From NCBI GenBank assembly GCA_017409785.1, contig JAFQSD010000002.1:288597-352596 (forward strand): 64,000 bases of DNA, in the 5' to 3' direction. Below the pieces are notes generated by a model. It ran no database searches and was not told the origin of the DNA. It saw only the letters and a list, made by a program, of their open reading frames with translations. The stretch's first letter is position 1. Every line of letters begins with the position of its first letter. Below are positions 1 to 64,000 of this stretch, piece after piece. The position numbers were made by a program, and so were the translations under genes. Source of the stretch: Bacilli bacterium. GTDB taxonomy: Bacteria > Bacillota_I > Bacilli_A > RF39 > UBA660.

Positions 1-241
1 CATCAGAAAAACTTACATGAATGTGAACTCCATCTTCAGAAATAGTTCCTGTCATACTAACAATTTCATAATCTCTAACATTGTGATAAAACTTTTCCCC
101 ACCAGCAAGTCTAAAGTTTATTTCATAACAGCATCCAACACAAGCTCCAATTATTCCAGCCTTAATATTATTATCATTACAATATTTAACAATTTCTTTT
201 CTTAAATCCATTCCTTTAGTTAATCTAAACACATGCATCAT
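1..241 (-). CDS. PPC (DUF296) domain protein, 3' end outside window
   Basis: Partial gene: about 80 N-terminal codons are present and the rest lies beyond the left edge. The protein starts MMHVFRLTKGMDLRKEIV and contains an IIGACVGC segment, then a loop with VSMTGTISEDG and HIHVSFSD. This is the pattern of the PPC/DUF296 fold (plants and prokaryotes conserved domain), including the G-x-I...HIHxS motif near the trimer core. In bacteria such stand-alone PPC proteins are thought to bind DNA or small ligands; the precise role here is unknown. The start is set by an AGAGGTGAT ribosome-binding site about 7 nt upstream of ATG 241; a second ATG follows directly at 238. It lies downstream of the nrdG terminator and is probably transcribed separately. 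Confidence 0.75.
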   Translation of the reverse strand, partial: MMHVFRLTKGMDLRKEIVKYCNDNNIKAGIIGACVGCCYEINFRLAGGEKFYHNVRDYEIVSMTGTISEDGVHIHVSFSD

Positions 242-269
242 TCAATATCACCTCTAATTATATTATAAC

Positions 270-293
270 AAAAAAAAGAAGCATAAGCTTCTT
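270..293 (-). terminator. Terminator after nrdG1
   Basis: The inverted repeat AAGAAGC-ATAA-GCTTCTT is followed, on the minus strand, by a run of T residues. It overlaps the nrdG stop codon and closes the nrdD1 operon. Confidence 0.8.
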
Positions 294-840
294 AAATAAA
301 CATATAACTTGGTTTTTCATAGTGAGAAATCTTCTTATCTTCGGCATATTTCTCTACTAATACAACCTTTTCTTCTTTTAAACTTCTTTGTACATCAATA
401 ATTCTTTGATTTCTAGAACCTCTAAAATGTAAATCATAGCTTTTTTCTTCTAGAATAAATTTTCCATCTACTAAGACATCAATTTGTTCTAAAAGTTTTC
501 TATGTTTTGGATTTTGAAGCATTTTTTCATAAGTAAAGCCTGTATAACACCAAACATTAAGTCCCATCTCATGTGCAGCTTTACTTATCTCATAGCATGC
601 TTCGCTCTGACATACAGGATCTCCTCCTGATAAAGTTAATCCATCTTGATGCTTAATTTCTCTTAATGCATCAATTACCTCTTCCACATCAACTAAAACC
701 CCATCATTAAAGCTATGTGTTTGAGGATTGTGACATCCTTTGCAGGCATGAGGGCATCCCTGTGTCCATAACACAGTTCTTACCCCCTCACCATCTACAA
801 CTGAGTCTGCCTGTAAATCAGCAGCTAATCTAATTTGCAT
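292..840 (-). CDS. nrdG: Anaerobic ribonucleotide reductase activase NrdG (first copy)
   Basis: A 182-residue radical-SAM enzyme that uses a [4Fe-4S] cluster and S-adenosylmethionine to generate the glycyl radical on class III ribonucleotide reductase. The cluster motif CxxxCxxC is visible as CPHACKGC (Cys29, Cys33, Cys36), followed by the NrdG-type TLSGGDP segment and CYTGFTYE. The length is normal for NrdG. Its ATG overlaps the TAA of the 54-residue glycyl-radical ORF by one base (TAATG), so the two are translationally coupled. This is significant because NrdG would act on that peptide. It is the last gene of the nrdD-glycyl peptide-nrdG operon and is followed by a terminator. Confidence 0.95.
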   Translation of the reverse strand: MQIRLAADLQADSVVDGEGVRTVLWTQGCPHACKGCHNPQTHSFNDGVLVDVEEVIDALREIKHQDGLTLSGGDPVCQSEACYEISKAAHEMGLNVWCYTGFTYEKMLQNPKHRKLLEQIDVLVDGKFILEEKSYDLHFRGSRNQRIIDVQRSLKEEKVVLVEKYAEDKKISHYEKPSYMFI

Positions 841-1004
841 TATTTAGCGTTTTTCTTTAATAAGTCTTTATGTCCGCTATGTTTTACACGATCTCTTTCT
901 TCAGCTCTTTTACCATTATTGAATCTTGATACATCTCCTGCAAGATATCCTGTAACTCTTCTTATTCTTTCGAACCCTTGTCCTTCTCCTACTACTTTTT
1001 CCAT
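840..1004 (-). CDS. Separate glycyl-radical domain of class III RNR (54 aa)
   Basis: A 54-residue ORF between the large nrdD and nrdG. Residues 14-21 read IRRVTGYL, followed by RFNNGKRAEERDRVKH. This is the C-terminal glycyl-radical segment of NrdD; from memory, E. coli NrdD ends RRVCGYL...FNAGKQEEVKRRVKH. Gly19 is therefore the predicted radical glycine. The upstream 771-residue NrdD stops before this motif. The ORF has its own AAGGGAG ribosome-binding site and ATG. It is in the same frame as nrdD but separated by the nrdD TAA and a further in-frame TAG, so it is made as a distinct peptide. By inference it docks in the large subunit, as GrcA/YfiD does for pyruvate formate-lyase. Short database entries of this kind may exist; I could not check. 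Confidence 0.85.
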   Translation of the reverse strand: MEKVVGEGQGFERIRRVTGYLAGDVSRFNNGKRAEERDRVKHSGHKDLLKKNAK

Positions 1005-1037
1005 AAACTATTTCTCCCTTTTCTTTATATTTTTTAT

Positions 1038-3353
1038 TTATCTACCACAACACTCAGGTGCTGTAATTTTCTCCATTGGAACTCCCTCAAACTCTTTACG
1101 TCCACATCTAGGACATACATCATTGATAACTCCAACATAACCACAAACTGGGTCTCTATCTACTGGATGGTTAACTGCTCCATAACCAATTCCTACTTCT
1201 TTCATTGTTCTAATGATACTTTCGAATGCATCAACGTTAGCAGCAACATCTCCATCAACTTCGATATAAGAAATATGTCCACCATTTGTGAATTCATGAT
1301 ATGGTGCCTCAGTATGTAACTTGTCACTAATACTAATATTATAGTAAACAGGTACATGGAATGAGTTTGTATAATATTCTCTATCTGTAACTCCCTTAAT
1401 CTTTCCATAAATAGCTCTATCAATATTTGTAAATCTACCAGATAATCCTTCAGCTGGTGTAGCTAAACATGTAAAGTTTAAGTTATATTTCTTAGCATTT
1501 TCATCAATTCTATCTCTCATGAATTTAATGATTTCAATTCCTAATTTTTGACTCTTAGGATCTTCACCATGATGTTTACCAGTTAATGCTTTTAAACATT
1601 CTGCTAAACCAATAAATCCAGTTGATAATGAACCATGTTTCCAAACTTTTCTTAATCTATCTGTTGGTTTTAATTTTTCACCATTTGTCCATACACCTTG
1701 TCCTAGTAAGAATGGGAAGTTATAACAACGTTTATTACATTGTACTTCAAATCTTTCTAGTAATTGGTCACGAACTTTATCAATAATTTCTCCAAGTTCT
1801 TCATAGAACCCCTTCATATCTGCTTTATCTCTTTCACCTAAAGCAATACCATATTTAATACCAAGTCTTACTAAGTTAATAGTTGTAAATGAAAGATTTC
1901 CTCTTCCAGTAACTACTTGATTATCTGGAGAAGTAACATCTGCTACAACTCTTGTACGACAACCCATGTAAGAAACTTCTGTATTAACATCTCCTTCTTT
2001 ATAGAATGCTAAGTTAAATGGTGCATCTATAAATGCAAAGTTAGGGAAAAGTCTCTTAGCAGAAACTTCACATGCTAATCTGAATAAATCATAGTTCTTA
2101 TCTTCTTTATTAAAGTTAACTCCTTCTTTTACTTTAAAGATTGATACTGGGAAGATTGGTGTTTCACCATTTCCAAGTCCTCTTTCAGTTGCAAGTAAGA
2201 AGTTCTTAATTACCATTCTTCCTTCCGGAGAAGTATCAGTACCAAAGTTTACTGATGAGAATGGTACTTGAGCACCAGCTCTAGAATGCATTGTATTTAA
2301 ATTATGAATAAATGCTTCCATAGTTTGTTGAGTTGCTCTATCAGTTTTTTGTAAAGCTTTTTCATATCCTTTAACAAAAATTTCTTGAATTCTTTCACTA
2401 CCTTTTTGGTAATCACTAAATTCTTCTACATTTACTTCAATTGATTCTAATTTATCAATTTCACGAATAATTCTATCTACATTAACTACTGGTAAGAAAC
2501 CATCTAAATCTAAGAAATCATAAATTGTTTGTTTAAATTGTTTCTTAAATGTTTTTAAAACTCCAGGAGCTAAATAATAATCAAGTGCTGGTATTGCTTG
2601 TCCACCATGTTGATCATTTTGGTTTGCTTGAACAACAATTGCTGCAAGTGAACCATATGTTGAAATATCTTGTGGTGGTCTTACATATCCATGTCCAGTA
2701 TCAAATCCATTTTTAAATAATCTTTCTAGATTAATTTGACAACATGTTGTAGTTCCCATTGCTAGGAAGTCCATATCATGAATATGAATTGTACCATTAT
2801 CATGCATTGTTGCATATTCTGGTTTCATTAAATATGCTTTAGCAAACTCTTTAGAAACTGTAGCACCATATTGTAACATTGTACCCATTGGACTATTTCC
2901 ATCGATATTTGCATTTTCTCTCTTAGAATCTTCTTCATTAGCTGATTTTAATCCTAAGTTTTCTAATGATTTTAAAAATTTATGAGTCTTCTTATCTTCA
3001 AAGAATAATTGACGAGATTGATTTCTTCTTTCTCTATATTCAGAAAATGATTTATAAACATCTTCATATCCTTTATTTGATAATTCTTCTTCTATTAAAT
3101 CTTGAATTTCTTCAATCTTAATTTTATCTGTATCTTTAGAAAGTTTTTCAAGTCTTTTTAAAACAGCTTGATAAACTTTTTGTACATCCTTAGTAGTATA
3201 TTTTCTTTCTTTATCATCCTCATCAGTATCTACTTCAACACTATCGAACCCTTTTTTAATAGATAAAGCGATTTTTGTTTCATCAAAATCTACTTTCTTT
3301 CCATTTCTCTTAATTACAGTTAAATTTTCTAACTTGTCTACTACTTCATTCAT
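1038..3353 (-). CDS. nrdD: Class III ribonucleoside-triphosphate reductase, large part lacking the glycyl-radical tail
   Basis: A 771-residue anaerobic ribonucleotide reductase that makes deoxyribonucleotides from NTPs. An ATP-cone allosteric domain occupies roughly residues 11-105 (VIKRNGKKVDFDETKI). Active-site cysteines are visible in TTTCCQINL (about residue 200) and YMGCRTRVV (about 462). The C-terminus is a Cys-rich zinc-binding tail (VCGYVG...CPRCGRK...ECCGR). It ends with a TAA immediately after that tail, just where RxxGYL would normally follow, and the radical glycine is instead encoded by the next ORF (840-1004). It is the first gene of a three-gene operon. The start ATG 3353 has a GAGGT ribosome-binding site. 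The second NrdD in this window (4995-7145) is unsplit, so the split is specific to this locus. Confidence 0.95.
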   Translation of the reverse strand: MNEVVDKLENLTVIKRNGKKVDFDETKIALSIKKGFDSVEVDTDEDDKERKYTTKDVQKVYQAVLKRLEKLSKDTDKIKIEEIQDLIEEELSNKGYEDVYKSFSEYRERRNQSRQLFFEDKKTHKFLKSLENLGLKSANEEDSKRENANIDGNSPMGTMLQYGATVSKEFAKAYLMKPEYATMHDNGTIHIHDMDFLAMGTTTCCQINLERLFKNGFDTGHGYVRPPQDISTYGSLAAIVVQANQNDQHGGQAIPALDYYLAPGVLKTFKKQFKQTIYDFLDLDGFLPVVNVDRIIREIDKLESIEVNVEEFSDYQKGSERIQEIFVKGYEKALQKTDRATQQTMEAFIHNLNTMHSRAGAQVPFSSVNFGTDTSPEGRMVIKNFLLATERGLGNGETPIFPVSIFKVKEGVNFNKEDKNYDLFRLACEVSAKRLFPNFAFIDAPFNLAFYKEGDVNTEVSYMGCRTRVVADVTSPDNQVVTGRGNLSFTTINLVRLGIKYGIALGERDKADMKGFYEELGEIIDKVRDQLLERFEVQCNKRCYNFPFLLGQGVWTNGEKLKPTDRLRKVWKHGSLSTGFIGLAECLKALTGKHHGEDPKSQKLGIEIIKFMRDRIDENAKKYNLNFTCLATPAEGLSGRFTNIDRAIYGKIKGVTDREYYTNSFHVPVYYNISISDKLHTEAPYHEFTNGGHISYIEVDGDVAANVDAFESIIRTMKEVGIGYGAVNHPVDRDPVCGYVGVINDVCPRCGRKEFEGVPMEKITAPECCGR

Positions 3354-3679
3354 AAATTTACCTCACATATTTCTTTCTCTTTCTAATTTCATTTTAAAGA
3401 GAAATTTTTACTTTTACAACTACTATTTTTACTATTTTTTTACCCCATTTATTCTTTTCGTTGATATATAAGGAAAACATCAAAAAATTATTTTTGTTCG
3501 ATTTACGACAATTGACAAAATTATACAATTAGAAAAAATGATTTTTCCTAATTTTTAAATTTTTACATTTTGTTATTAACAGAATTTCCTTATTTTTCAA
3601 CAAATTACAAGTTTGCATTTTTTCTTTTTTTAGAAAAATAAGAAAATTCATTTTTTTATTTTTTTGATTTTTTTGTTTT
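3354..3679. other. AT-rich intergenic region with nrdD1 leader
   Basis: This gap holds the promoter of the nrdD1 operon near its left end and long T-rich tracts (about 3590-3680) downstream of dut. The tracts include a weak TTTTTCT/AGAAAAA-type hairpin that may end the dut transcript. I see no credible gene. A partial ORF readable on the minus strand (3529-3726) is low-complexity and overlaps dut out of frame. Confidence 0.6.
3391..3419 (-). promoter_or_regulatory. Probable promoter of the nrdD1-glycyl peptide-nrdG1 operon
   Basis: On the minus strand, TTGTAA (3414-3419) and TAAAAT (3391-3396) are separated by exactly 17 bp, matching a sigma-A-type -35/-10 pair. They lie about 40 bp upstream of the nrdD start. 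No second copy of the palindrome seen near nrdD2 was found here. Confidence 0.5.
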
Positions 3680-4135
3680 TTATTTATCTGTAGAACCAAA
3701 TCCACCAGTACGTGTACCAGTAGCATTATCGTTATCTACAACTAAATATTTTTGGAACATTACTTGACCAATAACATCTCCTTTTTTAACTTCAATATCA
3801 TGGTCACTACAATTAAAATATGCAAAGTAAAAATGTCCATCATTATTTTCATTTTCATAATAGTCGGCATCTATTAATCCAACACTATTTGCTAGTATAA
3901 ATCCTTTTTTAGGACCACTACTACGATTTAATAATAAATAACATTCATCATCCATACAATAAGCTTTTAATCCTGTCGGAATAAGTGTAGGCTTACAGCC
4001 TGGCGTAAACATTGGAATAATAATGTCCTCTGCAGCCTCAACATCATATCCAGCAGAACGTGCCGTTTTTCTAACAGGTAAATTTATCCCCTTATCTTCC
4101 CATCCTTTAGCAACTTCAAATCCTCTTTGTCTCAT
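3680..4135 (-). CDS. dut: dUTP diphosphatase
   Basis: About 151 residues of trimeric dUTPase, which hydrolyses dUTP to dUMP and pyrophosphate, keeping uracil out of DNA and supplying dTMP synthesis. Visible motifs are SAGYDVEAAED (motif 1), RSSGPKKG (motif 2), NSVGLIDADYY (motif 3) and the C-terminal RTGGFGST arm (motif 5). A longer reading from 4156 is possible, but the start at 4135 is preferred. There the ATG overlaps the TGA of nrdG2 (ATGA) and is preceded by GGGAGAAG at proper spacing, whereas 4156 has no ribosome-binding site. It is the last gene of the nrdD2-orf-nrdG2-dut nucleotide operon. Confidence 0.93.
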   Translation of the reverse strand: MRQRGFEVAKGWEDKGINLPVRKTARSAGYDVEAAEDIIIPMFTPGCKPTLIPTGLKAYCMDDECYLLLNRSSGPKKGFILANSVGLIDADYYENENNDGHFYFAYFNCSDHDIEVKKGDVIGQVMFQKYLVVDNDNATGTRTGGFGSTDK

Positions 4136-4677
4136 ACTTCTTCTCCCTCTAACCATTTATTATTATCTATATATAATACTTTCTTATCTAATTCTAAACT
4201 CTTCTTAACATCAATAATATTTTGATTACTACTACCTACATATTGTAGTTTTTCTAAAGCAAGTCTAAGCACAAACTTCCCATCAAGTAATACATCAATA
4301 TTATTAATAATATCTTTCAAATTATTATCTTTATCCATTTGAGGAATTAACTCTTCCCAAATAAAGCCTGTATAACACCAAATTGTTTTATTTGGATATT
4401 TTTCTTTTACTTCTTTAACTAAACTAGCAATTACCTCACGACTTTCAGGAAATAACGGATCTCCTCCTGACAAAGTAAGTCCACTACACCAGTCATGATC
4501 TAGTTCATCGAATATTTCTTTCTTAGCAGCATCATCAAATATAAGTCCATCATCTTTATTCCATGTGACAGCATTATGACATCCAGGACATTTATGACTA
4601 CAACCACTTGTCCAAAGAACTACTCTTAACCCTTCTCCATTCAGCATATCTGCTTTAGTTATATTATGATATTTCAT
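4132..4677 (-). CDS. nrdG: Anaerobic ribonucleotide reductase activase NrdG (second copy)
   Basis: A 181-residue radical-SAM activase for the second NrdD. The cluster motif is CSHKCPGC (Cys26, Cys30, Cys33), followed by TLSGGDPLFPESR and CYTGFIWEEL. It is clearly diverged from the first NrdG, as expected if each activase serves its own reductase. It overlaps its upstream neighbour by four bases and ends in TGA overlapping the dut start (ATGA). This shows that TGA is a stop codon in this organism. Confidence 0.95.
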   Translation of the reverse strand: MKYHNITKADMLNGEGLRVVLWTSGCSHKCPGCHNAVTWNKDDGLIFDDAAKKEIFDELDHDWCSGLTLSGGDPLFPESREVIASLVKEVKEKYPNKTIWCYTGFIWEELIPQMDKDNNLKDIINNIDVLLDGKFVLRLALEKLQYVGSSNQNIIDVKKSLELDKKVLYIDNNKWLEGEEV

Positions 4678-4994
4678 AATCTACTTACCTCGCCCTTACT
4701 ATAATAAAGGACTGGTTTATTTAAAAATAAAGCATGATCTCTTTGAGCCTTTGTAGAATTCCCCATATAACCATCTACATCAACCACTACAACAATATCA
4801 CTATGATTTATTTTTAATTTTGTAGCAACGTCAATAATCTCTTTTGCTTTCTTACCACATCCAGGTTTATCACCAGATTGATTATAAACAAGTGGAGAAA
4901 ATATTAAATAACCTTTTAAAGTTAAACTTTCTTCTAATTCTCTAAACGTACTTTCAAATTTTGTACTTCCAATTAAACATACTACAGAATACAT
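4674..4994 (-). CDS. Nucleoside 2-deoxyribosyltransferase-like protein
   Basis: 106 residues with a Rossmann-like pattern: VVCLIGSTKF at the N-terminus, LKGYLIFSPLVY, DIVVVVDVDGYMGNSTKAQRDHA and LNKPVLYY. The GSTKF opening and the GYMGNSTxxxxxHA block resemble the small nucleoside 2-deoxyribosyltransferase/DUF4406-type proteins found in phage and bacterial nucleotide clusters. These move deoxyribose between bases or hydrolyse nucleotides. The assignment to the fold is fairly safe; the reaction is inferred from the location between nrdD2 and nrdG2. Its ATG follows the nrdD2 TAA directly and its TGA overlaps the nrdG2 start. Confidence 0.65.
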   Translation of the reverse strand: MYSVVCLIGSTKFESTFRELEESLTLKGYLIFSPLVYNQSGDKPGCGKKAKEIIDVATKLKINHSDIVVVVDVDGYMGNSTKAQRDHALFLNKPVLYYSKGEVSRL

Positions 4995-7145
4995 TTACAT
5001 CGACTTCCTTTCAGAAATTTCTTTCATCTTTGCGTCCCCTAACATTGTGTCTCCATGAACTCTTGAAAAAGATAAATATCCATTCATACGATCAATCTTA
5101 GTTAAATCACTACTTCCACATTTTGGACAAGTATCCATTTCTAACTCTTCATGACCACAATTATTACAATAAGCAAGAGAAAGATTAACTCCTTCATAGA
5201 AACCTTTTTCCATAGCTCTTTCAATATACGTAAGCATAGCCTTGCGATTATAACTTAAATTATATCTAACATATTGAATTCTTCCGCCTTTACAAAATTC
5301 CCAAAATCTTTCTTCTAAATCTTGTTTTTCAATTCCAGTAATATCTTCCCACACTCCACAATGGAAACTATTAGAAACATATTCTCTAGAACTTACTCCT
5401 TCAATAATTCCATATTTCTTTCTAAATTGTTTTATTTGAAGACCACATAAACTCTCCGCAGGAGTACCATATATTGCATATAAAATATTATCTTCTTTCT
5501 TAAATTCCAAAGTTTTATCATTAATATACTTTAATGTCTCCAAGGCAAATTCACCATCTTCAACAATACTTTTACCATTATATAAAACTTGTAATTCATT
5601 TAATGCTGTAATTCCATATGAAGCAGTACATGATTTCATTACTGATTCAATTGACTCCTCAGGCTTTAAATTACCTCCATAAAAGCCTCCTTGGCAATAA
5701 GCCAAAGGATTAGTAGATGCTTTTCTCTTAGCCAAATATTTATAAGTTCTAATATGAATCTTACGAATCATTTGTAAATAATAATCTAACACTTCATAGA
5801 AATCTTTTTGTTCTTCTCTTGCCTTCGCAAGTATCATTGGTAAATGAAGTGATATAGCTCCTATATTAAATCTACCAATAAATACAGGTTTGTCATCTTT
5901 ATCAGCAGGTTCCATTCCACCTTTTTCAAACCAAGGACTTAAGAACGCTCTGCATCCCATAGGGCTAACAATTCTTCCATACTTTTTATACATTTCAGGA
6001 ACATAGCCTTCACCAGTCAATGATAAATAATCTGGATACATTGTCTTTTCACTACATTTTATTGCACTAAGAAAATTATCTCTTAATTCTTTACCATCTC
6101 CATGTAAATTCTTATCATATAAGAATACTAATTTTGGAAACAAAGTTGGTTTCTTAAATCCCTTTTTCCCTTGTCCCTCCCTATGAACATCTAACATAGT
6201 TTTAGTAATCATTCTTGCAAATTTATCTGTATCAACACCAAATGTAAATGTTACAAAGGGATAATCTCCTCTACTTGAACTTACAGTATTTAACTTATAT
6301 TCAATCCCTTGATATCCTTGTTCACATTCTCGAATAGTTTTCTTCCAAGCATATTCTTCTGCTTCTTCTTTGTATTCTTTACCCTTAATTTCTAAATATT
6401 CATCATAATATTTTTCATAAGATAACTTAGCATATTTCTTTAAAACAGTATCAACTTCCGCAACAGTAAATCCACCATACTGCATAGCAGTTGTATTAAT
6501 AATAACATCACCCATTACATTAAAAGCAGTTTGTAATCCTTTTGGTTCTGTATACCAAATATTACTCATTTCAAACCCATCTTTTAATACATTAGCCATA
6601 TCAAATAGACAACAATTCATTGTATCTCTTCTAAAACTCATATCATGAATATAAATATATCCATCTTTACAAGCTTCGATCTCTGCAGCTGTTAAAAAGA
6701 ATTTTTTATATAATTCTTTATTTAAACTGTTATAGATTAAACATCTTTGTGTTGTAACTAAAGCACTATCCATATTAGCGCAATCCTTATCACCAATATA
6801 AGTAATAACTTGTGCTTTCTTATAAACTTTATCAAGTATATGAACTATCTCCCTCTTATAGTCTCTATACTCACGATAACTTTTAGCAACTAATGGATTT
6901 ACTCTTTCAAGCGCTGCTTCACAACAACTATGAACTTGTTCAACAGTTGGATTAGTAGTTTGTGTTTCCAAAAGTTCACGAACAAGTTTAACAATTTTAT
7001 CAAGTGCTGCATCTGTTAAATCTACCATTACTCTCTCGGCACTAGAAGAGCAAGCAGCTTTAACACGTTCAGGATCAAATTCTTCAAGATTACCATTTCT
7101 TTTAATAATCATGATTTTCTTTAATTCTTTTCTATTTCTTCCCAT
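4995..7145 (-). CDS. nrdD: Class III ribonucleoside-triphosphate reductase, complete (second copy)
   Basis: A 716-residue anaerobic ribonucleotide reductase. An N-terminal ATP cone begins IIKRNGNLEEFDPERV. Active-site cysteines lie in RRDTMNCCLFDMAN and PMGCRAFLSP. The C-terminal zinc site CNNCGHEE...CPKCGSSD is followed in the same chain by DRMNGYL, with Gly689 as the radical glycine. So this copy, unlike the first, carries its own glycyl-radical domain, although the sequence after it lacks the FNNGKRAE segment. The start at 7145 is chosen because GGAGGT lies 6 nt upstream; an in-frame GTG at 7169 precedes that site and has none. It heads the operon with the deoxyribosyltransferase-like gene, nrdG2 and dut. 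Confidence 0.95.
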   Translation of the reverse strand: MGRNRKELKKIMIIKRNGNLEEFDPERVKAACSSSAERVMVDLTDAALDKIVKLVRELLETQTTNPTVEQVHSCCEAALERVNPLVAKSYREYRDYKREIVHILDKVYKKAQVITYIGDKDCANMDSALVTTQRCLIYNSLNKELYKKFFLTAAEIEACKDGYIYIHDMSFRRDTMNCCLFDMANVLKDGFEMSNIWYTEPKGLQTAFNVMGDVIINTTAMQYGGFTVAEVDTVLKKYAKLSYEKYYDEYLEIKGKEYKEEAEEYAWKKTIRECEQGYQGIEYKLNTVSSSRGDYPFVTFTFGVDTDKFARMITKTMLDVHREGQGKKGFKKPTLFPKLVFLYDKNLHGDGKELRDNFLSAIKCSEKTMYPDYLSLTGEGYVPEMYKKYGRIVSPMGCRAFLSPWFEKGGMEPADKDDKPVFIGRFNIGAISLHLPMILAKAREEQKDFYEVLDYYLQMIRKIHIRTYKYLAKRKASTNPLAYCQGGFYGGNLKPEESIESVMKSCTASYGITALNELQVLYNGKSIVEDGEFALETLKYINDKTLEFKKEDNILYAIYGTPAESLCGLQIKQFRKKYGIIEGVSSREYVSNSFHCGVWEDITGIEKQDLEERFWEFCKGGRIQYVRYNLSYNRKAMLTYIERAMEKGFYEGVNLSLAYCNNCGHEELEMDTCPKCGSSDLTKIDRMNGYLSFSRVHGDTMLGDAKMKEISERKSM

Positions 7146-7197
7146 CTTTTTACCTCCGCTATACTTCACATTTTACCCCAATTTCACTTTTTTAAAT

Positions 7198-7211
7198 GTT
7201 GCATTTGCAAC
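7198..7211. promoter_or_regulatory. Perfect palindrome between nrdD2 and the Crp/Fnr gene
   Basis: GTTGCATTTGCAAC is a perfect 6-2-6 inverted repeat in the divergent intergenic region. It overlaps the -35 element of the regulator gene and lies about 53 bp upstream of nrdD2. The position suggests an operator for the adjacent Crp/Fnr-family protein. The half-site spacing differs from the classical FNR box (TTGAT-N4-ATCAA), so this is inference. Confidence 0.5.
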
Positions 7212-7233
7212 TAAAAACAAAACTTGTTATAAT
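7205..7233 (+). promoter_or_regulatory. Promoter of the Crp/Fnr regulator gene
   Basis: TTGCAA (7205-7210) and TATAAT (7228-7233) are separated by 17 bp, a near-consensus sigma-A promoter. The -35 hexamer lies inside the palindrome at 7198-7211, which points to autoregulation. Confidence 0.7.
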
Positions 7234-7255
7234 AATTTTTAATGGAGGTGTAAAT

Positions 7256-7882
7256 ATGGTTGAAAACACAATAAATGAACGACTTTTACAATTTAGAAAG
7301 AATCTGTCAAAGTGTGTAAATGTCACCACAAAACAATATACAAACAAAGAATTAATATTAAGCCATGCACCTATCAAAAAACGTATTGGTTTTATTACCT
7401 ATGGAAAAGCCTTCATTATAAAAACAGATATTGATGGTAACACTACTATTATGAGAGAACTAAAAGAAAATGATATTTTCTCAAATCTATTCTTTCAAAA
7501 TTCTGAAGATGAAATTAATATAATAAGTAATGAATATACCGAAGTAACATTTATTGACTATTATTCAACATTAAAAAACTGTCACTTAAATTGTCCGTTT
7601 CACACTAACTTAGTAATTCAATTATTTGAATTACTCATCGAAGATAATCGTCAACAAAATGAAAAGATTGAATTACTTTCAAAACGTTCTGTTAGAGAAA
7701 AACTAATTTTCTTCTTAAAACGACGTACAAATAAAGATAATATTTTTAAGGTAACTACATCATATAAAGCAATTGCCGAATATATAGCAGTTGATAGAAG
7801 TAATTTAATGCGTGAACTTAATAAAATGGAACAAGAAGGATTAATAAAAAAAGAAGGAAGAATTATCAAATTATATATTTAA
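7256..7882 (+). CDS. Crp/Fnr-family transcriptional regulator
   Basis: 208 residues, the usual size of a Crp/Fnr protein. The N-terminal half fits a cyclic-nucleotide-binding-like beta-roll (GFITYGKAFIIKTDIDGN, LKENDIFSNLFF). The C-terminal half has a winged helix-turn-helix with the recognition region YKAIAEYIAVDRSNLMRELNKMEQEGLI (about 170-197). No N-terminal Cys cluster like that of E. coli FNR is present; a CHLNC pair occurs about residue 110. The start ATG 7256 follows TGGAGGTG. It is divergent from the nrdD2 operon and flanks the shared palindrome, so control of anaerobic deoxynucleotide synthesis and of its own gene is the simplest inference. Its effector is unknown. Confidence 0.85.
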   Translation: MVENTINERLLQFRKNLSKCVNVTTKQYTNKELILSHAPIKKRIGFITYGKAFIIKTDIDGNTTIMRELKENDIFSNLFFQNSEDEINIISNEYTEVTFIDYYSTLKNCHLNCPFHTNLVIQLFELLIEDNRQQNEKIELLSKRSVREKLIFFLKRRTNKDNIFKVTTSYKAIAEYIAVDRSNLMRELNKMEQEGLIKKEGRIIKLYI

Positions 7883-7912
7883 TGTTATAATTAGATTATC
7901 AGGAGGTTTATT

Positions 7913-8464
7913 ATGAAAGATGAAAGAAAAAAATATATTATTGTAGATGCTAAAGATATAAATATAACTTTACGTAAAAGAGTTAGAGTTTCTGGATTTA
8001 ATGACTTTTGGAATGAATATCAAGAAGTTGGAGAAACAACTGCTAAAAAGGTATTTGAAGAACATCAAATACCTGAAGAATTCCAAAAAATTGCCTTTGC
8101 TTTACCAACTTGTCCATGTTGTCATGCCAATGGCCAAGAAGTTCTAACTGGTAGAACTTTTGAAATCCAAAAAGGAAGTCAACCAAAAGAATATTTTGGA
8201 TATGAATCAGGAAGATGGTTTGCAGGAGACGTTATCGGAAGTTCTATTCGCTTTAGAACACCTAAATCAAAAATAAAATATCCAAGCATCGTTTCATTCT
8301 ATGAACAATTAACTGAACAAGGCTATTTAGAGCAATACATTGAGGCTATTAAAAGTATGTTCTTCCTAGAGCACGAACTTCAAATAAATGGAGAACCAAC
8401 GAAAGTTGAAGATAAAGCCTCATCATTATTAAAATCATACTTTATTAAACAATTAACTAAATAA
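7913..8464 (+). CDS. Hypothetical protein with CPCC motif
   Basis: 183 residues, not recognised. It is soluble, with no signal peptide or membrane segment. A TCPCCHANG motif at about residue 67 could bind a metal or be redox active, but there is no second Cys pair to complete a standard zinc ribbon. The gene has an AGGAGG ribosome-binding site and lies 30 bp downstream of the Crp/Fnr gene on the same strand, so the two are probably co-transcribed and perhaps functionally linked. No terminator is obvious between it and the antisense-RNA promoter that begins at its stop codon. Confidence 0.7.
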   Translation: MKDERKKYIIVDAKDINITLRKRVRVSGFNDFWNEYQEVGETTAKKVFEEHQIPEEFQKIAFALPTCPCCHANGQEVLTGRTFEIQKGSQPKEYFGYESGRWFAGDVIGSSIRFRTPKSKIKYPSIVSFYEQLTEQGYLEQYIEAIKSMFFLEHELQINGEPTKVEDKASSLLKSYFIKQLTK

Positions 8465-8493
8465 TTGAATCCAAAGAAAATACATGTTAAAAT
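8465..8493 (+). promoter_or_regulatory. Promoter of the antitoxin-like antisense RNA
   Basis: TTGAAT (8465-8470) and TAAAAT (8488-8493) are spaced by exactly 17 bp. Transcription would start near 8500, immediately before the two-hairpin RNA. Confidence 0.7.
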
Positions 8494-8499
8494 TAAATT

Positions 8500-8583
8500 A
8501 ATGGAAGACTTAATTTGTTGTGTGATTGAGTCCTTCCTCATGGAGTTTGGTACTTAATCAACTAGATTGAGTACTATTTTTTT
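8500..8583 (+). ncRNA. Antisense RNA, probable type I antitoxin
   Basis: A predicted RNA of about 84 nt bounded by a good promoter and an intrinsic terminator. Hairpin 1 spans about 8503-8540 (GACTTAAT/ATTGAGTC stem). Hairpin 2 spans 8550-8574 (GTACTTAATC-AACTA-GATTGAGTAC) and is followed by T7, a typical Rho-independent terminator. The RNA runs toward and overlaps the last codon of the 29-residue peptide gene on the opposite strand. It would therefore be fully complementary to the 3' part of that mRNA, the arrangement of TxpA/RatA and BsrG/SR4. There is no ORF with a ribosome-binding site in it. Its role as an antitoxin is inferred. Confidence 0.65.
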
Positions 8584-8663
8584 ATGCTTAATATCAATAC
8601 TGATATAACTAACACAAAGATGATAATAGTTTGAAAAGAGATTAATAAATCTTTTTTCTTCAT
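8574..8663 (-). CDS. Small hydrophobic peptide, probable type I toxin (29 aa)
   Basis: 29 residues: a basic start (MKKKD), one continuous hydrophobic stretch (about residues 6-27, with LISFQTIIIFVLVISVL) and a basic end (KK). This is the layout of holin-like/BsrE-TxpA-type type I toxins, membrane peptides that depolarise the cell when overproduced. The ribosome-binding site AAAGGAGGTGAT is a full-length match to the 16S anti-Shine-Dalgarno sequence, 9 nt from the ATG. It is unusually strong, as in toxin mRNAs kept silent by RNA structure. Another ATG lies 2 nt after GGAGG in a different frame and is too close to use. Toxicity is inferred from layout, not from a recognised family match. Confidence 0.65.
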   Translation of the reverse strand: MKKKDLLISFQTIIIFVLVISVLILSIKK

Positions 8664-8730
8664 TACACATCACCTCCTTTAATTAGGATTAGAGGAGCAC
8701 TCAATCAATTAAGTCTTCAATATATTATTC
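8664..8730 (-). promoter_or_regulatory. Structured leader of the toxin-like mRNA with anti-Shine-Dalgarno element
   Basis: The leader carries CTCCTC (minus strand, 8692-8697), which can pair with the GGAGG Shine-Dalgarno (8673-8677). Further upstream is GAAGACTTAATT-GATTGAGT (about 8699-8718), whose complement occurs in the 3' part of the same mRNA (8503-8531). Both elements could keep the full-length message untranslated. I could not place a convincing -35/-10 pair; TAATAT near 8724-8729 is a possible -10. Confidence 0.5.
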
Positions 8731-8753
8731 GAGAAATCAAAAATATTTTTTCA

Positions 8754-8780
8754 CAAAAAAACTACTTATCGCTAAGTAGT
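8754..8780 (-). terminator. Terminator after tex
   Basis: A perfect 8-bp stem ACTACTTA-TCGC-TAAGTAGT, followed on the minus strand by T7, located just after the tex stop codon. Confidence 0.85.
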
Positions 8781-8787
8781 TTTAATT

Positions 8788-10941
8788 TTATCTTTCAAGT
8801 AAACTTAAATTTACTTTTTCTTTTTCTAATTGAATTTCATCAACATAACAATCTACTATATCTCCAACACTAAATAAATCAGATGGATGTTTAATAAATT
8901 GTTTACTTAATTTTGATATATGGGCAAGCCCATCGTTATGAAGTCCAATGTCAATAAACAATCCGAAATCAACAACATTTCTAACAGTACCTTGTAACTT
9001 CATCCCAACACTTAAATCTTTAATATCTAAAACATCACTCTTTAATATTGGTTGTGGCATCTCATCTCTTGGATCTAAATTAGGCTTCTTTAATGATGCC
9101 ACTACATCTTCTAATGTATAAATATCAGTACCTAAACTAACTACATAATCATCTAATTTAATTGAATCAAGTTTTTCAATTAACTCTTTAGTACCAATAT
9201 CACTACTTTTCATTCCAAGTTCATCTAATAATTTTAAAGCAATATCATAACTTTCTGGATGAATTGCAGTTGCATCCAAAACATTGTCTCCATCTACAAC
9301 TCTTAAGAATCCAATTGCTTGTTCATAAGCTTTATCAGTAAGTAATTTCTTCTTACGAATTTCTTCGCGTGATGTAATTTTACCTTTTTCTTCTCTATAT
9401 TCAATAATCTTTTCAATAGCTTTCTTTGTAATACCAGAAACATATTTTAATAATGAGCTAGATGCTGTATTAATATTAACACCTACGCTATTAACACATT
9501 TTTCTACAACGAAATCTAACGAACTAGAAAGTTTCTTTTGACTTACATCATGTTGATATAGACCAACACCAATTCCTTCTGGTGGAATCTTAACAAGTTC
9601 TGCTAAAGGATCTTGAAGTCTTCTTCCAATACTTACAGCACTTCTCTTTTCAACTGCTAAATCAGGGAACTCTTCAATCGCAACAGGTGACGCACTATAA
9701 ATTGAAGCACCTGCTTCAGATACAATTACATATTTACAACTTAAATTATATTCTTTAATCATCTCAGCACAAAACTTTTCAGATTCACGTGATGCAGTAC
9801 CATTTCCAATCGCAATAATATCTACATTATGTCTTTTTATAAGTTGTACAACCACTTCTTTACTTAGTTTAATTCTATTTTCTGTATCCCCATTTAAGAA
9901 AGGTTTAATAACAGTTGAATCTAAATATTTACCATTTTTATCAACAACAGCTAACTTACATCCATTAACAAATCCTGGATCAAATGCTAACACTACTTGT
10001 TCTTTCATTGGAGGCGTTAAAAGTAAAGCTTCTAAGTTCTTACCAAAATTATCTATCGCCGCTTCTTCTCCTACTTCAGTTAAATCACTTCTGATTTCTC
10101 TTTCAATAGAAGGTTCAATTAATCTCTTATAAGCATCTTCAATAGCTTCTTTAACTGAACTAACTACAAAACTCTTATCATTTTTAATAAGTTTCTTTTC
10201 TAGGAAAGAAATAACTCCTTCTTTATCTACATCAATACTAACATTAAGTACTTTTTCATTTTCACCACGATTTAATGCTAATACTCTATGTGGCTTAATA
10301 TATTTAACAGGTTCATTATAGTCATAATACATTTCATATACTTTACCCTCATCAACAGCATTCTTCTTTATACTAGATGAAATAATACCATTCTTATAAA
10401 AATAACTTCTAATTGCCTTTCTATAAGCCGCATTATCACTAATCCATTCTGCAATAATATATTTAGCACCTTCAATACATTTTTCTACCGTTAAATCATC
10501 TTTAACAAATTTCTTTGCCATTTCCTCTAAACTACCATTAGTTGGAAAACTCATCATCATTTTTGCTAAAGGCTCAAGTCCTAAAGCAATTGCTTCAGTT
10601 GCTTTAGTTTTCTTCTTTTCCTTATAAGGTCTATATAAATCTTCTACTTCAACTAACTTACTACATTGTAAAATAGAATTCTTTAACTCATCTGTTAACA
10701 TACCTTTTTCATCAATTAATCTAATAACATCTTCTTTACGTTTCAATAAGTTAACTTGATATTCATATACCTCATTAATTTTACGTATCATTTCTTCATC
10801 TAAAGCACCTGTTGCTTCTTTTCTATATCTGGCTATAAAAGGAACTGTATTACCTTCAGCAAGTAATTCTAAAACTACATTTACTTGTTTCTCAGTAATA
10901 TTTAAATCCTTTGCTATTTCTTTAATAATCATTTCATTCAT
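8788..10941 (-). CDS. tex: Tex family RNA-binding transcription accessory protein
   Basis: 717 residues, full length for Tex. The N-terminal region has the FIARYRKEATGALDEE motif. The middle has a YqgF/RNase H-like domain (LAFDPGFVNGCKLAVVD). Helix-hairpin-helix repeats follow (NINTASSSLLKYVSGI). The C-terminus is an S1 RNA-binding domain from about residue 640 (LQGTVRNVVDFGLFIDIG...DGLAHISKLS). Tex binds nucleic acids and affects transcription and RNA turnover in several bacteria; its exact biochemical role is not settled. The gene is monocistronic: a terminator follows it, and another terminator lies upstream between it and the 139-residue ORF. Confidence 0.96.
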   Translation of the reverse strand: MNEMIIKEIAKDLNITEKQVNVVLELLAEGNTVPFIARYRKEATGALDEEMIRKINEVYEYQVNLLKRKEDVIRLIDEKGMLTDELKNSILQCSKLVEVEDLYRPYKEKKKTKATEAIALGLEPLAKMMMSFPTNGSLEEMAKKFVKDDLTVEKCIEGAKYIIAEWISDNAAYRKAIRSYFYKNGIISSSIKKNAVDEGKVYEMYYDYNEPVKYIKPHRVLALNRGENEKVLNVSIDVDKEGVISFLEKKLIKNDKSFVVSSVKEAIEDAYKRLIEPSIEREIRSDLTEVGEEAAIDNFGKNLEALLLTPPMKEQVVLAFDPGFVNGCKLAVVDKNGKYLDSTVIKPFLNGDTENRIKLSKEVVVQLIKRHNVDIIAIGNGTASRESEKFCAEMIKEYNLSCKYVIVSEAGASIYSASPVAIEEFPDLAVEKRSAVSIGRRLQDPLAELVKIPPEGIGVGLYQHDVSQKKLSSSLDFVVEKCVNSVGVNINTASSSLLKYVSGITKKAIEKIIEYREEKGKITSREEIRKKKLLTDKAYEQAIGFLRVVDGDNVLDATAIHPESYDIALKLLDELGMKSSDIGTKELIEKLDSIKLDDYVVSLGTDIYTLEDVVASLKKPNLDPRDEMPQPILKSDVLDIKDLSVGMKLQGTVRNVVDFGLFIDIGLHNDGLAHISKLSKQFIKHPSDLFSVGDIVDCYVDEIQLEKEKVNLSLLER

Positions 10942-10992
10942 TATGTTTACCTCTTTCTGATTGTAGTCAATTACTATTTTATCACATCAAAC

Positions 10993-11020
10993 AAAAAAAA
11001 CTAAGAAAACTTAGTTTTTT
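10993..11020. terminator. Bidirectional-looking terminator upstream of tex
   Basis: AACTAAG-AAAA-CTTAGTT is flanked by A and T runs on both sides. It sits just after the stop of the 11029-11448 gene and ends that transcript. Confidence 0.8.
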
Positions 11021-11028
11021 GACACTTT

Positions 11029-11448
11029 TTATAATATTTCAATGTCCTCTTCTTCAGATTCATTATTTCTAATATTAATTGGATATTCAACAACGTCACT
11101 CTTATTTTCATCATCAAACATATGATAAATTACTTCCGCATTAGCTTCAATCTCATCAGCATTCACTATAATTGGTGACATATCATCACCTTCATTAACT
11201 GTAATACCAACATCAGGTCGTTCCTCTAAGTATTCTACTTCTTCTTCATCGTCTTCTTTTACAGTATATTCTTCAGGTTCTACAGAACTTTCTTGAAAGT
11301 CATCTGCTCTTACCATAGCTGCAGCATTACGATTAGCTTGTACTACTAAAGGAGATTCATTATCTTCTGCAGTATTGTTTTCTGCACCAGTTACTTTATT
11401 AATATCTTTATGTTTAAACTTATCAAAAAACTGACTAACAATACTCAT
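11029..11448 (-). CDS. Acidic hypothetical protein
   Basis: 139 residues, unrecognised. A short basic N-terminus (MSIVSQFFDKFKHKDINK) is followed by a very acidic, Glu/Asp-rich, probably disordered remainder. No signal peptide or membrane helix is present. The start at 11448 is preferred over an in-frame TTG at 11457 because AAGGAG lies 9 nt upstream of that ATG. It is flanked by terminators and appears monocistronic. Several proteins in this window share this acidic, low-complexity character, so it may act as a scaffold or partner protein, but no function can be assigned. Confidence 0.65.
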   Translation of the reverse strand: MSIVSQFFDKFKHKDINKVTGAENNTAEDNESPLVVQANRNAAAMVRADDFQESSVEPEEYTVKEDDEEEVEYLEERPDVGITVNEGDDMSPIIVNADEIEANAEVIYHMFDDENKSDVVEYPINIRNNESEEEDIEIL

Positions 11449-11499
11449 ATAACACAACTCCTTTTTTCTATTTTCCTATTCTAAAAACATTATAGCATA

Positions 11500-11550
11500 C
11501 CCCTAAAAAAAAGAAAACGAATTTTTCTTTAAAATCCGTTTCTTAATATT
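11500..11550 (-). terminator. Terminator at the end of the 3D-domain gene
   Basis: On the minus strand AAGAAACG...CGTTTTCTT forms an imperfect stem followed by T8. It begins inside the last codons of the gene at 11529. Confidence 0.6.
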
Positions 11551-12155
11551 TCAAATTTTGTATTATAAGATACACCATTTCTATTAGCTTCAGCTTCACT
11601 CTCATAAAGTAAATCAAACATGAATTTTTTTCCAATTCCAATTGATCCACCTCGATCTAAAACTATCGCTAACATTGAGTCATTTATTCTTACAATTGTT
11701 CCAAATTTAAACTTTTTATCTCCCGCAACAATTCTTACTCTGCCATATTCACTATCATCATAGTAAATATTTCCGCCTCCTACATATGTACCATTGGCTA
11801 AGTAACCACTACATCCAATACAATCAGGTCCATAACCACTCATTTTACCAGTAAGAATTTCATTTGCTGGAACATTAACTACCTCTTCAACTACTTCAAC
11901 TGGAGTATTAACAATAACTTTATTTGTTTCTTTTAAAACCTCTTTTTCTACCGAAACATTAGAAGACTCTTGTTTTACTTCATCAACTACTGATACTTCT
12001 TGAACAATCTCTTCAATAATATCACTATCTACATATTTAACCGTATTATCAATACTAAAGTAATTATTATAATTAATTACTTCTTCAGACATACGAATAT
12101 AAACTATACAAAATGCTATTAAAGTTACTAATATACAAATACATCTATTCTTCAT
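11529..12155 (-). CDS. Secreted or membrane-anchored 3D-domain protein (YabE/RpfB-like barrel)
   Basis: 208 residues. An N-terminal hydrophobic segment (about 5-21) acts as signal anchor, then comes an acidic linker rich in Val and Glu. A C-terminal 3D (double-psi beta-barrel) domain runs from about residue 100: GKMSGYGPDCIGCSGYLANG, then GGNIYYDD, GTIVRI and AIVLDRGGSIG. 3D domains occur in cell-wall lytic transglycosylases and resuscitation-promoting-type proteins such as YabE and YuiC, and contain catalytic aspartates; several are linked to spore germination or outgrowth. It therefore probably acts on peptidoglycan outside the membrane. Its ribosome-binding site AAGGAG is embedded in the 3' arm of a hairpin (12160-12201), which may limit its translation. 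Confidence 0.8.
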   Translation of the reverse strand: MKNRCICILVTLIAFCIVYIRMSEEVINYNNYFSIDNTVKYVDSDIIEEIVQEVSVVDEVKQESSNVSVEKEVLKETNKVIVNTPVEVVEEVVNVPANEILTGKMSGYGPDCIGCSGYLANGTYVGGGNIYYDDSEYGRVRIVAGDKKFKFGTIVRINDSMLAIVLDRGGSIGIGKKFMFDLLYESEAEANRNGVSYNTKFEILRNGF

Positions 12156-12159
12156 AAAA

Positions 12160-12201
12160 AAACTCCTTGCAATATGAATGTATCATATTTACAAGGAGTT
12201 T
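12160..12201 (-). terminator. Terminator hairpin whose 3' arm carries the downstream ribosome-binding site
   Basis: On the minus strand AAACTCCTTG...ATATGA pairs with TCATAT...CAAGGAGTTT, followed by T7 and the ATG of the 3D-domain gene. As a terminator it ends the 12252-13160 transcript. The same 3' arm contains AAGGAG at correct distance from the ATG, so folding also masks the Shine-Dalgarno. Confidence 0.75.
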
Positions 12202-12251
12202 ACAATATTTGTGTGTAAATTTACATTTTATACCAAGTAAACAAATGTAAA

Positions 12252-13160
12252 TTATTTAACTCTTTTACAATTATAGTTTCCACTAATTAACTCAGATTCA
12301 ATATCATCTATATCAGCTCCATCCTTATAATAAGGATAAGAACCACCTGCTTCAATATATGCAGTAATAGCATCATCTACTACAATAGACGAGAAATTAA
12401 ATGTTTGACTCTTAGTAAACAAACCATTTTCTAACTTACAAGAAACATTAATTCCACTTAAATCAGATACCATAGTTACAAGTAAATCACATTCACTCTT
12501 TAACTTATCTAACTCTGCTTCATCTAGACTAACGTCCCCTCTAATTTCTGCAACATTCTTTAATCTAGTTAATTTATTATCTGTAAAACTAAAACTATAT
12601 TTATAACTATAATCTAAAGTATCTGATGAATCTTCCATAGTACATTCCAAAGTACCACTTGTAATTTTCTCTTCTACTGGTTGATTCTTTAAATACTTTT
12701 GTGTTTCTATATATGCTGAAATATCAGGTAAAAATATAATTAATGCAAGTAATCCTACGAAAAGTAATACTAATCCAACAGTTCCACCCTTACTAGGACC
12801 ACCACTATTATTAGTAGGTGCATCTCCTGTTTCACTTGGAGTAGCATTAGCAGCTGCTGGTTCTAAAACTTCAACATTTTCATCAGTTTTAGTTGTCTCT
12901 TCCTTCTTTTCAGTACTCATTGTTACTCCACCAAGTTGTACAGCATGTAACTTTGGCTTTGTATCAACCAATTGAACTCTATCTTGTTGTGGTGCTACCG
13001 GAGCAGCCTTATTTTCATATACTTGAGCCGCTTTTGCTGCTTCTTGCTCAGCTTGTTTTACAATTTCTTCTGCAGTTGCAGGTACTTCTCCACCAGCAGA
13101 AACTGGTTTTACTACATTTTCATTAGTTTGTTGATTATTTTCACCTACGTTATTATTCAC
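12252..13160 (-). CDS. Single-pass membrane protein of unknown function
   Basis: 302 residues. The N-terminal ~125 residues are low-complexity and rich in Gln, Glu, Ala, Asn and Thr, presumably cytoplasmic. One transmembrane helix follows (about 128-147, VGLVLLFVGLLALIIFL). The ~150-residue C-terminal domain outside has two Cys pairs typical of secreted folds (LECTMED, KSECDLL, VSCKLE, NYNCKRV). The domain has a lipoprotein-like beta-rich pattern that I do not recognise. The start codon is GTG (AGGAG 8 nt upstream). Similar tail-helix-domain designs occur at 19463 and 40739, so this may be a lineage-specific family of surface proteins. Confidence 0.7.
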   Translation of the reverse strand: MNNNVGENNQQTNENVVKPVSAGGEVPATAEEIVKQAEQEAAKAAQVYENKAAPVAPQQDRVQLVDTKPKLHAVQLGGVTMSTEKKEETTKTDENVEVLEPAAANATPSETGDAPTNNSGGPSKGGTVGLVLLFVGLLALIIFLPDISAYIETQKYLKNQPVEEKITSGTLECTMEDSSDTLDYSYKYSFSFTDNKLTRLKNVAEIRGDVSLDEAELDKLKSECDLLVTMVSDLSGINVSCKLENGLFTKSQTFNFSSIVVDDAITAYIEAGGSYPYYKDGADIDDIESELISGNYNCKRVK

Positions 13161-13201
13161 ACTACCAACTCCTATTCTACAATGTATTATATCATAACTA
13201 T

Positions 13202-13828
13202 CTATCTCAAACTAGATATTTTCTCTTGAAAGTTATCACTTTTAACAATATAACTACCAGAAGTAACTATATCACAGTTTTTACAACGTTTAACAGTATC
13301 ACCATTTATACCACCATCTACATTAATAACTGCTGGTATATTATAAGAATCAAGTAAAGCTCTTACTTCATTAATTCTATCTTCACTCTCTTCAATAAAT
13401 GCTTGTCCACCTGCTCCAGGTTCAACACTCATTACAAGTATCATATCAATATAAGGTAAATATGGAATTAATTCAGATACCTTAGTATTAGGCTTAATTG
13501 ATAAGCCTGCTTTTATAGAATAACGTTTAATTAATTCTAAACATTCCATTATATCTTCGTCAATTTCTACATGAATAGTAATATATTCTGTATTAAGTTC
13601 AGCATATAACGGAATATATTCCTTAGGATTTTCCACCATTAAATGTACATCTAATCTCTTAGAAGTATACTTAGAAATATTCTTCATTTCACTAAATGGC
13701 ATCGTCTTATTAGAAACAAATTTACCATCCATTATATCAACATGAATAAAGTCAACATCTGTCTCATTTAATTTAGCCAAATCAACCGCTGGATTACTAC
13801 AGCTTAAAAATGATGCACTTACTTTCAT
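13202..13828 (-). CDS. rpe: Ribulose-phosphate 3-epimerase
   Basis: 208 residues of a TIM-barrel epimerase interconverting ribulose 5-phosphate and xylulose 5-phosphate in the pentose phosphate pathway. The markers are VDFIHVDIMDGKFV, LDVHLMVENP, the glycine-rich VMSVEPGAGGQAFI and VDGGINGDTV. It starts two bases after the rsgA stop region, with GGGAGG upstream, and is the last gene of the rlmN-stp-prkC-rsgA-rpe run. The order rsgA-rpe following prkC is conserved across Bacilli. Confidence 0.96.
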   Translation of the reverse strand: MKVSASFLSCSNPAVDLAKLNETDVDFIHVDIMDGKFVSNKTMPFSEMKNISKYTSKRLDVHLMVENPKEYIPLYAELNTEYITIHVEIDEDIMECLELIKRYSIKAGLSIKPNTKVSELIPYLPYIDMILVMSVEPGAGGQAFIEESEDRINEVRALLDSYNIPAVINVDGGINGDTVKRCKNCDIVTSGSYIVKSDNFQEKISSLR

Positions 13829-13830
13829 TT

Positions 13831-14658
13831 TTATTCCTCCCCTATAAAACTTAAATAATTAAGATATCTACTCTCCATTATATTATTCGCTAAAACTGCT
13901 TTTTTTACCTCACATTCCCCTTCTTTTGTATGATTACAATCTCTAAAAGGACAAGGATATTCTCTAAACTCAACAAAAGCATCACGAATAATGGCCTTAT
14001 CTACACCTTTAAAATCAAGAGCTGAAAAGCCAGGAGTATCCATAACTTTACCATCAAACAATTCAAATAGTTCAACAACCCTAGTTGTATGTCTTCCTCT
14101 ACCAAGTGCTAAAGACACTTCTCCAGTTTCTAAATCCCAACCTGGATTAAGTTTATTTAAAAGAGTACTTTTACCAGCACCTGTTTGTCCAGTAAATACA
14201 CTTGTTTTACCATGTAATAATTTTTCTATAGTTTCTAAATCTTGATTAGAAACAACTTTATAACCAATACTTTTATAATATTCTAAAATATCATAAACAC
14301 GTCTTTTTTCATCTTCATCAGTTATATCTTCTTTAGTTATACATATTATTGGTTCAACATGATTTATTTCCATTAAAACAATAAGTTTATCTAAAAGATT
14401 TAATGAAAAATCAGGTTGAACCAAACTTGTAATTAAAAAAGCTTGATCTATATTACTAACCTTAGGTCTTTGAAACTCATTTTTACGTGGCACTATACTT
14501 TCTATTAATTTTTTATCTTTACTGAAAAGAACATAGTCCCCCACTAATGGAGTAATATGTTCTTTTCTAAATATACCACGACATTTACAAGGATAAGTTT
14601 CACCATCACAGGCTACAATATGTAAATCACTAATTATTTTTATTATTTGTCCTTGCAT
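13831..14658 (-). CDS. rsgA: Ribosome small-subunit GTPase RsgA
   Basis: 275 residues. An N-terminal OB-fold is followed by a circularly permuted GTPase with G4 (ITKED) before G1 (GQTGAGKSTLLNKL), then G3 DTPGF. A C-terminal zinc-binding segment has CPFRDCNHTKEGEC. RsgA acts late in 30S maturation, releasing assembly factors on GTP hydrolysis. It directly follows prkC, as in other Bacilli, where PrkC and Stp are known to control RsgA-type GTPases by phosphorylation. It has a GGGGGA ribosome-binding site. Confidence 0.96.
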   Translation of the reverse strand: MQGQIIKIISDLHIVACDGETYPCKCRGIFRKEHITPLVGDYVLFSKDKKLIESIVPRKNEFQRPKVSNIDQAFLITSLVQPDFSLNLLDKLIVLMEINHVEPIICITKEDITDEDEKRRVYDILEYYKSIGYKVVSNQDLETIEKLLHGKTSVFTGQTGAGKSTLLNKLNPGWDLETGEVSLALGRGRHTTRVVELFELFDGKVMDTPGFSALDFKGVDKAIIRDAFVEFREYPCPFRDCNHTKEGECEVKKAVLANNIMESRYLNYLSFIGEE

Positions 14659-14673
14659 ATATCCCCCTAAAAA

Positions 14674-16455
14674 CTATTCGGCATTTTCTGAAGAAGAACT
14701 TCCTGTCCCAGAATCAGTTGATGTATTTTTATCTTCATCTTCTTCTGCTGGCTTGTTTGGATCTGGCTTCTTAGCAATCTCTACAGTCAATGTTGTACCT
14801 CTAGCAACTGGACTTCCTGCAGCACGAGATTGACTAATAATCTTTCCTTCAGTATACTTATCAGTCTCTACATATTTAACTTTTATAATAATTCCATACT
14901 TTGTACAGAATGCTTCAGCATCAGCTAAACTCCAACCTAATTCATTCATATTAGGAAATTCATCAGTAATATCTGGAATATAAAGAATAACTTTATCTCC
15001 TTCTTTTACTTCAGACCCCGCTGCTAATGACTGACCAATAACTTCTTGTTCATCATAATCTTTTGTATTATCAGCTGGTTCTTTCTTCTCAACCTCTACT
15101 TCTAATTTATACATAGATTCAAGTAAAGTTTCAACCTCAATATAATTCTTTCCAGTATAATCTTCAAGAACATATACTTCTTCTCCAACTGATTTATAAA
15201 TTGTAACTTTAGTTCCAATCTTTAGATTTCTTCCTGCTTCAGGATCAGTCTTAACAACTTTATTTTTTTCAATTGTTTCAGATTCAACTAATTCAATTTT
15301 TGTATTAACTTCGAATCCTAACTTCATTAATTTCTTTTCACAAGCACTTACTTTCATTCCTTCACAATCTGGAATAGTAGCAGTATCTTTTTCATTACCA
15401 CCATCGAACATAACAAATGCTACAATTAATCCTGCAATTAATAAAACTAAAATAACAGCTAAAATAATAATTATAACTTTATTCTTCTTATCATCTGCAT
15501 CCTCTTCTACTTTAGCAGCAACTTCTTCAACCTCTTCAATTTCAGGTTCATTCTTTTCTTCAACCTTCTTTTTCTTAGGTGTTTCTTCATGTTCTGGATA
15601 CTTAAACTTAATTGGTTCTTCATTCATTCTTTCATCATCAAGTGCAGTTAATAAATCATCATGCATTGTTCTAGTATCTTCATATCTATTCTTAGGATTC
15701 TTAGCAGTTGCTCTCATAATAATATTTTCAATACTTTGTGGTATTGCCGGATTTTCATCTCTAAGACTAGGTAATGGATCTCTCATATGTTTAAGAGCTA
15801 TTTCAACAGCATTATCTCCTCTAAACGGCAAACTACCACTTAGTAATTCATAGAAAATAATACCTATTGAATAAATATCACTTTTAATAGTTGAACCTTT
15901 ACCACTAGCTTGTTCTGGTGGTAAATAATGTACACTACCCATTACTGAATTTGTTTGTGTAAGTTGTGTTGAATTTAATGCCATTGCAATACCAAAGTCT
16001 GTTATTTTAATTTGACCATCATCTTTAATCATTACATTTTGTGGCTTTAAATCTCTATGCACAATATATGAGTCATGAGCATGAGCCATACCATCAGTTA
16101 GTTGTAACATAATGTCAATTGCTTCAGATAACGTTAAATTTCCACGTTTCTTTAATAATTGTTTTAATGTTTTACCATCAACATATTCCATAACGATATA
16201 GTAAAGACCATCATCTTCACCTACATCATACATTTCGACGATATTAGGATGTGCTAGCGAAGACGCAGATAATGCCTCACGTTGAAAACGTCTTACGAAC
16301 TTTTCATCCCCTGACAAATCTCCTCTTAATATCTTTATGGCAACATTTCTATCTAGAATAGTATCATATCCTAAATAAACGTTTGCCATACCACCTTCAC
16401 CAATTGAACGAATTATTTCATAACGTTCATTTATTTTTTGCCCCTTTGAAATCAC
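14674..16455 (-). CDS. prkC: PASTA-domain serine/threonine protein kinase (PrkC/PknB/Stk)
   Basis: 593 residues. The cytoplasmic kinase (about 1-270) has the P-loop GEGGMANVYLG, catalytic Lys in VAIKIL, HRDLKPQNVM and DFG. An acidic linker precedes one transmembrane helix (about 325-350). Outside are about three PASTA repeats that sense muropeptides or lipid II, ending in a Ser/Thr-rich tail. It controls cell-wall synthesis, division and germination in Firmicutes. It starts at GTG overlapping the stp TGA (GTGA), so kinase and phosphatase are translationally coupled. Confidence 0.96.
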   Translation of the reverse strand: MISKGQKINERYEIIRSIGEGGMANVYLGYDTILDRNVAIKILRGDLSGDEKFVRRFQREALSASSLAHPNIVEMYDVGEDDGLYYIVMEYVDGKTLKQLLKKRGNLTLSEAIDIMLQLTDGMAHAHDSYIVHRDLKPQNVMIKDDGQIKITDFGIAMALNSTQLTQTNSVMGSVHYLPPEQASGKGSTIKSDIYSIGIIFYELLSGSLPFRGDNAVEIALKHMRDPLPSLRDENPAIPQSIENIIMRATAKNPKNRYEDTRTMHDDLLTALDDERMNEEPIKFKYPEHEETPKKKKVEEKNEPEIEEVEEVAAKVEEDADDKKNKVIIIILAVILVLLIAGLIVAFVMFDGGNEKDTATIPDCEGMKVSACEKKLMKLGFEVNTKIELVESETIEKNKVVKTDPEAGRNLKIGTKVTIYKSVGEEVYVLEDYTGKNYIEVETLLESMYKLEVEVEKKEPADNTKDYDEQEVIGQSLAAGSEVKEGDKVILYIPDITDEFPNMNELGWSLADAEAFCTKYGIIIKVKYVETDKYTEGKIISQSRAAGSPVARGTTLTVEIAKKPDPNKPAEEDEDKNTSTDSGTGSSSSENAE

Positions 16456-17198
16456 TTATCGTCACCTTCTTCTTCACGAACTAAATAAGCAACCGAAATA
16501 TTATCTGTTCCACCCCTGTTGTTAGCTTTCTTTATCAATTTTATAACTTTATCCTCCACAGCACCTTCGCCAAGAAGTACTTTTTCAATTTGTTCTTTAT
16601 CAAGCATATTAGTTAAACCATCACTAGAAAGTAATATTTCAGATACATCCATATCACAATCAAATATATCAACATCTACTTCTGTAGCGGCCCCAAGTGC
16701 TTTCATTAATACATTTTTCTTTGGATGATTACTAGCTTCTTCTTTAGTAAGTTCACCAGCACTAACTAATAAATTTACTAAAGTATGGTCATAAGTTACT
16801 TTATGAAGTCTATCTTCTTTCATAACAAAACCACTAGAATCACCTACATTACCAAATAATAAATATTCTTTAGTAAGAACAGCCATAACTAATGTAGTTC
16901 CCATTCCCTTACTTTCTGGATGAGTCTTCTCATGCTGAAAAATCAAAGTATTAATTTCATCAACTGCATCTCTAATCCAGTTAACCGCATTAACCTTTGT
17001 CATATTAATAAATGTTTCTTTAAAATGTTTACCTAAATAACTAATTGCAATTGAACTAGCAACTTCCCCTGCAGAATGTCCACCCATTCCATCAGCAATA
17101 GCCATTAAATAATTCCCTTCATTATTTTTAACTATAATTACACTATCTTCATTATGATCACGAACTTTTCCTGGATCTGTTAAATAAAATGATCTCAT
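16452..17198 (-). CDS. stp: PP2C-family protein phosphatase Stp/PrpC
   Basis: 248 residues of a Mn/Mg-dependent PPM phosphatase that reverses PrkC phosphorylation. Metal-binding motifs are visible: DPGKVRDHNEDS, AIADGMGGHSAGEVAS, GNVGDSSGF, LSSDGLTN and GGTDNIS. Its ATG overlaps the rlmN stop (ATGA) and its TGA overlaps the kinase GTG, giving a tightly coupled cassette in the usual Bacilli order. Confidence 0.96.
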   Translation of the reverse strand: MRSFYLTDPGKVRDHNEDSVIIVKNNEGNYLMAIADGMGGHSAGEVASSIAISYLGKHFKETFINMTKVNAVNWIRDAVDEINTLIFQHEKTHPESKGMGTTLVMAVLTKEYLLFGNVGDSSGFVMKEDRLHKVTYDHTLVNLLVSAGELTKEEASNHPKKNVLMKALGAATEVDVDIFDCDMDVSEILLSSDGLTNMLDKEQIEKVLLGEGAVEDKVIKLIKKANNRGGTDNISVAYLVREEEGDDK

Positions 17199-18214
17199 AG
17201 TTCCTCCTTCTTACTTCTAAGTTGTCCACAAGCAGCACTTATCTTACTACCAAATTCTTTTCTGATTGTTACATTTACCTTATTCTTTTTAAGTATATCA
17301 TAAAACTTCATAATTTGAATAGTACTACTACGTTTAAATTCAATATTATTTGTCTCATTATAAGGAATTAAATTAATATAACAGTTTAATCCTTTAACTA
17401 ACTTAGCAAGTTGTAAAGCACATTCTTCAGTATCATTAATATCCTTTAATAATATATATTCAAAAGTAAGTCTACGATTAGTCTTCTCTACATACTCTTT
17501 TAATGCTGGCATTAAAACATCTAATGGATAAGCTTTATTAATTGGCATAATCTTACTTCTTAATTCATTATTTGGAAAATGAAAACTTATTGCTAGGTTA
17601 AATTGTAAATCTAGTTCACTAAATTCTTTAATCTTTGGAACAATACCACAAGTTGAAACTGTAATATGACGAGCACCAATCGCAAGTCCCTTAGGATGAT
17701 TAATAATCTTTAAAAACTTAATTAAATTATCATAATTATCAAATGGTTCACCAATCCCCATTACAACAACATGACTAATCCTTTCACCAAGTTCTTTTTC
17801 AATCATAAGTATTTGTAAAACCATTTCATGAACTTCAAGATTTCTTACTTTTTTACGTCTTCCAGATTCACAGAACTTACATCCCATATTGCAGCCAACT
17901 TGACTAGAAACACAAATACTATTTCCATAATCATGTCTCATTAAAACAGCTTCAATATGTTCTCCATCACTAAGTTCAAATAAATATTTATTAACATCTA
18001 CATCTTCTTGTATATCTACTATTTTAAGTCTCTCAATAGAATAATCCTTACTAATAACTTCTACTAATTCTTTCTTTATATCAGTAATATCTTTATAGTC
18101 TTCAATTCTCTTTTCATATAACCATGAAAATAATTGTTTCGCATGAAATGCCTTAGACCCTAAAGATAAAAAATATTCTTCCATTTCTTCTATTGTTAAT
18201 CCATAAATATTCAT
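17195..18214 (-). CDS. rlmN: 23S rRNA/tRNA adenine-C2 methyltransferase RlmN
   Basis: 339 residues of radical-SAM methyltransferase modifying A2503 of 23S rRNA and A37 of some tRNAs. The cluster motif is CNMGCKFC (Cys108, Cys112, Cys115). The second catalytic cysteine is in AACGQLR near the C-terminus. An N-terminal helical domain (KAFHAKQLFSWLY) is present. It is normal length and heads the rlmN-stp-prkC-rsgA-rpe operon. In other Bacilli rsmB usually lies between fmt and rlmN; here that position holds two unrelated ORFs. Confidence 0.96.
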   Translation of the reverse strand: MNIYGLTIEEMEEYFLSLGSKAFHAKQLFSWLYEKRIEDYKDITDIKKELVEVISKDYSIERLKIVDIQEDVDVNKYLFELSDGEHIEAVLMRHDYGNSICVSSQVGCNMGCKFCESGRRKKVRNLEVHEMVLQILMIEKELGERISHVVVMGIGEPFDNYDNLIKFLKIINHPKGLAIGARHITVSTCGIVPKIKEFSELDLQFNLAISFHFPNNELRSKIMPINKAYPLDVLMPALKEYVEKTNRRLTFEYILLKDINDTEECALQLAKLVKGLNCYINLIPYNETNNIEFKRSSTIQIMKFYDILKKNKVNVTIRKEFGSKISAACGQLRSKKEEL

Positions 18215-18274
18215 ATAATCACTCCAATATATTCAACTATAATTATACTTATTTTTCTAATAAAAATAAAGAAA

Positions 18275-18310
18275 AAACAGTTGAACCATACACAATGATT
18301 CCAACTGTTT
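18275..18310 (-). terminator. Terminator after the TIM44-like gene
   Basis: On the minus strand AAACAGTTG...CAACTGTTT forms a long hairpin followed by T6, placed between the 18315 gene and rlmN. Confidence 0.8.
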
Positions 18311-18314
18311 ACAA

Positions 18315-19451
18315 TTAATCTTCACTAATAATTACTTTAGATTCTAAATACCAATCATAATTACTATTATCAAATACTGTTCCACAATAATCACAAGCTA
18401 CTTTAGTAGCATCTTTAATATTAGCTCCACAGTTAGGACATTTCTTAACATTATGACCAGGTACAAAGTCTTTAACAAACACTAATTTAAATGCTTGTTC
18501 TACTTTATTTTTATCATCACCAATAACTATTTCATTTGTTGTTACATTCTTTGTATAATTATAAAGTTTAATCTTTTGTACAACCATAATTTTTGTATTA
18601 TGATTACTCTTATAAACCTTAATTATCTTACAACCTTTATTTTCAATTTCTTTAATAAATAATTTTTCTTTATGTTTCTTTAAAAGTTCAACTTCATCAA
18701 TATAACTTTTAGCCATATTTTTAGTACAAAGTTTTCTAATAACATCATAGTTTTCTTTACTAGATGCTAATAATAGACTTTCTAATTTTTCAAATAATTC
18801 TTTTTTAAGAAGCTTACCATCATTAACATCAATACTTGATAAATCACCTTCATCAATCTCATTAAATTCACTATAACTTTTATCATTAGATGCAACTTTA
18901 AATAACTGACTTATTCCAGCAGCCCAAAGTGTTACTATAGTAACTAAAATACCTAATCCTAAAGACCAATATGGATTACCTTTTTTATATCCAGGGTTTT
19001 TATATCTATAATCATCCCATTCATTATCAATCTTCCAAATTATATTTTCACTTTTAGTAATAGAACTTTTATGAGTTACAATTTCTTTAGTCTTTTCACC
19101 TTGAATTTTTCTCTTCGCAGTAATTTGATCTTCTAAAGCATAATATCTACTACTCCAACCTCTATCTTCATGAAAAACTTGTGTTTTTTGACGTTGTAAT
19201 GCAGTAATTTCTACATCTATAGCATCAATTTCATCTTCTAATTGTTCTATTTTTTTATTTGCAGCAGCAATAACTTCTTCGTTTTCTTTCTTCTCATCAG
19301 CTATTTTTTTATCAAATGCTTTTTTATCTTCAACTAAAAACTCTTTATGTTGATTCATCTTATAAAATGAAAATCCAAATAAACATCCTGCAATAAGTAA
19401 ACCAACAACTAAAATAATTAATGGTTTATTATTTTTCTTAACTTTCTTCAT
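18315..19451 (-). CDS. Membrane protein with TIM44-like domain and C-terminal zinc ribbon
   Basis: 378 residues. An N-terminal membrane helix (about 9-28) is followed by a coiled coil (about 40-140, KKIEQLEDEIDAIDVEITALQ). A second membrane helix follows (about 165-185, GLGILVTIVTLWAAGI). Next is a domain of about 140 residues resembling the TIM44/Tim44-like fold seen in bacterial zinc-ribbon proteins. The end has a double zinc knuckle, CPNCGAN...CDYCGTV. The family is known only from sequence; a role in membrane protein handling is a guess from the fold. It has a GGAGG ribosome-binding site and lies 12 bp downstream of the 19463 gene, with which it likely forms an operon downstream of fmt. 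Confidence 0.65.
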   Translation of the reverse strand: MKKVKKNNKPLIILVVGLLIAGCLFGFSFYKMNQHKEFLVEDKKAFDKKIADEKKENEEVIAAANKKIEQLEDEIDAIDVEITALQRQKTQVFHEDRGWSSRYYALEDQITAKRKIQGEKTKEIVTHKSSITKSENIIWKIDNEWDDYRYKNPGYKKGNPYWSLGLGILVTIVTLWAAGISQLFKVASNDKSYSEFNEIDEGDLSSIDVNDGKLLKKELFEKLESLLLASSKENYDVIRKLCTKNMAKSYIDEVELLKKHKEKLFIKEIENKGCKIIKVYKSNHNTKIMVVQKIKLYNYTKNVTTNEIVIGDDKNKVEQAFKLVFVKDFVPGHNVKKCPNCGANIKDATKVACDYCGTVFDNSNYDWYLESKVIISED

Positions 19452-19462
19452 TGCTAAGCCTC

Positions 19463-20173
19463 CTATTCTAATGGACTAATAATTTCTTCTACTTTACCAA
19501 CATCTTCATATTTTAATGTAATATTCATACCCATTATACAAATACCCTTAGCCTTACAATAACTATCTAATGTATATTTTATTTCATTAATATTATTATC
19601 ATCATCAACACTAATTGTAATCTCATTAGGTAATTCCTCAATATCTAAATCACTATTTTCAAAAATATTATTTATAGTAGCAGAAGATATATTAAATGTA
19701 TAAACTTCTCTACCATCTTCAAACTCTGTTTTTGAAATATAAGTAGCCCTTTCTAAGATTGTACCTATCTTTTTAGCATCAACAAATCCCTCATAATTAT
19801 ATGGATTACTTACATTTAACCAAATACCATTTGTATTAGTAAAATAATTACTACCATTAAAATAATAAGATACCCCATTAACAGTAAATAAAGATCCTGT
19901 TTTTGTACTACTACCTTCATAATTAGTAGTAACACCATCAACTATAAAACTATAATTAAATTTATAATTTTTATTAGCTATATCATTAATATTATATTTA
20001 AATGGACTACCAGTTTCATACTTTTTATTTACTCCACTAGTACCACCTGTTCTAGCAAAAATAGCTATAAAAAGGAAAAATAACAAATATGCTCCAAAGA
20101 ACATAGTTGCTTTTCCACGAGGCGTCTTAATAAACTCTTTGAATTCTTTATTTGTCATTTTCTTTTTTTCCAT
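19463..20173 (-). CDS. Single-pass membrane protein of unknown function
   Basis: 236 residues. A basic cytoplasmic start (MEKKKMTNKEFKEFIKTPRGK) precedes one membrane helix (about 22-42, TMFFGAYLLFFLFIAIFA). A ~190-residue extracellular domain rich in Asn, Tyr, Ser and Thr has beta-strand periodicity. No family recognised. Its start overlaps the fmt stop (TAATG), so it is translationally coupled to fmt, although a functional link is doubtful. Confidence 0.65.
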   Translation of the reverse strand: MEKKKMTNKEFKEFIKTPRGKATMFFGAYLLFFLFIAIFARTGGTSGVNKKYETGSPFKYNINDIANKNYKFNYSFIVDGVTTNYEGSSTKTGSLFTVNGVSYYFNGSNYFTNTNGIWLNVSNPYNYEGFVDAKKIGTILERATYISKTEFEDGREVYTFNISSATINNIFENSDLDIEELPNEITISVDDDNNINEIKYTLDSYCKAKGICIMGMNITLKYEDVGKVEEIISPLE

Positions 20174-21108
20174 TATTCAAATACCTTTCCAATTAAACTC
20201 TTCTTATCTACACCATTTAAATAACTTGCTGCATCCATTCTCTTCTTTCCAAATGGTTTAATATCAGTAAGAATAATTTCTCCATCATTAGTGCAAACAC
20301 CAATACCATTTTTATAAATATTAGTAATTTCTCCACACTTACCTGATACTTTTTTATCACTAATAATAGAACTATATATTTTCATTTCATTACCATCAAG
20401 CACAGCATAAGCACCAGGTACAGGACATAATCCTCTAATTAAGTTAAATACATCTCTGCTAGACTTATTAAAGTCTATATGTTCTTCTTCTCTCTTAACA
20501 TTAAATCCAAAAGTAACTTCTTCTTCATTTTGTTTTGTACGAGAATTAGTACCATCAATTATACTTGGCATAGTATCAAGTAATAAATCTCTACCAATTA
20601 AACTCATACGATCATATAAACTTTCTAAATTATCAGAATCAAGTATCTCTGTTTCTCTTTGACTAATAATGTCACCACTATCCATCTTAACATCCATATA
20701 CATAATAGTCATACCAGTCTTTTTATCACCATTTATAATTGACCAATGTATAGGAGCACCACCTCTTAATTTAGGAAGAAGTGATCCATGTACATTAATA
20801 CATCCAAGTCTAGGAGCATCAAGTATTTCCTTAGGAATAATTTGTCCATATGCACATGTAACAATAATATCTGCTCCTAAATCAATAACATCTTGATAAT
20901 CAACTCTAATCTTTTCCGGTTGAAAAACCGGAATATTATGTTTTAATGCTACTTCTTTAATTGGTGTATTAACAAGTTCTTGCTTTCTACCAACTCTCTT
21001 ATCAGGTTGAGAAACAACTCCAATAACATCATAATTTTCTATTAATCCTTCAAGTATAGGAACCGCAAAATCAGGTGTCCCCATAAATACAACTTTTGTC
21101 TTATTCAT
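20173..21108 (-). CDS. fmt: Methionyl-tRNA formyltransferase
   Basis: 311 residues. It formylates initiator Met-tRNA using 10-formyl-tetrahydrofolate. The N-terminal catalytic domain has VVFMGTPDFAVPIL, CAYGQIIP, NVHGSLLPKLRGGAPIHW and the SLIG loop (SRTKQNEEEVTFG follows). The C-terminal domain has RGLCPVPGAYA and a terminal tRNA-binding fold. Length is normal. It follows priA in the usual Bacilli order, separated by two membrane-protein genes; no def gene is seen between them. Confidence 0.97.
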   Translation of the reverse strand: MNKTKVVFMGTPDFAVPILEGLIENYDVIGVVSQPDKRVGRKQELVNTPIKEVALKHNIPVFQPEKIRVDYQDVIDLGADIIVTCAYGQIIPKEILDAPRLGCINVHGSLLPKLRGGAPIHWSIINGDKKTGMTIMYMDVKMDSGDIISQRETEILDSDNLESLYDRMSLIGRDLLLDTMPSIIDGTNSRTKQNEEEVTFGFNVKREEEHIDFNKSSRDVFNLIRGLCPVPGAYAVLDGNEMKIYSSIISDKKVSGKCGEITNIYKNGIGVCTNDGEIILTDIKPFGKKRMDAASYLNGVDKKSLIGKVFE

Positions 21109-21119
21109 TTAACCCTCTC

Positions 21120-22292
21120 CTAACTAAACATTAACATAGTTAAAATAACCCCCACAGCTATTAACATAGTACCAACTAATAATAAAATTGATACCTTACC
21201 ATATGTATTAGAAAAAGCAAATTCATCATCACTTGTAATAAATGTTTTTTCTAATTCAGTCTTTAAATTATCTTTCTTTTCTTCCTTAACATATTTCTTA
21301 TAACCATCTAAATTAACAAAAGTAATATGTCTTTTCATAATATCATCTTTCACAACTACTGATGTTCTATGATTAAATAACTTACAAACAGCTTCAGCAA
21401 AAGAATCATTTTTACTATCTCTAATAAAACTATCAATATTAATTAATGAATCTCTAAATAAGTCTCTTGGTATCAACATTAAACTAATATTACTATTACT
21501 TTTATCTAATAATTTCCATTCACTCTTAAATGCATCAATAAAAATATTTTTTTGACTATCTCTTAATTTAAGACCATTCATTACTCTATATAAATTCTTT
21601 AAACAAGCATTATAGTCTCCTCTAGCATAATCATCTAAATATTCTTGTTTCTTTATAAATTCATTTCTACATAATAAATTAGAGAAAAACATTGGTGCAT
21701 TTGCTGAGTAATAACAACCCAATAACAAACTATCAGTAAATTCTACTTTTTTGTCATTAAAATCTTTACTAATTATTTTATTATGTTTTTTCTTATTTAA
21801 AATATTTTGAATTTTAATAAACTTATCATATAAATGATGATATTGATCTATATAAAAACCATTCTCAAATATATTACCGTAATAACAAGATGCATATCCA
21901 TGAATAAAATAACCATTAACCATATATTTATCATAAATATATCTAAGTACTTCTTCTTTAGATTGTTCATCTTCAACATCTTTAATATCTAATTTAAAAG
22001 CACATATTCTACCAATAATTCTATTAATACCATTAGAAATATCATAAAAATTATCTATTTTTCTAATTAATTTATCTATTTGTTCAAAAAAGTCATCGAA
22101 ATAACTCATATCATCTATTATCATCTTATATTTAAATAGTGCATCATAAAACAGGAAAAGAATTTGTTCTACTCCAAAGTACATATCATACCCCAATGAA
22201 TTAGTAGATCTTTTATCATAGTATCTAGCACTATTACAAATATCTTCTAATAATTGAGATACATCATCTCTCCTAATAATTTCATCTAACAC
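21120..22292 (-). CDS. Tail-anchored hypothetical protein
   Basis: 390 residues, rich in Asp, Asn, Lys and Tyr, with a single hydrophobic helix at the very C-terminus (about 368-389, VSILLLVGTMLIAVGVILTML). This gives a cytoplasmic protein anchored by its tail. The body is predicted to be mostly helical; no catalytic motif recognised. It probably starts at GTG, preceded by GGTGG, which makes the start less certain. It lies between priA and fmt, 12 bp upstream of fmt. Confidence 0.6.
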   Translation of the reverse strand: MLDEIIRRDDVSQLLEDICNSARYYDKRSTNSLGYDMYFGVEQILFLFYDALFKYKMIIDDMSYFDDFFEQIDKLIRKIDNFYDISNGINRIIGRICAFKLDIKDVEDEQSKEEVLRYIYDKYMVNGYFIHGYASCYYGNIFENGFYIDQYHHLYDKFIKIQNILNKKKHNKIISKDFNDKKVEFTDSLLLGCYYSANAPMFFSNLLCRNEFIKKQEYLDDYARGDYNACLKNLYRVMNGLKLRDSQKNIFIDAFKSEWKLLDKSNSNISLMLIPRDLFRDSLINIDSFIRDSKNDSFAEAVCKLFNHRTSVVVKDDIMKRHITFVNLDGYKKYVKEEKKDNLKTELEKTFITSDDEFAFSNTYGKVSILLLVGTMLIAVGVILTMLMFS

Positions 22293-22316
22293 ACTACCAC
22301 CACCACATGTTGGTAT

Positions 22317-22646
22317 CTACAAAATAGTAAACCACCCAACAATATAATAAATTAAACCAACTGCTATTATAACTAATAATACAATTAGTATAAATCTGAT
22401 TACAGGATTATTTGAATCCCAATATGAATCATATTTAGTTGAAGCATTATCCATGATGTTTTTAAACTTTTCCTTATTACTCTTATTAACCTCAAGATTC
22501 ATATTATCTGCATAATAAGTAGAATCAAGTTTACTATCAACCTCTTCATCATCATCAAAGTCAAACTCATCATCAATTTCATCTTCCTCTTCTTCGTAAT
22601 TCTTATCAAGTTCTTTATAAAAGTCCTCATTGAAGAATCCCATCAT
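22317..22646 (-). CDS. Small acidic tail-anchored protein
   Basis: 109 residues. A strongly acidic N-terminal region (about 14-35, EEEEDEIDDEFDFDDDEE) is followed by a hydrophilic middle, then a C-terminal membrane helix (about 84-105, FILIVLLVIIAVGLIYYIVGW). No family recognised. A GAGGTG ribosome-binding site precedes ATG 22646. Together with the neighbouring 390-residue tail-anchored protein it may form a membrane-associated pair, since both have the same topology and lie 24 bp apart. Confidence 0.6.
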   Translation of the reverse strand: MMGFFNEDFYKELDKNYEEEEDEIDDEFDFDDDEEVDSKLDSTYYADNMNLEVNKSNKEKFKNIMDNASTKYDSYWDSNNPVIRFILIVLLVIIAVGLIYYIVGWFTIL

Positions 22647-22682
22647 GAATCACCTCTCTATCATCTTTAATAATACCATAGT

Positions 22683-24860
22683 TTAATAGATTTGACTAGG
22701 ATTAAAATCAATATCAACTCTAATCTTACTATTACCCTTATAGTGTTCTAACACCTTTTCAAGTGTCTCTTCTAACTTATCTTCTTTTTTATATTTTAAA
22801 ATTATTCCAAATCTAAATACATTATTAACTCTAAATATAGTTGAAGGAGTTGGTCCTAAAATACTTGTTTCTAATAAATTTCTAGCTAAAGCACGTTTAA
22901 TCTTTTCAGCTTCTTTTGAAACATATTCCATTTCTTTACCACTAATCTTTATATGACACAAATAATAAAAAGGTGGATATTTTAATGTTTTTCTAATTTC
23001 CATTTCCTTATTATAAAATCCCATATAATCATGCATTTTTGTATAGCTAATTGCATAGTGATCTGGATTATATGTTTGAATAATTACTTCTCCACTCTTT
23101 TCACTTCTTCCACTTCTACCAGCAACTTGACTAAGAAGTGAAAAAGTATTTTCACTACTTCTAAAGTCAGGAATATTAAGTGATGTATCTGCATTAATTA
23201 CACCAACTAATGTTACATTAGAAAAGTCTAATCCTTTTGCAACAATCTGAGTTCCAAGTAAAATATCATACTCATGATTTTTAAAAGCAGTTATCATTTT
23301 CTCATGAGCGCCCTTACGACTAGTTGTATCAAAATCCATTCTTAAAATTCTAGCATTAGGAAATATCTCACCTAATTCTTCTTCTACTTTTTGTGTACCT
23401 ACCCCTAAATCACTAATTGCTTTTTCTTTGCATTCAGGACAAGTATCATATACTTTAGTACCATATCCACAATAATGACATCTCATTGTATTACTACTCT
23501 TGTGGTATGTAAGAGAAATATCACAGTTCGGACATTTAAACGTATACCCACAACTCTTACAAGTAACAAAACTTGCATAACCACGTCTATTAAGAAGTAA
23601 TATAACTTGTTCACCCTTTTCAAGTTTATCGTTAATTGAAGTAACTAAGTTTCGTGAAAAATGCCCCTTACTCTTCTTAATTTCTTCATTCATATCAATT
23701 ATTCTAACTAATGGTAATTTCTTACCATTTACTCTATTAGGTAAACTTAAATATTTATAAACACCTTTTTGGCTTCTAGCCATTACTTCAAGTGAAGGTG
23801 TCGCACTACCAAAAATAACTGGACAGTTATGATACTTACCTCTGATCATCGCTACATCTTTTGCACTATATCTTGGATTAGAATCACTTTGTTTATAAGA
23901 CTCACTATGTTCTTCATCTATAATAATCATTCCAATATTATTAAGTGGTGCAAAAATAGCACTTCTTGCCCCAATAACAATACTAGCTTCTCCTCTTACA
24001 ATTCTTCGCCATTCATCATATTTTTCTCCATCAGATAATGCTGAATGAAGAGCTGCTATATTATCACCAAATCTCTTTTGAAATCTTTCTACCATTTGTG
24101 GAGTCAAACTAATTTCCGGTACAAGCATTATACTTGTTTTACCTTTATTTAAAGCATCTTCAATTAATTCCATATATACTTCAGTCTTACCACTTCCAGT
24201 AACCCCATGTAATAAGTATGGTTTAAAACTAGTATCTTTAAGAACTTCTTCAACAATATTTTCTTGGTCACTCGTTAATTGAAATTTACTACCTAATTCT
24301 TTTGAATAATTCAGTCTATACTTTTCTAACTTTTCCTCAACTAAAATATTTTTCTTAACTAAAGTGCTTAAAATACTAGATGATATTTCTAATAATTCAC
24401 TACGTTTAACAAGTTCTTTCTCTCTAACTAAATTAATTAATTCTTCTTGCTTAGGAGTTGTTTTAATTCCACTTAAAACATCTTCATTAACTTTATAATA
24501 AGTATCAAATTTTTTATTTATAACACGACCTTGTTTTGCTTTTAATGCTTTAGGAAGCATTACTTGATAGCAACTAATTAAAGTAGCTAAAGTTTTATTT
24601 TTCATTATCCTACCAAGTTCTAATAATTCATCATTTAAAACAATATCATTATCTTTAATACTAATAATTTCTTTTAATTCAAATTCAGAAGAAGATTTGT
24701 CTTTAATCTCTAATACAAATCCATCTAAAGTTTGACTACCAAAAGGAACTTCTACCCTGATTCCAATCTTAATATCAGCTTCTAATTGTTTAGGTACTAA
24801 ATAATCAAACATCTTATCAATATTCTTATTTGATAATTCAACTAATACACCAATAATCAA
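22683..24860 (-). CDS. priA: Primosomal replication-restart helicase PriA
   Basis: 725 residues. It has a 3'-end-binding and winged-helix N-terminus, helicase motif I HGVTGSGKTEVYM, motif II DEEHSESYKQ, and GSATPSLE. A zinc-binding insertion (CKSCGYTFKCPNCD, CHYCG, CPECK) is present, as are motif V/VI GTQIVAKGLDF and QVAGRSGR. It unwinds stalled forks and reloads the replisome. The start codon is TTG, 7 nt after GGAGG. It heads the priA-fmt-containing run. Confidence 0.96.
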   Translation of the reverse strand: MIIGVLVELSNKNIDKMFDYLVPKQLEADIKIGIRVEVPFGSQTLDGFVLEIKDKSSSEFELKEIISIKDNDIVLNDELLELGRIMKNKTLATLISCYQVMLPKALKAKQGRVINKKFDTYYKVNEDVLSGIKTTPKQEELINLVREKELVKRSELLEISSSILSTLVKKNILVEEKLEKYRLNYSKELGSKFQLTSDQENIVEEVLKDTSFKPYLLHGVTGSGKTEVYMELIEDALNKGKTSIMLVPEISLTPQMVERFQKRFGDNIAALHSALSDGEKYDEWRRIVRGEASIVIGARSAIFAPLNNIGMIIIDEEHSESYKQSDSNPRYSAKDVAMIRGKYHNCPVIFGSATPSLEVMARSQKGVYKYLSLPNRVNGKKLPLVRIIDMNEEIKKSKGHFSRNLVTSINDKLEKGEQVILLLNRRGYASFVTCKSCGYTFKCPNCDISLTYHKSSNTMRCHYCGYGTKVYDTCPECKEKAISDLGVGTQKVEEELGEIFPNARILRMDFDTTSRKGAHEKMITAFKNHEYDILLGTQIVAKGLDFSNVTLVGVINADTSLNIPDFRSSENTFSLLSQVAGRSGRSEKSGEVIIQTYNPDHYAISYTKMHDYMGFYNKEMEIRKTLKYPPFYYLCHIKISGKEMEYVSKEAEKIKRALARNLLETSILGPTPSTIFRVNNVFRFGIILKYKKEDKLEETLEKVLEHYKGNSKIRVDIDFNPSQIY

Positions 24861-24901
24861 AGTATCACCTCCATATACCTAAATTATATCAAAATAAAAA
24901 A

Positions 24902-24930
24902 AGAAATCATATATTTCTTATATGATTTCT
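24902..24930 (-). terminator. Terminator at the end of the 24918 gene
   Basis: GAAATCATAT...ATATGATTTC stem with T7 on the minus strand, overlapping the last codons of the small membrane protein. Confidence 0.75.
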
Positions 24931-25208
24931 TCATCATCTTCTTCTATTTTTTTAACTGTTCTTCTAGCTTGAAACTTAACTATCTCTTCATCTTTTAAAC
25001 TATCTTCTTTAACGTTCTCAACCTTTTCAATTATCTCTTCTTTAGTTTGGTTAGAATTATCAGTTAATTCACTATATTTATTTAAATCTATTTTTAAATC
25101 ATCTTCTGGATTATTTGCTTTCTTCTTATCTGAAACATGCTTATCATATGACAAATATAAAATAAAAGAAACAATTCCACCAAATAAAATCAAAAACAAC
25201 AATTGCAT
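24918..25208 (-). CDS. Small N-terminally anchored acidic membrane protein
   Basis: 96 residues. One N-terminal membrane helix (about 1-20, MQLLFLILFGGIVSFILYL) is followed by a charged, largely acidic cytoplasmic or extracellular tail. No family recognised. The start at 25208 is chosen over the in-frame GTG at 25217 because GAGGTG lies 6 nt upstream of that ATG. It is followed by a terminator and is probably monocistronic. Confidence 0.6.
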   Translation of the reverse strand: MQLLFLILFGGIVSFILYLSYDKHVSDKKKANNPEDDLKIDLNKYSELTDNSNQTKEEIIEKVENVKEDSLKDEEIVKFQARRTVKKIEEDDEEII

Positions 25209-25244
25209 TAGAATCACCTCTATTTTTATACAATCATTATAGCA

Positions 25245-25274
25245 TAAAAAAAGAAGAATTTTAAATTCTTCTAA
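25245..25274 (-). terminator. Terminator after rseP
   Basis: The palindrome AGAAGAATTT-TA-AAATTCTTCT is followed by T7 on the minus strand at the rseP stop codon. Confidence 0.8.
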
Positions 25275-26323
25275 AATAAATTTATAATATCATTTATTGT
25301 AATTATTACCATTAATAATAGTAGTAATAACATTCCAATACCATGAATTTTTTCTTCAAGTTCAGGTTTAACTGGTGATCCTTTTATTGCTTCAATTATT
25401 AAGAATAAAATATGTCCACCATCAAACGCTGGTAATGGAAGTAAATTGATAAATCCAACGTTAATACTTAAGAATGCTACTAAATATAAAACATTAGAAA
25501 TTCCTGCTTTACTTGTTTCACCAACAATTGAATATATACCAACTGGTCCAGATAATTGATTTAATTTAATTCCACCAGTAAATAAATAACCAACTGTAAT
25601 TGCCATTTGTTTAAAAATAGAGCCTGTCTTTTTAACGGTATATTTTATAGTATTAACAAATCCCTTTGTTTTTTCTTGTTGCATTCCAATACCATAAACA
25701 TAAGATGTTTCTCCATCTTTTTTAACTTTTTTTGCTTTAAATTTATAAGTTACTTCGTAACCATTTTCTTTTTCCACAACAAATGTGGATTTTTCAGTTG
25801 GATCTGCAATTGCTAAATATAAAGAAATATCATCACTCGTCTTAATCTTATGACCATTAATTTCTCTAATAACATCTCCATCTTGCATTCCAGCTTCATA
25901 CGCCGGATAATCTTCTGTTACTTGCGTAATTGTTGGAGACATTGTACTTCCTCCCCAAACTAACGCTATAAAGAATAAAATTAATATTGCAGAAATAAAA
26001 TTATTTCCTGCTCCAAAAAACATAATTAGAAATCTTTGCCAAACTTTCTTAGATTGTAATCTTTTATTTTTTGGAACTTTTTTTGCATCATCTTCATCAA
26101 GGTCTTCTCCAGCTAACTGACAAAAACCTCCAATTGGAATAGCACGAAGAGTATATTCAGTTTCTTTTCCCTTCTTACTAAATAATTTAGGTCCCATCCC
26201 AATAGCAAACTCATAAACATAAACACCATTTAATTTAGCAAAAATAAAGTGTCCAAATTCATGAATAAATACGATTACCCCCAATATTAATACAAATAAT
26301 ATAATATTTAAAATTACTGACAA
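25271..26323 (-). CDS. rseP: Site-2 intramembrane zinc metalloprotease RseP
   Basis: 350 residues with four membrane segments. The active site HEFGH is at residues 21-25 in the first helix. One PDZ domain (about 130-200, YEAGMQDGDVIREINGHKI) and the second zinc-ligand region NLLPLPAFDGG (about 295) are present. RseP/RasP cuts membrane-anchored anti-sigma factors and remnant signal peptides. Initiation is at TTG with AAGGAGGG upstream. It is third in uppS-cdsA-rseP; dxr, which often sits between cdsA and rseP, is absent. Confidence 0.95.
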   Translation of the reverse strand: MSVILNIILFVLILGVIVFIHEFGHFIFAKLNGVYVYEFAIGMGPKLFSKKGKETEYTLRAIPIGGFCQLAGEDLDEDDAKKVPKNKRLQSKKVWQRFLIMFFGAGNNFISAILILFFIALVWGGSTMSPTITQVTEDYPAYEAGMQDGDVIREINGHKIKTSDDISLYLAIADPTEKSTFVVEKENGYEVTYKFKAKKVKKDGETSYVYGIGMQQEKTKGFVNTIKYTVKKTGSIFKQMAITVGYLFTGGIKLNQLSGPVGIYSIVGETSKAGISNVLYLVAFLSINVGFINLLPLPAFDGGHILFLIIEAIKGSPVKPELEEKIHGIGMLLLLLLMVIITINDIINLF

Positions 26324-26342
26324 GTAAATCCCTCCTTGTTTA

Positions 26343-27146
26343 TTAAATAATACCTAACACTAAGATAAACGCTAATACAACAAAAACTAAACTATCAAAT
26401 CTGTCTAATATACCACCATGTCCTGGAATTAAGTCAGAAAAATCTTTTTGACCATAATATCTCTTAATAGCAGAAAATGCCAAATCACCAACTTGACCAA
26501 CTGCTGTTAATGCTAAGGTAATTAAAATTACAAATACTAATGGAACATTCGAATTAATAACAGTTACATAAAATGCTGTAGCAATTATAGTTCCCATTAA
26601 CGATCCACCAATTGCTCCTTCAATAGTTTTCTTTGGTGAAATTTCTGGTGCTAACTTATGTTTACCAATTAACATTCCTGTAAACAAAGCAAATGAATCT
26701 GTCATAGTTGTTATCAAAAGTAAATATATGAAATAAGCTACATTAAAATTACGAATTACGCTTAATAAGTTAAAGCTTAAACCAATAAATACAACTGATC
26801 CAACTAAGAATAACGCATCATTTAAATTATATTTTTTATTATTATTAATAAATACCATTGGTACTAAGAATAAAAATATAATTGCAGATATCAATCTATA
26901 ATCAATATCATATTGCAAGTCAATACTACCAGCATTATTAACAATTAAAAATACTGTCATTAAATAAGCAATTACTCGCATAAATACCGGAAACTTCTTC
27001 TTAGCTTCTCCACGTATTTTTAACAACTCATAAAGTCCTAAAACACCAAGTACACTCATTAAAATAATAAATGGTGTTCCACCAATAACTAAAAATGGAA
27101 TAAATAATAAAACCATTATAATAGCACTAACAACTCTCTTAGTCAT
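26343..27146 (-). CDS. cdsA: Phosphatidate cytidylyltransferase
   Basis: 267 residues with about eight membrane helices. It makes CDP-diacylglycerol from phosphatidate and CTP for phospholipid synthesis. The family signature is visible near the C-terminus as DLAFSAIKRYYGQKDFSDLIPGHGG followed by LDRFDSLVF. The SPKKTIEGAIGG motif at about residue 170 is also typical. It begins 3 bp after the uppS stop, with its ribosome-binding site inside the uppS end. Confidence 0.96.
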   Translation of the reverse strand: MTKRVVSAIIMVLLFIPFLVIGGTPFIILMSVLGVLGLYELLKIRGEAKKKFPVFMRVIAYLMTVFLIVNNAGSIDLQYDIDYRLISAIIFLFLVPMVFINNNKKYNLNDALFLVGSVVFIGLSFNLLSVIRNFNVAYFIYLLLITTMTDSFALFTGMLIGKHKLAPEISPKKTIEGAIGGSLMGTIIATAFYVTVINSNVPLVFVILITLALTAVGQVGDLAFSAIKRYYGQKDFSDLIPGHGGILDRFDSLVFVVLAFILVLGII

Positions 27147-27148
27147 TA

Positions 27149-27856
27149 TTAACCACCAAACCTTCTATTTCTTCTATTAAATTCTAAAATAGCCTTTTCA
27201 AATTCATCTTTATTAAAATCTGGGAAATAAACATCTGGGAAATAGAATTCAGCATAACTATTTTGATACATCATAAAGTTACTTAATCTATATTCACCAC
27301 TAGTTCTAATCATTAAATCAACAGGTGGTAAATCTTGATATAATTGTGTTTGTACAAACTCAGGAGTAATTTCATCTAAATTAATCTTTCCCGCTTTATA
27401 CATCTCACATAACTTTTTAGTCATATCACATACTTCTTGTTGTCCACTATATCCTAAACATACATTAAATATACCTTTAGTATTATTCTTAGTTCTTTCT
27501 GTAATTTCATCCATTGCCTCAATTACATCATCTCTTAAACGATTACGTCTTCCAGAAAAAACAATTTTAATATTTTCTTTATGAATCTTTTCACATTCAT
27601 TTTTAAACATATTAACAAAAATATCCATTAAATATGTTACTTCTTCTTCACTTCTATTAAAGTTTTGTTCAGAAAAAGCATATACACTAAGTACCTTAAC
27701 ACCTCTATCAAAAATATAAGGAGCTAAATCTCTAATATTTTCAAATCCCTTTTGATGTCCTTTTAAAGTAGGCATTCCTTTTTCTTTTGCCCATCTTCTA
27801 TTGCCATCTAATACCATTGCGATATGTTTAGGCATAATAAGTTCTTCTTTATTCAT
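27149..27856 (-). CDS. uppS: Undecaprenyl pyrophosphate synthase
   Basis: 235 residues of cis-prenyltransferase. It makes C55-PP, the lipid carrier for peptidoglycan precursors. Motifs are AMVLDGNRRWAKEKG, GHQKGFENI, YAFSEQNFNRS and the C-terminal DLMIRTSGEYRLSNFM...EFYFPDVYFPDF. It is the first gene of uppS-cdsA-rseP, with GAGGT 6 nt before ATG. Confidence 0.96.
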   Translation of the reverse strand: MNKEELIMPKHIAMVLDGNRRWAKEKGMPTLKGHQKGFENIRDLAPYIFDRGVKVLSVYAFSEQNFNRSEEEVTYLMDIFVNMFKNECEKIHKENIKIVFSGRRNRLRDDVIEAMDEITERTKNNTKGIFNVCLGYSGQQEVCDMTKKLCEMYKAGKINLDEITPEFVQTQLYQDLPPVDLMIRTSGEYRLSNFMMYQNSYAEFYFPDVYFPDFNKDEFEKAILEFNRRNRRFGG

Positions 27857-27920
27857 CTTAATACCTCACGTTCTAAACTATATTGCCACTCTACTACTCC
27901 ATTATATACCAATAGCATAA

Positions 27921-27944
27921 AAAAAGAAAGTCAAAAGACTTTCT
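27921..27944 (-). terminator. Terminator after rpsP-khpA
   Basis: AGAAAGTC-AAAA-GACTTTCT followed by T7 on the minus strand, overlapping the khpA stop. Confidence 0.85.
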
Positions 27945-28191
27945 AAAATTTATCTATGTCAATTTTTATATATTTATTGTCCTTTAAGGCACTGCTAGCT
28001 TGTACTAAAGTTCTAATAGCATTAGCACACTTTCCGTCTCTTCCGATAACTCTTCCCATGTCGCTTTCTGCTACCATTACTTGAATAAGCATAACATTTT
28101 CTTCTTCAGTAGGAAATTCTTTAACACTTACAGCATCAACATCTTCTACTAAAGCTTTAACGATTTCTTCTGTTAATGTTACTAAATCCAT
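27943..28191 (-). CDS. khpA: KH-domain RNA-binding protein KhpA
   Basis: 82 residues containing a single type II KH domain with the VIGRDGKCANAIRTL loop (GxxG is GRDG). KhpA pairs with KhpB/EloR and binds mRNAs and sRNAs, affecting cell elongation and division in Firmicutes. It follows rpsP by 2 bp, the conserved rpsP-khpA pair. Length is typical. No rimM or trmD follows; a terminator closes the unit. Confidence 0.93.
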   Translation of the reverse strand: MDLVTLTEEIVKALVEDVDAVSVKEFPTEEENVMLIQVMVAESDMGRVIGRDGKCANAIRTLVQASSALKDNKYIKIDIDKF

Positions 28192-28193
28192 AA

Positions 28194-28469
28194 TTACTTA
28201 TCCTTCTTTACTTTAGATTCAGCATACTTCTTCATGATTCCAGCCTTACTAAATAAGTTTTTAACTGTATCAGTTGGAAGCGCACCATTGTTTAACCATT
28301 TTAAAGCAACTTCTTCATTGATTTTAACTTGTCCTTCACCAACTGGAGCATAAGTTCCAATAAGTTCTAAGTATTGTCCATCTCTTGGACGTCTTGAATC
28401 AGTAGCTACGATTCTATAAGTAGGTTTCTTCTTTGCACCCATTCTTGTTAATCTAATTTTAACTGCCAT
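28194..28469 (-). CDS. rpsP: 30S ribosomal protein S16
   Basis: 91 residues, starting [20 protein letters not shown], with [17 protein letters not shown]: the standard S16 signature. It binds 16S rRNA in early 30S assembly. It has a GGAGGG ribosome-binding site and is the first gene of the rpsP-khpA unit. Confidence 0.97.
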
Positions 28470-28552
28470 TAATATCCCTCCATTTCCTCGATTACTGAAA
28501 TATATTTTAGCAACATTTATCTATATTGTCAACCTTTTTTTGATAACAGCAA

Positions 28553-28575
28553 AAATAACACCAAAAAGTGTTATT
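28553..28575 (-). terminator. Terminator at the end of cotE
   Basis: AATAACAC-(6 nt)-GTGTTATT with T-rich sequence following on the minus strand. Confidence 0.65.
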
Positions 28576-29104
28576 AAATACTATCATTTAAATACTCTTC
28601 ACTAATATTATTATCAATGTTTTCAGAAACATTAACTGTTTCTTCTACTATTTCGTCCCAAGGATCTTCTTCTTCATCAGCAAGTATCTTTACTTTAACA
28701 TCTCCAACCAACTCAACACCCAATTCCTTTTCAATAGCATAACTAATCTTATCACCATTAATTTCTACTTTTAAACAATTAGGTTGTTTCAAACTTCTAA
28801 CAATAATTTGTTCTTCTTCTCCAGTTCCTCTATCTCTCATTCTAACAATCTCACTATATTGATTAGATTCCTTAATAACCTCTGTCTTAGTATCATTATC
28901 ATATGAATACCAAATATTTACATCATAACTACCATTAATTCTAATTTCTTCATTATTTTTAACACCATTAAAATTATGATTTATAACCCACACACCCAAA
29001 ATAGTTGAAGGCTTATTAGTAACAGATATTTCATGATTCGATGTAAATAATTTCTTCCCCTTAGCAATAACTGCCTTAGTAACAATCTCTTTATAATTAG
29101 CCAT
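28574..29104 (-). CDS. cotE: Outer spore coat morphogenetic protein CotE
   Basis: 176 residues. The N-terminus NYKEIVTKAVIAKGKKLF, LGVWVINHNFNG, INGSYDVNIWYSYDNDTKTEV and LKQPNCLKVEI match what I recall of Bacillus CotE (EIITKAVVAKGRK, LGGWIINHKYDA, DINVWYSYADNTKTEV, QQPNCLEV). The C-terminus is acidic, as in CotE. CotE builds the outer spore coat. In B. subtilis it lies directly after miaB (ymcB) and ricA (ymcA); here those genes are a little upstream, so synteny supports the call. The start at 29104 has GGAGG 6 nt upstream. Confidence 0.93.
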   Translation of the reverse strand: MANYKEIVTKAVIAKGKKLFTSNHEISVTNKPSTILGVWVINHNFNGVKNNEEIRINGSYDVNIWYSYDNDTKTEVIKESNQYSEIVRMRDRGTGEEEQIIVRSLKQPNCLKVEINGDKISYAIEKELGVELVGDVKVKILADEEEDPWDEIVEETVNVSENIDNNISEEYLNDSI

Positions 29105-29198
29105 AAACATCCTCCTAATCTAATCTATGCAATCCCTTAAATAAAAGTACAAAAACAACTACATTTATGTTAAAATTAAATAGATAGGAGGCTAAATT

Positions 29199-29825
29199 AT
29201 GGCATCAGCAATAATTCATTTAGCAGTAGCAAAAACATTAGAAAAAGATCTTACTATAGAAAATCCTAGAGATTATTATTTAGGATCAATTGCTCCAGAT
29301 ATTGCTAAACAAATCGGAGAAAATAAACAAAGATCTCATTTCTTAATCAACGCAAGAGATGATATTCCAAATATGGAATTATTTACAAATAAATATCCAA
29401 ACTTTAAAGATAACTCTTTCGACTTAGGTTACTTTATTCATCTTTATACAGATAAAATCTGGTTTTCCAGATTCATGCCAAAAATATGGGCCGGTACTGG
29501 AAACTGTGTTAAATTACTAGATGGAACAATCATTAATTCTACACCAGAAGAAATTCAAAAACTAATCTATCAAGATTATACAAATTTAAATGTTGAATTA
29601 CTTGATGAATATAAAATGGATTTATCATTATTCTATGAAGACTTTCAAATACCAAATACAACATTAGATGAAATCCCTGTAGAAAAACTAAATATTTTAC
29701 TTGATAAAATGGGATTAATAATTGAAAACTCTAAAGAAGAAAAACCATACACCTTTGATACATTCTTAGTATTACAATTTATTGATGAAACATCTCAAGA
29801 AATATTAAAAATATTAAATAATTAA
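29199..29825 (+). CDS. Zinc-dependent phospholipase C-like protein
   Basis: 208 residues. ASAIIHLAVAKTLEK, NPRDYYLGSIAPDIAKQ, SHFLIN, and DLGYFIHLYTDKIWF give the His/Asp pattern of the zinc-dependent phospholipase C/S1-P1-like family (PF00882 type). Ligands His7, Asp37, His (SHF) and the HLYTD pair are visible. Small cytoplasmic members like this are common in Firmicutes and their substrate is unknown. The ribosome-binding site is TAGGAGG. It is divergent from cotE and convergent with the 29858 gene, sharing a bidirectional terminator. Confidence 0.75.
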   Translation: MASAIIHLAVAKTLEKDLTIENPRDYYLGSIAPDIAKQIGENKQRSHFLINARDDIPNMELFTNKYPNFKDNSFDLGYFIHLYTDKIWFSRFMPKIWAGTGNCVKLLDGTIINSTPEEIQKLIYQDYTNLNVELLDEYKMDLSLFYEDFQIPNTTLDEIPVEKLNILLDKMGLIIENSKEEKPYTFDTFLVLQFIDETSQEILKILNN

Positions 29826-29829
29826 TAAA

Positions 29830-29859
29830 AAAAGAAAGTTCGAAATTGAACTTTCTTTT
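29830..29859. terminator. Bidirectional terminator between convergent genes
   Basis: AAAAGAAAGTTC-GAAATT-GAACTTTCTTTT with A and T runs on both sides, serving both the plus-strand 29199 gene and the minus-strand 29858 gene. Confidence 0.85.
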
Positions 29860-31120
29860 AATTAGTTACTTCATAATCAAATTCATATATAACAAAATCT
29901 AAAGTATTAAAACTAATTGAATAAATATGATAATTTCCACTCTCTTTAGGTAATTCATTATACTTATCAGTTTCTACTACATAAATAAAACCAAATTGTT
30001 CCCTATCACTTTGACTACCGATATAAATAAAGTCCTTAATACTATCATCTGCATCTTTCAAGTTAATCAAATGACTTTTATTAAAGAATTGTTCTTCAAC
30101 TGTTTCTTTACCAGACACTACATTCATAGTACTAAATATAGTTTTTAATCCAGATACTTCTACACCATCAATATTAAGAGATAATTTTTCTTGCTGTAAA
30201 GGAGATAACACATCATCAACTTCAATATCAATAAACTTCATATATGATTCAATATTCTTAACGTTTCTTTGATTTTCCTGATATAAAAACTCATTTGTTG
30301 CAGAGGTTATAAATAGCAAAAACACAAATGCTCCAACAACAATTGTAAAAATAGTCTTATGTTTTCCATGAAGTCTAAAACCAAGAATTAAACAAATTAG
30401 AGGAATTGGCATTAACAAAATAAATAGCCAAAATAAACTAGGTCCCATTTCGCGGAACATATATTTATCAGAAATAATATACTCAGCAACAATTGCCACT
30501 GTAATACTTAATAAAGTAAGTATTGTAAAAACAATAAGTAGAATTTTTTCAGTAAGATTTCTCCTATATTCACTATTATTTTTTTTAAATTCCTTAGTTC
30601 GATTCAAATAAACATTTTTAGACATTTCTCTAATATGTCTTTCTTGATCCTTATTAATTAAACTTTTAGGAAGACCAAAAACCTTTTCCTCATCTACTAA
30701 TTCAATAAAAAAGTCATCGTTAGTTTCTACACACTTCTTTATTCTAGAATATTCAACTACACAAGTACTTACACCAAAATCTATAAAAAAATAATCATTA
30801 TAAAAAACATATCTTTTACTTCTTTTCAAACCAGGAATTTTCTCATACTCAGCATCAGATAACTTATCGAGTCTAACATAATTAAGTATAAGGAAAAAAA
30901 TAATAATTGCTAAACTTAATAAGAAAAAAGTCAATATACTATAGTCAGAAAACAATAAATAAAACAGCAAAATTACAATAAAGATTACAGAGTGAAATAC
31001 TGAAGTAAAAATATACTTTATAGGATATTGTCTCCAAAATCTTCTATATTGTTCTTTTGTCGTTCCATTTTCATATACAATTTCAAATAACGCTTTTTTA
31101 TCATCTTTCTCTTTACTCAT
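29858..31120 (-). CDS. YcxB-like membrane protein
   Basis: 420 residues. Two N-terminal membrane helices (about 35-75) are followed by a YcxB-like soluble segment (about 100-165: RYVFYNDYFFIDFG, VEYSRIKKCVETNDDFFIELVDE, VFGLPKSLI). Two or three further helices (about 195-270) and an extracytoplasmic C-terminal domain of about 140 residues follow. YcxB-like domains are widespread but have no established function. The gene has AAGGTG before ATG and stands alone between cotE and ricA. Confidence 0.65.
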   Translation of the reverse strand: MSKEKDDKKALFEIVYENGTTKEQYRRFWRQYPIKYIFTSVFHSVIFIVILLFYLLFSDYSILTFFLLSLAIIIFFLILNYVRLDKLSDAEYEKIPGLKRSKRYVFYNDYFFIDFGVSTCVVEYSRIKKCVETNDDFFIELVDEEKVFGLPKSLINKDQERHIREMSKNVYLNRTKEFKKNNSEYRRNLTEKILLIVFTILTLLSITVAIVAEYIISDKYMFREMGPSLFWLFILLMPIPLICLILGFRLHGKHKTIFTIVVGAFVFLLFITSATNEFLYQENQRNVKNIESYMKFIDIEVDDVLSPLQQEKLSLNIDGVEVSGLKTIFSTMNVVSGKETVEEQFFNKSHLINLKDADDSIKDFIYIGSQSDREQFGFIYVVETDKYNELPKESGNYHIYSISFNTLDFVIYEFDYEVTN

Positions 31121-31167
31121 ACTTACACCTTCTTTTACTCAAATTATACTATAATATTTTCTAATAA

Positions 31168-31193
31168 AAAAGAGACATTTTTCATGTCCCTTA
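31168..31193 (-). terminator. Terminator after ricA
   Basis: AAGGGACAT-(5 nt)-ATGTCTCTT followed by T6 on the minus strand, at the ricA stop. Confidence 0.75.
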
Positions 31194-31523
31194 TTTTTTT
31201 TCATTTACAACATTATAAAAATAATCATTTAATTCATCTTTAATTATTTCTATTTTCTGATTAACTTCAGCTAATTTCTTTTGATAACTATCATATAGTG
31301 GAATACTATTTAATCTCTCTTGTTTTTCATCTAATTCTTTTTTTACTTCATCATCCTGTGTACGAATATATTTCTTTTGAAGTTTCTTAATAGCATCAAC
31401 TAATTCCTTAATCTCACTACTTTCTTCCATCTTCTCTTTTAGTCTAATACATTCTTTAAACTCAGGGCTTTCAGTAATCGAACTAACAACTTCACTAACT
31501 GCTTTACTCAACTTCTTCTCCAT
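31191..31523 (-). CDS. ricA: YlbF/YmcA family protein, RicA-like
   Basis: 110 residues, almost entirely helical and charged, with SPEFKECIRLKEKM and LYDSYQKKLAEVN typical of the YlbF/YmcA family. In B. subtilis RicA joins RicF and RicT to form the Y-complex, which binds an Fe-S cluster and guides RNase Y maturation of mRNAs and phosphorelay toward sporulation. It overlaps the miaB 3' end by 20 bp, the conserved miaB-ricA pair, which favours RicA over RicF. Confidence 0.85.
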   Translation of the reverse strand: MEKKLSKAVSEVVSSITESPEFKECIRLKEKMEESSEIKELVDAIKKLQKKYIRTQDDEVKKELDEKQERLNSIPLYDSYQKKLAEVNQKIEIIKDELNDYFYNVVNEKK

Positions 31524-32919
31524 CTAAACTCCATGTCTTAGCAGAAGTAATTTTAACATTAACAATTTCTCCAACTTTATGTTCTTTATTACTTACAAAA
31601 TTAATTAACTTATTAGTATCACTATATCCAAAATACATATCTTTTTTCTCTGAAGTACCTTCTAATAATACAGGTAATACTTTACCTTCTAGTTTTTTAT
31701 TATTTTCTAAGAAATATTTATTAACAACTTCATTTAATCTATAAAGTCTTTCTTCTTTCTCCTTTAAAGGAGTATCATCTTTTAATCTTGCTGCTGGAGT
31801 ACCTTCTCTAGCAGAGAATACAAATGTAAATGCATTATCATATTTACATTGTTCTACTAAATCTAAAGTCTCTAAGAAGTCTTCTTCTGTTTCACCTGGG
31901 AATCCTACAATTATATCTGTAGAAATACTAACACTAGGAACTGTTTCTTTAATTTTATTAAATAATTCTAAATAACTTTCTTTAGTATATCTTCTACCCA
32001 TAAGTCTTAAAATTCTACTAGAACCACTTTGCACAGGTAAATGAACACTTGGCATAATATTTTTATATTTGCCAATCACTTCAATCATACTATCTGTAAA
32101 ATCCCATGGATGTGAAGTCATAAATCTAACTCTTGGAATATCCTTTTTAGCAATATCTTCAAGTAAATTACCTAAAGTATAATCTTCATATAAATCTTTA
32201 CCATAAGCATTAACATTTTGTCCAAGTAAAGTAATTTCTTTATACCCATCTTTTATAAGTTCATCCACTTCTTTTAAGATATCTTCTTTTGCTCTACTTC
32301 TTTCACTACCTCTAGTATATGGAACTATACAATAAGTACAAAATTTATTACATCCATAAATTATATTAACATAGGCTTTATAATCATTAGCTCTAACAAC
32401 AGGTAATCCTTCAACCAGGTCACCTTCTCTAGAAAAAACCTCAATTTGTTGTTTATTCTCAACAATTGCTTTATCTATAATTTCAGGTAATTGATACATA
32501 TTATGAGTACCAAATACAAAATTAACAAATTTATAATTTTTTAGTATTTCATCAACTACACTAGCTTCTTGAGCCATACACCCACAAAGTCCAACTAATA
32601 ACTCTGGTTTTTCTTGTTTTAAATGCTTTAATCTACCAAGCATACCAAATGCTTTATTATGAGCATTTTCTCTAATAGAACATGTATTTAAAAGTACTAA
32701 ATCAGCTTCATTATAGTCATCAACTTTACTAAATCCAAGTTCTACAAGTAAAGCTTCAATATTTTCACTATCGTGTTCATTCATTTGACAACCATAAGTT
32801 TTTAAGAAAAATTTCTTTCCTTTATATTTACCCTTAATACTATCTTCAAATGAAAACTCTACACGTTTATAATCACGTTTATCTCTAGTTCTTGCTTCTT
32901 TATAGTCTGGTAAACGCAT
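31504..32919 (-). CDS. miaB: tRNA-2-methylthio-N6-dimethylallyladenosine synthase MiaB
   Basis: 471 residues of radical-SAM methylthiotransferase acting on i6A37 of tRNAs reading UNN codons. The N-terminal MTTase domain has cysteines at 44 (YGCQMNEHDS), 80 (NTCSIREN) and about 114 (GCMAQE). The radical-SAM cluster CNKFCTYC is at 190-197. A C-terminal TRAM domain lies at about 405-470. Length is typical of the Bacilli form with the N-terminal extension. Its end overlaps ricA. Confidence 0.96.
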   Translation of the reverse strand: MRLPDYKEARTRDKRDYKRVEFSFEDSIKGKYKGKKFFLKTYGCQMNEHDSENIEALLVELGFSKVDDYNEADLVLLNTCSIRENAHNKAFGMLGRLKHLKQEKPELLVGLCGCMAQEASVVDEILKNYKFVNFVFGTHNMYQLPEIIDKAIVENKQQIEVFSREGDLVEGLPVVRANDYKAYVNIIYGCNKFCTYCIVPYTRGSERSRAKEDILKEVDELIKDGYKEITLLGQNVNAYGKDLYEDYTLGNLLEDIAKKDIPRVRFMTSHPWDFTDSMIEVIGKYKNIMPSVHLPVQSGSSRILRLMGRRYTKESYLELFNKIKETVPSVSISTDIIVGFPGETEEDFLETLDLVEQCKYDNAFTFVFSAREGTPAARLKDDTPLKEKEERLYRLNEVVNKYFLENNKKLEGKVLPVLLEGTSEKKDMYFGYSDTNKLINFVSNKEHKVGEIVNVKITSAKTWSLDGEEVE

Positions 32920-33013
32920 AATTTCACTTCCATTTCCTTATTCGAGAATATAATACCTTAAAAACAAAGAAAATTCAACTTATAGACTCTTAAAATATAA
33001 AAAGAAATGTAAA

Positions 33014-35134
33014 TTAATTACATTCCTTTTTATATTGAATTGGCATTTCTATTTTCTTACCATTATACTTACTTTTATTTTTTAAATCAGTAATTAAATC
33101 AGTAAAATCTAGAGGAACATCTTCCTCAGCACTTTGTGCCATAGCCATTGTATAATAATCAATTGCCTTAGAATAATCACCATCATAAGTAGTTTGTCTA
33201 TAACAATTTCCTAAACGGGCAAAGATAAAGCTTCTCGGTTTCTCTAACTTAGGCATAACTGATTGGTATAAATCAATTGCTTCTTGGTATTCCCAGTTTT
33301 TATATTTTTCATCGGCTGCTTTTAAAGTTGCACCTATATTTACATATGGACCAAACTTATCATAGTATCTTAATACAACACGTTTTTCTCCAGATGCTTC
33401 TTTTATCGTAATTGCTTGTACTTTTGGCACTCTAACAGCTGCATCAACTACTTTTGCAATATCTTCATCACTCATAGGTTCTAACATAATCATATTTACA
33501 TCATCTAAAATATCATCTATTGCATTAGTTATACTATAAGGAATATCCATTAAACTTTCTATTGTTTCTTCAACAGGAACTTTTTCATCTAACTCCTCAG
33601 AAGATACTGTTGGAACAACTTGTTGAGGTACAACTACTTCTTTTTCTTTTAAACCAAGTTCTTCTTTAGTAATCCCTGCAAGTTCCGCATCACCAATTAA
33701 TTTTTCTCTTAAATCATAAGTTGGAATTGGAACTCCACCTAACTCTTCAGACATGGATAAAATATCTAAATAAATTGCCGCTTCTTTAAAATTCTTACGA
33801 GCAACATTAAAGTAAAAATCTTGAATATAAGCAGCTACGCTAAAATCAAATTCATCACGACTTAATGTTGATAAAAGTAAGATTGGTTCTTCAAAACTTG
33901 TATCTTTTTTTAACACACTAAGTTTTATTAAATCAGCAACATATCCTCTAAAATTACTTTTATTGATTGAAGATAAATATTCTTCTAATAAACTAAATGC
34001 TGTATCGACATCTTGTTTTAATAAACTAGAAGCTATCCTTGTAAACATTGCATCAACATCAGGGTTAACAGAAACTTTATTACTATCTTCAGAAACAATT
34101 TCCTGAACATCTTCTTCATTATTACCAAGTAATTTTAACTTACTTATTTCACTATCTACTCTTTCAAGTAAAATTCCCATAAATTTACTACTCTTACTAA
34201 ATTTTCTATTTGATGAAGATCTATATATTTTAAGTAAAGTCTCATAATCATGTGCCATTAAAGCATCACTAAATGATGAAATACTTTTAGTAGTATCAAC
34301 TTCCGGAATCTTTTTCTCATTTATAATTCCAATTAAATCTTGTAAGACTACTAAAAATTGTTCATCAGCAGGATTTATTCCATGTAACTCTTTAGCTCCT
34401 AATAATAACTGTGCAGCCTCTTCATAATTACAATTAGAAATTAAATCATATAAGTGTTCATGATCACGTACACTAACCCCAATAGCTTTAGATAATAATT
34501 TTTCGGTAATAATTGAACCTAGTTTTTTATCACTACTAGGCATCTTTCCCTTACTAAGTTCTAAAGCTTCTTTAAAATGATGATTAAAAATAGCATTTCT
34601 AATTTTATTTTGTAGTAATCTATCACTATATCTTTTATCTTTTTCAATAGTAATTAAATCAACTACTTTCATATTCTTAACTCTATCTTTATACTCATCT
34701 GGTAAATCAGTAACAAAACTTAACATATATAACCATAAATTTTGATCTCTTTTATAAAATTGATTATCTGTTTTATCCATCACAGCAAAGCTTTTTAATG
34801 CTTGTTCATAATCTTCAGTAACAATTGCATTTAAAAACATTCTTGAGTGAATAGAACCATTCTCTGGTTCTATTTCAATACAACGTTTTAATCCCTTAAT
34901 TGCCCTATCTAAATTTCTATATCTTTTACTAAATAATATTTGTGTATATCTAAATAATCCTTGTGCGTTTTCTAATTCATAAAAACCACGCTTTACTCTT
35001 TTAATCTTTCCACTTTCTATTAATCTAGTTAAATCTTTATTTGTAAAACCTGCTCCTAATAATTCTTGTGTCGTAAGTATTTCTTTATCTATAAATAAAT
35101 CATACATATTCTTTTCATTATTAAAATTAATCAT
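33014..35134 (-). CDS. TPR-repeat protein with AbiEi-like N-terminal winged helix
   Basis: About 706 residues. Residues ~5-55 (MYDLFIDKEILTTQELLGAGFTN, LTRLIESGKIKRVKRGFYEL) match the N-terminal winged-helix domain typical of AbiEi-type antitoxins and related regulators. The remainder is a long array of tetratricopeptide-like helical repeats (DRAIKGLKRCIEIEPENGSIH near 90; NWEYQEAIDLYQSVM near the end). No toxin gene lies next to it, so the helix is likely used as a DNA- or protein-binding module in a TPR scaffold. The start at 35134 has TTGGAG at good spacing; upstream in-frame codons lack a ribosome-binding site. Confidence 0.7.
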   Translation of the reverse strand: MINFNNEKNMYDLFIDKEILTTQELLGAGFTNKDLTRLIESGKIKRVKRGFYELENAQGLFRYTQILFSKRYRNLDRAIKGLKRCIEIEPENGSIHSRMFLNAIVTEDYEQALKSFAVMDKTDNQFYKRDQNLWLYMLSFVTDLPDEYKDRVKNMKVVDLITIEKDKRYSDRLLQNKIRNAIFNHHFKEALELSKGKMPSSDKKLGSIITEKLLSKAIGVSVRDHEHLYDLISNCNYEEAAQLLLGAKELHGINPADEQFLVVLQDLIGIINEKKIPEVDTTKSISSFSDALMAHDYETLLKIYRSSSNRKFSKSSKFMGILLERVDSEISKLKLLGNNEEDVQEIVSEDSNKVSVNPDVDAMFTRIASSLLKQDVDTAFSLLEEYLSSINKSNFRGYVADLIKLSVLKKDTSFEEPILLLSTLSRDEFDFSVAAYIQDFYFNVARKNFKEAAIYLDILSMSEELGGVPIPTYDLREKLIGDAELAGITKEELGLKEKEVVVPQQVVPTVSSEELDEKVPVEETIESLMDIPYSITNAIDDILDDVNMIMLEPMSDEDIAKVVDAAVRVPKVQAITIKEASGEKRVVLRYYDKFGPYVNIGATLKAADEKYKNWEYQEAIDLYQSVMPKLEKPRSFIFARLGNCYRQTTYDGDYSKAIDYYTMAMAQSAEEDVPLDFTDLITDLKNKSKYNGKKIEMPIQYKKECN

Positions 35135-35200
35135 CTTGTACACTCCAATCATAATTATAGATACATCTATAATATCACAAATTATAAAATACAACAAAAA

Positions 35201-35220
35201 AAGCAACTAAATAGTTGCTT
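35201..35220 (-). terminator. Terminator after the ankyrin gene
   Basis: AAGCAACT-AAAT-AGTTGCTT followed by T7 on the minus strand. Confidence 0.8.
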
Positions 35221-35899
35221 CATTTAATGATGAATTAATAATATTTTCTAATATTGAAGATCTATCTTTCATAATTTCTGTTTTAATATATTCCATATTA
35301 TCATTAATTACTTCAATAACTTTTTTCATATTTGGTTCTAATTCCTTCTTCTCTAAGTTTTCAACAATAACCTCTAAATTATTTAACTTAGAATATTTTC
35401 CATAATATGAATTTCTAATACATGTTTTATAAAGTCTCTTAAATGTAACTAAATCAATATCATTAAAACGTTTATCTTCTAATATTTTAAATACCGTATA
35501 AATATAGTTATTATTAATTGCTCTATCTAGCATTGTCTCCCCTTTATTATTTTTAATATTAGGAGTAAAATTCTTTTTCTTAATTAATTGTTCCATAACT
35601 CTTAAAGCCCCAACAGAATTATCAAGTACTAAGATATGACCAAAAGTATTTCCTTCAACATTTTGATGATTTACATCCCAATTTCTTTTCTTCATAACTT
35701 CAATAACTAAATCATACTGCTTAGCCTTTAATAGTCTAGTAACAAGATCATTACCAACACCATCACAAATATTTACGTTCAATTTATTCTCTTCTAATAA
35801 TCTTTCGATTATTTCAAAATCACCGTTTTTAATAACATTAAATATCGTCGACGGCTCTTCGGTACAAGCATCAACTACTTGTTGTTCACTGTAAAACAT
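35207..35899 (-). CDS. Ankyrin-repeat protein
   Basis: 230 residues with degenerate ankyrin repeats: FNVIKNGDFEIIERLLEEN, NVNICDGVGNDLVTRLLKAK, DVNHQNVEGNTFGHILV and TPNIKNNKGETMLDRAI. This fold mediates protein contacts; the partner is unknown. The start at 35899 has AAGAGGTG 6 nt upstream; an in-frame GTG at 35971 sits too close to its GGAG. It lies upstream of the TPR gene, separated by a terminator. Adjacent ankyrin and TPR proteins may work together, but there is no direct evidence. Confidence 0.75.
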   Translation of the reverse strand: MFYSEQQVVDACTEEPSTIFNVIKNGDFEIIERLLEENKLNVNICDGVGNDLVTRLLKAKQYDLVIEVMKKRNWDVNHQNVEGNTFGHILVLDNSVGALRVMEQLIKKKNFTPNIKNNKGETMLDRAINNNYIYTVFKILEDKRFNDIDLVTFKRLYKTCIRNSYYGKYSKLNNLEVIVENLEKKELEPNMKKVIEVINDNMEYIKTEIMKDRSSILENIINSSLNEATI

Positions 35900-36019
35900 T
35901 TTAAACACCTCTTTGTTCATGTGACAGTTATATATTCTATCAGAAGTATTCTTCTTTGTCAAATTACTCACTCTCCTACTTTAGTTATGAGATATAAATA
36001 ATTTTTTTATACAATTAAA

Positions 36020-36039
36020 AACAACTCTTTCGAGTTGTT
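36020..36039 (-). terminator. Terminator after the CPBP protease gene
   Basis: AACAACTC-TTTC-GAGTTGTT followed by T-rich sequence on the minus strand. Confidence 0.75.
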
Positions 36040-36046
36040 CTAAATA

Positions 36047-37126
36047 TTATAAGATACTCATTAAAAACATCATTACAACGCCAAAAGTATTTTGAACACA
36101 ATGTACTCCCATATTAACACAAATATTATTTGTCTTAGTATAAACATGTGCCATTACTCCACCCATAACCATATATTGTAATGATTGAATAAATATGTTA
36201 TATAGTCCAGCTTCACTACCTACTGTATGAAGTAAACCAAATAGTAAAGCAGATAAAACTACAAACACTTTATCATTCTTAACAAATCTTCTTAATCCAC
36301 CTCTAAAGATTCCTTCTTCAACAAATGGAGCCCAAATCATTGCAAGTGGACCAACATACCAAAGTGGCATACTATTTAAACCAGCTTGATTAGCAGTTTC
36401 AACATCTCCACCTAATAAAAGTCTTATACCAGCAGCTACAATTGATAGCCCTAACATAATTCCCCACCATTTAAAGATATAACCAATATAAGTACCAAAG
36501 TTTTCTTTAAATGCCTTAAAGTCACGTTTTAATCTCTTACCAAAGATATATAATACTAAAGCAAATATTAAAACATAATATAATATTTCAAAAATAATAC
36601 CTAACGTAGCATTTTCAATAAATAAAGGTACAATAAATTGTGTTGAATAAGCTAAAACTAAAACAACAACCCAAAGTAAATCCTTACCAGTTACCTTTAA
36701 TTCTCTTAATTTCTTAATTTCTTTCTTTTCTTTTTTTACAACCTTATCTTTTTCAATACCAATAATTAATACTAATGCAACAACAGCTAGAAGCGTTACT
36801 ATATCATTAACTCCTAAAAGCATTGAAATAACAGTTAATGTAATTGCTAAACCTTTCTTAACTGGAACTCGATCTCTTACAAATAACCATAACAATATAG
36901 CTCCTAGTACTAAAGCAACAATTGCTGTCATCCAAACAGATGAAACCATTGAGTCTAATGTATAAACTTCATTAATCATTGTTTGCATTTCAGCAGGCAT
37001 TTCTTTAAATACATCTTTAATCATTTTCAATGATTCCTTTGCAATGCTGTTTGCATTAAACATTGTATAAACACTAGCTAACATTTGTAAAACAGCATAA
37101 CAAATTAAATAAATTTTTCTTTTCAT
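36047..37126 (-). CDS. CPBP-family intramembrane metalloprotease
   Basis: 359 residues with about eight membrane helices. The CPBP/Rce1-like active-site motifs lie in the C-terminal half: FVEEGIFRGGLRR (EExxxR), FGLLH and NMGVHCVQN. Such proteases process prenylated proteins in eukaryotes and act in bacteriocin immunity, spore development or signalling in bacteria; the substrate here is unknown. The N-terminal half is a separate four-helix membrane region with a Lys-rich loop (DKVVKKEKKEIKKL). It is monocistronic, with AGAGGAG upstream of ATG and a terminator after it. Confidence 0.88.
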   Translation of the reverse strand: MKRKIYLICYAVLQMLASVYTMFNANSIAKESLKMIKDVFKEMPAEMQTMINEVYTLDSMVSSVWMTAIVALVLGAILLWLFVRDRVPVKKGLAITLTVISMLLGVNDIVTLLAVVALVLIIGIEKDKVVKKEKKEIKKLRELKVTGKDLLWVVVLVLAYSTQFIVPLFIENATLGIIFEILYYVLIFALVLYIFGKRLKRDFKAFKENFGTYIGYIFKWWGIMLGLSIVAAGIRLLLGGDVETANQAGLNSMPLWYVGPLAMIWAPFVEEGIFRGGLRRFVKNDKVFVVLSALLFGLLHTVGSEAGLYNIFIQSLQYMVMGGVMAHVYTKTNNICVNMGVHCVQNTFGVVMMFLMSIL

Positions 37127-37171
37127 AAAAACTCCTCTCTATTCTATATATTAAAGATACCATAAAATATA

Positions 37172-37206
37172 AAAAAAGATTAAGAAACAAATTTCTCAAT
37201 CTTTTA
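37172..37206 (-). terminator. Terminator downstream of the YdjI-like gene
   Basis: AAAGATTGAGAAA...TTTCTTAATCTTT stem with T7 on the minus strand. Confidence 0.75.
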
Positions 37207-37224
37207 TTTTACACTTATTTACAA

Positions 37225-38394
37225 TTATTTTAACTTATGTCCACAATTAGCACAGAAATTCATTCCATTATTTTTTGTACCACAGTTTGGACAGAAAGCC
37301 ATTGGTTTAGCTTCTCCACTAGGAGCAGCTGCACCTTCTAATTCTTCAGCATTTTCACCATGTGCAACAACACCTGGATGTAATGGTTGACCTTGTGAAT
37401 TTTGAGCACCTGCATATGGATTAGCATTTTGTACTGCTCCACCAAATACTCCTCCACTTGCCATATTCATCATACCAACACCCATGAATCCGTTCATAGC
37501 ACCACCTGCATTGTTAGCAGCATCTTGTACAGCATTTGCATATGCTCCAACAAGAGTACCTTGTTGCATGAAACTATTTGAAGATAATTCATAGTTATCA
37601 ATTTTCTTTTCACTTTCTTCATCAAGTGTTACAGATTCAACAACGAATCCTACGATACTAAGTCCACGATCACGAATTGGTTGATCGAATACTTTTTCAT
37701 CCATAACTTTCTTGATTTCATCAGTACTGCTTGGTAATTCAAGTACTGGTGTTTTATGTTCAGAATTTCCTAATTCATTTAACACATTTTGGAATGAACC
37801 AATAACTTCTGATCTCATTTGATCTACGATTGATTCTTTTCTAAACTCATCTGCAGTTCCAGCAACTTTACTCATAAATACAGCTGGATCTTCAATCTTA
37901 AATGTATATTTACCAAAACATTTAACTTCAACTCTTAATGGACTCATTGCTCCAGTCATTTGATTTGGAATTGGATGAGACCAATCTTGGAATGGTACTG
38001 GTGCAGGTGTACCAAATTTATTATCCATAATTTCTTTAGCATTTAAATAAAATACTGCTTGTTCCTTATTAGTAGCTCCATTATATACAAAACGAGTCCA
38101 CATTTCTTTAAATACTGGTCCAAATTGTCCAGCAAAGAATGAAGGTGATGTAGATTGATCAAAAGTATAAATTCCTTCTTCAGCAGTAGCATCAATAATT
38201 TTACCACTATCGAAAATTACTGCAATTTGACCAGGTGCAACTTGAATAGCACTATCTTTAGAGATAACACCATTTGGAGTTGATACTCTTCTCATTAATA
38301 CATCTTGTCCTAAATCCTCACATCTAATATAATCTTTCCATTGATCGTGTAGTGTACTTCCAACAGCACCTACAGCTGCTTTAATTAATCCCAT
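37225..38394 (-). CDS. SPFH-domain zinc-ribbon protein, YdjI-like
   Basis: 389 residues. The SPFH-like domain spans about 40-260 (VAPGQIAVIFDSGKI, VEVKCFGKYTFKIEDPAVF). A Gly/Asn/Ala-rich linker follows, with a C-terminal zinc ribbon CPNCGTKNN...CANCGHKLK. This is the 'virion core/SPFH' protein type represented by B. subtilis YdjI, which takes part in membrane-stress complexes with YdjG/YdjH and the PspA homologue YdjF. Here it is third in the order zinc ribbon (39324) - TPM (38438) - SPFH. AAAGGAG precedes ATG. Confidence 0.85.
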   Translation of the reverse strand: MGLIKAAVGAVGSTLHDQWKDYIRCEDLGQDVLMRRVSTPNGVISKDSAIQVAPGQIAVIFDSGKIIDATAEEGIYTFDQSTSPSFFAGQFGPVFKEMWTRFVYNGATNKEQAVFYLNAKEIMDNKFGTPAPVPFQDWSHPIPNQMTGAMSPLRVEVKCFGKYTFKIEDPAVFMSKVAGTADEFRKESIVDQMRSEVIGSFQNVLNELGNSEHKTPVLELPSSTDEIKKVMDEKVFDQPIRDRGLSIVGFVVESVTLDEESEKKIDNYELSSNSFMQQGTLVGAYANAVQDAANNAGGAMNGFMGVGMMNMASGGVFGGAVQNANPYAGAQNSQGQPLHPGVVAHGENAEELEGAAAPSGEAKPMAFCPNCGTKNNGMNFCANCGHKLK

Positions 38395-38437
38395 AATTTT
38401 TTCTCCTTTTCTATCATTAAATTAATTATACCATACT

Positions 38438-39313
38438 TTATCTTTTTGTCCCAGTATTACTTTGTTTTGGCTTATCATTTTTATCAGAAGATGAACCAAT
38501 CAAAGATTTATAAGTTCTAGAACCTAAATTCATTTCACTAATATTAATTATTCTCATAGTTTCCTTATTCAAACAATCTTTAGTAACAATGCTTCTTTTC
38601 TTCTTAATTTTACTACTTAATATTATAATACCCATAATAATAATTGTTCCAACTAATGCAAACCCTGCAATAGCAAGATAATGATAATTCTTAGAAACTG
38701 CCACTGAACCGTCTTTTCCAACTTTAACAAGTTCTTCACCATCAGAAACAACACCAATTTGTACAAATTCACTTATTGAAGTAGTAAAACTCTTACAAGC
38801 TTCATAAAACTTCTTTTCTTTAGTTAAATTAAATACATTTTTTAATATTGGTTCCATTCTAGAATCTGGAAATAACTCTACTGCTCTACCATTAGTAGTC
38901 ATATAAATACCTTTATTATCTCTATCTATAAGTAAAATTATTCCATCATTAGAAAAATCATTATAATTATAAAAGTCTCTAGCATAATTCATAGAACTAG
39001 CTTTATTATTCTTACTAATAGTAACAATAACATAATCAATTTTTGTACTATCAATAAAATGTTTTACATGTTTAAATAAAACTTCTTCTTGACTATCAGT
39101 AAGCAAATCTGCAAAATCATATATTTTTTCACTAGCATCAATTGCTGGCGTAGCCAATACTGCTTGTTTATTTGACTCAGTAATAATAACATCTGCTGGA
39201 ACTAAATAGTTACCTTCACTTCTAGTATTAACTCTTGTACTAGCAAAAACATTATTAACATTTAAACATACACAAAATATAAGTAAACTTAAAATTATTT
39301 TAATCTTCTTCAT
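38438..39313 (-). CDS. TPM-domain membrane protein, YdjH-like
   Basis: 291 residues. A signal peptide (about 1-25, MKKIKIILSLLIFCVCLN) is followed by a TPM domain (about 60-190: YDFADLLTDSQEEVLFKHVK, DYVIVTISKNNKA, DGIILLIDRDNKGIYM). One membrane helix (about 210-235) and a basic cytoplasmic tail follow. TPM domains occur in YgcG/MOLO1-like proteins. The match to B. subtilis YdjH rests on domain type and position between the YdjG-like and YdjI-like genes. The start at 39313 has GGAGGT 5 nt upstream; upstream codons from 39361 overlap the preceding gene and lack a site. Confidence 0.82.
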   Translation of the reverse strand: MKKIKIILSLLIFCVCLNVNNVFASTRVNTRSEGNYLVPADVIITESNKQAVLATPAIDASEKIYDFADLLTDSQEEVLFKHVKHFIDSTKIDYVIVTISKNNKASSMNYARDFYNYNDFSNDGIILLIDRDNKGIYMTTNGRAVELFPDSRMEPILKNVFNLTKEKKFYEACKSFTTSISEFVQIGVVSDGEELVKVGKDGSVAVSKNYHYLAIAGFALVGTIIIMGIIILSSKIKKKRSIVTKDCLNKETMRIINISEMNLGSRTYKSLIGSSSDKNDKPKQSNTGTKR

Positions 39314-39323
39314 CTTATACCTC

Positions 39324-40652
39324 CTAGAACATAAACAATGCAAAGATGAATCCAATAGCAAATAATATTACAAAGAATATAATTGACCAAATAATTATTT
39401 CAACTATTCCTATTGGTCCATCTCCAATTGCCTTTCCAGTTTGTCCATTCATTGCAAATGTTATTGTTTTATCTTTATGTTTAACATTAAGCATCCAAAC
39501 AGGTAATAAAATAAAATGTGTATATCTTGGACTAACTCTAATACCATTATTAATAACTTTTTGTTCTGTATGTCCAACAGTTTTTCTCATTAATTCAACC
39601 GCAGTATCACAAGTTTTACCAGTAACTAATTTTAATCCTGCATTTTCATCAACATCATATTTTTCAACTAAATAGCCTGATAAATATGAATAATTATATG
39701 GTACTAAACCATTGTAATCATATGGCTCTAAAAAGTTAATCAAATCATCTGGAAATCTACTTGATGCATCTGCCATAACTTTTAAGAAATCAAAATGTCC
39801 AGATTTTCTCATTGAAAATCTATCAACTTTTTTATATTTATACTTAGAATCTTTCCATCGTTTCTCATCACTTGCTTCAAATTCTACTTCCCCATTAGCC
39901 TCTAAATCATAAGCCCAAAAAGGAACATATACACCAGAAATATTTTCAATTTTCCTAAAACGTCTTGGTAATAAAATCTTACCTCTAATAAGTTTTTTAA
40001 ATCCAGCCATAGCAGCTTCTTTATCAATCTTAAAAGGTATAATATAGTTTGGTGCTTTACCACTTAAAACTCTTTCTTTTACTACTTCATCACTTCCACA
40101 ATAAATACAATGTTCCATAGAAGTGGCTTTGTCTGCTAAAACCTCAACTCCACAACTTTTACAAGCATAAAGATCAACATCACCCAAAGTATCTTCTGGT
40201 AAATATTGATCAACCATATTAGATTGTTCTGCACTAAACATAGAATTATTACTTATGTTATTTGTAGAAGTATTATCTTGAATTACTGCAGTAGGAACCG
40301 CAATACCACCTTGCATTTCTCCAATAGGAGTTGCATTTACTTCTACAGCGCCAGTAGCAAGTGCCATATTCTCTTGCATAGGAACCGCATTATTAACTAC
40401 TGTTTCTTGTAACATACCAACTGGTGCAACAACTGTTTCCTGTACAACTCCTGTTGAGACTGCAACATTTGCTGGTGCAATAGTAGCAGAAGCTACATTT
40501 TCCTGTACAACCCCATTAGGAGTAACTGCATTCCCCTGTGCTTGTACAGCACTATATTTAGCTGAACAATTACTACATTCAAATAACTGTGTTGTAGCAT
40601 TAAAATTCATCATTGAACCACACGCCGGACATTTATTTCCAAGAGTATCCAT
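39324..40652 (-). CDS. Zinc-ribbon membrane protein, YdjG-like
   Basis: About 442 residues. An N-terminal zinc ribbon (CPACGSMMNF...CSNCSAKY) is followed by a repetitive Ala/Val/Thr-rich linker (about 50-150; repeats of VVQE, MLQET and MQEN type). A second zinc ribbon (CKSCGVEV...CIYCGSDE) precedes a ~200-residue core with FKKLIRGKILLPRRF and LPVWMLNV. A C-terminal membrane helix (about 415-440) completes it. This architecture is that of YdjG-type proteins. The start at 40652 has GGAG 8 nt upstream. It is first of the zinc ribbon-TPM-SPFH operon. Confidence 0.8.
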   Translation of the reverse strand: MDTLGNKCPACGSMMNFNATTQLFECSNCSAKYSAVQAQGNAVTPNGVVQENVASATIAPANVAVSTGVVQETVVAPVGMLQETVVNNAVPMQENMALATGAVEVNATPIGEMQGGIAVPTAVIQDNTSTNNISNNSMFSAEQSNMVDQYLPEDTLGDVDLYACKSCGVEVLADKATSMEHCIYCGSDEVVKERVLSGKAPNYIIPFKIDKEAAMAGFKKLIRGKILLPRRFRKIENISGVYVPFWAYDLEANGEVEFEASDEKRWKDSKYKYKKVDRFSMRKSGHFDFLKVMADASSRFPDDLINFLEPYDYNGLVPYNYSYLSGYLVEKYDVDENAGLKLVTGKTCDTAVELMRKTVGHTEQKVINNGIRVSPRYTHFILLPVWMLNVKHKDKTITFAMNGQTGKAIGDGPIGIVEIIIWSIIFFVILFAIGFIFALFMF

Positions 40653-40720
40653 GAACATCACTCCATCCTATATATCATTATAACATAAACAAAAATTATA
40701 TATTCTCTTTTTTTAAAAAA

Positions 40721-40740
40721 AAGAGTGACTTCTCACTCTT
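40721..40740 (-). terminator. Terminator after the 40739 gene
   Basis: AAGAGTGA-CTTC-TCACTCTT with T8 following on the minus strand. Confidence 0.8.
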
Positions 40741-41572
40741 ATTTAACACTATTAACTGAATACAACTTAAATGTAATATTGTTGTTATTATCTTTAGAAT
40801 AAATAAATGTATAGGTAACTTTAATATTTGTTACTTCAGAAGACTCAGTATTAGTAATAGTAACATTATCAATAACAGCAATTGTATTACCAGCATCATG
40901 ATATGTTGCATTATGAGTAACTTTTTCAGGTCCCACACATCCCATAGGTGGAATAACATACTCATTACCTACTTTTTCAAAACCAGCCATTATTGTATCA
41001 AAGCTTTCAGTAAAACTATATTTTCCAGCAATTTCTTTAAATGCAGTTTCACTAATACTATTAGAACCATTATGAGTTAATAAGTAATAATTCATAATAA
41101 TATATTTCTTATTTTCAGTTGTTAAATCTTTAGTAAAACCATTCATATTATAAAATAACTTTTCAACATAACAATAACTATCATTAATAGCTGCAATTCT
41201 ATTTAACTCTGTTTTCATATCATCTGTTATAGTAATAACTTCATCTGGGCCAGTAGTTCCACCTACATTTTCAGAAACACTTTCTTCATCCGAACTAGTG
41301 TTTGTTGAAGAATCTTCTTCAACGTTATCTTCTACTTCAGTACTACCATTTTTTGATTCTTCCTTGTCAACAACATCATCTTTAGAATTTAAATGATTAA
41401 CTAAAGTAATACCACCATATACAACCACAAAAGCAATAACAGCAGCAAGAATAGGAATTAATATACCAGATTTTTTCTTCTTTTTAGTTTGAGAAGTAAC
41501 TACTTCTTCAACTTTTTCACTTTCATTTTTTACTTCTTCTTCATTTATAATTTCCTTATTTTCATCATTCAT
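40739..41572 (-). CDS. Single-pass membrane protein of unknown function
   Basis: 277 residues. An acidic cytoplasmic N-terminus ends in a Lys cluster (TKKKKKSG). One membrane helix follows (about 37-60, ILIPILAAVIAFVVVYGGI). A Ser/Asp/Glu-rich linker (about 70-110) leads to an extracellular domain of about 160 residues with two Cys (SYCYVEK, MGCVGPE) that could form a disulphide. No family recognised. GGAGGT precedes ATG. It is upstream of the YdjG-like gene in the position PspA/YdjF would occupy, but it is not PspA-like. Confidence 0.65.
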   Translation of the reverse strand: MNDENKEIINEEEVKNESEKVEEVVTSQTKKKKKSGILIPILAAVIAFVVVYGGITLVNHLNSKDDVVDKEESKNGSTEVEDNVEEDSSTNTSSDEESVSENVGGTTGPDEVITITDDMKTELNRIAAINDSYCYVEKLFYNMNGFTKDLTTENKKYIIMNYYLLTHNGSNSISETAFKEIAGKYSFTESFDTIMAGFEKVGNEYVIPPMGCVGPEKVTHNATYHDAGNTIAVIDNVTITNTESSEVTNIKVTYTFIYSKDNNNNITFKLYSVNSVK

Positions 41573-41632
41573 AATCTTACCTCCAATATAAATAAATTAT
41601 AACAAACATAATAATAAAAAAAACTTAATCTA

Positions 41633-41660
41633 CGAAAAAAAAGAAACTATCGTTTCTTTT
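41633..41660 (-). terminator. Terminator after the 47-residue ORF
   Basis: AAAGAAAC-(4 nt)-GTTTCTTT followed by T8 on the minus strand, overlapping the stop of the small ORF. Confidence 0.75.
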
Positions 41661-41790
41661 TACGTAAACTTGCTTCTTTTTCAACAACTTCTATTAACAT
41701 TTTTCCTTCTTTAGAATTACAATCAACATTAATATTATAAAGACCACTTTCATTTTTTATTGTCTTTATTCTCTTGTCATTGTTTTTCAA
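41647..41790 (-). CDS. Small basic hypothetical protein (47 aa)
   Basis: A 47-residue ORF from TTG 41790 to TAG, ending in a basic tail (SLRKKKR) with LYNINVDCNSKEGKMLIEVV in the middle. GGTGAT lies about 6 nt before the TTG, and the ORF is followed at once by an intrinsic terminator, both supporting a real gene. It lies 44 bp downstream of the sortase B gene and may share its transcript. No family recognised; it could be the remnant of a longer gene. Confidence 0.45.
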   Translation of the reverse strand: MKNNDKRIKTIKNESGLYNINVDCNSKEGKMLIEVVEKEASLRKKKR

Positions 41791-41833
41791 TTATATCACC
41801 AGTATTATTTTATTCAAAATACTAATAATTATT

Positions 41834-42817
41834 CTATCTATAAGCTTCACTAACTAATTTAGCATGAACTACTTTTCTACCCTTATTATCCTCAGTACAA
41901 GTAGATAAAGTAATGATTTTATCTTTCGCACTAACTTCAACATTTAATGCAACAGAACTCTTACTCTTTAAATTATTATAGAAAGTTAATCTACTATTAT
42001 CTGATGTAAAACTAGTTTGTAAATAATAACTATTAGGATCACTATAATAAATAGAAAATATTTCATACGTATAGATTTTAGATTCTGTAAGAACTAAAAT
42101 CTTATGGCTTGAATTATTAAGCCATTCCTTAGTAAAAAGATTAGATACACTACCAAATGCAGTTTTATTTAATAAATTATGTCCATAAAATATTGTATTA
42201 TCATCATTCATAGTACTATCATTACGATAATCAATAAATGGCCATCCATGTGATGTTTTTTTCTTATAAATATTACGCATCAAATAATAGTCATTATCTA
42301 CAGCTTGCACAACTGGATAATTAATATTAGTACCATCAACTATTAACCAAGCTTTAACTTCATTATTCACAAGTTTCAATTCATTAAAATTAATTTCACT
42401 AATACTCTTATTTCCATATATTTTATAAAGATTTGTTTCTAACGGTTGCGTAGGAGTAGCATCTTGCATCACTTCTTCAGTATTTTCTTCTTTGCTTGCA
42501 TCAATCTCAACTTTTTCTTCAATCATCTCATCAAGTTTAACAACTTCATTAGAATCATAGAAAACAACATAAATTGTCGCAATCAACAAAACACTCGCAA
42601 ATAAAATTAAAAAGAAATACTCCGGTTTTTCCTGTCTATCCTTATAATGGTCAACTAACTTTTTTGACCATTTCATCTTAGGAAAAATTAGCTTTAATAA
42701 ACACGCAATTAAATAAAAGTAAAAATAAAATCCTCTAGAAAAAACTAAACACAAAAAGTAAAATCCTTTATGTGTTTGATTATATATATATTTAAAAAAC
42801 TTACCAATTTTTTTCAT
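41834..42817 (-). CDS. Class B sortase
   Basis: 327 residues. An N-terminal amphipathic and membrane region (helix about 70-90, FFLILFASVLLIATIYVVFY) precedes an extracellular sortase domain. Catalytic His is in NTIFYGHNL (about residue 210), Cys in ITLSTCTED (about 302) and Arg in KGRKVV (about 309). NINYPVVQAVDNDYYLMRN and WPFIDYRN are class B signatures. Sortase B enzymes attach proteins or assemble pili on the cell wall. No NPQTN-type substrate gene is adjacent, so its target is elsewhere. Its start is 9 bp from the upstream small membrane-protein gene, suggesting co-transcription. Confidence 0.92.
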   Translation of the reverse strand: MKKIGKFFKYIYNQTHKGFYFLCLVFSRGFYFYFYLIACLLKLIFPKMKWSKKLVDHYKDRQEKPEYFFLILFASVLLIATIYVVFYDSNEVVKLDEMIEEKVEIDASKEENTEEVMQDATPTQPLETNLYKIYGNKSISEINFNELKLVNNEVKAWLIVDGTNINYPVVQAVDNDYYLMRNIYKKKTSHGWPFIDYRNDSTMNDDNTIFYGHNLLNKTAFGSVSNLFTKEWLNNSSHKILVLTESKIYTYEIFSIYYSDPNSYYLQTSFTSDNSRLTFYNNLKSKSSVALNVEVSAKDKIITLSTCTEDNKGRKVVHAKLVSEAYR

Positions 42818-42825
42818 AAAATCAC

Positions 42826-43170
42826 CTAAATAATTTCTTCATCGTAATCAGTAATTAAAATTGGTTTATCAAAATACATTGTATTTTCTAACATTTCAAC
42901 TTCTACCGGTCTCATAACTAAAGTTTTTTCCAAACTTAAAACTTCAACGTCTTCTTCAAGTTGAATCTTTGACATTTTAATTGTACGCTCTAAACTATCT
43001 TCACTAACTTCTGTAGAGTTTGATTTTACTAATTTAATTTTTTCTGGTAATACATTAAGATCTAACACTACAAAAGAATTTGTTTTCTTTTCTTCATAAA
43101 CAGTAATAATAATCCCTGTTATAAATGAAACAATTAATATAGAAAAAAATACAATTAATACTACTGTCAT
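42826..43170 (-). CDS. Small membrane protein upstream of sortase B
   Basis: 114 residues. One N-terminal membrane helix (about 2-24, TVVLIVFFSILIVSFITGIII) is followed by an acidic hydrophilic tail. No family recognised. The start at 43170 is chosen because GAGGG lies 7 nt upstream; an upstream in-frame codon at 43212 lacks a site. The 8-bp gap to the sortase gene suggests translation from one message. Confidence 0.6.
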   Translation of the reverse strand: MTVVLIVFFSILIVSFITGIIITVYEEKKTNSFVVLDLNVLPEKIKLVKSNSTEVSEDSLERTIKMSKIQLEEDVEVLSLEKTLVMRPVEVEMLENTMYFDKPILITDYDEEII

Positions 43171-43221
43171 ATATAATCCCTCTATTCTAAGATTATTATA
43201 CAACATCATCACAAAAAAGAA

Positions 43222-43242
43222 AAAGAGAGTTAAACTCTCTTT
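43222..43242 (-). terminator. Terminator after serS
   Basis: AAAGAGAGTT...AACTCTCTTT followed by T-rich sequence on the minus strand. Confidence 0.75.
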
Positions 43243-43251
43243 ACATTATCT

Positions 43252-44538
43252 TTACTTTTTTGGAACTACTTTTTCTACTCCACCCATGTATGGTCTTAAT
43301 GCTTCTGGAATATTAACACTTCCATCTTCATTAACATTGTTTTCTAAGAAAGCAATTAGACCACGTGGTGTAGCAAGAACTGTATTATTTAATGTATGTA
43401 AATAGTAACTTCCTTTTTCACCTTTTGCTCTAATACCTAAACGTCTAGCTTGAGCATCTCCTAATGTAGAACAACTTCCAACCTCAAAGTATTTTTGTTG
43501 ACGTGGACTCCATGCTTCAATATCACATGATTTAACTTTTAAATCAGCTAAATCACCACTACAACATTCAAGTGTTCTAACAGGAATATCTAAACTTCTA
43601 AAGAATTCAACTGTATAGTTCCACATTTTGTTATACCAATCCATACTTTCTTCAGGTTCACAAATAACAACCATTTCTTGTTTTTCAAATTGGTGTACAC
43701 GATATACTCCTCTTTCTTCAATACCATGTGCTCCAACTTCTTTTCTAAAACATGGAGAATAACTTGTTAATGTATATGGTAAATTTTCTTTCTTTAATAA
43801 TTGATCTTTAAACTTACCAATCATACTATGTTCACTAGTACCAATTAAGAATAAATCTTCACCCTCAATTTTATACATCATAGCATCCATTTCTTCAAAA
43901 CTCATTACTCCAGTAACAACATCACTTCTAATCATGAATGGTGGTACACAATAAGTAAATCCTTTGTTAATCATAAAGTCTCTTGCATAACTTAACATTG
44001 CAGAATGAATTCTTGCAACGTCTCCCATTAAATAATAAAATCCATTTCCTGATGTTCTACCACTTGAATCTTTATCAAGTCCAGCTAATCTTTCCATAAT
44101 ATCAGCATGATATGGAACTTCAAATTCAGGAACAACTGGTTCACCATATTTTTCATTTTCAACATTTTCACTGTCGTCTTTTCCAACAGGAACACTATCA
44201 TCAATAATATTTGGAATAACCATCATTTTTTCTTTAATAGTCTTTGTTAATTCTTCGAATTCTTTTTCAAGTTCACTAATTTCATCAGCAGTCTTCGCAA
44301 TAGTAGCTTTTATCTCATTAGCTTCATCAATTTTCTTATCTTTCATTAACTTACCAATTTCACCACTTAAGCGATTCTTTTCTGCCTTTAAACCATCAAC
44401 TTTAACTTGTACTTCACGTACTCTAATATCTAATTCTTTTACTTCATCAACTAATGGAAGTTTCTTATCTTGAAACTTCTTCTTAATATTTTCTTTTACC
44501 ATTTCTGGATTTTCTCTAATTAATTTAATATCTATCAT
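43252..44538 (-). CDS. serS: Seryl-tRNA synthetase
   Basis: 428 residues. The N-terminal coiled-coil tRNA-binding arm (about 28-105) is followed by the class II catalytic core: motif 2 FRKEVGAHGIEERGVYRVHQF and motif 3 TPRGLIAFLENN. GTSEHSM and the serine-binding ECCSGDLAD are present. It charges tRNA-Ser. It is controlled by the T-box leader at 44650-44816 and has GAGGAG before ATG. Confidence 0.97.
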   Translation of the reverse strand: MIDIKLIRENPEMVKENIKKKFQDKKLPLVDEVKELDIRVREVQVKVDGLKAEKNRLSGEIGKLMKDKKIDEANEIKATIAKTADEISELEKEFEELTKTIKEKMMVIPNIIDDSVPVGKDDSENVENEKYGEPVVPEFEVPYHADIMERLAGLDKDSSGRTSGNGFYYLMGDVARIHSAMLSYARDFMINKGFTYCVPPFMIRSDVVTGVMSFEEMDAMMYKIEGEDLFLIGTSEHSMIGKFKDQLLKKENLPYTLTSYSPCFRKEVGAHGIEERGVYRVHQFEKQEMVVICEPEESMDWYNKMWNYTVEFFRSLDIPVRTLECCSGDLADLKVKSCDIEAWSPRQQKYFEVGSCSTLGDAQARRLGIRAKGEKGSYYLHTLNNTVLATPRGLIAFLENNVNEDGSVNIPEALRPYMGGVEKVVPKK

Positions 44539-44579
44539 ATTTATCTCCTCCTATTTTCTAATTAATTTATAAATACATA

Positions 44580-44630
44580 TCAGCACGAGACTTTACTAAA
44601 TATCAAATTATTAAAACTAAATTTTTTCAT
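44580..44630 (-). CDS. Possible 16-residue leader peptide between T-box and serS
   Basis: ATG 44630 is preceded by GAAGGTGAT and opens 16 codons (MKKFSFNNLIFSKVSC) before TGA; three are serine codons. It lies after the T-box terminator, inside the serS leader. It may be a translated leader or a chance ORF with a good ribosome-binding site; support is the site and the serine content only. Confidence 0.25.
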   Translation of the reverse strand: MKKFSFNNLIFSKVSC

Positions 44631-44649
44631 ATAAATCACCTTCTAAAAC

Positions 44650-44816
44650 AAAAAAAGAATGATACCCAAGGAGTGCCTAAAAAGACACGGTACCATCCTT
44701 TATTTTTCTTAATTACATAACGGTATTACCCGGAATCTCTTCATCTATAGAGTAGATAAACAAGGTTTTAATATCGTTTTCACCAACCACGACTTCTCTA
44801 AAATTAAACTTACTTG
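44650..44816 (-). promoter_or_regulatory. T-box riboswitch controlling serS
   Basis: On the minus strand the T-box core GGATGGTACCGTGTC (44684-44698) is followed by a terminator stem (GGATGGTACC with GGGTATCATTC) and T7 (44650-44656). Upstream, stem I is recognisable. Its base is TAGAG (44796-44800) with CTCTA (44748-44752); the distal arm is GGTTGGTG...AACC (44764-44788). A UCU serine codon at 44754-44756, just above the stem base, is a good specifier candidate. Uncharged tRNA-Ser would stabilise the antiterminator and switch serS on. The specifier choice is by eye. Confidence 0.9.
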
Positions 44817-44844
44817 TTATTAGTTCTAATAATCGATTTGTCAA
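44817..44844 (-). promoter_or_regulatory. Promoter of the T-box-serS transcript
   Basis: TTGACA (44839-44844, consensus -35) and TAATAA (44817-44822) are 16 bp apart on the minus strand, directly upstream of stem I. Confidence 0.7.
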
Positions 44845-44879
44845 TATTATAAAATATAATTAACTTTTTCGCAAGTTTT

Positions 44880-45974
44880 TTATTTAAACATTGAAATTGT
44901 TTCTTGCATTAATTCCCATATTTTATCAATTATTGGTACTAAATATGGCCATGCCACATATAAAACAACTGCAACAACTACTAATATAATGAAAGTAATA
45001 AAGAATTTCTTTCTACCATATTCTTTTTCACTCTTCGTTCTTCCCTTAGCATCCACTGAACTACTGTCAGCACTAAATGCTCTTGCTAATAAACTATACT
45101 CTGTATTTTTATCAAATGCAATTATAGGGAACATAATAAATGGGAAGAATAAAGTTAGTAAACCACTCTTATAAAACTTCTTACCTAAATTAAATTGTGC
45201 AACTAATGATACAATAGTTCCTACAACTGGAATAACTGTAAGAAACATTAACCATCCACTACCTAATGAAATTTTATACATTAAGAAAGTCCCATAAAAA
45301 GGAACAAATACTCCCCACCAAGGTTCATCAGCTTTAACAAACATAATTCCTAATGAACATGTTTCTAAAAATAAAATTCCATAGGCTAATACAGATCCTA
45401 AAATAATTCCAGAATTCAAATTATCTTTTACACCTATTAAAGTTAAAACAACACATATAGCAAATAATATAACATTTCCAATTACACATCCTCTATATGG
45501 ATGAACATTAGAAATAGATTCAGAATTTGGCATAGATAGATGTTGTTTATCATCTAAATTTGCCCCTGATATAAAGTGACCTTGTTTAATACTTTGCCAA
45601 GCATATTTCTTCATAGATTCATTTTCTGGATGTGAATAATTTAAGTTACCACATTTCATACAGTATCTAGATTCTTTTTTCATTTCACTTCCACACTTAG
45701 AACAAATCAAAACATTAGGATTAACTGCCGCAACTGGTGCCTCAGCTTTAACTGCATCTAAAAACACATTTCCAGTTTGAGATTGTTCCATTGCTTCTGC
45801 TTGAGCAGTTTGTGCTTGTTGCTCTGCTACTTCTGCTGCATGTGCTTCCTGAACACTAGGAGGAACTAAACCAGTTGGCGCATTAGGGTCAACTTGTGGT
45901 ATCAATCCTGCCATCGGATTAGCATTCCCTTGTGGTACATCATTTGGTATAAAAGTATTATTATTTTGATCCAT
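44880..45974 (-). CDS. DUF5684-type membrane protein with zinc ribbon
   Basis: 364 residues. A Pro/Asn/Gln/Ala-rich N-terminal tail (about 1-85) is followed by a zinc ribbon CSKCGSEMKKESRYCMKCGN (about 90-110). About six membrane helices follow. The stretch PWWGVFVPFYGTFLMYKI, WLMFLTVIPVVG and NLGKKFYKSG is the DUF5684 pattern found in Firmicutes, sometimes fused to signal-peptidase-like parts. Function unknown. The start at 45974 has AGAGGTG upstream; earlier in-frame codons lack a site. It is alone between serS and spoVS. Confidence 0.75.
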   Translation of the reverse strand: MDQNNNTFIPNDVPQGNANPMAGLIPQVDPNAPTGLVPPSVQEAHAAEVAEQQAQTAQAEAMEQSQTGNVFLDAVKAEAPVAAVNPNVLICSKCGSEMKKESRYCMKCGNLNYSHPENESMKKYAWQSIKQGHFISGANLDDKQHLSMPNSESISNVHPYRGCVIGNVILFAICVVLTLIGVKDNLNSGIILGSVLAYGILFLETCSLGIMFVKADEPWWGVFVPFYGTFLMYKISLGSGWLMFLTVIPVVGTIVSLVAQFNLGKKFYKSGLLTLFFPFIMFPIIAFDKNTEYSLLARAFSADSSSVDAKGRTKSEKEYGRKKFFITFIILVVVAVVLYVAWPYLVPIIDKIWELMQETISMFK

Positions 45975-46016
45975 AAAAACACCTCTTATTCTATATATTA
46001 ATATACCACAATTAAA

Positions 46017-46052
46017 AAGAAGAGAAAACATTAAAATTAATTTTCTCTTCTT
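46017..46052 (-). terminator. Terminator after spoVS
   Basis: AAGAAGAGAAAA...TTTTCTCTTCTT followed by a T run on the minus strand, just downstream of spoVS. Confidence 0.8.
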
Positions 46053-46063
46053 AAAAACAAAAA

Positions 46064-46324
46064 TTATTTAGCCTCAATAATCAACTTAATAGCCGTTCTT
46101 TCCTCACCATCAATCGCAATATCTTGAAATGCTGGAATACAGACTAAATTCTTACCACTAGGAGCTACAAATCCTCTCGCAATTGCAACAGCTTTAATTG
46201 CTTGATTAAGTGCTCCCGCACCTACAGCTTGTATTTCTACAATTCCCTTTTCCCTAAAAACATTAGCTAACGCTCCAGCCACTGAATTAGGATTTGATTT
46301 TGTTGAAACTTTAAGTATTTCCAT
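46064..46324 (-). CDS. spoVS: Stage V sporulation protein S
   Basis: 86 residues matching SpoVS from end to end: MEILKVSTKSNPNSVAGALA, then VEIQAVGAGALNQAIKAVAIARGF, and CIPAFQDIAIDGEERTAIKL. SpoVS is an Alba-like DNA- or RNA-binding protein needed for late sporulation in Bacillus; it also occurs in some non-sporulating lineages, so it is not proof of sporulation. It is monocistronic. Confidence 0.96.
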   Translation of the reverse strand: MEILKVSTKSNPNSVAGALANVFREKGIVEIQAVGAGALNQAIKAVAIARGFVAPSGKNLVCIPAFQDIAIDGEERTAIKLIIEAK

Positions 46325-46385
46325 ATTTATTATTCCTCTCTTTCTATAATTAACTATATGAAAAGAATAATAATTTAGAACAAAA

Positions 46386-46403
46386 AAACATCTTTCGATG
46401 TTT
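46386..46403 (-). terminator. Terminator after the SGNH hydrolase gene
   Basis: AAACATC-TTTC-GATGTTT followed by T6 on the minus strand. Confidence 0.8.
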
Positions 46404-47483
46404 TTATTTTTTTAATACTTTCATTACTTCTTCAGTAATAACTTTATAACCTTCTTTAGTTATATGTAATCCATCATATGTATATTCACTCTTAAGATTA
46501 CCATTTTCATCTATTAGTAAATCATGAATATTCATATAATTAACTTCTTTTTCTTTACATGTATCCTTAATACCCTTATTCATAGTATTAATATCATCAT
46601 TACTTCTTCCATAAGCCGCATCACTATTAACATTTTTATTAACCGGATAAATTGATTGAACATATATTTCTGCATATGGTCTATTAGCCTTTATACCATC
46701 AATTATCTTACCAATATTTTTAACTGTATCTTCATTAGAAATACTACTAAAATCATTAGTACCAATCATTAATATTACTTTAGAAGGATTATACTTATAA
46801 ATACGATTATTCATATTATTTAAAATATCTGTTGTCTTATGTCCAGAAATACCGCTATTTATAACTGGCATATCTTTAAAATACTTTTCTAAATCATACC
46901 CTTCAAAAATAGAATCCCCAACAAATACATAGTTATCATCAACTACTACTTTTTCTTCAACAACTTTTTCAACTACTTTTTCAGTTTCAGTAAAGAAACC
47001 ACTTTCTTTTCCAATAATAAATGATACTAAAAATCCAAGTATAAAAGAAAATATAATAATTAAAGCAGTTGAGAAAGCCTCACTTTCCTTATTAACTGAA
47101 ACAGGAATATCAATTTTCTTAGCTTCTTCTTTATAATCAATATCATCTAAAAGTTCAATATCTTCTTTAGCTTTTTTCTTCTTTCTTTTACCATCAATAA
47201 AACTAAAATCAAGTGATTCTTTATCTTTTAAACGTACTTCATCAATAACAATATCTAAAGAATTTGTTTTATCAAGAATCTCTATATCTTCATCACTTTT
47301 ATCTAAAATACTTTTCTTACTAGTAGTATTAGTCTTTACATTTTTCTTTGTACTGTTTCCCTTATTACTATTATTTCTATTAGAAGAATCATTTTTAGAA
47401 TTAGTCTTTTTCTTATAATTCCCTTGATTCTTATTATTATTTTTCTTAGTATTTGTTTTCTTTTCGTCTTTAACTTCTTCCAT
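46404..47483 (-). CDS. Membrane-anchored SGNH/GDSL hydrolase
   Basis: About 359 residues. The N-terminus is a long Asn/Lys/Ser-rich low-complexity tail (about 5-70). One membrane helix follows (about 140-160, ALIIIFSFILGFLVSFIIG), then an extracellular SGNH esterase: block I FVGDSIFEGYD, block III GTNDFSS and block V DGLHITKEGY, giving a Ser-Asp-His triad. Such enzymes often deacetylate peptidoglycan or polysaccharides; the substrate is inferred only. The start at 47483 has GGTGG upstream. The highly charged tail could bind RNA, DNA or the membrane surface. Confidence 0.85.
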   Translation of the reverse strand: MEEVKDEKKTNTKKNNNKNQGNYKKKTNSKNDSSNRNNSNKGNSTKKNVKTNTTSKKSILDKSDEDIEILDKTNSLDIVIDEVRLKDKESLDFSFIDGKRKKKKAKEDIELLDDIDYKEEAKKIDIPVSVNKESEAFSTALIIIFSFILGFLVSFIIGKESGFFTETEKVVEKVVEEKVVVDDNYVFVGDSIFEGYDLEKYFKDMPVINSGISGHKTTDILNNMNNRIYKYNPSKVILMIGTNDFSSISNEDTVKNIGKIIDGIKANRPYAEIYVQSIYPVNKNVNSDAAYGRSNDDINTMNKGIKDTCKEKEVNYMNIHDLLIDENGNLKSEYTYDGLHITKEGYKVITEEVMKVLKK

Positions 47484-47575
47484 TCTGTACACCACCATCT
47501 GTTGTAATTATAACACTACAAGTACTAAACCTAAAAAGATAATCTTCATTAAACCACAAATTTTACACAATTAAA

Positions 47576-47965
47576 TTATTCCTGTGTAAATCTCAAAAGA
47601 TATCCATCCGGATCTTGTATTAAAAATTCTTTCTCAATATATTTTTCTCCACCAACTACATATTCATTCATCATAAGTTCACTAAAAAGTGGATACTTTC
47701 TTTTCATTAAATAGTCATATAATGCTGATACATCTTTAACTTCAATACTAAAGTTAACTCCTCTACCATATGGGAATTCTAAATCACCAGTATTCCAATT
47801 ATTATTATTTTCTTGGAGCATAATTTGACTACCATTAAGTTCAATAAATATAAATTTGTTATTTTCTCTTTCATACTTTATTTCAAAACCTAACTGTAAA
47901 TAGAAATCTCTACTTCTATTAATATTAGAAACAGATAGTTCTGGAATTAACTTATTAAATTTCAT
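47576..47965 (-). CDS. VOC-family (glyoxalase/bleomycin-resistance-like) protein
   Basis: 129 residues in a beta-alpha-beta-beta-beta repeat. FNKLIPELSVSNINRSRDFYLQLGFEIKYE and KEFLIQDPDGYLLRFTQE are the usual start and end of bleomycin-resistance/glyoxalase fold proteins. The C-terminal Glu metal ligand seems to be replaced (LLRF). It may sequester a drug or act on a small metabolite; the substrate is unknown. It is monocistronic, between the SGNH hydrolase and DacF. Confidence 0.88.
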   Translation of the reverse strand: MKFNKLIPELSVSNINRSRDFYLQLGFEIKYERENNKFIFIELNGSQIMLQENNNNWNTGDLEFPYGRGVNFSIEVKDVSALYDYLMKRKYPLFSELMMNEYVVGGEKYIEKEFLIQDPDGYLLRFTQE

Positions 47966-47997
47966 AATCATCACCATCTAAATTATAACAAAAACTA

Positions 47998-49143
47998 TTA
48001 AAACTCTCCACTAACTAAATCTACAATTTCATTCATTAAAAGTTTAAGAAAACTTAAATTATTAATATCTTCATTTACAGTCAGTTCACCTGTCTTTACT
48101 TTCTTACTTCCAGAATATACTATTATCTTCCCTACAACATCACCAAACTTAACTGGAAGTTTAATGTCATCAATTACAATTTCTTCACTATATGAAATGT
48201 TATCACCAATGTCTTCAACAACTGTTAAATCATCTTTTAAAACAATATCTACAATCTCTTTATCTGCTTTATCCAACTTTATTTTTTTTACAATATCATT
48301 CTTATTTTTCAATTTCTTTACTTTTAAATTTTGATATCCATAATCTAAAAGTTCCATAGTCTCATTATTTCTTGTAGTTGCATTATTTTCTCCTAATACA
48401 ATTGCAATTAATCTTAAACCATTTCTCTTTGCTGTAGCAGCTAAACAATATCCTGCATTATCTGTATGTCCAGTCTTTAATCCATCTGCTCCATCATAAA
48501 ATCTCACTAATCGATTTGTATTAACTAACCAAAATCTATTATCTGTATTTTCTCTTAAATAATCTTCATACACTGATGAAAATGAAGTTATACTTGGATG
48601 TTCATTTATTAAAGTTCTCGCAATAACTGCCATATCATAAGCACTAGAATAATGTCCATCTTCATCTAATCCTGTACAATTCTTAAAGTTTGTATTTTTT
48701 AATCCCAATTCTTTAACTTTCTTATTCATCAGTTCTACAAATTTAGCTTCACTACCACTTATATATTCTGCCATCGCAACAGTAGCATCATTACCACTAG
48801 CCATTGAAATACCTTTCATCAAGTCAGAAACAGAAATCTTCTCACCTTCTGAAATATATATTTGTGATCCACCCATATCAGCAGCATTCTTACTAACCGT
48901 AACAATATCATCCCACTTGATCTTACCACTCTCTATATTTTCCATTATTATAATTTGTGCAACCATCTTCGTCATAGAAGCTACTGCAACCTTCTTATTA
49001 ATATCTTTTTTAAAAATAATTTTCCCAGTTTCTGCCTCCATTAATAACCCACTAACAGCGTTTGGAATTAATTCTTCATTCGCAAATACACCTAATGGAA
49101 AAATAAAAGTAAAACATAATAAAACAATAATAATTTTTTTCAT
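47998..49143 (-). CDS. D-alanyl-D-alanine carboxypeptidase (PBP5/DacF type)
   Basis: 381 residues. A signal peptide (about 1-21) precedes a penicillin-binding domain with SMTK (Ser56, Lys59), SGND and GLKTGHT: the SxxK, SxN and KTG motifs. A beta-rich C-terminal domain and a short amphipathic end follow. It trims the terminal D-Ala of peptidoglycan stem peptides. DacF-type enzymes act in spore cortex formation, others in vegetative wall maturation; I cannot tell which this is. It is divergent from the VanY-like gene, whose promoter region overlaps its upstream region. Confidence 0.93.
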   Translation of the reverse strand: MKKIIIVLLCFTFIFPLGVFANEELIPNAVSGLLMEAETGKIIFKKDINKKVAVASMTKMVAQIIIMENIESGKIKWDDIVTVSKNAADMGGSQIYISEGEKISVSDLMKGISMASGNDATVAMAEYISGSEAKFVELMNKKVKELGLKNTNFKNCTGLDEDGHYSSAYDMAVIARTLINEHPSITSFSSVYEDYLRENTDNRFWLVNTNRLVRFYDGADGLKTGHTDNAGYCLAATAKRNGLRLIAIVLGENNATTRNNETMELLDYGYQNLKVKKLKNKNDIVKKIKLDKADKEIVDIVLKDDLTVVEDIGDNISYSEEIVIDDIKLPVKFGDVVGKIIVYSGSKKVKTGELTVNEDINNLSFLKLLMNEIVDLVSGEF

Positions 49144-49222
49144 AAGTCCTCCAATAATTTTTTATGCTAGAAAAAAATTATTATACATAAACTTAATTAA
49201 AGAATATAAATCAGGTGATAAA

Positions 49223-50041
49223 ATGAATAAAAAATTATTATTAGTGTATTTGATAATTCTCATAATTTTAATAATTATAGCTCAACTAATTATTCCAAAA
49301 CAAAATAAAGAAAATAATTTAGTTACAGAACAATTAAAAAAATTTTCTTATTACAAAAAAGAAAACTTATCTCGTTATCTTTCATATAAACAGCTTAATA
49401 ATAATCTTTCAATAAATGAAATAATTACTAATGTAAATATTGGGTTAGATAACCCATACTATACTAATATTAAAGAAACTACAATTAAAGATCCCATATT
49501 AATACTAGTAAATAAATATAATTATTTAAAAGATAATTATATTCCAAGTAACTTAGAAACTATAAATGAAAAGTATTCTACATCCCAACTAAAACTTGTA
49601 TTAGAAGCAAAACTAGCTTTTGAGCAATTATCAGAAGAAGCTTCTAAACATAATTTAAATATAAAAGCCATGTCTGCATATAGAAGTTACACCTATCAAG
49701 AAACACTCTATAATCGTTATGTACAAAAAGATGGTTCTATTAAAGCAGACACTTATTCAGCAAGACCCGGTCATTCCGAACATCAAACTGGTTTAGCAGT
49801 TGATGTTCACAATACTGTTTTACCTTACACTAGCTTTGACAAAACAAATGAATTTACTTGGATGAAAGAAAATGCCCATAAGTATGGATTCATTCTCCGT
49901 TATCCAAAAGATAAAACTAATATTACTGGTTACGACTATGAACCATGGCATTATCGTTATATTGGTATTGAACATGCAACATATATCTACGAAAATAACA
50001 TAACTTTTGATGAATACTATATTAAATATTTAGACAAATAA
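49223..50041 (+). CDS. VanY-type D-Ala-D-Ala carboxypeptidase (LAS metallopeptidase)
   Basis: 272 residues. An N-terminal membrane anchor (about 5-25) precedes a zinc-dependent LAS-family domain: AMSAYRSYTYQETLYN, SARPGHSEHQTGLAVDV (zinc His and Asp) and YDYEPWHYRYIG (catalytic Glu and zinc His). It removes terminal D-Ala from wall precursors. It is not clustered with vanHAX genes, so vancomycin resistance is not implied. The start at 49223 has AGGTGAT upstream; the long upstream extension is antisense to dacF. It shares a bidirectional terminator with the convergent gene at 50060. Confidence 0.92.
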   Translation: MNKKLLLVYLIILIILIIIAQLIIPKQNKENNLVTEQLKKFSYYKKENLSRYLSYKQLNNNLSINEIITNVNIGLDNPYYTNIKETTIKDPILILVNKYNYLKDNYIPSNLETINEKYSTSQLKLVLEAKLAFEQLSEEASKHNLNIKAMSAYRSYTYQETLYNRYVQKDGSIKADTYSARPGHSEHQTGLAVDVHNTVLPYTSFDKTNEFTWMKENAHKYGFILRYPKDKTNITGYDYEPWHYRYIGIEHATYIYENNITFDEYYIKYLDK

Positions 50042-50069
50042 AAAAAAATAAGATTTCTCTTATTTTTTT
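50041..50069. terminator. Bidirectional terminator between convergent genes
   Basis: AAAAATAAGA-TTTC-TCTTATTTTT, between the VanY-like gene and the 50060 gene. Confidence 0.8.
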
Positions 50070-50605
50070 GCTCCGCCTTTTCCTTTATCAGTTTCTTGAC
50101 CAGTGCTTTTTTCTGAAGAATCAAACATTTCATCAAGTTCTTCACTACTACTTTTACCAGAAACTTCTCTTCGTGCTTTTTCACGAACTTCTTCAATTGC
50201 CGCTACTCTTTCTCTCTTAGCACCATTAGGTATATCAGAATGCATTACTCTATCAATTGCATCACTATAATAACCTTCATCAACTATTTGATTACCATCT
50301 TTATCATAAGTTAATCCTAATTTAAAAGTAGCATAATTTGGACTAGTAGAACGATAACCTACAACTTTCTTTTTATTAAGTTTAAAAACATATTTTAAAT
50401 TAGCAAAGAACTTTTCACTAACAGAAACATCTCCTATAGCAACAGCTCTTCCACTATCATCATATACATAATATTCAAGACCTCTAGTTCTACCTATATT
50501 CGCATTTTCTCTATTAACAGCTATATGAGCACCAATTAGATCACAATCCCCATAATCTACAAAAGGACGATCTACAAATACTCCCTTATAAACTTTTCTT
50601 CCCAT
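50060..50605 (-). CDS. Hypothetical protein with Lys/Gly-rich tail
   Basis: 181 residues, unrecognised. The first ~115 residues may be a compact alpha-beta domain (VYKGVFVDRPFVDYGDCDL, EYYVYDDSGRAVAIGDVSVSE). A helical, charged region (about 125-150) and a disordered tail ending KGKGGAKK follow. The protein at 55971 ends similarly (EPKGSGKK). AAGGATG lies upstream of ATG. No signal peptide. Function unknown. Confidence 0.6.
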   Translation of the reverse strand: MGRKVYKGVFVDRPFVDYGDCDLIGAHIAVNRENANIGRTRGLEYYVYDDSGRAVAIGDVSVSEKFFANLKYVFKLNKKKVVGYRSTSPNYATFKLGLTYDKDGNQIVDEGYYSDAIDRVMHSDIPNGAKRERVAAIEEVREKARREVSGKSSSEELDEMFDSSEKSTGQETDKGKGGAKK

Positions 50606-50665
50606 AATCTCACATCCTTACTTATAGTATAATTTACAATAAAAAACTTTAAAAGTATAAAACAA

Positions 50666-50692
50666 AAAATTTGACACTCTTAGTCAAATTTT
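50666..50692 (-). terminator. Terminator after the adhesin/sortase operon
   Basis: AAAATTTGAC-(7 nt)-GTCAAATTTT followed by a T run on the minus strand, overlapping the end of the 50680 gene. Confidence 0.8.
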
Positions 50693-51252
50693 CTCTTATA
50701 AAATTGATATAATTCATAGAATAAAGTAATCAATAACCAACCAAAAAATAATAGATTACTAATCTGAACAATAGATAAAATTATATCATTTTGATATAAA
50801 CTAACTGTATCATAAATATCAACACCACTATAAACACATAGTACTATAAATGACATAAATAAAAAATATAAAATTGAAAAGCATACATAATTAATTATCC
50901 TTTTCACGTCACTCATCTTTTTACTGAATAAAGTTTTAATCATTAAACCAGTTATAAAAACAAAAATTAAGAAATAAGCAAAAGTAGAAGGAAAATAAAT
51001 ATAATTAAGTATTGTTTTTACAAAACCATTTATACATAATTGCACATAGTCACTATAACTAAGTAGTATTCCTAAGGCAAAACCTATATAAACTCCAATA
51101 GCAGCAAAATTAATATATTTATTTTTTAATTTTACATTTATTAATAAAATACATAATAAAAGAAGGCTCATTATGAACATACCTATAGGTAAGAAAGAGG
51201 AAAACATGTATTTAAAAACTGTTCCAAATTTCTCAAACAAAGACATATTCAT
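50680..51252 (-). CDS. Multi-pass membrane protein in the sortase operon
   Basis: 190 residues with about five membrane helices and almost no soluble domain (GMFIMSLLLLCILLI, FAAIGVYIGFALGILL, FAYFLIFVFITGLMI, FSILYFLFMSFIVLCVY, LLFFGWLLITLFY). No family recognised. It lies 12 bp downstream of the sortase gene with AGGAGGTG before ATG, so it belongs to the adhesin-sortase operon and may help localise or assemble the sortase complex. That role is inferred from position alone. Confidence 0.65.
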   Translation of the reverse strand: MNMSLFEKFGTVFKYMFSSFLPIGMFIMSLLLLCILLINVKLKNKYINFAAIGVYIGFALGILLSYSDYVQLCINGFVKTILNYIYFPSTFAYFLIFVFITGLMIKTLFSKKMSDVKRIINYVCFSILYFLFMSFIVLCVYSGVDIYDTVSLYQNDIILSIVQISNLLFFGWLLITLFYELYQFYKRKFD

Positions 51253-51263
51253 AGTATCACCTC

Positions 51264-51932
51264 CTAAACTAATTCTAAAATATATACAGTTTGTGATTTA
51301 TCATTATTTTTAGTACAAGTAATAAGCGTAAGCGTTGTTTTATCATAACTTCTAACTATCTTTACTCTTCCTGTTTTAGGAACATCATAAATATTTACAA
51401 TTTGATATGTATACTTATTACCATTGTATGTAACATACGCCTTATCACCTATTTTTAAAATATATAAATAAGCAAAATATGATACTGCAGCATCACCTGA
51501 ATGTGCCATTAATATTAAATTACCATTAACAACATCAGGCATATTAGAACCTTCAACTAAAGTAACATTATACTGAATATCATTATATTTAGAATCAAGA
51601 TTATAAAACCCTCTTTTTAATCCAACTTTTGGTATTTCTAAAACACCCAAATATTTACTATAATCAATTACTGGTGCTTGCACCACTTGCTTATTATCTT
51701 CTGGAAGATTATTCGTTATCGGAACATCAGTTGTTGCCTCTTCATCATCAGCAACAACAAGTCCCGCATTAAGTTTTAAATCCATATCTGTAAAAACATC
51801 ATCTTTCATTCTTCCAAGATATTCAAAACTAAGAGTACATATTCCAACAAATACAAGTAAAGAACCAAGTAATAATATTTGGCTCTTTTTTATCTTTTTT
51901 CTATTCACTTGTTTTTGGTTTTGCATTTGCAT
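51264..51932 (-). CDS. Sortase paired with the thioester surface protein
   Basis: 222 residues. An N-terminal membrane helix (about 16-36) precedes a sortase domain. IPKVGLKRGFYNLDSKYND is typical of small class D-like enzymes; catalytic His is in LILMAHSG and Cys in LTLITCTKNN. The catalytic Arg, normally 7-9 residues after Cys, is not visible: the sequence reads CTKNNDKSQTVYI. It overlaps the 3' end of the TQXA protein gene by about 32 bp, so the two are coupled and that protein is its likely substrate. The start is uncertain; ATG 51932 is used. Confidence 0.85.
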   Translation of the reverse strand: MQMQNQKQVNRKKIKKSQILLLGSLLVFVGICTLSFEYLGRMKDDVFTDMDLKLNAGLVVADDEEATTDVPITNNLPEDNKQVVQAPVIDYSKYLGVLEIPKVGLKRGFYNLDSKYNDIQYNVTLVEGSNMPDVVNGNLILMAHSGDAAVSYFAYLYILKIGDKAYVTYNGNKYTYQIVNIYDVPKTGRVKIVRSYDKTTLTLITCTKNNDKSQTVYILELV

Positions 51933-53136
51933 AAACAATACCTACACCACTTAGTAAAAGTATTAATCCCATAAAGTAAATAGTTTGTGCAACACCCATT
52001 CCTGTATCTGGAATTTTTGGTGTGTAATCAAGTTGGATATCTAACGGACCACTAATTTCTTTATTAACAATTTTTACATTTGCAACTTTTTGATATGTAC
52101 CAGAAACATATTTATTAGCACCATATACATCAAACTTACCATTAATAGATAATTCAATCTTTTTAGATTTATCAGTAACTTTATCAACTGGTATTCTTAC
52201 ATAGAATTTTGAAGTTGGTGACATATTTGTAATATCATCATATACATTTCCACTTTCATCAACTAAAATTGTTCCCTCAGGAGCATTTACTAAGTTTACT
52301 GAATACCCCTTATATGTACTAACAGAATTTTCTTTATAATTAACACTTACTAAATCAGTTTGATAATACTTATTATCATTAGTAATTGAAATATTTTTTC
52401 CATATTCAGGAACAGCACTTGCATCTTGTTCATTCTTTACTTCTTTAGATTTAGCAATTAATTCATTTATCTTATAAAGTTCATATAATGGAGTTGTACT
52501 ATCTACAACATATTCAACATTACTACCTGAACCTCTATATAATTTATTAACTTTTCTAACATTATCAGCAAATTTCTTAGGATTAGCAGTTGGCACACTA
52601 TTAAGTGTTTGATTCTTTGGATCACCAGTTTCATATAAATATGTCCAAATTGCTGATTGAGTTAACCATACTTGTACATTTTCAGGTAAATCATTTCCAG
52701 AAGCATCTTTAAAACTTACATTTGGATACATCTTAGACATCAAATACATTAATCCCTTATCTGTAATTTCTTCACCTGGTGTATATTCTTTATCAACTAC
52801 ATAAGTAACATCATACTCAATACAGAAAATAGGAATTCCCTCATCTTTAGTATAAAATCCTAAAATAGGTAAAATTCCATCAACACCTTCTACTGTCGAA
52901 CCAGTAAGTTTAGATACTGTTTCATCTCCTTGTGCTGAAATAAATTTTTCAGGAAGTGCAGCTGTAGGATCAATTGCAAAAGATATTTGATTAAGTCCAA
53001 ATACCATTAATCCAATAATTCCAACAAATGCTACAACAACAAGCGCAGTCATTGAACCTTTATCATTTAATAATCGTTTCAATAAAGATTGTTTTTTTGG
53101 ACTCTTACTTTCAGAATCCATATAGATTTTCTCCAT
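51901..53136 (-). CDS. Thioester-domain (TQXA) surface protein with IPDTG sorting signal
   Basis: 411 residues. A long signal region (hydrophobic about 30-53) is followed by a thioester domain: Cys105 in PIFCIEYD and Gln160 in WLTQSAIWTY are the two residues that form the internal thioester in TQXA domains of Gram-positive adhesins. A central region with VWLTQ and YLYETG and a ~100-residue Ig-like domain follow. The C-terminus has IPDTG (375-379), a hydrophobic helix and a short charged tail: a sortase signal in which Leu is replaced by Ile. It is the likely substrate of the adjacent sortase. The start could be 53136 or ATG 53121, the latter with a better ribosome-binding site (GGAG). Confidence 0.87.
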   Translation of the reverse strand: MEKIYMDSESKSPKKQSLLKRLLNDKGSMTALVVVAFVGIIGLMVFGLNQISFAIDPTAALPEKFISAQGDETVSKLTGSTVEGVDGILPILGFYTKDEGIPIFCIEYDVTYVVDKEYTPGEEITDKGLMYLMSKMYPNVSFKDASGNDLPENVQVWLTQSAIWTYLYETGDPKNQTLNSVPTANPKKFADNVRKVNKLYRGSGSNVEYVVDSTTPLYELYKINELIAKSKEVKNEQDASAVPEYGKNISITNDNKYYQTDLVSVNYKENSVSTYKGYSVNLVNAPEGTILVDESGNVYDDITNMSPTSKFYVRIPVDKVTDKSKKIELSINGKFDVYGANKYVSGTYQKVANVKIVNKEISGPLDIQLDYTPKIPDTGMGVAQTIYFMGLILLLSGVGIVYANAKPKTSE

Positions 53137-53175
53137 TAAAAATCCCCTACCTTTACAAATTTATTATAACATACT

Positions 53176-54405
53176 TTATTCACCAATTGTAAAAATCGTT
53201 TCAATATTATCTAAATCAATTTTTTCATTAACGTAAAGCGTTGCTAAAACATCGCCTTTCTTTACTTCATCACCAACTAATTTTTCTAACTTTATTCCAA
53301 CAGTATGATCAATTTTATCTTCTTTAGTCTTTCTTCCTGCTCCAAGTTCAATTGATAATTTTCCTACTGCTAAAGCATCAATTTTCTTAACAGTACCATC
53401 AATTTCTGCTCTAATTTTTTGTTTTTTAGAAGATACCTTTAGTTTTTCAAGATTTCCACCTTGAGCTTTAACTAATTCTAAGAATTTTTCATAAGCTCTT
53501 CCTTTATTTAAACTTTCTAATACTAGAATTTTCGCATCTTGTTTAGAAATTTCTTTACCCATACTTACCATTTCAGTTGCTAAATCAATACATAAATCAG
53601 AAAGTACTGTACCATACTGTCTTCCTTTTAATATTTCAATAGCTTCTAAAACTTCTAAACTATTTCCAGTACAATATCCAAGTGGTGTATTCATATCACT
53701 TATAACTGTTCTAACTTCTCTTTGATAAAATCCACCAATCTTAACCATTAACTCTGATAGTTTCTTTGCTTCTTCTCTATTCTTTAATAAAGCACCTTTA
53801 CCTACTTTAATATCAATTAAAATTTTATCTGCACCACCAGCAATCTTTTTACTCATGATACTAGATGCTACAAGTGGTATAGATGAAACAGTTGCAGTTA
53901 CATCACGAAGTGCATAAATAACTTTATCAATTGGAGTTAAATTTGCAGTTTGTGAAGAAATACTAACTCCAATCTTTTTTAATTGGCTTTTTACTTTTTC
54001 ATCAGTTAAGTTAACATTAAAACCTGGAATACTTTCTAACTTATCAATAGTACCACCAGTATACCCAAGTCCTCTTCCACTCATCTTAACAACAGGAACT
54101 CCACAACTTGCAACAATTGGTGCAATAACTAAAGTAGTTTTATCCCCAATTCCACCAGTAGAATGTTTATCAACAATAATACCAGCTTCCTCAAAGTTCA
54201 ATATATCTCCACTATCAATAAATATTTTAGTAAGAGCAAATATTTCATCATCACTCATACCATTAATACAAATAGCCATTAATAATGCAGACATTTGATA
54301 GTCTTTAACAGTACCATTTAAATATCCATTAAATATAAAATCTAATTCTTGATAACTTAGTTCTTTACCAATTCTTTTTTTATTTAGAATATCAACAACT
54401 ACCAT
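53176..54405 (-). CDS. pdp: Pyrimidine-nucleoside phosphorylase
   Basis: 409 residues. It has DKHSTGGIGDKTTLVIAPIVAS, the KMSGRGLGYTGGTIDKLESIPG signature, and a C-terminal Gly-rich lobe (GAGRKTKEDKIDHTVGI). It cleaves thymidine and uridine with phosphate, salvaging bases and deoxyribose 1-phosphate, the counterpart to the reductases at the other end of the window. Length is slightly short of Bacillus Pdp (~433). AAGGTG lies upstream of ATG. No deoCD genes are adjacent. Confidence 0.94.
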   Translation of the reverse strand: MVVVDILNKKRIGKELSYQELDFIFNGYLNGTVKDYQMSALLMAICINGMSDDEIFALTKIFIDSGDILNFEEAGIIVDKHSTGGIGDKTTLVIAPIVASCGVPVVKMSGRGLGYTGGTIDKLESIPGFNVNLTDEKVKSQLKKIGVSISSQTANLTPIDKVIYALRDVTATVSSIPLVASSIMSKKIAGGADKILIDIKVGKGALLKNREEAKKLSELMVKIGGFYQREVRTVISDMNTPLGYCTGNSLEVLEAIEILKGRQYGTVLSDLCIDLATEMVSMGKEISKQDAKILVLESLNKGRAYEKFLELVKAQGGNLEKLKVSSKKQKIRAEIDGTVKKIDALAVGKLSIELGAGRKTKEDKIDHTVGIKLEKLVGDEVKKGDVLATLYVNEKIDLDNIETIFTIGE

Positions 54406-54459
54406 TTATAACACCTTCTATTCTATACTAAGTTAAATATAACATAAATACACAAAAAA

Positions 54460-54482
54460 AACAATCAGTCGCCCGATTGTTA
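54460..54482 (-). terminator. Terminator upstream of pdp
   Basis: AACAATC...GATTGTT stem followed by T8 on the minus strand, ending the 54486 transcript. Confidence 0.65.
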
Positions 54483-54485
54483 TAA

Positions 54486-54737
54486 TTACTTTTTCTTACT
54501 TTTCTTCATCTTTTTATTTGTACCTACAATTAATATTATTGGACATCCAAATAATACTACTAATATTGGCACTGCAATACGTAATAAAGATAAAACAACA
54601 TATGCACCAGATGTTTCCGGAATAGATAAAGATATTGTTATTAATGTTAATATTACCCACCATAAGAATAGATATAAAAATAAAATTCCTATAGATTTAC
54701 CTACACTAACCTCTTTCTTTTCCTTTTTATTAGCCAT
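54486..54737 (-). CDS. Small two-helix membrane protein
   Basis: 83 residues. A Lys/Glu-rich start (MANKKEKKEVS) precedes two membrane helices (about 14-37, GILFLYLFLWWVILTLITI; about 47-70, LLRIAVPILVVLFGCPIILIV), then a Lys-rich end. No family recognised. The start at 54737 has GGAGGTG upstream; an earlier in-frame codon at 54773 lacks one. Confidence 0.6.
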   Translation of the reverse strand: MANKKEKKEVSVGKSIGILFLYLFLWWVILTLITISLSIPETSGAYVVLSLLRIAVPILVVLFGCPIILIVGTNKKMKKSKKK

Positions 54738-54784
54738 CAAGAAGCACCTCCTACTATACACATTATAACACACTTTTATTTTTT

Positions 54785-55351
54785 TTAAAGAATTTTGTTT
54801 TCAGATACAGCATTAAGTCTTTCATCAAGACTATCAGTAAAATTAGCTTCATCACTATTAACAATAATCCAATCCATAGATTCAGCAAACATTAATATAT
54901 CTGAAAGTTTATCATCAAAATCTTCATCAACTTCACTACCTGGTTGTGCACGCAATTCTTTAATTTCATCAAGTGGCATACAAATTCCCACAACTCTATC
55001 TAATGGAATTTCTCCATCGCTTCGCCATTCATCTACTAAGTCAGTAAAAGCCGCACTATTTTCATCTTCTAAATCATGATAAAAACCTGTCTTTTCCGCA
55101 ACAACATCAGGAGAAACTATAAAAGAAAACGAATGATTTATCCAGCCATCATATGCTGTTCCCATACTTCCACTGCCAACATAACTATATTCATCATTTT
55201 TCTTATATAAACATACATGTTCATATTCATCGCCTGTATATCCAACAGCTCCTCTAGACTTTATAACACCAGTATCCATAATTGTCAGCATAGCATCTAA
55301 AGTATCTCCATTAATTCCATTACCAATACCATGATAAAAATATCTTTCCAT
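54785..55351 (-). CDS. Hypothetical protein, possibly ADP-ribosyltransferase-like fold
   Basis: 188 residues. The opening ERYFYHGIGNGINGD followed by MLTIMDTGVIKSRG resembles the 'YHGT...L..I...G.i' opening of small ADP-ribosyltransferase-like folds, and ends with a Glu-rich region, but no catalytic pattern is certain. It is soluble and acidic, and 8 bp from the methyltransferase gene, so it forms a unit with 55360-57296. The fold suggestion is a weak guess; treat it as unknown. Confidence 0.55.
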   Translation of the reverse strand: MERYFYHGIGNGINGDTLDAMLTIMDTGVIKSRGAVGYTGDEYEHVCLYKKNDEYSYVGSGSMGTAYDGWINHSFSFIVSPDVVAEKTGFYHDLEDENSAAFTDLVDEWRSDGEIPLDRVVGICMPLDEIKELRAQPGSEVDEDFDDKLSDILMFAESMDWIIVNSDEANFTDSLDERLNAVSENKIL

Positions 55352-55359
55352 AATCTCAC

Positions 55360-55956
55360 CTAAACTTTTCTATAAAAATAATACTTCCAATGTTCATCGT
55401 GTGCTTTCATTTCTTCTACAAATTCAAACTTATTATTCATTTCTTTTTCTAATGAATCTTTCAAATATCCATAAACTTCTCGATCATATTCTTGATCATT
55501 AACATTTCTATAACTTGCTTCAAGTTTTCCTTCTTCACTTCTAACAACCATCGCCAAAATACCATCACTTGACAAGATATCATAAATTCTTTCAAAACAT
55601 AAACTTAACTTTTCTTGTGGAATATGAATAATAGATGCAATCGCAACTACACCATCAAACTTACCTAAATACGTTAAATCATTAAGCATATCATCACAAA
55701 CAAATTCTATATTTGGATTCAACTTCTTTGCAAGTTCTATACTCTTATCACTAAAATCAAGCCCAACTACTTCTAATCCTAACTCTTTCATTCTTCTAGT
55801 CTCATATCCAGAATTACATCCTAAATCTAAGACTTTTGCACCACTAGGTAAAAGTTCTACAACTTTTTCTAAAAAAGGTAACATTGTGGTATTTTCATAC
55901 CACTCATCTGTCCACATATCAACAGTGTCATTATAATAATCTTTTATACCTTTCAT
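55360..55956 (-). CDS. Class I SAM-dependent methyltransferase
   Basis: 198 residues. Motif I is VLDLGCNSGYETRRM, motif II VVGLDFSDKSIELAKK, then FVCDDMLNDL and FDGVVAIASIIHIPQE (methyltransferase 11/25 type). The substrate is unknown. It lies 14 bp downstream of the 444-residue unknown gene and 8 bp upstream of the ADP-ribosyltransferase-like gene, so it may modify a product of this cluster. Confidence 0.9.
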   Translation of the reverse strand: MKGIKDYYNDTVDMWTDEWYENTTMLPFLEKVVELLPSGAKVLDLGCNSGYETRRMKELGLEVVGLDFSDKSIELAKKLNPNIEFVCDDMLNDLTYLGKFDGVVAIASIIHIPQEKLSLCFERIYDILSSDGILAMVVRSEEGKLEASYRNVNDQEYDREVYGYLKDSLEKEMNNKFEFVEEMKAHDEHWKYYFYRKV

Positions 55957-55970
55957 AATTCCACCTATAA

Positions 55971-57296
55971 TTATTTCTTTCCACTACCTTTTGGTTCATC
56001 ACCATCAGTATTAGTTTTTTTATTTCCCATCGCAATACTAATTACGCGAGTTCTTAATTCATTTTCCCACTCAGGGCATTGAACACTTGGCATAGTCATC
56101 CCTTGCATACTAGGATCCGCAAAATGACTAATATATTTCATTCCTTCTGCTGATGGTGAAATTCCTTCAAACAATTCTTCACCAACATCATAACCATGTT
56201 TCTCTAATATAGGTAATACAAATTCCTTATATTGTTCAACTGATACATTTAAAAGTCCCGGAGTAGCATAAGCACCACATGTACTTACTAAAAACATCAT
56301 TATTTCTACTGGCATATCAATATTATTTTCTCTATTATACTCAATTAAATTTAAAATAGCTTCATATTCTCTCTTCCACATTCTTCTAGCCATATATTTA
56401 GATTCAGAATGTAGTTGCGAACCAAATTGACCATCAAGTACAGGATAATCTCTTTCAGTCATTAATTCATTTAAACAAACATTATCACTGTTTGCAGAAC
56501 TATACTCAAAATTACGACCCCATCCATAAGTACCATATTCTTCAACTTTTCTTCCAGAATATAAAATCATATTTTCAATAGCTTGATTTAAAGTAATACC
56601 ATCATATTCAATTATCATTGCCTTAGGATTTAACTCTTGCATTTTTTCTCTTTGTCCTAATGGACAAAATAAGATATAGTCATCTCCTAATTCAGCATTA
56701 CCATCAACATAAGTATCTTCACTTTTAACATCTAAAATCTTTGTTTTATCTAATTTATCAAGTCCTATCATAACAGCATACTCATAACTATCCCAATCAT
56801 TTCCTACATCATGGTTTTGAACCGGACAATTTAAAGTAAAATGAATTGTATCATTACCACTTGGATAAGTAACTACATGACTTCTTCCAGTAGAAGGATC
56901 TGTAAATATAACTTCTCCAACATCTCCATTATTTTCTCTAGTTAAAATAGTATCTCCAACAGGTGGAATAACTGTTTTATGAACTGCCACTAAATCAGAA
57001 ACACTTTTAAAAGGATATTGTTCATTACAAGCATTAGGCATATCAGGTCCTAAAACAATCGCAGTATCATAAGGATTTAAAACAAGTGAAATTTTTCCTT
57101 CTTTGGCTAAAGTCATTAACTCAGAAACTATTTTTTTACTTAAAATTATTCTACCTGGATATTGTTCATTAAATGCCTCACTAATAAATTGATTATATTC
57201 ATCAATTACTTTTTGTTTTTCTTGAGGACTAACAAGTGGTGAATTAATAATATCATCTACTTTTCTACGTTTATAGTCTAAATATTCTTTTATCAT
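55971..57296 (-). CDS. Large hypothetical protein at head of an unknown cluster
   Basis: 441 residues, unrecognised. A helical N-terminus (about 1-45) is followed by a mixed domain. No Cys clusters, signal peptide or membrane segments are present. It ends in a Lys/Gly-rich tail EPKGSGKK like that of the 50060 protein. Several hydrophilic stretches suggest a soluble cytoplasmic or secreted effector-like protein. The start at 57296 has AGAGG 8 nt upstream. It is probably first in an operon with the methyltransferase and the 188-residue protein. Confidence 0.6.
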   Translation of the reverse strand: MIKEYLDYKRRKVDDIINSPLVSPQEKQKVIDEYNQFISEAFNEQYPGRIILSKKIVSELMTLAKEGKISLVLNPYDTAIVLGPDMPNACNEQYPFKSVSDLVAVHKTVIPPVGDTILTRENNGDVGEVIFTDPSTGRSHVVTYPSGNDTIHFTLNCPVQNHDVGNDWDSYEYAVMIGLDKLDKTKILDVKSEDTYVDGNAELGDDYILFCPLGQREKMQELNPKAMIIEYDGITLNQAIENMILYSGRKVEEYGTYGWGRNFEYSSANSDNVCLNELMTERDYPVLDGQFGSQLHSESKYMARRMWKREYEAILNLIEYNRENNIDMPVEIMMFLVSTCGAYATPGLLNVSVEQYKEFVLPILEKHGYDVGEELFEGISPSAEGMKYISHFADPSMQGMTMPSVQCPEWENELRTRVISIAMGNKKTNTDGDEPKGSGKK

Positions 57297-57352
57297 ATTC
57301 TCCACCTCTACTATAAAAAGTATATCACAGAATAAAATAAAAGAAAAAGGGA

Positions 57353-57694
57353 TTATTCATCCTCTTTTTCTTCTGGGTGTTTATTAGATAAAAATGTTAC
57401 TTTTTCGGCAATAATTTCCATTAAATATTCAGTTTTTCCTTCTTTTTCAACAGTTCTAGATTGAACTCTTCCCTTTACTCCAACAATATCTCCTTTCTCG
57501 CAATATTCTTTAGTATTCTCCGCAATACTATCAAACGCTACACAGTCAATGAAATCAGTATCGTAACCACCTTCCATATTCTTAAAACTTCTAGGAATTG
57601 CTAACGAAATAGTCGCAACCTTTACCCCTTTATCTGATTTATTAACTGTAATATTACGTGTCAATCTTCCAACTAATATAATCTGATTAAGTAT
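57353..57694 (-). CDS. ssb: Single-stranded DNA-binding protein, apparent AUA start
   Basis: 113 residues if initiated at ATA 57694. Reading from there gives (M)LNQIILVGRLTRNITVNKSD, exactly the usual SSB opening, with a perfect AAAGGAGGTGAT ribosome-binding site about 6 nt upstream. No in-frame ATG, GTG or TTG lies between them. The first conventional start is TTG 57664, inside the conserved GRLTRN strand and without a proper site; it would delete the first beta strand. So AUA initiation is likely. The OB fold is complete (DFIDCVAFDSIAENTKEY, VKGRVQSRTVEK). The C-terminus is acidic (PEEKEDE) but lacks the DDxPF tip, so this may be a secondary SSB. Confidence 0.8.
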   Translation of the reverse strand: MLNQIILVGRLTRNITVNKSDKGVKVATISLAIPRSFKNMEGGYDTDFIDCVAFDSIAENTKEYCEKGDIVGVKGRVQSRTVEKEGKTEYLMEIIAEKVTFLSNKHPEEKEDE

Positions 57695-57717
57695 ATTATC
57701 ACCTCCTTTCGAGAGGT

Positions 57718-57746
57718 ATAATACTTTAACTAAAAAACTTAATCAA
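57718..57746 (-). promoter_or_regulatory. Promoter of ssb
   Basis: TTGATT (57741-57746) and TATTAT (57718-57723) are 17 bp apart on the minus strand, about 25 bp upstream of the ssb start. Confidence 0.65.
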
Positions 57747-57782
57747 ATGACCAAAATTTAACTTTTATTAAACAATCAATAT

Positions 57783-57821
57783 AAAAAAATGAAATCTTCT
57801 AACAGAAAATTTCATTTTTAA
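57783..57821 (-). terminator. Terminator after the suf operon
   Basis: AAAATGAAAT...ATTTCATTTT stem and T7 on the minus strand, about 37 bp after sufB. Confidence 0.75.
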
Positions 57822-57857
57822 TATCATAATAACTCGAATAAACAAGTTTACTACTTT

Positions 57858-59171
57858 TTATAAATTTCTTTTAATTAATTGATTTAACTCAACTGCGTAT
57901 TCCATAGGAAGTTCTTCTCTAAACTTCTCTAAAAATCCAAGTACTATTAATTCCATAGCTCTTTCACGTGTAATACCACGACTCATTAAATAAAATAAAT
58001 TGTCTTCACTAATCTTAGAAACAGTTGCTTCATGTTCAATATTACTACTTATGTTATAACAAGAATTAATTGGAATTGTATCACTCTTAGATTTCTCATC
58101 AAGTATTAAAGTATCACATTTTACATTAGCAACACTATTAGTTGCTTCTGTATCTATATATACTTTTCCTCTATAAGTAGCATTACCACCATTTCTAGCA
58201 ATACTTTTAGATATAATATTACTCTTTGTATTCTTACCTAAATGTATCATTCTAGCACCACTATCTTGTTCTTGTCCACTTGATGCAACAGATATTGTAA
58301 TACATGTTCCTTCTGAATTATCACCTTTTAATATACAACAAGGATATTTCATAGTAACTTTACTACCAATATTACCATCTATCCATTCCATAGTACCATT
58401 CTCATCAACCATTGCTCTTTTAGTAACTAAATTATATACATTATTAGCCCAATTTTGAATAGTTGAATAACGACAATTGCTATTCTTACCAACATAGATC
58501 TCAACAACAGCCGCATGTAATGATGATTCACTATAAGTAGGTGCTGTACATCCTTCTATATAATGTAAATCACTATTATCATCAACAATAATTAAGGTTC
58601 TTTCAAATTGTCCCATGTTCTTACTATTAATTCTAAAATAACTTTGAAGTGGTCTATCCAATTTAGTATTTTTAGGAACATAGATAAAACTACCTCCACT
58701 AAATACCGCTCCATTTAAAGCTGCAAATTTATTTTCATCATTTGTAACAATCTTCCCAAAATATTTTTCCACAAGTTCTGGGTATTCTCTCATTGCAACT
58801 TCTATTGAAGTAAATACAACTTTTTTCTTTTCAAGTTCTTCAAGCATACTATGGTAAATTACTTCACTTTCATATTGAACTCCCATTCCACCTAAATGCT
58901 TTTCACTTTCTAAAACCCCAAGTTCATCAAGTTCATCCACTACTGGTTTTAAAACACTATTCCAGTCATTCTTAATAGCATCATCTCTATCATTTGATTT
59001 ATAATAAACTATTTTTGAAAAATCAAGGTCAATATGAGGACCAAACTTAGGCATATCTATTTCATTAAAATTCTTATAACTTTTAAGTCTATAGTCTCTT
59101 ACCCAATCAGCCTCTTGCTTTTTATCAGATATTGCCTTAATTTTCTCCTCATCTAATCCAATTATTTCCAT
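57858..59171 (-). CDS. sufB: Fe-S cluster scaffold SufB
   Basis: 437 residues, the scaffold subunit of the SufBCD complex, where Fe-S clusters are built. Typical segments are SGGSFIYVPKNTKLDRPLQSYFRIN, ATYRGKVYIDTEATNSVANVKCDTLILDEKSKSDTIP, and the C-terminal NIEHEATVSKISEDNLFYLMSRGI. The Cys in NVKCD and those nearby are the usual cluster-transfer sites. Its N-terminus is shorter than in many SufB. It is last in sufC-D-S-U-orf-B. Confidence 0.96.
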   Translation of the reverse strand: MEIIGLDEEKIKAISDKKQEADWVRDYRLKSYKNFNEIDMPKFGPHIDLDFSKIVYYKSNDRDDAIKNDWNSVLKPVVDELDELGVLESEKHLGGMGVQYESEVIYHSMLEELEKKKVVFTSIEVAMREYPELVEKYFGKIVTNDENKFAALNGAVFSGGSFIYVPKNTKLDRPLQSYFRINSKNMGQFERTLIIVDDNSDLHYIEGCTAPTYSESSLHAAVVEIYVGKNSNCRYSTIQNWANNVYNLVTKRAMVDENGTMEWIDGNIGSKVTMKYPCCILKGDNSEGTCITISVASSGQEQDSGARMIHLGKNTKSNIISKSIARNGGNATYRGKVYIDTEATNSVANVKCDTLILDEKSKSDTIPINSCYNISSNIEHEATVSKISEDNLFYLMSRGITRERAMELIVLGFLEKFREELPMEYAVELNQLIKRNL

Positions 59172-59185
59172 ATAATCACCAATTT

Positions 59186-59701
59186 CTATTTTCTATATAC
59201 TTTTTGTACTCCACGTTCAGCAAAGAATCTATCCATATCATCTTTTTTATGACCATCCTTTACTTTTGTATCAACTAAAAGCATAATTTCTCGAGTGTTT
59301 AGTCCACCACGTTGTAATCTACTTTCTATTAAGTCTGCTCTATTATGATAATAATCACAAGTTCCTAAAACATAATCCTCAACATCCCTAATATCAACAT
59401 ATTCACTATGAAAAATACGACTAAAATCAACATCAGCAAGCAACCACGCTTCACCAGTTGCTTCTTCACCACATACATGTTCAATCTTAGTTCCAAAATA
59501 ATCTTCAGTACTATATGCATTTGTTGTATTTGGTATTCTTCTATATATTGGAGCAATCTCTCCAGGATTTAATAGATTAATATATGTATCTCCTCTATTT
59601 AATAAAACTACTCTTGAAACAGCATCAGTATATTCTAATCCATTATGTTCTTTATCAAAATATCTAACATCTGCTACCGCTAAATCTTTTACTTTAATCA
59701 T
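59186..59701 (-). CDS. Unknown protein inside the suf operon
   Basis: 171 residues, not a known Suf protein. It has a KVKDLAVADVRYFD opening, VVLLNRGDTYINLLNPGEIAPIYRR, and a mixed alpha-beta C-terminus (REIMLLVDTKVKDGHKKDD). A single CGEE cysteine is present, no Cys cluster, no membrane segment. It overlaps the sufU end (GGAGG 9 nt before ATG 59701) and is 15 bp from sufB, so it is co-translated with the SUF machinery. The position suggests a role in cluster assembly or sensing, but none can be read from the sequence. Confidence 0.65.
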   Translation of the reverse strand: MIKVKDLAVADVRYFDKEHNGLEYTDAVSRVVLLNRGDTYINLLNPGEIAPIYRRIPNTTNAYSTEDYFGTKIEHVCGEEATGEAWLLADVDFSRIFHSEYVDIRDVEDYVLGTCDYYHNRADLIESRLQRGGLNTREIMLLVDTKVKDGHKKDDMDRFFAERGVQKVYRK

Positions 59702-60122
59702 TACAATCATCCTCCAGCATTTTTCTTATTGCAACACTTGGTAATAATGCACAATTCTTTCTATTTGGTTGTTTACAAATCTCATCGTACACATTAAGTT
59801 CCCCAAGTACTTCACTATCATATTCTTCTTCATTAATCATCTTACGATAATTATCTATAATAACTTCTACCTCTTCTATCTTTTTTCCAATTAAACTTCT
59901 AATCATAATTGAAGTAGCCGAAGTACTAATAGCACAAGCTTCTCCATCAAATCTAATATCTTTTACAATTCCATCTTCTATCTTCATCATAAAATCAAGA
60001 TTATCAATACAACTTTCACTATTAGTATTAACTTTCAAATAACTATCATCTTCAATTAATCCTCTATTCATTGGATCTTGATAATTATCAAGGATTATTT
60101 CTCTACGTAAATTACTATCCAT
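59694..60122 (-). CDS. sufU: Fe-S assembly sulfurtransferase SufU
   Basis: 142 residues. SufU passes sulfur from SufS to the SufBCD scaffold and binds zinc through conserved Cys. Visible residues are Cys in SESCID, GEACAIS and KNCALLPS, with Asp after the first Cys. The NxTCGD motif is altered to ESCID. The context (sufS immediately upstream) supports the call. TAGGAGG lies upstream of ATG. Confidence 0.92.
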   Translation of the reverse strand: MDSNLRREIILDNYQDPMNRGLIEDDSYLKVNTNSESCIDNLDFMMKIEDGIVKDIRFDGEACAISTSATSIMIRSLIGKKIEEVEVIIDNYRKMINEEEYDSEVLGELNVYDEICKQPNRKNCALLPSVAIRKMLEDDCND

Positions 60123-60130
60123 ATATCCTC

Positions 60131-61324
60131 CTATATAACTATCTTAAATATATCATCACTTTTTTCTAATACTTCAACCAATCTATCAATATCATTCTTA
60201 TTATTATATAAATACATACTTACTCTAACTGTATTTTTAATACCAATCTCATCTTTTAGCATTTTAGTACAATGATTTCCTGCTCTAACATAAATATTAT
60301 AATTATTTAAATAAATTGAACTATCTTGTGCAAATACACCATCAATATTAAATGCTAAAATTCCACTATTAGAAGTTTCATTATATAACTTAATATTAGA
60401 AATATTTTTTAATTTACTAACTAAATATTTCTTTAATTCGACTTCATGTTTATGAATATTTTCAATACCAATTTTCTCTAAATATAAAATTGCTTCTCTA
60501 AGTCCAATAACCTCAGCAATTGGTGGTGTACCAGCTTCAAACTTAGTAACTCCTTTTTTTAACTCATATGAATTATCTCCCTCAAAGAAATTATTCATAC
60601 CACCACCATAACAAAGTGGTTCCATACTATTTAAATATTTCTTTTTAACAATTAAACAACCAACTCCTGTTGGACCACACATCTTATGACCAGAAAAACT
60701 TAAGAAATCTATATTACTATTTTTAAAATCTACTTTCATATGTGGTACACTTTGTGCACCATCTACACAAAAATAAATATCATTTTCTTTACAAATTTTA
60801 CCAATACTTTCAATGTCTCTAACATCTCCAATTACATTAGTAACATGAGCAATAGAAATAACTTTAGTTTTATCAGTAATGTTTTTTCTTACACTTTCTA
60901 CTGTTAAAGCATAATTATTATCAAGTTCCATATACTTAATAACAATACCCTTCTTTTCACTTAGTTTTATCCAAGGAAGAACATTTGAAGCATGTTCACT
61001 CTTAGTAAGTAACACTTCATCTCCCTCATTTAAAACTTTCTCCATATATCCAAATACAACCATATTTATAGACATAGTTGTACCGCTTGTAAAAATAACT
61101 TCATCACTATCAGAATTAATAAATCTACTAACAACATTTCTTGTATCATCGTAAAGCTTATTAGTCTTAATAGCAGCATCATAGTCTCCTCTATGAATAT
61201 TAGAAGTGTATTCACTATAATACTTAACCATACTATCAATAACACATTTAGGTTTTAAAGTAGTTGCACCATTATCAAAATATACAATATCATTCTCTAA
61301 CATTGTAAAATCTTCTCTATGCAT
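60131..61324 (-). CDS. sufS: Cysteine desulfurase SufS
   Basis: 397 residues of PLP-dependent desulfurase. It has DNGATTLKPKCVIDSM, HASNVLPW, the PLP-Lys motif SFSGHKMCGPTGVG and the active-site Cys in RAGNHCTKM. It releases sulfur from cysteine to SufU. The usual RxGHHC reads RAGNHC. It lies 9 bp upstream of sufU and has GGAGGTG before ATG. Confidence 0.96.
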   Translation of the reverse strand: MHREDFTMLENDIVYFDNGATTLKPKCVIDSMVKYYSEYTSNIHRGDYDAAIKTNKLYDDTRNVVSRFINSDSDEVIFTSGTTMSINMVVFGYMEKVLNEGDEVLLTKSEHASNVLPWIKLSEKKGIVIKYMELDNNYALTVESVRKNITDKTKVISIAHVTNVIGDVRDIESIGKICKENDIYFCVDGAQSVPHMKVDFKNSNIDFLSFSGHKMCGPTGVGCLIVKKKYLNSMEPLCYGGGMNNFFEGDNSYELKKGVTKFEAGTPPIAEVIGLREAILYLEKIGIENIHKHEVELKKYLVSKLKNISNIKLYNETSNSGILAFNIDGVFAQDSSIYLNNYNIYVRAGNHCTKMLKDEIGIKNTVRVSMYLYNNKNDIDRLVEVLEKSDDIFKIVI

Positions 61325-61335
61325 ATCTTCACCTC

Positions 61336-61914
61336 CTAAATCTTTTCTATTTCATTTAAAAATAACTCTATTTTATCCTTTTCAATTTTCTCACTATTTA
61401 TTAAAAATCCATGTAATAATAATCTATATGCTTCTTCTCTACTAATTCCTCTACTCATCAAGTAAAACATATATTCATCTTTAAACTTACCAATATAAGC
61501 TGCATGATTACTATCAACATCATAATTATCTATTAACAAATTAGGACAAATTGTACTTTTACCATTATCCATATTTATAATTTGATTATCCTGATTACAA
61601 ATACATTTACTACTATTTTTTAAAACTACTCCGTCAACATAATACATTAACTTATTACAAAATACATTAACTCCATGATTATATAATTCACTATGGGTAT
61701 TACTCTTTAAATGATTAACTTTTATACTAAACTTATTATCATCGTAATTGATATTATTATAAAAATAATTTAAACATACTCCTTCTTTTTCAAGATCTAT
61801 TTCTACTTCACAACTACTATTAATTGAAAAGTGATAAATATCAGTATCTTCCTTAATATTATATTTATAATTTTTATTTTCGTTATCATCTACTATATAT
61901 ATTTTCTTACTCAT
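61336..61914 (-). CDS. sufD: Short SufD-like protein (mini-SufD)
   Basis: 192 residues, less than half of a usual SufD (~420). It retains the C-terminal part: VDSNHAAYIGKF (conserved His) and YMFYLMSRGISREEAYRLLLHGFL. The N-terminal ~90 residues are diverged and Asn/Lys/Tyr-rich, where the long beta-helix would be. SufD pairs with SufB in the SufBC2D complex. The gene overlaps sufC and is followed by sufS, so it occupies the normal sufD position. It is intact rather than frameshifted, with stop and spacing normal, so this is a genuine shortened form or a fast-evolving remnant. Confidence 0.85.
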   Translation of the reverse strand: MSKKIYIVDDNENKNYKYNIKEDTDIYHFSINSSCEVEIDLEKEGVCLNYFYNNINYDDNKFSIKVNHLKSNTHSELYNHGVNVFCNKLMYYVDGVVLKNSSKCICNQDNQIINMDNGKSTICPNLLIDNYDVDSNHAAYIGKFKDEYMFYLMSRGISREEAYRLLLHGFLINSEKIEKDKIELFLNEIEKI

Positions 61915-62659
61915 TAACACCAGATCCTATTCCAACATAACCATCTTTTTCAACTTCAAAAGCTAAATCAATTGTTCCTGTTTTTTGAATCTTACCATCA
62001 ACCATAACATGTACATAATCTGGTTTAATATATTCTAAAATTCTAGGATAATGTGTAATAATCAAAATACTAGTTTCTGGATTTTCTTCAATATAAGCAT
62101 TAATGTTTTCACAAACAATTCTTAAACTATCTACATCAAGTCCAGAATCTAACTCATCTAAAATAATAAACTTTGGTTTTAAAACTTTTAATTGTAAAAC
62201 TTCATTCTTTTTCTTTTCTCCACCACTAAATCCATGATTTAAAGATCTATGTAACATACTACTATCAAGATTAACACTCTTCATAGCACTTTCCATATCT
62301 TTAATAAAAGAATAAAGATTTACTTTTTCACCAATAATTTCTCCCTTAGCAGTTCTTAAAAATTCACTATTAGAAACTCCCTCAATTACTGTAGGATCTT
62401 GCATACAAAGAAATATTCCTCTTTTAGCTCTTTCATTAACTTCTAAAGAATTTATATTTTCACCAAAGAAGTTAATATCTCCAGATGTAGTTTCATAACC
62501 ATAATGTCCCATTAAAACCTTAGCTAAAGTACTTTTACCAGTACCATTAGGTCCCATTATCGCATGAACCTCAGACTTATTTATCTTTAAAGAAAAATCT
62601 TTTAAAATTTCAATATCTTTATCTTTAACCTTAGCATTTAAATTATTAATTTCTAACAT
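61907..62659 (-). CDS. sufC: Fe-S assembly ATPase SufC
   Basis: 250 residues of ABC-type ATPase driving the SufBCD scaffold: Walker A GPNGTGKSTLAK, signature LNHGFSGGEKKKNEVLQ (the SufC form of LSGGE) and Walker B FIILDELDSGLDVD. It has no membrane part. The start at 62659 has GGAG 9 nt upstream; two earlier in-frame codons are not needed. It heads the operon. Confidence 0.96.
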   Translation of the reverse strand: MLEINNLNAKVKDKDIEILKDFSLKINKSEVHAIMGPNGTGKSTLAKVLMGHYGYETTSGDINFFGENINSLEVNERAKRGIFLCMQDPTVIEGVSNSEFLRTAKGEIIGEKVNLYSFIKDMESAMKSVNLDSSMLHRSLNHGFSGGEKKKNEVLQLKVLKPKFIILDELDSGLDVDSLRIVCENINAYIEENPETSILIITHYPRILEYIKPDYVHVMVDGKIQKTGTIDLAFEVEKDGYVGIGSGVNE

Positions 62660-62751
62660 CTTGCTCATCTCCATCTATATTTATATTTTAAACAAATAAT
62701 ACTCAAAATATAAAATCACTTATATTCTACCACAAAAGATATAACTATACA

Positions 62752-62779
62752 AAAAAAAGATCACCGAAATGACCTTTTT
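62752..62779 (-). terminator. Terminator after the acidic coiled-coil gene
   Basis: AAAGGTCA-TTTCGG-TGATCTTT with T7 following on the minus strand. Confidence 0.8.
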
Positions 62780-62790
62780 TATTTAATAAA

Positions 62791-64000
62791 TTAATTATCT
62801 AATAAACTTTGTGCATCTGCTAAAATCTTAACAAGTTCTTCTTTACCTTCAACTTGAGGTCTTAATGAATCAAGTTCTCTAGTTTGGCTAGCAATAACTT
62901 TATCTTGATCACGAACTTTATTTTCTAATACTTCAAGTTTTGCTTCTAACTTAGTTACGATTGTTTCATAGTTCTTAAGTTTATTTTTTAGAACCTCAAC
63001 ATCTCTTAATTGACCTTTAGCTTTATCAACCACTTTTCTATAAGCTGCTGCAGCTTGATCCATTTTTTCTTCATATGAAGCAATTACTTGTTTTTGTTGT
63101 TTATTTTGTCTAATTAAATTAGACATTGTAGATGCAACATCCTCAATAATAGAATCTTTTGCACCCGGCATTTTATATCCAAAGTCATTAAAACTATCAT
63201 TAATATCAATTTTATCTGCTTGTAATGTAGAATCTGCAAAAATATCAGAATCTAAATCATCAGTAAATAAATCACTCTTGAAGTCTGATACTACATCTTC
63301 TTCAGGTAAAGCAACTTCATTTGATTCAAAATCATTATCAAAATCTAATGATGTATTATCTTCTGCAAAATCAAATTCCATTAACTTATCATCAGCAACT
63401 TCTTCTACTGATTCTTCAACTGGAGTCTCTTCAACAGGTGTTTCCTCAACTGGTACTTCTTCTGTTTGTTCTTCAACCGGAGCCTCTTCTACAGGTTCTT
63501 CTACAACTACATTTTCTTGTACTTCTTCATCTGGTAGAACTGTAGATGGTTCTACTGGAAGATCATCATTTATTTCTGTATTAGTAACTTCTTCACTTGG
63601 TGTTCCTTCGGCAGGTACTTCTTCACTTGCTTCAGCTGCTGCAATAGCACTTTCTACATCAGGAGCAACTGTTTCTTCATGATTTATTTCTGCAGGAATA
63701 ACTGATTCAGGCTCTTCACCTTCTTCACTAGGCTCTTCTGTTTCTTCAACTGGAGCTTCTACTGGTGCTTCAGTACTTTCTACCGGTTCAACAGGAACTG
63801 CATTTGGATCCACAACTGAAGGATCAACTGGAAGTGGTTCTTCAACTGGAGCACCATCCATAACTGATTCAAAATCTTTTTCAGTTATATCATCAGCATT
63901 AAATCCAACTGCTTGTTGTTCACTAGCATTCATTGCACCATCAATTGTTTCTTGTGTAACTTCAGTATTTTGTACATCTAAAGGCACTTCATTTTGTGCT
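62791..64000 (-). CDS. Acidic repeat and coiled-coil protein, 5' end outside window
   Basis: At least 403 codons; the frame is open through the right window edge (AQNEVPLDVQ at the boundary), so the GTG at 63987 is not necessarily the start. The first ~200 residues are Pro/Glu/Val-rich repeats (VEEPVEE, VEETPVEE, APVEAPVEE), strongly acidic. Residues ~285-400 form a coiled coil (MDQAAAAYRKVVDKAKGQLRDVEVL, KLEAKLEVLENKVRDQ). There is no membrane segment in the visible part. No family recognised; it could be a division or scaffold protein. The acidic repeats resemble other low-complexity tails in this window. Confidence 0.75.
   Translation of the reverse strand, partial: AQNEVPLDVQNTEVTQETIDGAMNASEQQAVGFNADDITEKDFESVMDGAPVEEPLPVDPSVVDPNAVPVEPVESTEAPVEAPVEETEEPSEEGEEPESVIPAEINHEETVAPDVESAIAAAEASEEVPAEGTPSEEVTNTEINDDLPVEPSTVLPDEEVQENVVVEEPVEEAPVEEQTEEVPVEETPVEETPVEESVEEVADDKLMEFDFAEDNTSLDFDNDFESNEVALPEEDVVSDFKSDLFTDDLDSDIFADSTLQADKIDINDSFNDFGYKMPGAKDSIIEDVASTMSNLIRQNKQQKQVIASYEEKMDQAAAAYRKVVDKAKGQLRDVEVLKNKLKNYETIVTKLEAKLEVLENKVRDQDKVIASQTRELDSLRPQVEGKEELVKILADAQSLLDN

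What the first reader, a model, noticed from the sequence alone, without database searches (positions are those of the whole stretch)
50680..53136. Thioester-domain adhesin with IPDTG signal coupled to its own sortase and a multi-pass partner
The surface protein has Cys105 and Gln160 (LTQSAIW) for a thioester bond that can attach covalently to host or polymer amines, and a C-terminal IPDTG motif. The overlapping sortase and the following multi-pass membrane protein complete a compact attachment system. Such thioester adhesins are known mostly from streptococci and other pathogens; a gut commensal module with a dedicated sortase is of interest.
Basis: partly seen in the sequence, partly recalled or inferred. 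Interest (0 to 1): 0.5.

Follow-up and report, generated by a model that had tools for sequence, protein, structure and literature searches.

The report
Thioester protein, arginine-less sortase, membrane partner
A gut bacterium carries a three-gene kit that appears to fix a small, chemically reactive surface protein to the cell with an anchoring enzyme that has glutamine where known enzymes of its kind have a key arginine, and the same kit recurs in many related gut bacteria.

Summary
The three genes are real: a thioester-domain (TED) surface protein with an IPDTG signal (51901-53136), an overlapping sortase (51264-51938) and a five-helix membrane protein (50680-51252), all on the minus strand. 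One residue claim is wrong: Gln160 lies in the TQxxPhiW motif, which in known TEDs is not the bond partner. The better candidate is Gln349 (55 of 55 aligned proteins), and the model matches class II TEDs (BaTIE, Z 16.4). The TED fills nearly the whole ectodomain, with no stalk.

The larger finding is the sortase. His and Cys are kept, but the triad Arg is Gln216: Gln in 81 of 81 sequences of one set and 80 of 83 of another, partly overlapping set (2 His, 1 Tyr, no Arg), against Arg in 23 of 23 readable sortases outside the family. The membrane protein matches no family searched and lies within 300 bp of such a sortase in 42 of 45 cases. The genome's three TED genes each sit beside a Gln-type sortase. 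I read it as a lineage-specific covalent attachment module with a His-Cys-Gln sortase. Thioester formation and sortase activity are untested.

The parts
51901..53136 (-). TED surface protein, 411 aa: signal peptide, class II-like thioester domain (about 62-373), IPDTG, transmembrane segment
   Evidence: PF08341 28.8 bits; model mean pLDDT 84.2; class II TEDs are the best fold matches
52822..52824 (-). Cys105 codon (FCIE), presumed thioester Cys
   Evidence: 75 of 75 aligned proteins; motif [YFL]C-hydrophobic-hydrophilic
52090..52092 (-). Gln349 codon (YQKVA), proposed thioester partner
   Evidence: 55 of 55; pairs with the bond Gln of TIEpLS20 in a low-confidence alignment
52657..52659 (-). 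Gln160 codon in TQSAIW (TQXXPhiW motif), not the bond partner
   Evidence: 75 of 75; motif role from PMC6194298 passages
52000..52014 (-). IPDTG sorting motif (residues 375-379)
   Evidence: xPxT[GSAN] in the last 45 residues of 68 of 74 relatives
51264..51938 (-). Sortase, His-Cys-Gln type; TTG start as listed, the ATG at 51932 likelier
   Evidence: PF04203 56.7 bits; model pLDDT 96-98 over the C-terminal strands; start choice by comparison with relatives
51291..51293 (-). Gln216 codon at the catalytic-Arg position
   Evidence: 81 of 81; 80 of 83 with no Arg; end-of-range matches to SrtE1 and S. pyogenes SrtA
51315..51317 (-). Cys208 codon, nucleophile; His146 is at 51501-51503
   Evidence: His and Cys 83 of 83 and 81 of 81
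51901..51938 (-). Overlap of the TED 3' end with the sortase 5' end
   Evidence: +1-frame overlap in 70 of 74 related loci
50680..51252 (-). Five-TM membrane protein, 190 aa, of no known family
   Evidence: segments; 0 of 31 members match Pfam; no PDB match; 42 of 45 family matches within 300 bp of the sortase

Best explanation
A lineage-specific covalent attachment module. The TED protein is exported by its signal peptide and forms an internal Cys105-Gln349 thioester that can bond to amines of a target (inferred). The co-encoded sortase is expected to cleave IPDT-G and join the protein to the cell wall (inferred). This sortase keeps His146, Cys208 and the preceding Thr207 but carries Gln216 where sortases have the triad Arg (shown by sequence, supported by the model); Gln most likely takes over the hydrogen bonding to the substrate backbone attributed to that Arg (inferred). 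The five-TM protein most likely helps the sortase or its substrate in the membrane (inferred from linkage only). Because the class II TED ends a few residues before IPDTG, the reactive head would sit close to the wall, not on a stalk.
For: TED: PF08341 above cut-off; Foldseek best match BaTIE at 2.5e-12; VIA Z 16.4 to 6fwv over 253 residues and Z 15.1 to 6fwy over 259; Cys105 75 of 75; Gln349 55 of 55. Unit: TED-sortase-membrane order in 74 of 80 loci, +1 overlap in 70 of 74, two paralogous TED-sortase pairs in the genome, one with a homologous membrane protein. Sortase: fold Z 17.6 to S. suis SrtC1; His and Cys invariant and Gln216 in 81 of 81, 80 of 83; Thr207 invariant in 64. Position: model residue 224 matches 337 of SrtE1 and 224 of S. 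pyogenes SrtA, whose Args are 329 and 216. Control: Arg in 23 of 23 readable out-of-family sortases. Mechanism: PMC13104033 passages argue the Arg binds substrate rather than catalysing, and name an engineered variant with Ser there.
Against: No biochemical data; the organism is a metagenome-type lineage. The Gln-Arg equivalence rests on end-of-range inference, not on superposed coordinates, and the Cys105-Gln349 distance could not be measured. The alignment to TIEpLS20 is weak (probability 3.8%, E 0.011). The sorting signal scores just under the LPXTG model's cut-off (15.2 vs 15.9 bits) and its tail has few positive charges. 29 of 123 sortase places have no TED match within 4 kb and 45 of 140 TED matches have no such sortase within 4 kb (contig ends contribute). 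Three sortases have His or Tyr instead of Gln. The membrane protein is absent from about half of the family set (41 of 83 loci have it), so it is not always needed.
Confidence: 0.72

Rival explanations
1. The sortase is degenerate: without the Arg it is weak or inactive and acts as a binding scaffold, while another sortase of the genome anchors the TED protein.
For: The triad Arg is missing. The genome has a sortase with a clear Arg (L013).
Against: His and Cys are invariant in 83 of 83 and 81 of 81 and Thr207 in 64 aligned; a dead enzyme would not be expected to keep them over so many genera. The one replacement is Gln in nearly every sequence rather than random residues. Each of the three TED genes has its own such sortase.
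Confidence: 0.12
2. A minimal pilus-like system: the sortase is of class C descent and polymerises TED proteins.
For: The best class model is class C (57.1 bits); the top structure is a class C sortase; the nearest Arg-bearing sequences in the tree are class C-like.
Against: Class C score far below its cut-off of 160. No second sorting-signal gene adjoins. Only an N-terminal TM is predicted. I did not test for a pilin lysine motif.
Confidence: 0.1
3. The stalkless TED is not an adhesin for host surfaces but a wall-proximal staple that bonds amines of wall polymers, matrix or neighbouring cells.
For: TED fold spans 63-373 and IPDTG starts at 375. The length is kept: 49 of 50 relatives with the shared N-terminal motif are 378-439 aa. 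Modules B and C carry additional repeat regions before their signals.
Against: No target is known; a thin wall could still expose the head. This is compatible with the main explanation and differs only in the target.
Confidence: 0.3

Closest known systems
Class II TED proteins (BaTIE 6FWV, EfmTIE86 6FWY, SaTIE 6FX6; TIEpLS20)
   Same: Cys motif, TQXXPhiW motif, a late Gln in a PhiQzetaPhiPhi-like motif, fold
   Different: No CnaB stalk in module A; own Gln-type sortase and five-TM partner. TIEpLS20 has no sorting signal and needs no sortase
Class C sortases (S. suis SrtC1 3RE9, GBS SrtC1)
   Same: Fold, His and Cys; best class model
   Different: Gln for Arg; below the class cut-off; only an N-terminal TM predicted
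Streptococcal FCT pilus islands with Cpa (from memory)
   Same: TED adhesin beside a dedicated sortase
   Different: No pilin gene adjoining here; no five-TM partner in those islands as I recall them
Engineered SrtA-beta (Ser at R197; PMC13104033 passages)
   Same: A sortase reported to work without the Arg
   Different: Engineered, different residue and substrate; here a natural replacement fixed across a family

Membership tests
Thioester domain (PF08341), class II | Cys in [YFL]C-hydrophobic-hydrophilic motif | tested here: met
   FCIE at 104-107; Cys 75 of 75
Thioester domain (PF08341), class II | TQXXPhiW motif | tested here: met
   TQSAIW; Gln 75 of 75; Trp 55 of 55; the Thr varies (52 of 75)
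Thioester domain (PF08341), class II | Bonding Gln in a late PhiQzetaPhiPhi motif | tested here: met
   YQKVA, Gln349 55 of 55. The weak motif is met by sequence only; the bond itself was not seen
Thioester domain (PF08341), class II | Class II fold (TED head with inserted beta-sandwich) | tested here: met
   Z 16.4 and 15.1 to class II structures over 253 and 259 residues; class I SfbI Z 9.4
Thioester domain (PF08341), class II | A thioester bond actually forms | not testable with these tools
   needs mass spectrometry
Sortase superfamily (PF04203) | Sortase fold and family score | tested here: met
   56.7 vs 26.6 bits; Z 14.5-17.6 to 50 sortase entries
Classical His-Cys-Arg sortase | Catalytic His and Cys | tested here: met
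   83 of 83 and 81 of 81
Classical His-Cys-Arg sortase | Triad Arg at the start of strand beta8 | tested here: not met
   Gln216; no Arg in 83 or in 81
Named sortase classes C, D, E (NCBIfam) | Class model cut-off | tested here: not met
   57.1 of 160, 33.2 of 165, 27.7 of 160 bits; the general model TIGR01076 is passed, 51.8 of 39.35
LPXTG-type sorting signal (TIGR01167) | Model cut-off | tested here: inconclusive
   15.2 vs 15.9 bits; motif and TM present
Sortase-assembled pilus | Pilin gene(s) with sorting signal beside the sortase | tested here: not met
   the flanking genes are a pyrimidine-nucleoside phosphorylase and a 181-aa protein with no match

The most novel reading that the evidence does not exclude
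A natural sortase class with a His-Cys-Gln active site, fixed across one family of gut Bacilli. It works as a membrane complex with a five-TM subunit that recognises the substrate's transmembrane signal, and it displays a stalkless TED as a wall-proximal covalent staple. It would show that the sortase Arg is replaceable in nature.
Probability: 0.35. Interest if true: 0.75.

Novelty: new variant of a known kind. Interest (0 to 1): 0.6.

Why it matters
Arg is conventionally the third member of the sortase catalytic triad, and whether it is catalytic or only binds substrate is debated (PMC13104033 passages). A whole natural branch with Gln at that place makes the question testable with wild-type enzymes, each paired with its own substrate. 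The module is also a conserved covalent-attachment device in abundant, little-studied gut bacteria, with a membrane partner of no known family.

Tried and rejected
Gln160 as bond partner: rejected on the published motif roles. Chance sorting-signal match: rejected, the motif recurs in 68 of 74 relatives. Plasmid or viral origin: tblastn of the sortase found nothing in plasmids at 1e-5, and the viral-contig scan confirmed no relative (short exact patterns, so insensitive). Promoter and terminator scans were no better than shuffles for promoters (17 found, 23.9 expected). Sequence search of the TED against solved structures gave nothing convincing (best 0.039, Cpa); fold comparison did. Direct profile comparison with TIEpLS20 aligned only residues 101-139, including Cys105 (E 0.012); a looser run reached Gln349 but with low confidence. 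Idea that a GxGxxYxN transmembrane motif marks partner-bearing modules: 12 of 30 TED proteins with the partner against 0 of 34 without, but these are mostly one clade, so not independent. The tree puts the 83 Gln-group sortases together with weak support (0.33) and all 41 partner-bearing loci inside one 43-tip clade (0.84).

Sampling and dropped rows: flanks were fetched for 80 of the 120 non-own sortase places (the choice was by rank and by contig position, and G004:C58, with stops inside, was left out). Alignment A5 holds 54 of 74 TED proteins plus the window's; 20 longer, more divergent or duplicate ones were left out. A4 holds 63 of 80 sortases plus the window's. The named and unnamed sets overlap: at least 8 contigs have identical lengths. 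L186 and L191 appear to be duplicates. For the Arg control 26 out-of-family loci were returned; 3 (L244, L249, L251) could not be read by my patterns.

Literature: five searches for sortases lacking the Arg or with Gln there listed no paper that I recognised as describing one, and the RF39/thioester search listed no paper on TED modules in this group; subscription papers are mostly not held. Papers: PMC8092201 passages and section 9; PMC6194298, PMC13104033, PMC8361268, PMC5148588 and PMC10868615 passages only; all others search listings only.

Full report
What is there. On the minus strand, 53136 down to 50680 encodes three proteins: a 411-aa surface protein P0001, a 224-aa sortase P0002 and a 190-aa membrane protein P0003. 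P0001 matches the thioester domain PF08341 above its cut-off, P0002 matches Sortase PF04203 above its cut-off, and P0003 has no significant match. A pyrimidine-nucleoside phosphorylase gene lies upstream and a 181-aa protein of no known family downstream. The sortase ORF is listed with a TTG start. In relatives the first ATG sits inside the end of the TED gene, so the ATG at 51932 is the likelier start here. The overlap is in the +1 frame in 70 of 74 related loci, which suggests translational coupling (inference).

The thioester. Published TED work says the bonding Cys lies in [YFL]C-hydrophobic-hydrophilic and the bonding Gln in a weak PhiQzetaPhiPhi motif. TQXXPhiW is a third motif, whose Gln and Trp are not essential for the bond (PMC6194298, passages). 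In P0001 the Cys motif is FCIE and TQSAIW is the third motif. Residue Gln349, in YQKVA, is the only other Gln in the invariant list of alignment A5 and is kept in 55 of 55. The predicted structure (mean pLDDT 84.2) has class II TEDs as its best matches: Foldseek E 2.5e-12 to BaTIE, VIA Z 16.4 (rmsd 4.3, 253 aligned) to 6fwv and 15.1 (rmsd 4.9, 259 aligned) to 6fwy, against 9.4 for class I SfbI. In a low-confidence alignment to the B. subtilis TED protein TIEpLS20 (probability 3.8%, E 0.011), Cys105 pairs with its Cys57 and Gln349 with its Gln245. The record is 11 residues shorter than the published 778-residue protein, so these are the published Cys68, whose C68S mutant fails in conjugation, and Gln256, the modelled partner. 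I could not measure distances in the model.

No stalk. The TED match spans residues 63-373 and IPDTG begins at 375. In named relatives that share the N-terminal M-E-K-I-Y motif (50 of 74) the length is 378-439 aa in 49 and 474 in one. The other two TED proteins of the genome are 520 and 471 aa and carry repeat-like regions, which I take for CnaB-type stalks, before VPDTA and VPNTS.

The sortase. Its predicted fold is a sortase fold: Z 17.6 to S. suis SrtC1 (rmsd 2.4, 127 aligned). His146 and Cys208 are invariant. At the position of the triad Arg stands Gln216: 81 of 81 in the named set plus P0002, and 80 of 83 in the family set, with two His, one Tyr and no Arg. The sets overlap. The position is supported three ways. 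Relative to the strand it opens, Gln216 aligns with the Arg of the class B-like sortase of the same genome. In S. pyogenes SrtA the mutated catalytic Cys is C208 and the Arg is R216, the same spacing as Cys208-Gln216. The structural match to SrtE1 ends at model 224 and chain 337, which puts Gln216 at its R329 if the last residues are ungapped. As control, of 29 sortase loci newly fetched in a class-wide search, 26 lie outside the family; the 23 that could be read all have Arg, and the 3 inside the family have Gln. Scores for the named classes C, D and E are far below their cut-offs.

Why it may still work. Recent work argues that the Arg (R197 in S. aureus SrtA) binds the substrate backbone rather than stabilising the oxyanion, which is done by the Thr before the Cys and a backbone amide after the His, and mentions an engineered sortase with Ser at that place (PMC13104033, passages). 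In SrtE1 the Arg donates a hydrogen bond to a substrate carbonyl (PMC5148588, passages). Here the Thr before the Cys is invariant in the 64 sequences of A4, and Gln can donate a hydrogen bond (inference). I also recall, without a call, a study in which citrulline replaced this Arg with activity kept. The P2 residue of the signals is Asp in 49 and Asn in 9 of the 68 with a clear motif.

The membrane partner. Alignment-averaged hydropathy gives five segments. No member of 31 matches Pfam at 0.01, P0003 matches nothing in NCBIfam at E 1, and there is no PDB match at E 1. In 98 family genomes 45 matches were found and 42 lie within 300 bp of a Gln-type sortase. It is present in 41 of 83 family-set loci, all within one clade of 43 tips (support 0.84). 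It is therefore a later or partial addition to the sortase group, not universal. Its role is inferred from linkage alone.

Spread. In 98 genomes of the family 58 have a sortase match at 1e-10. In samples of the phylum (7 of 295) and the order (128 of 193) at 1e-20, every listed genome with a match belongs to this one family. Named relatives are uncultured Bacilli, mostly from goat, rabbit ('Lapin'), rumen and chicken samples by their titles, including Candidatus Faecimonas and Candidatus Onthousia. From memory these belong to order RF39 in GTDB; I did not test that. Published RF39 genomes are predicted to keep peptidoglycan in most species, and the missing srtA/B sortases are reported for sister orders rather than RF39 (PMC10868615, passages).

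Against the tight-linkage view. In family genomes 95 of 140 TED matches lie within 4 kb of such a sortase and 45 do not; 94 of 123 sortases have a TED match within 4 kb. Fragmented contigs explain some of this but not necessarily all.

A natural fusion. In genome G301 one 984-aa frame joins a protein with a TED-like YCLE motif, repeats, VPNTG and a hydrophobic segment to a Gln-type sortase. My TED model did not match its N-terminus, and because the two genes normally overlap out of frame, a single-base change or assembly error could create such a fusion. It is suggestive only.

Verdict.

Noticed in passing
window 41834-42817, minus strand (L013:2431-3414): A second sortase in the window, class B-like with a clear Arg (GRKVVHAKL), beside a small membrane protein (42826-43212) and a serine-tRNA ligase-like gene.
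   Followed up: partly
G000:C2 (L014:3219-4028; L015:3646-4479): Two further sortases of the genome also seem to lack the Arg: Tyr and Lys or Glu at the aligned place. In a third (L016:3362-4192) the Arg is shifted by one residue.
   Followed up: no
window 53136 downwards (P0001 residues 1-6): A conserved MEKIYM-like motif at the extreme N-terminus of the TED precursor, found in 50 of 74 named relatives.
   Followed up: partly
G000:C2:about 253300 (L053) and L015:5309-5611: Other sorting-signal proteins near other sortases: a 989-aa frame with IPNTG about 3.5 kb from the L014 sortase, and a small NPNTF protein near the L015 sortase.
   Followed up: no
L265 (G301:C17), 1917-4868: One 984-aa frame joins a TED-like, repeat-bearing VPNTG protein to a Gln-type sortase; it may be a real fusion or a frame error.
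   Followed up: partly
L167, 1307-5035: Three TED genes in a row upstream of one sortase-membrane pair; L174 has two.
   Followed up: no
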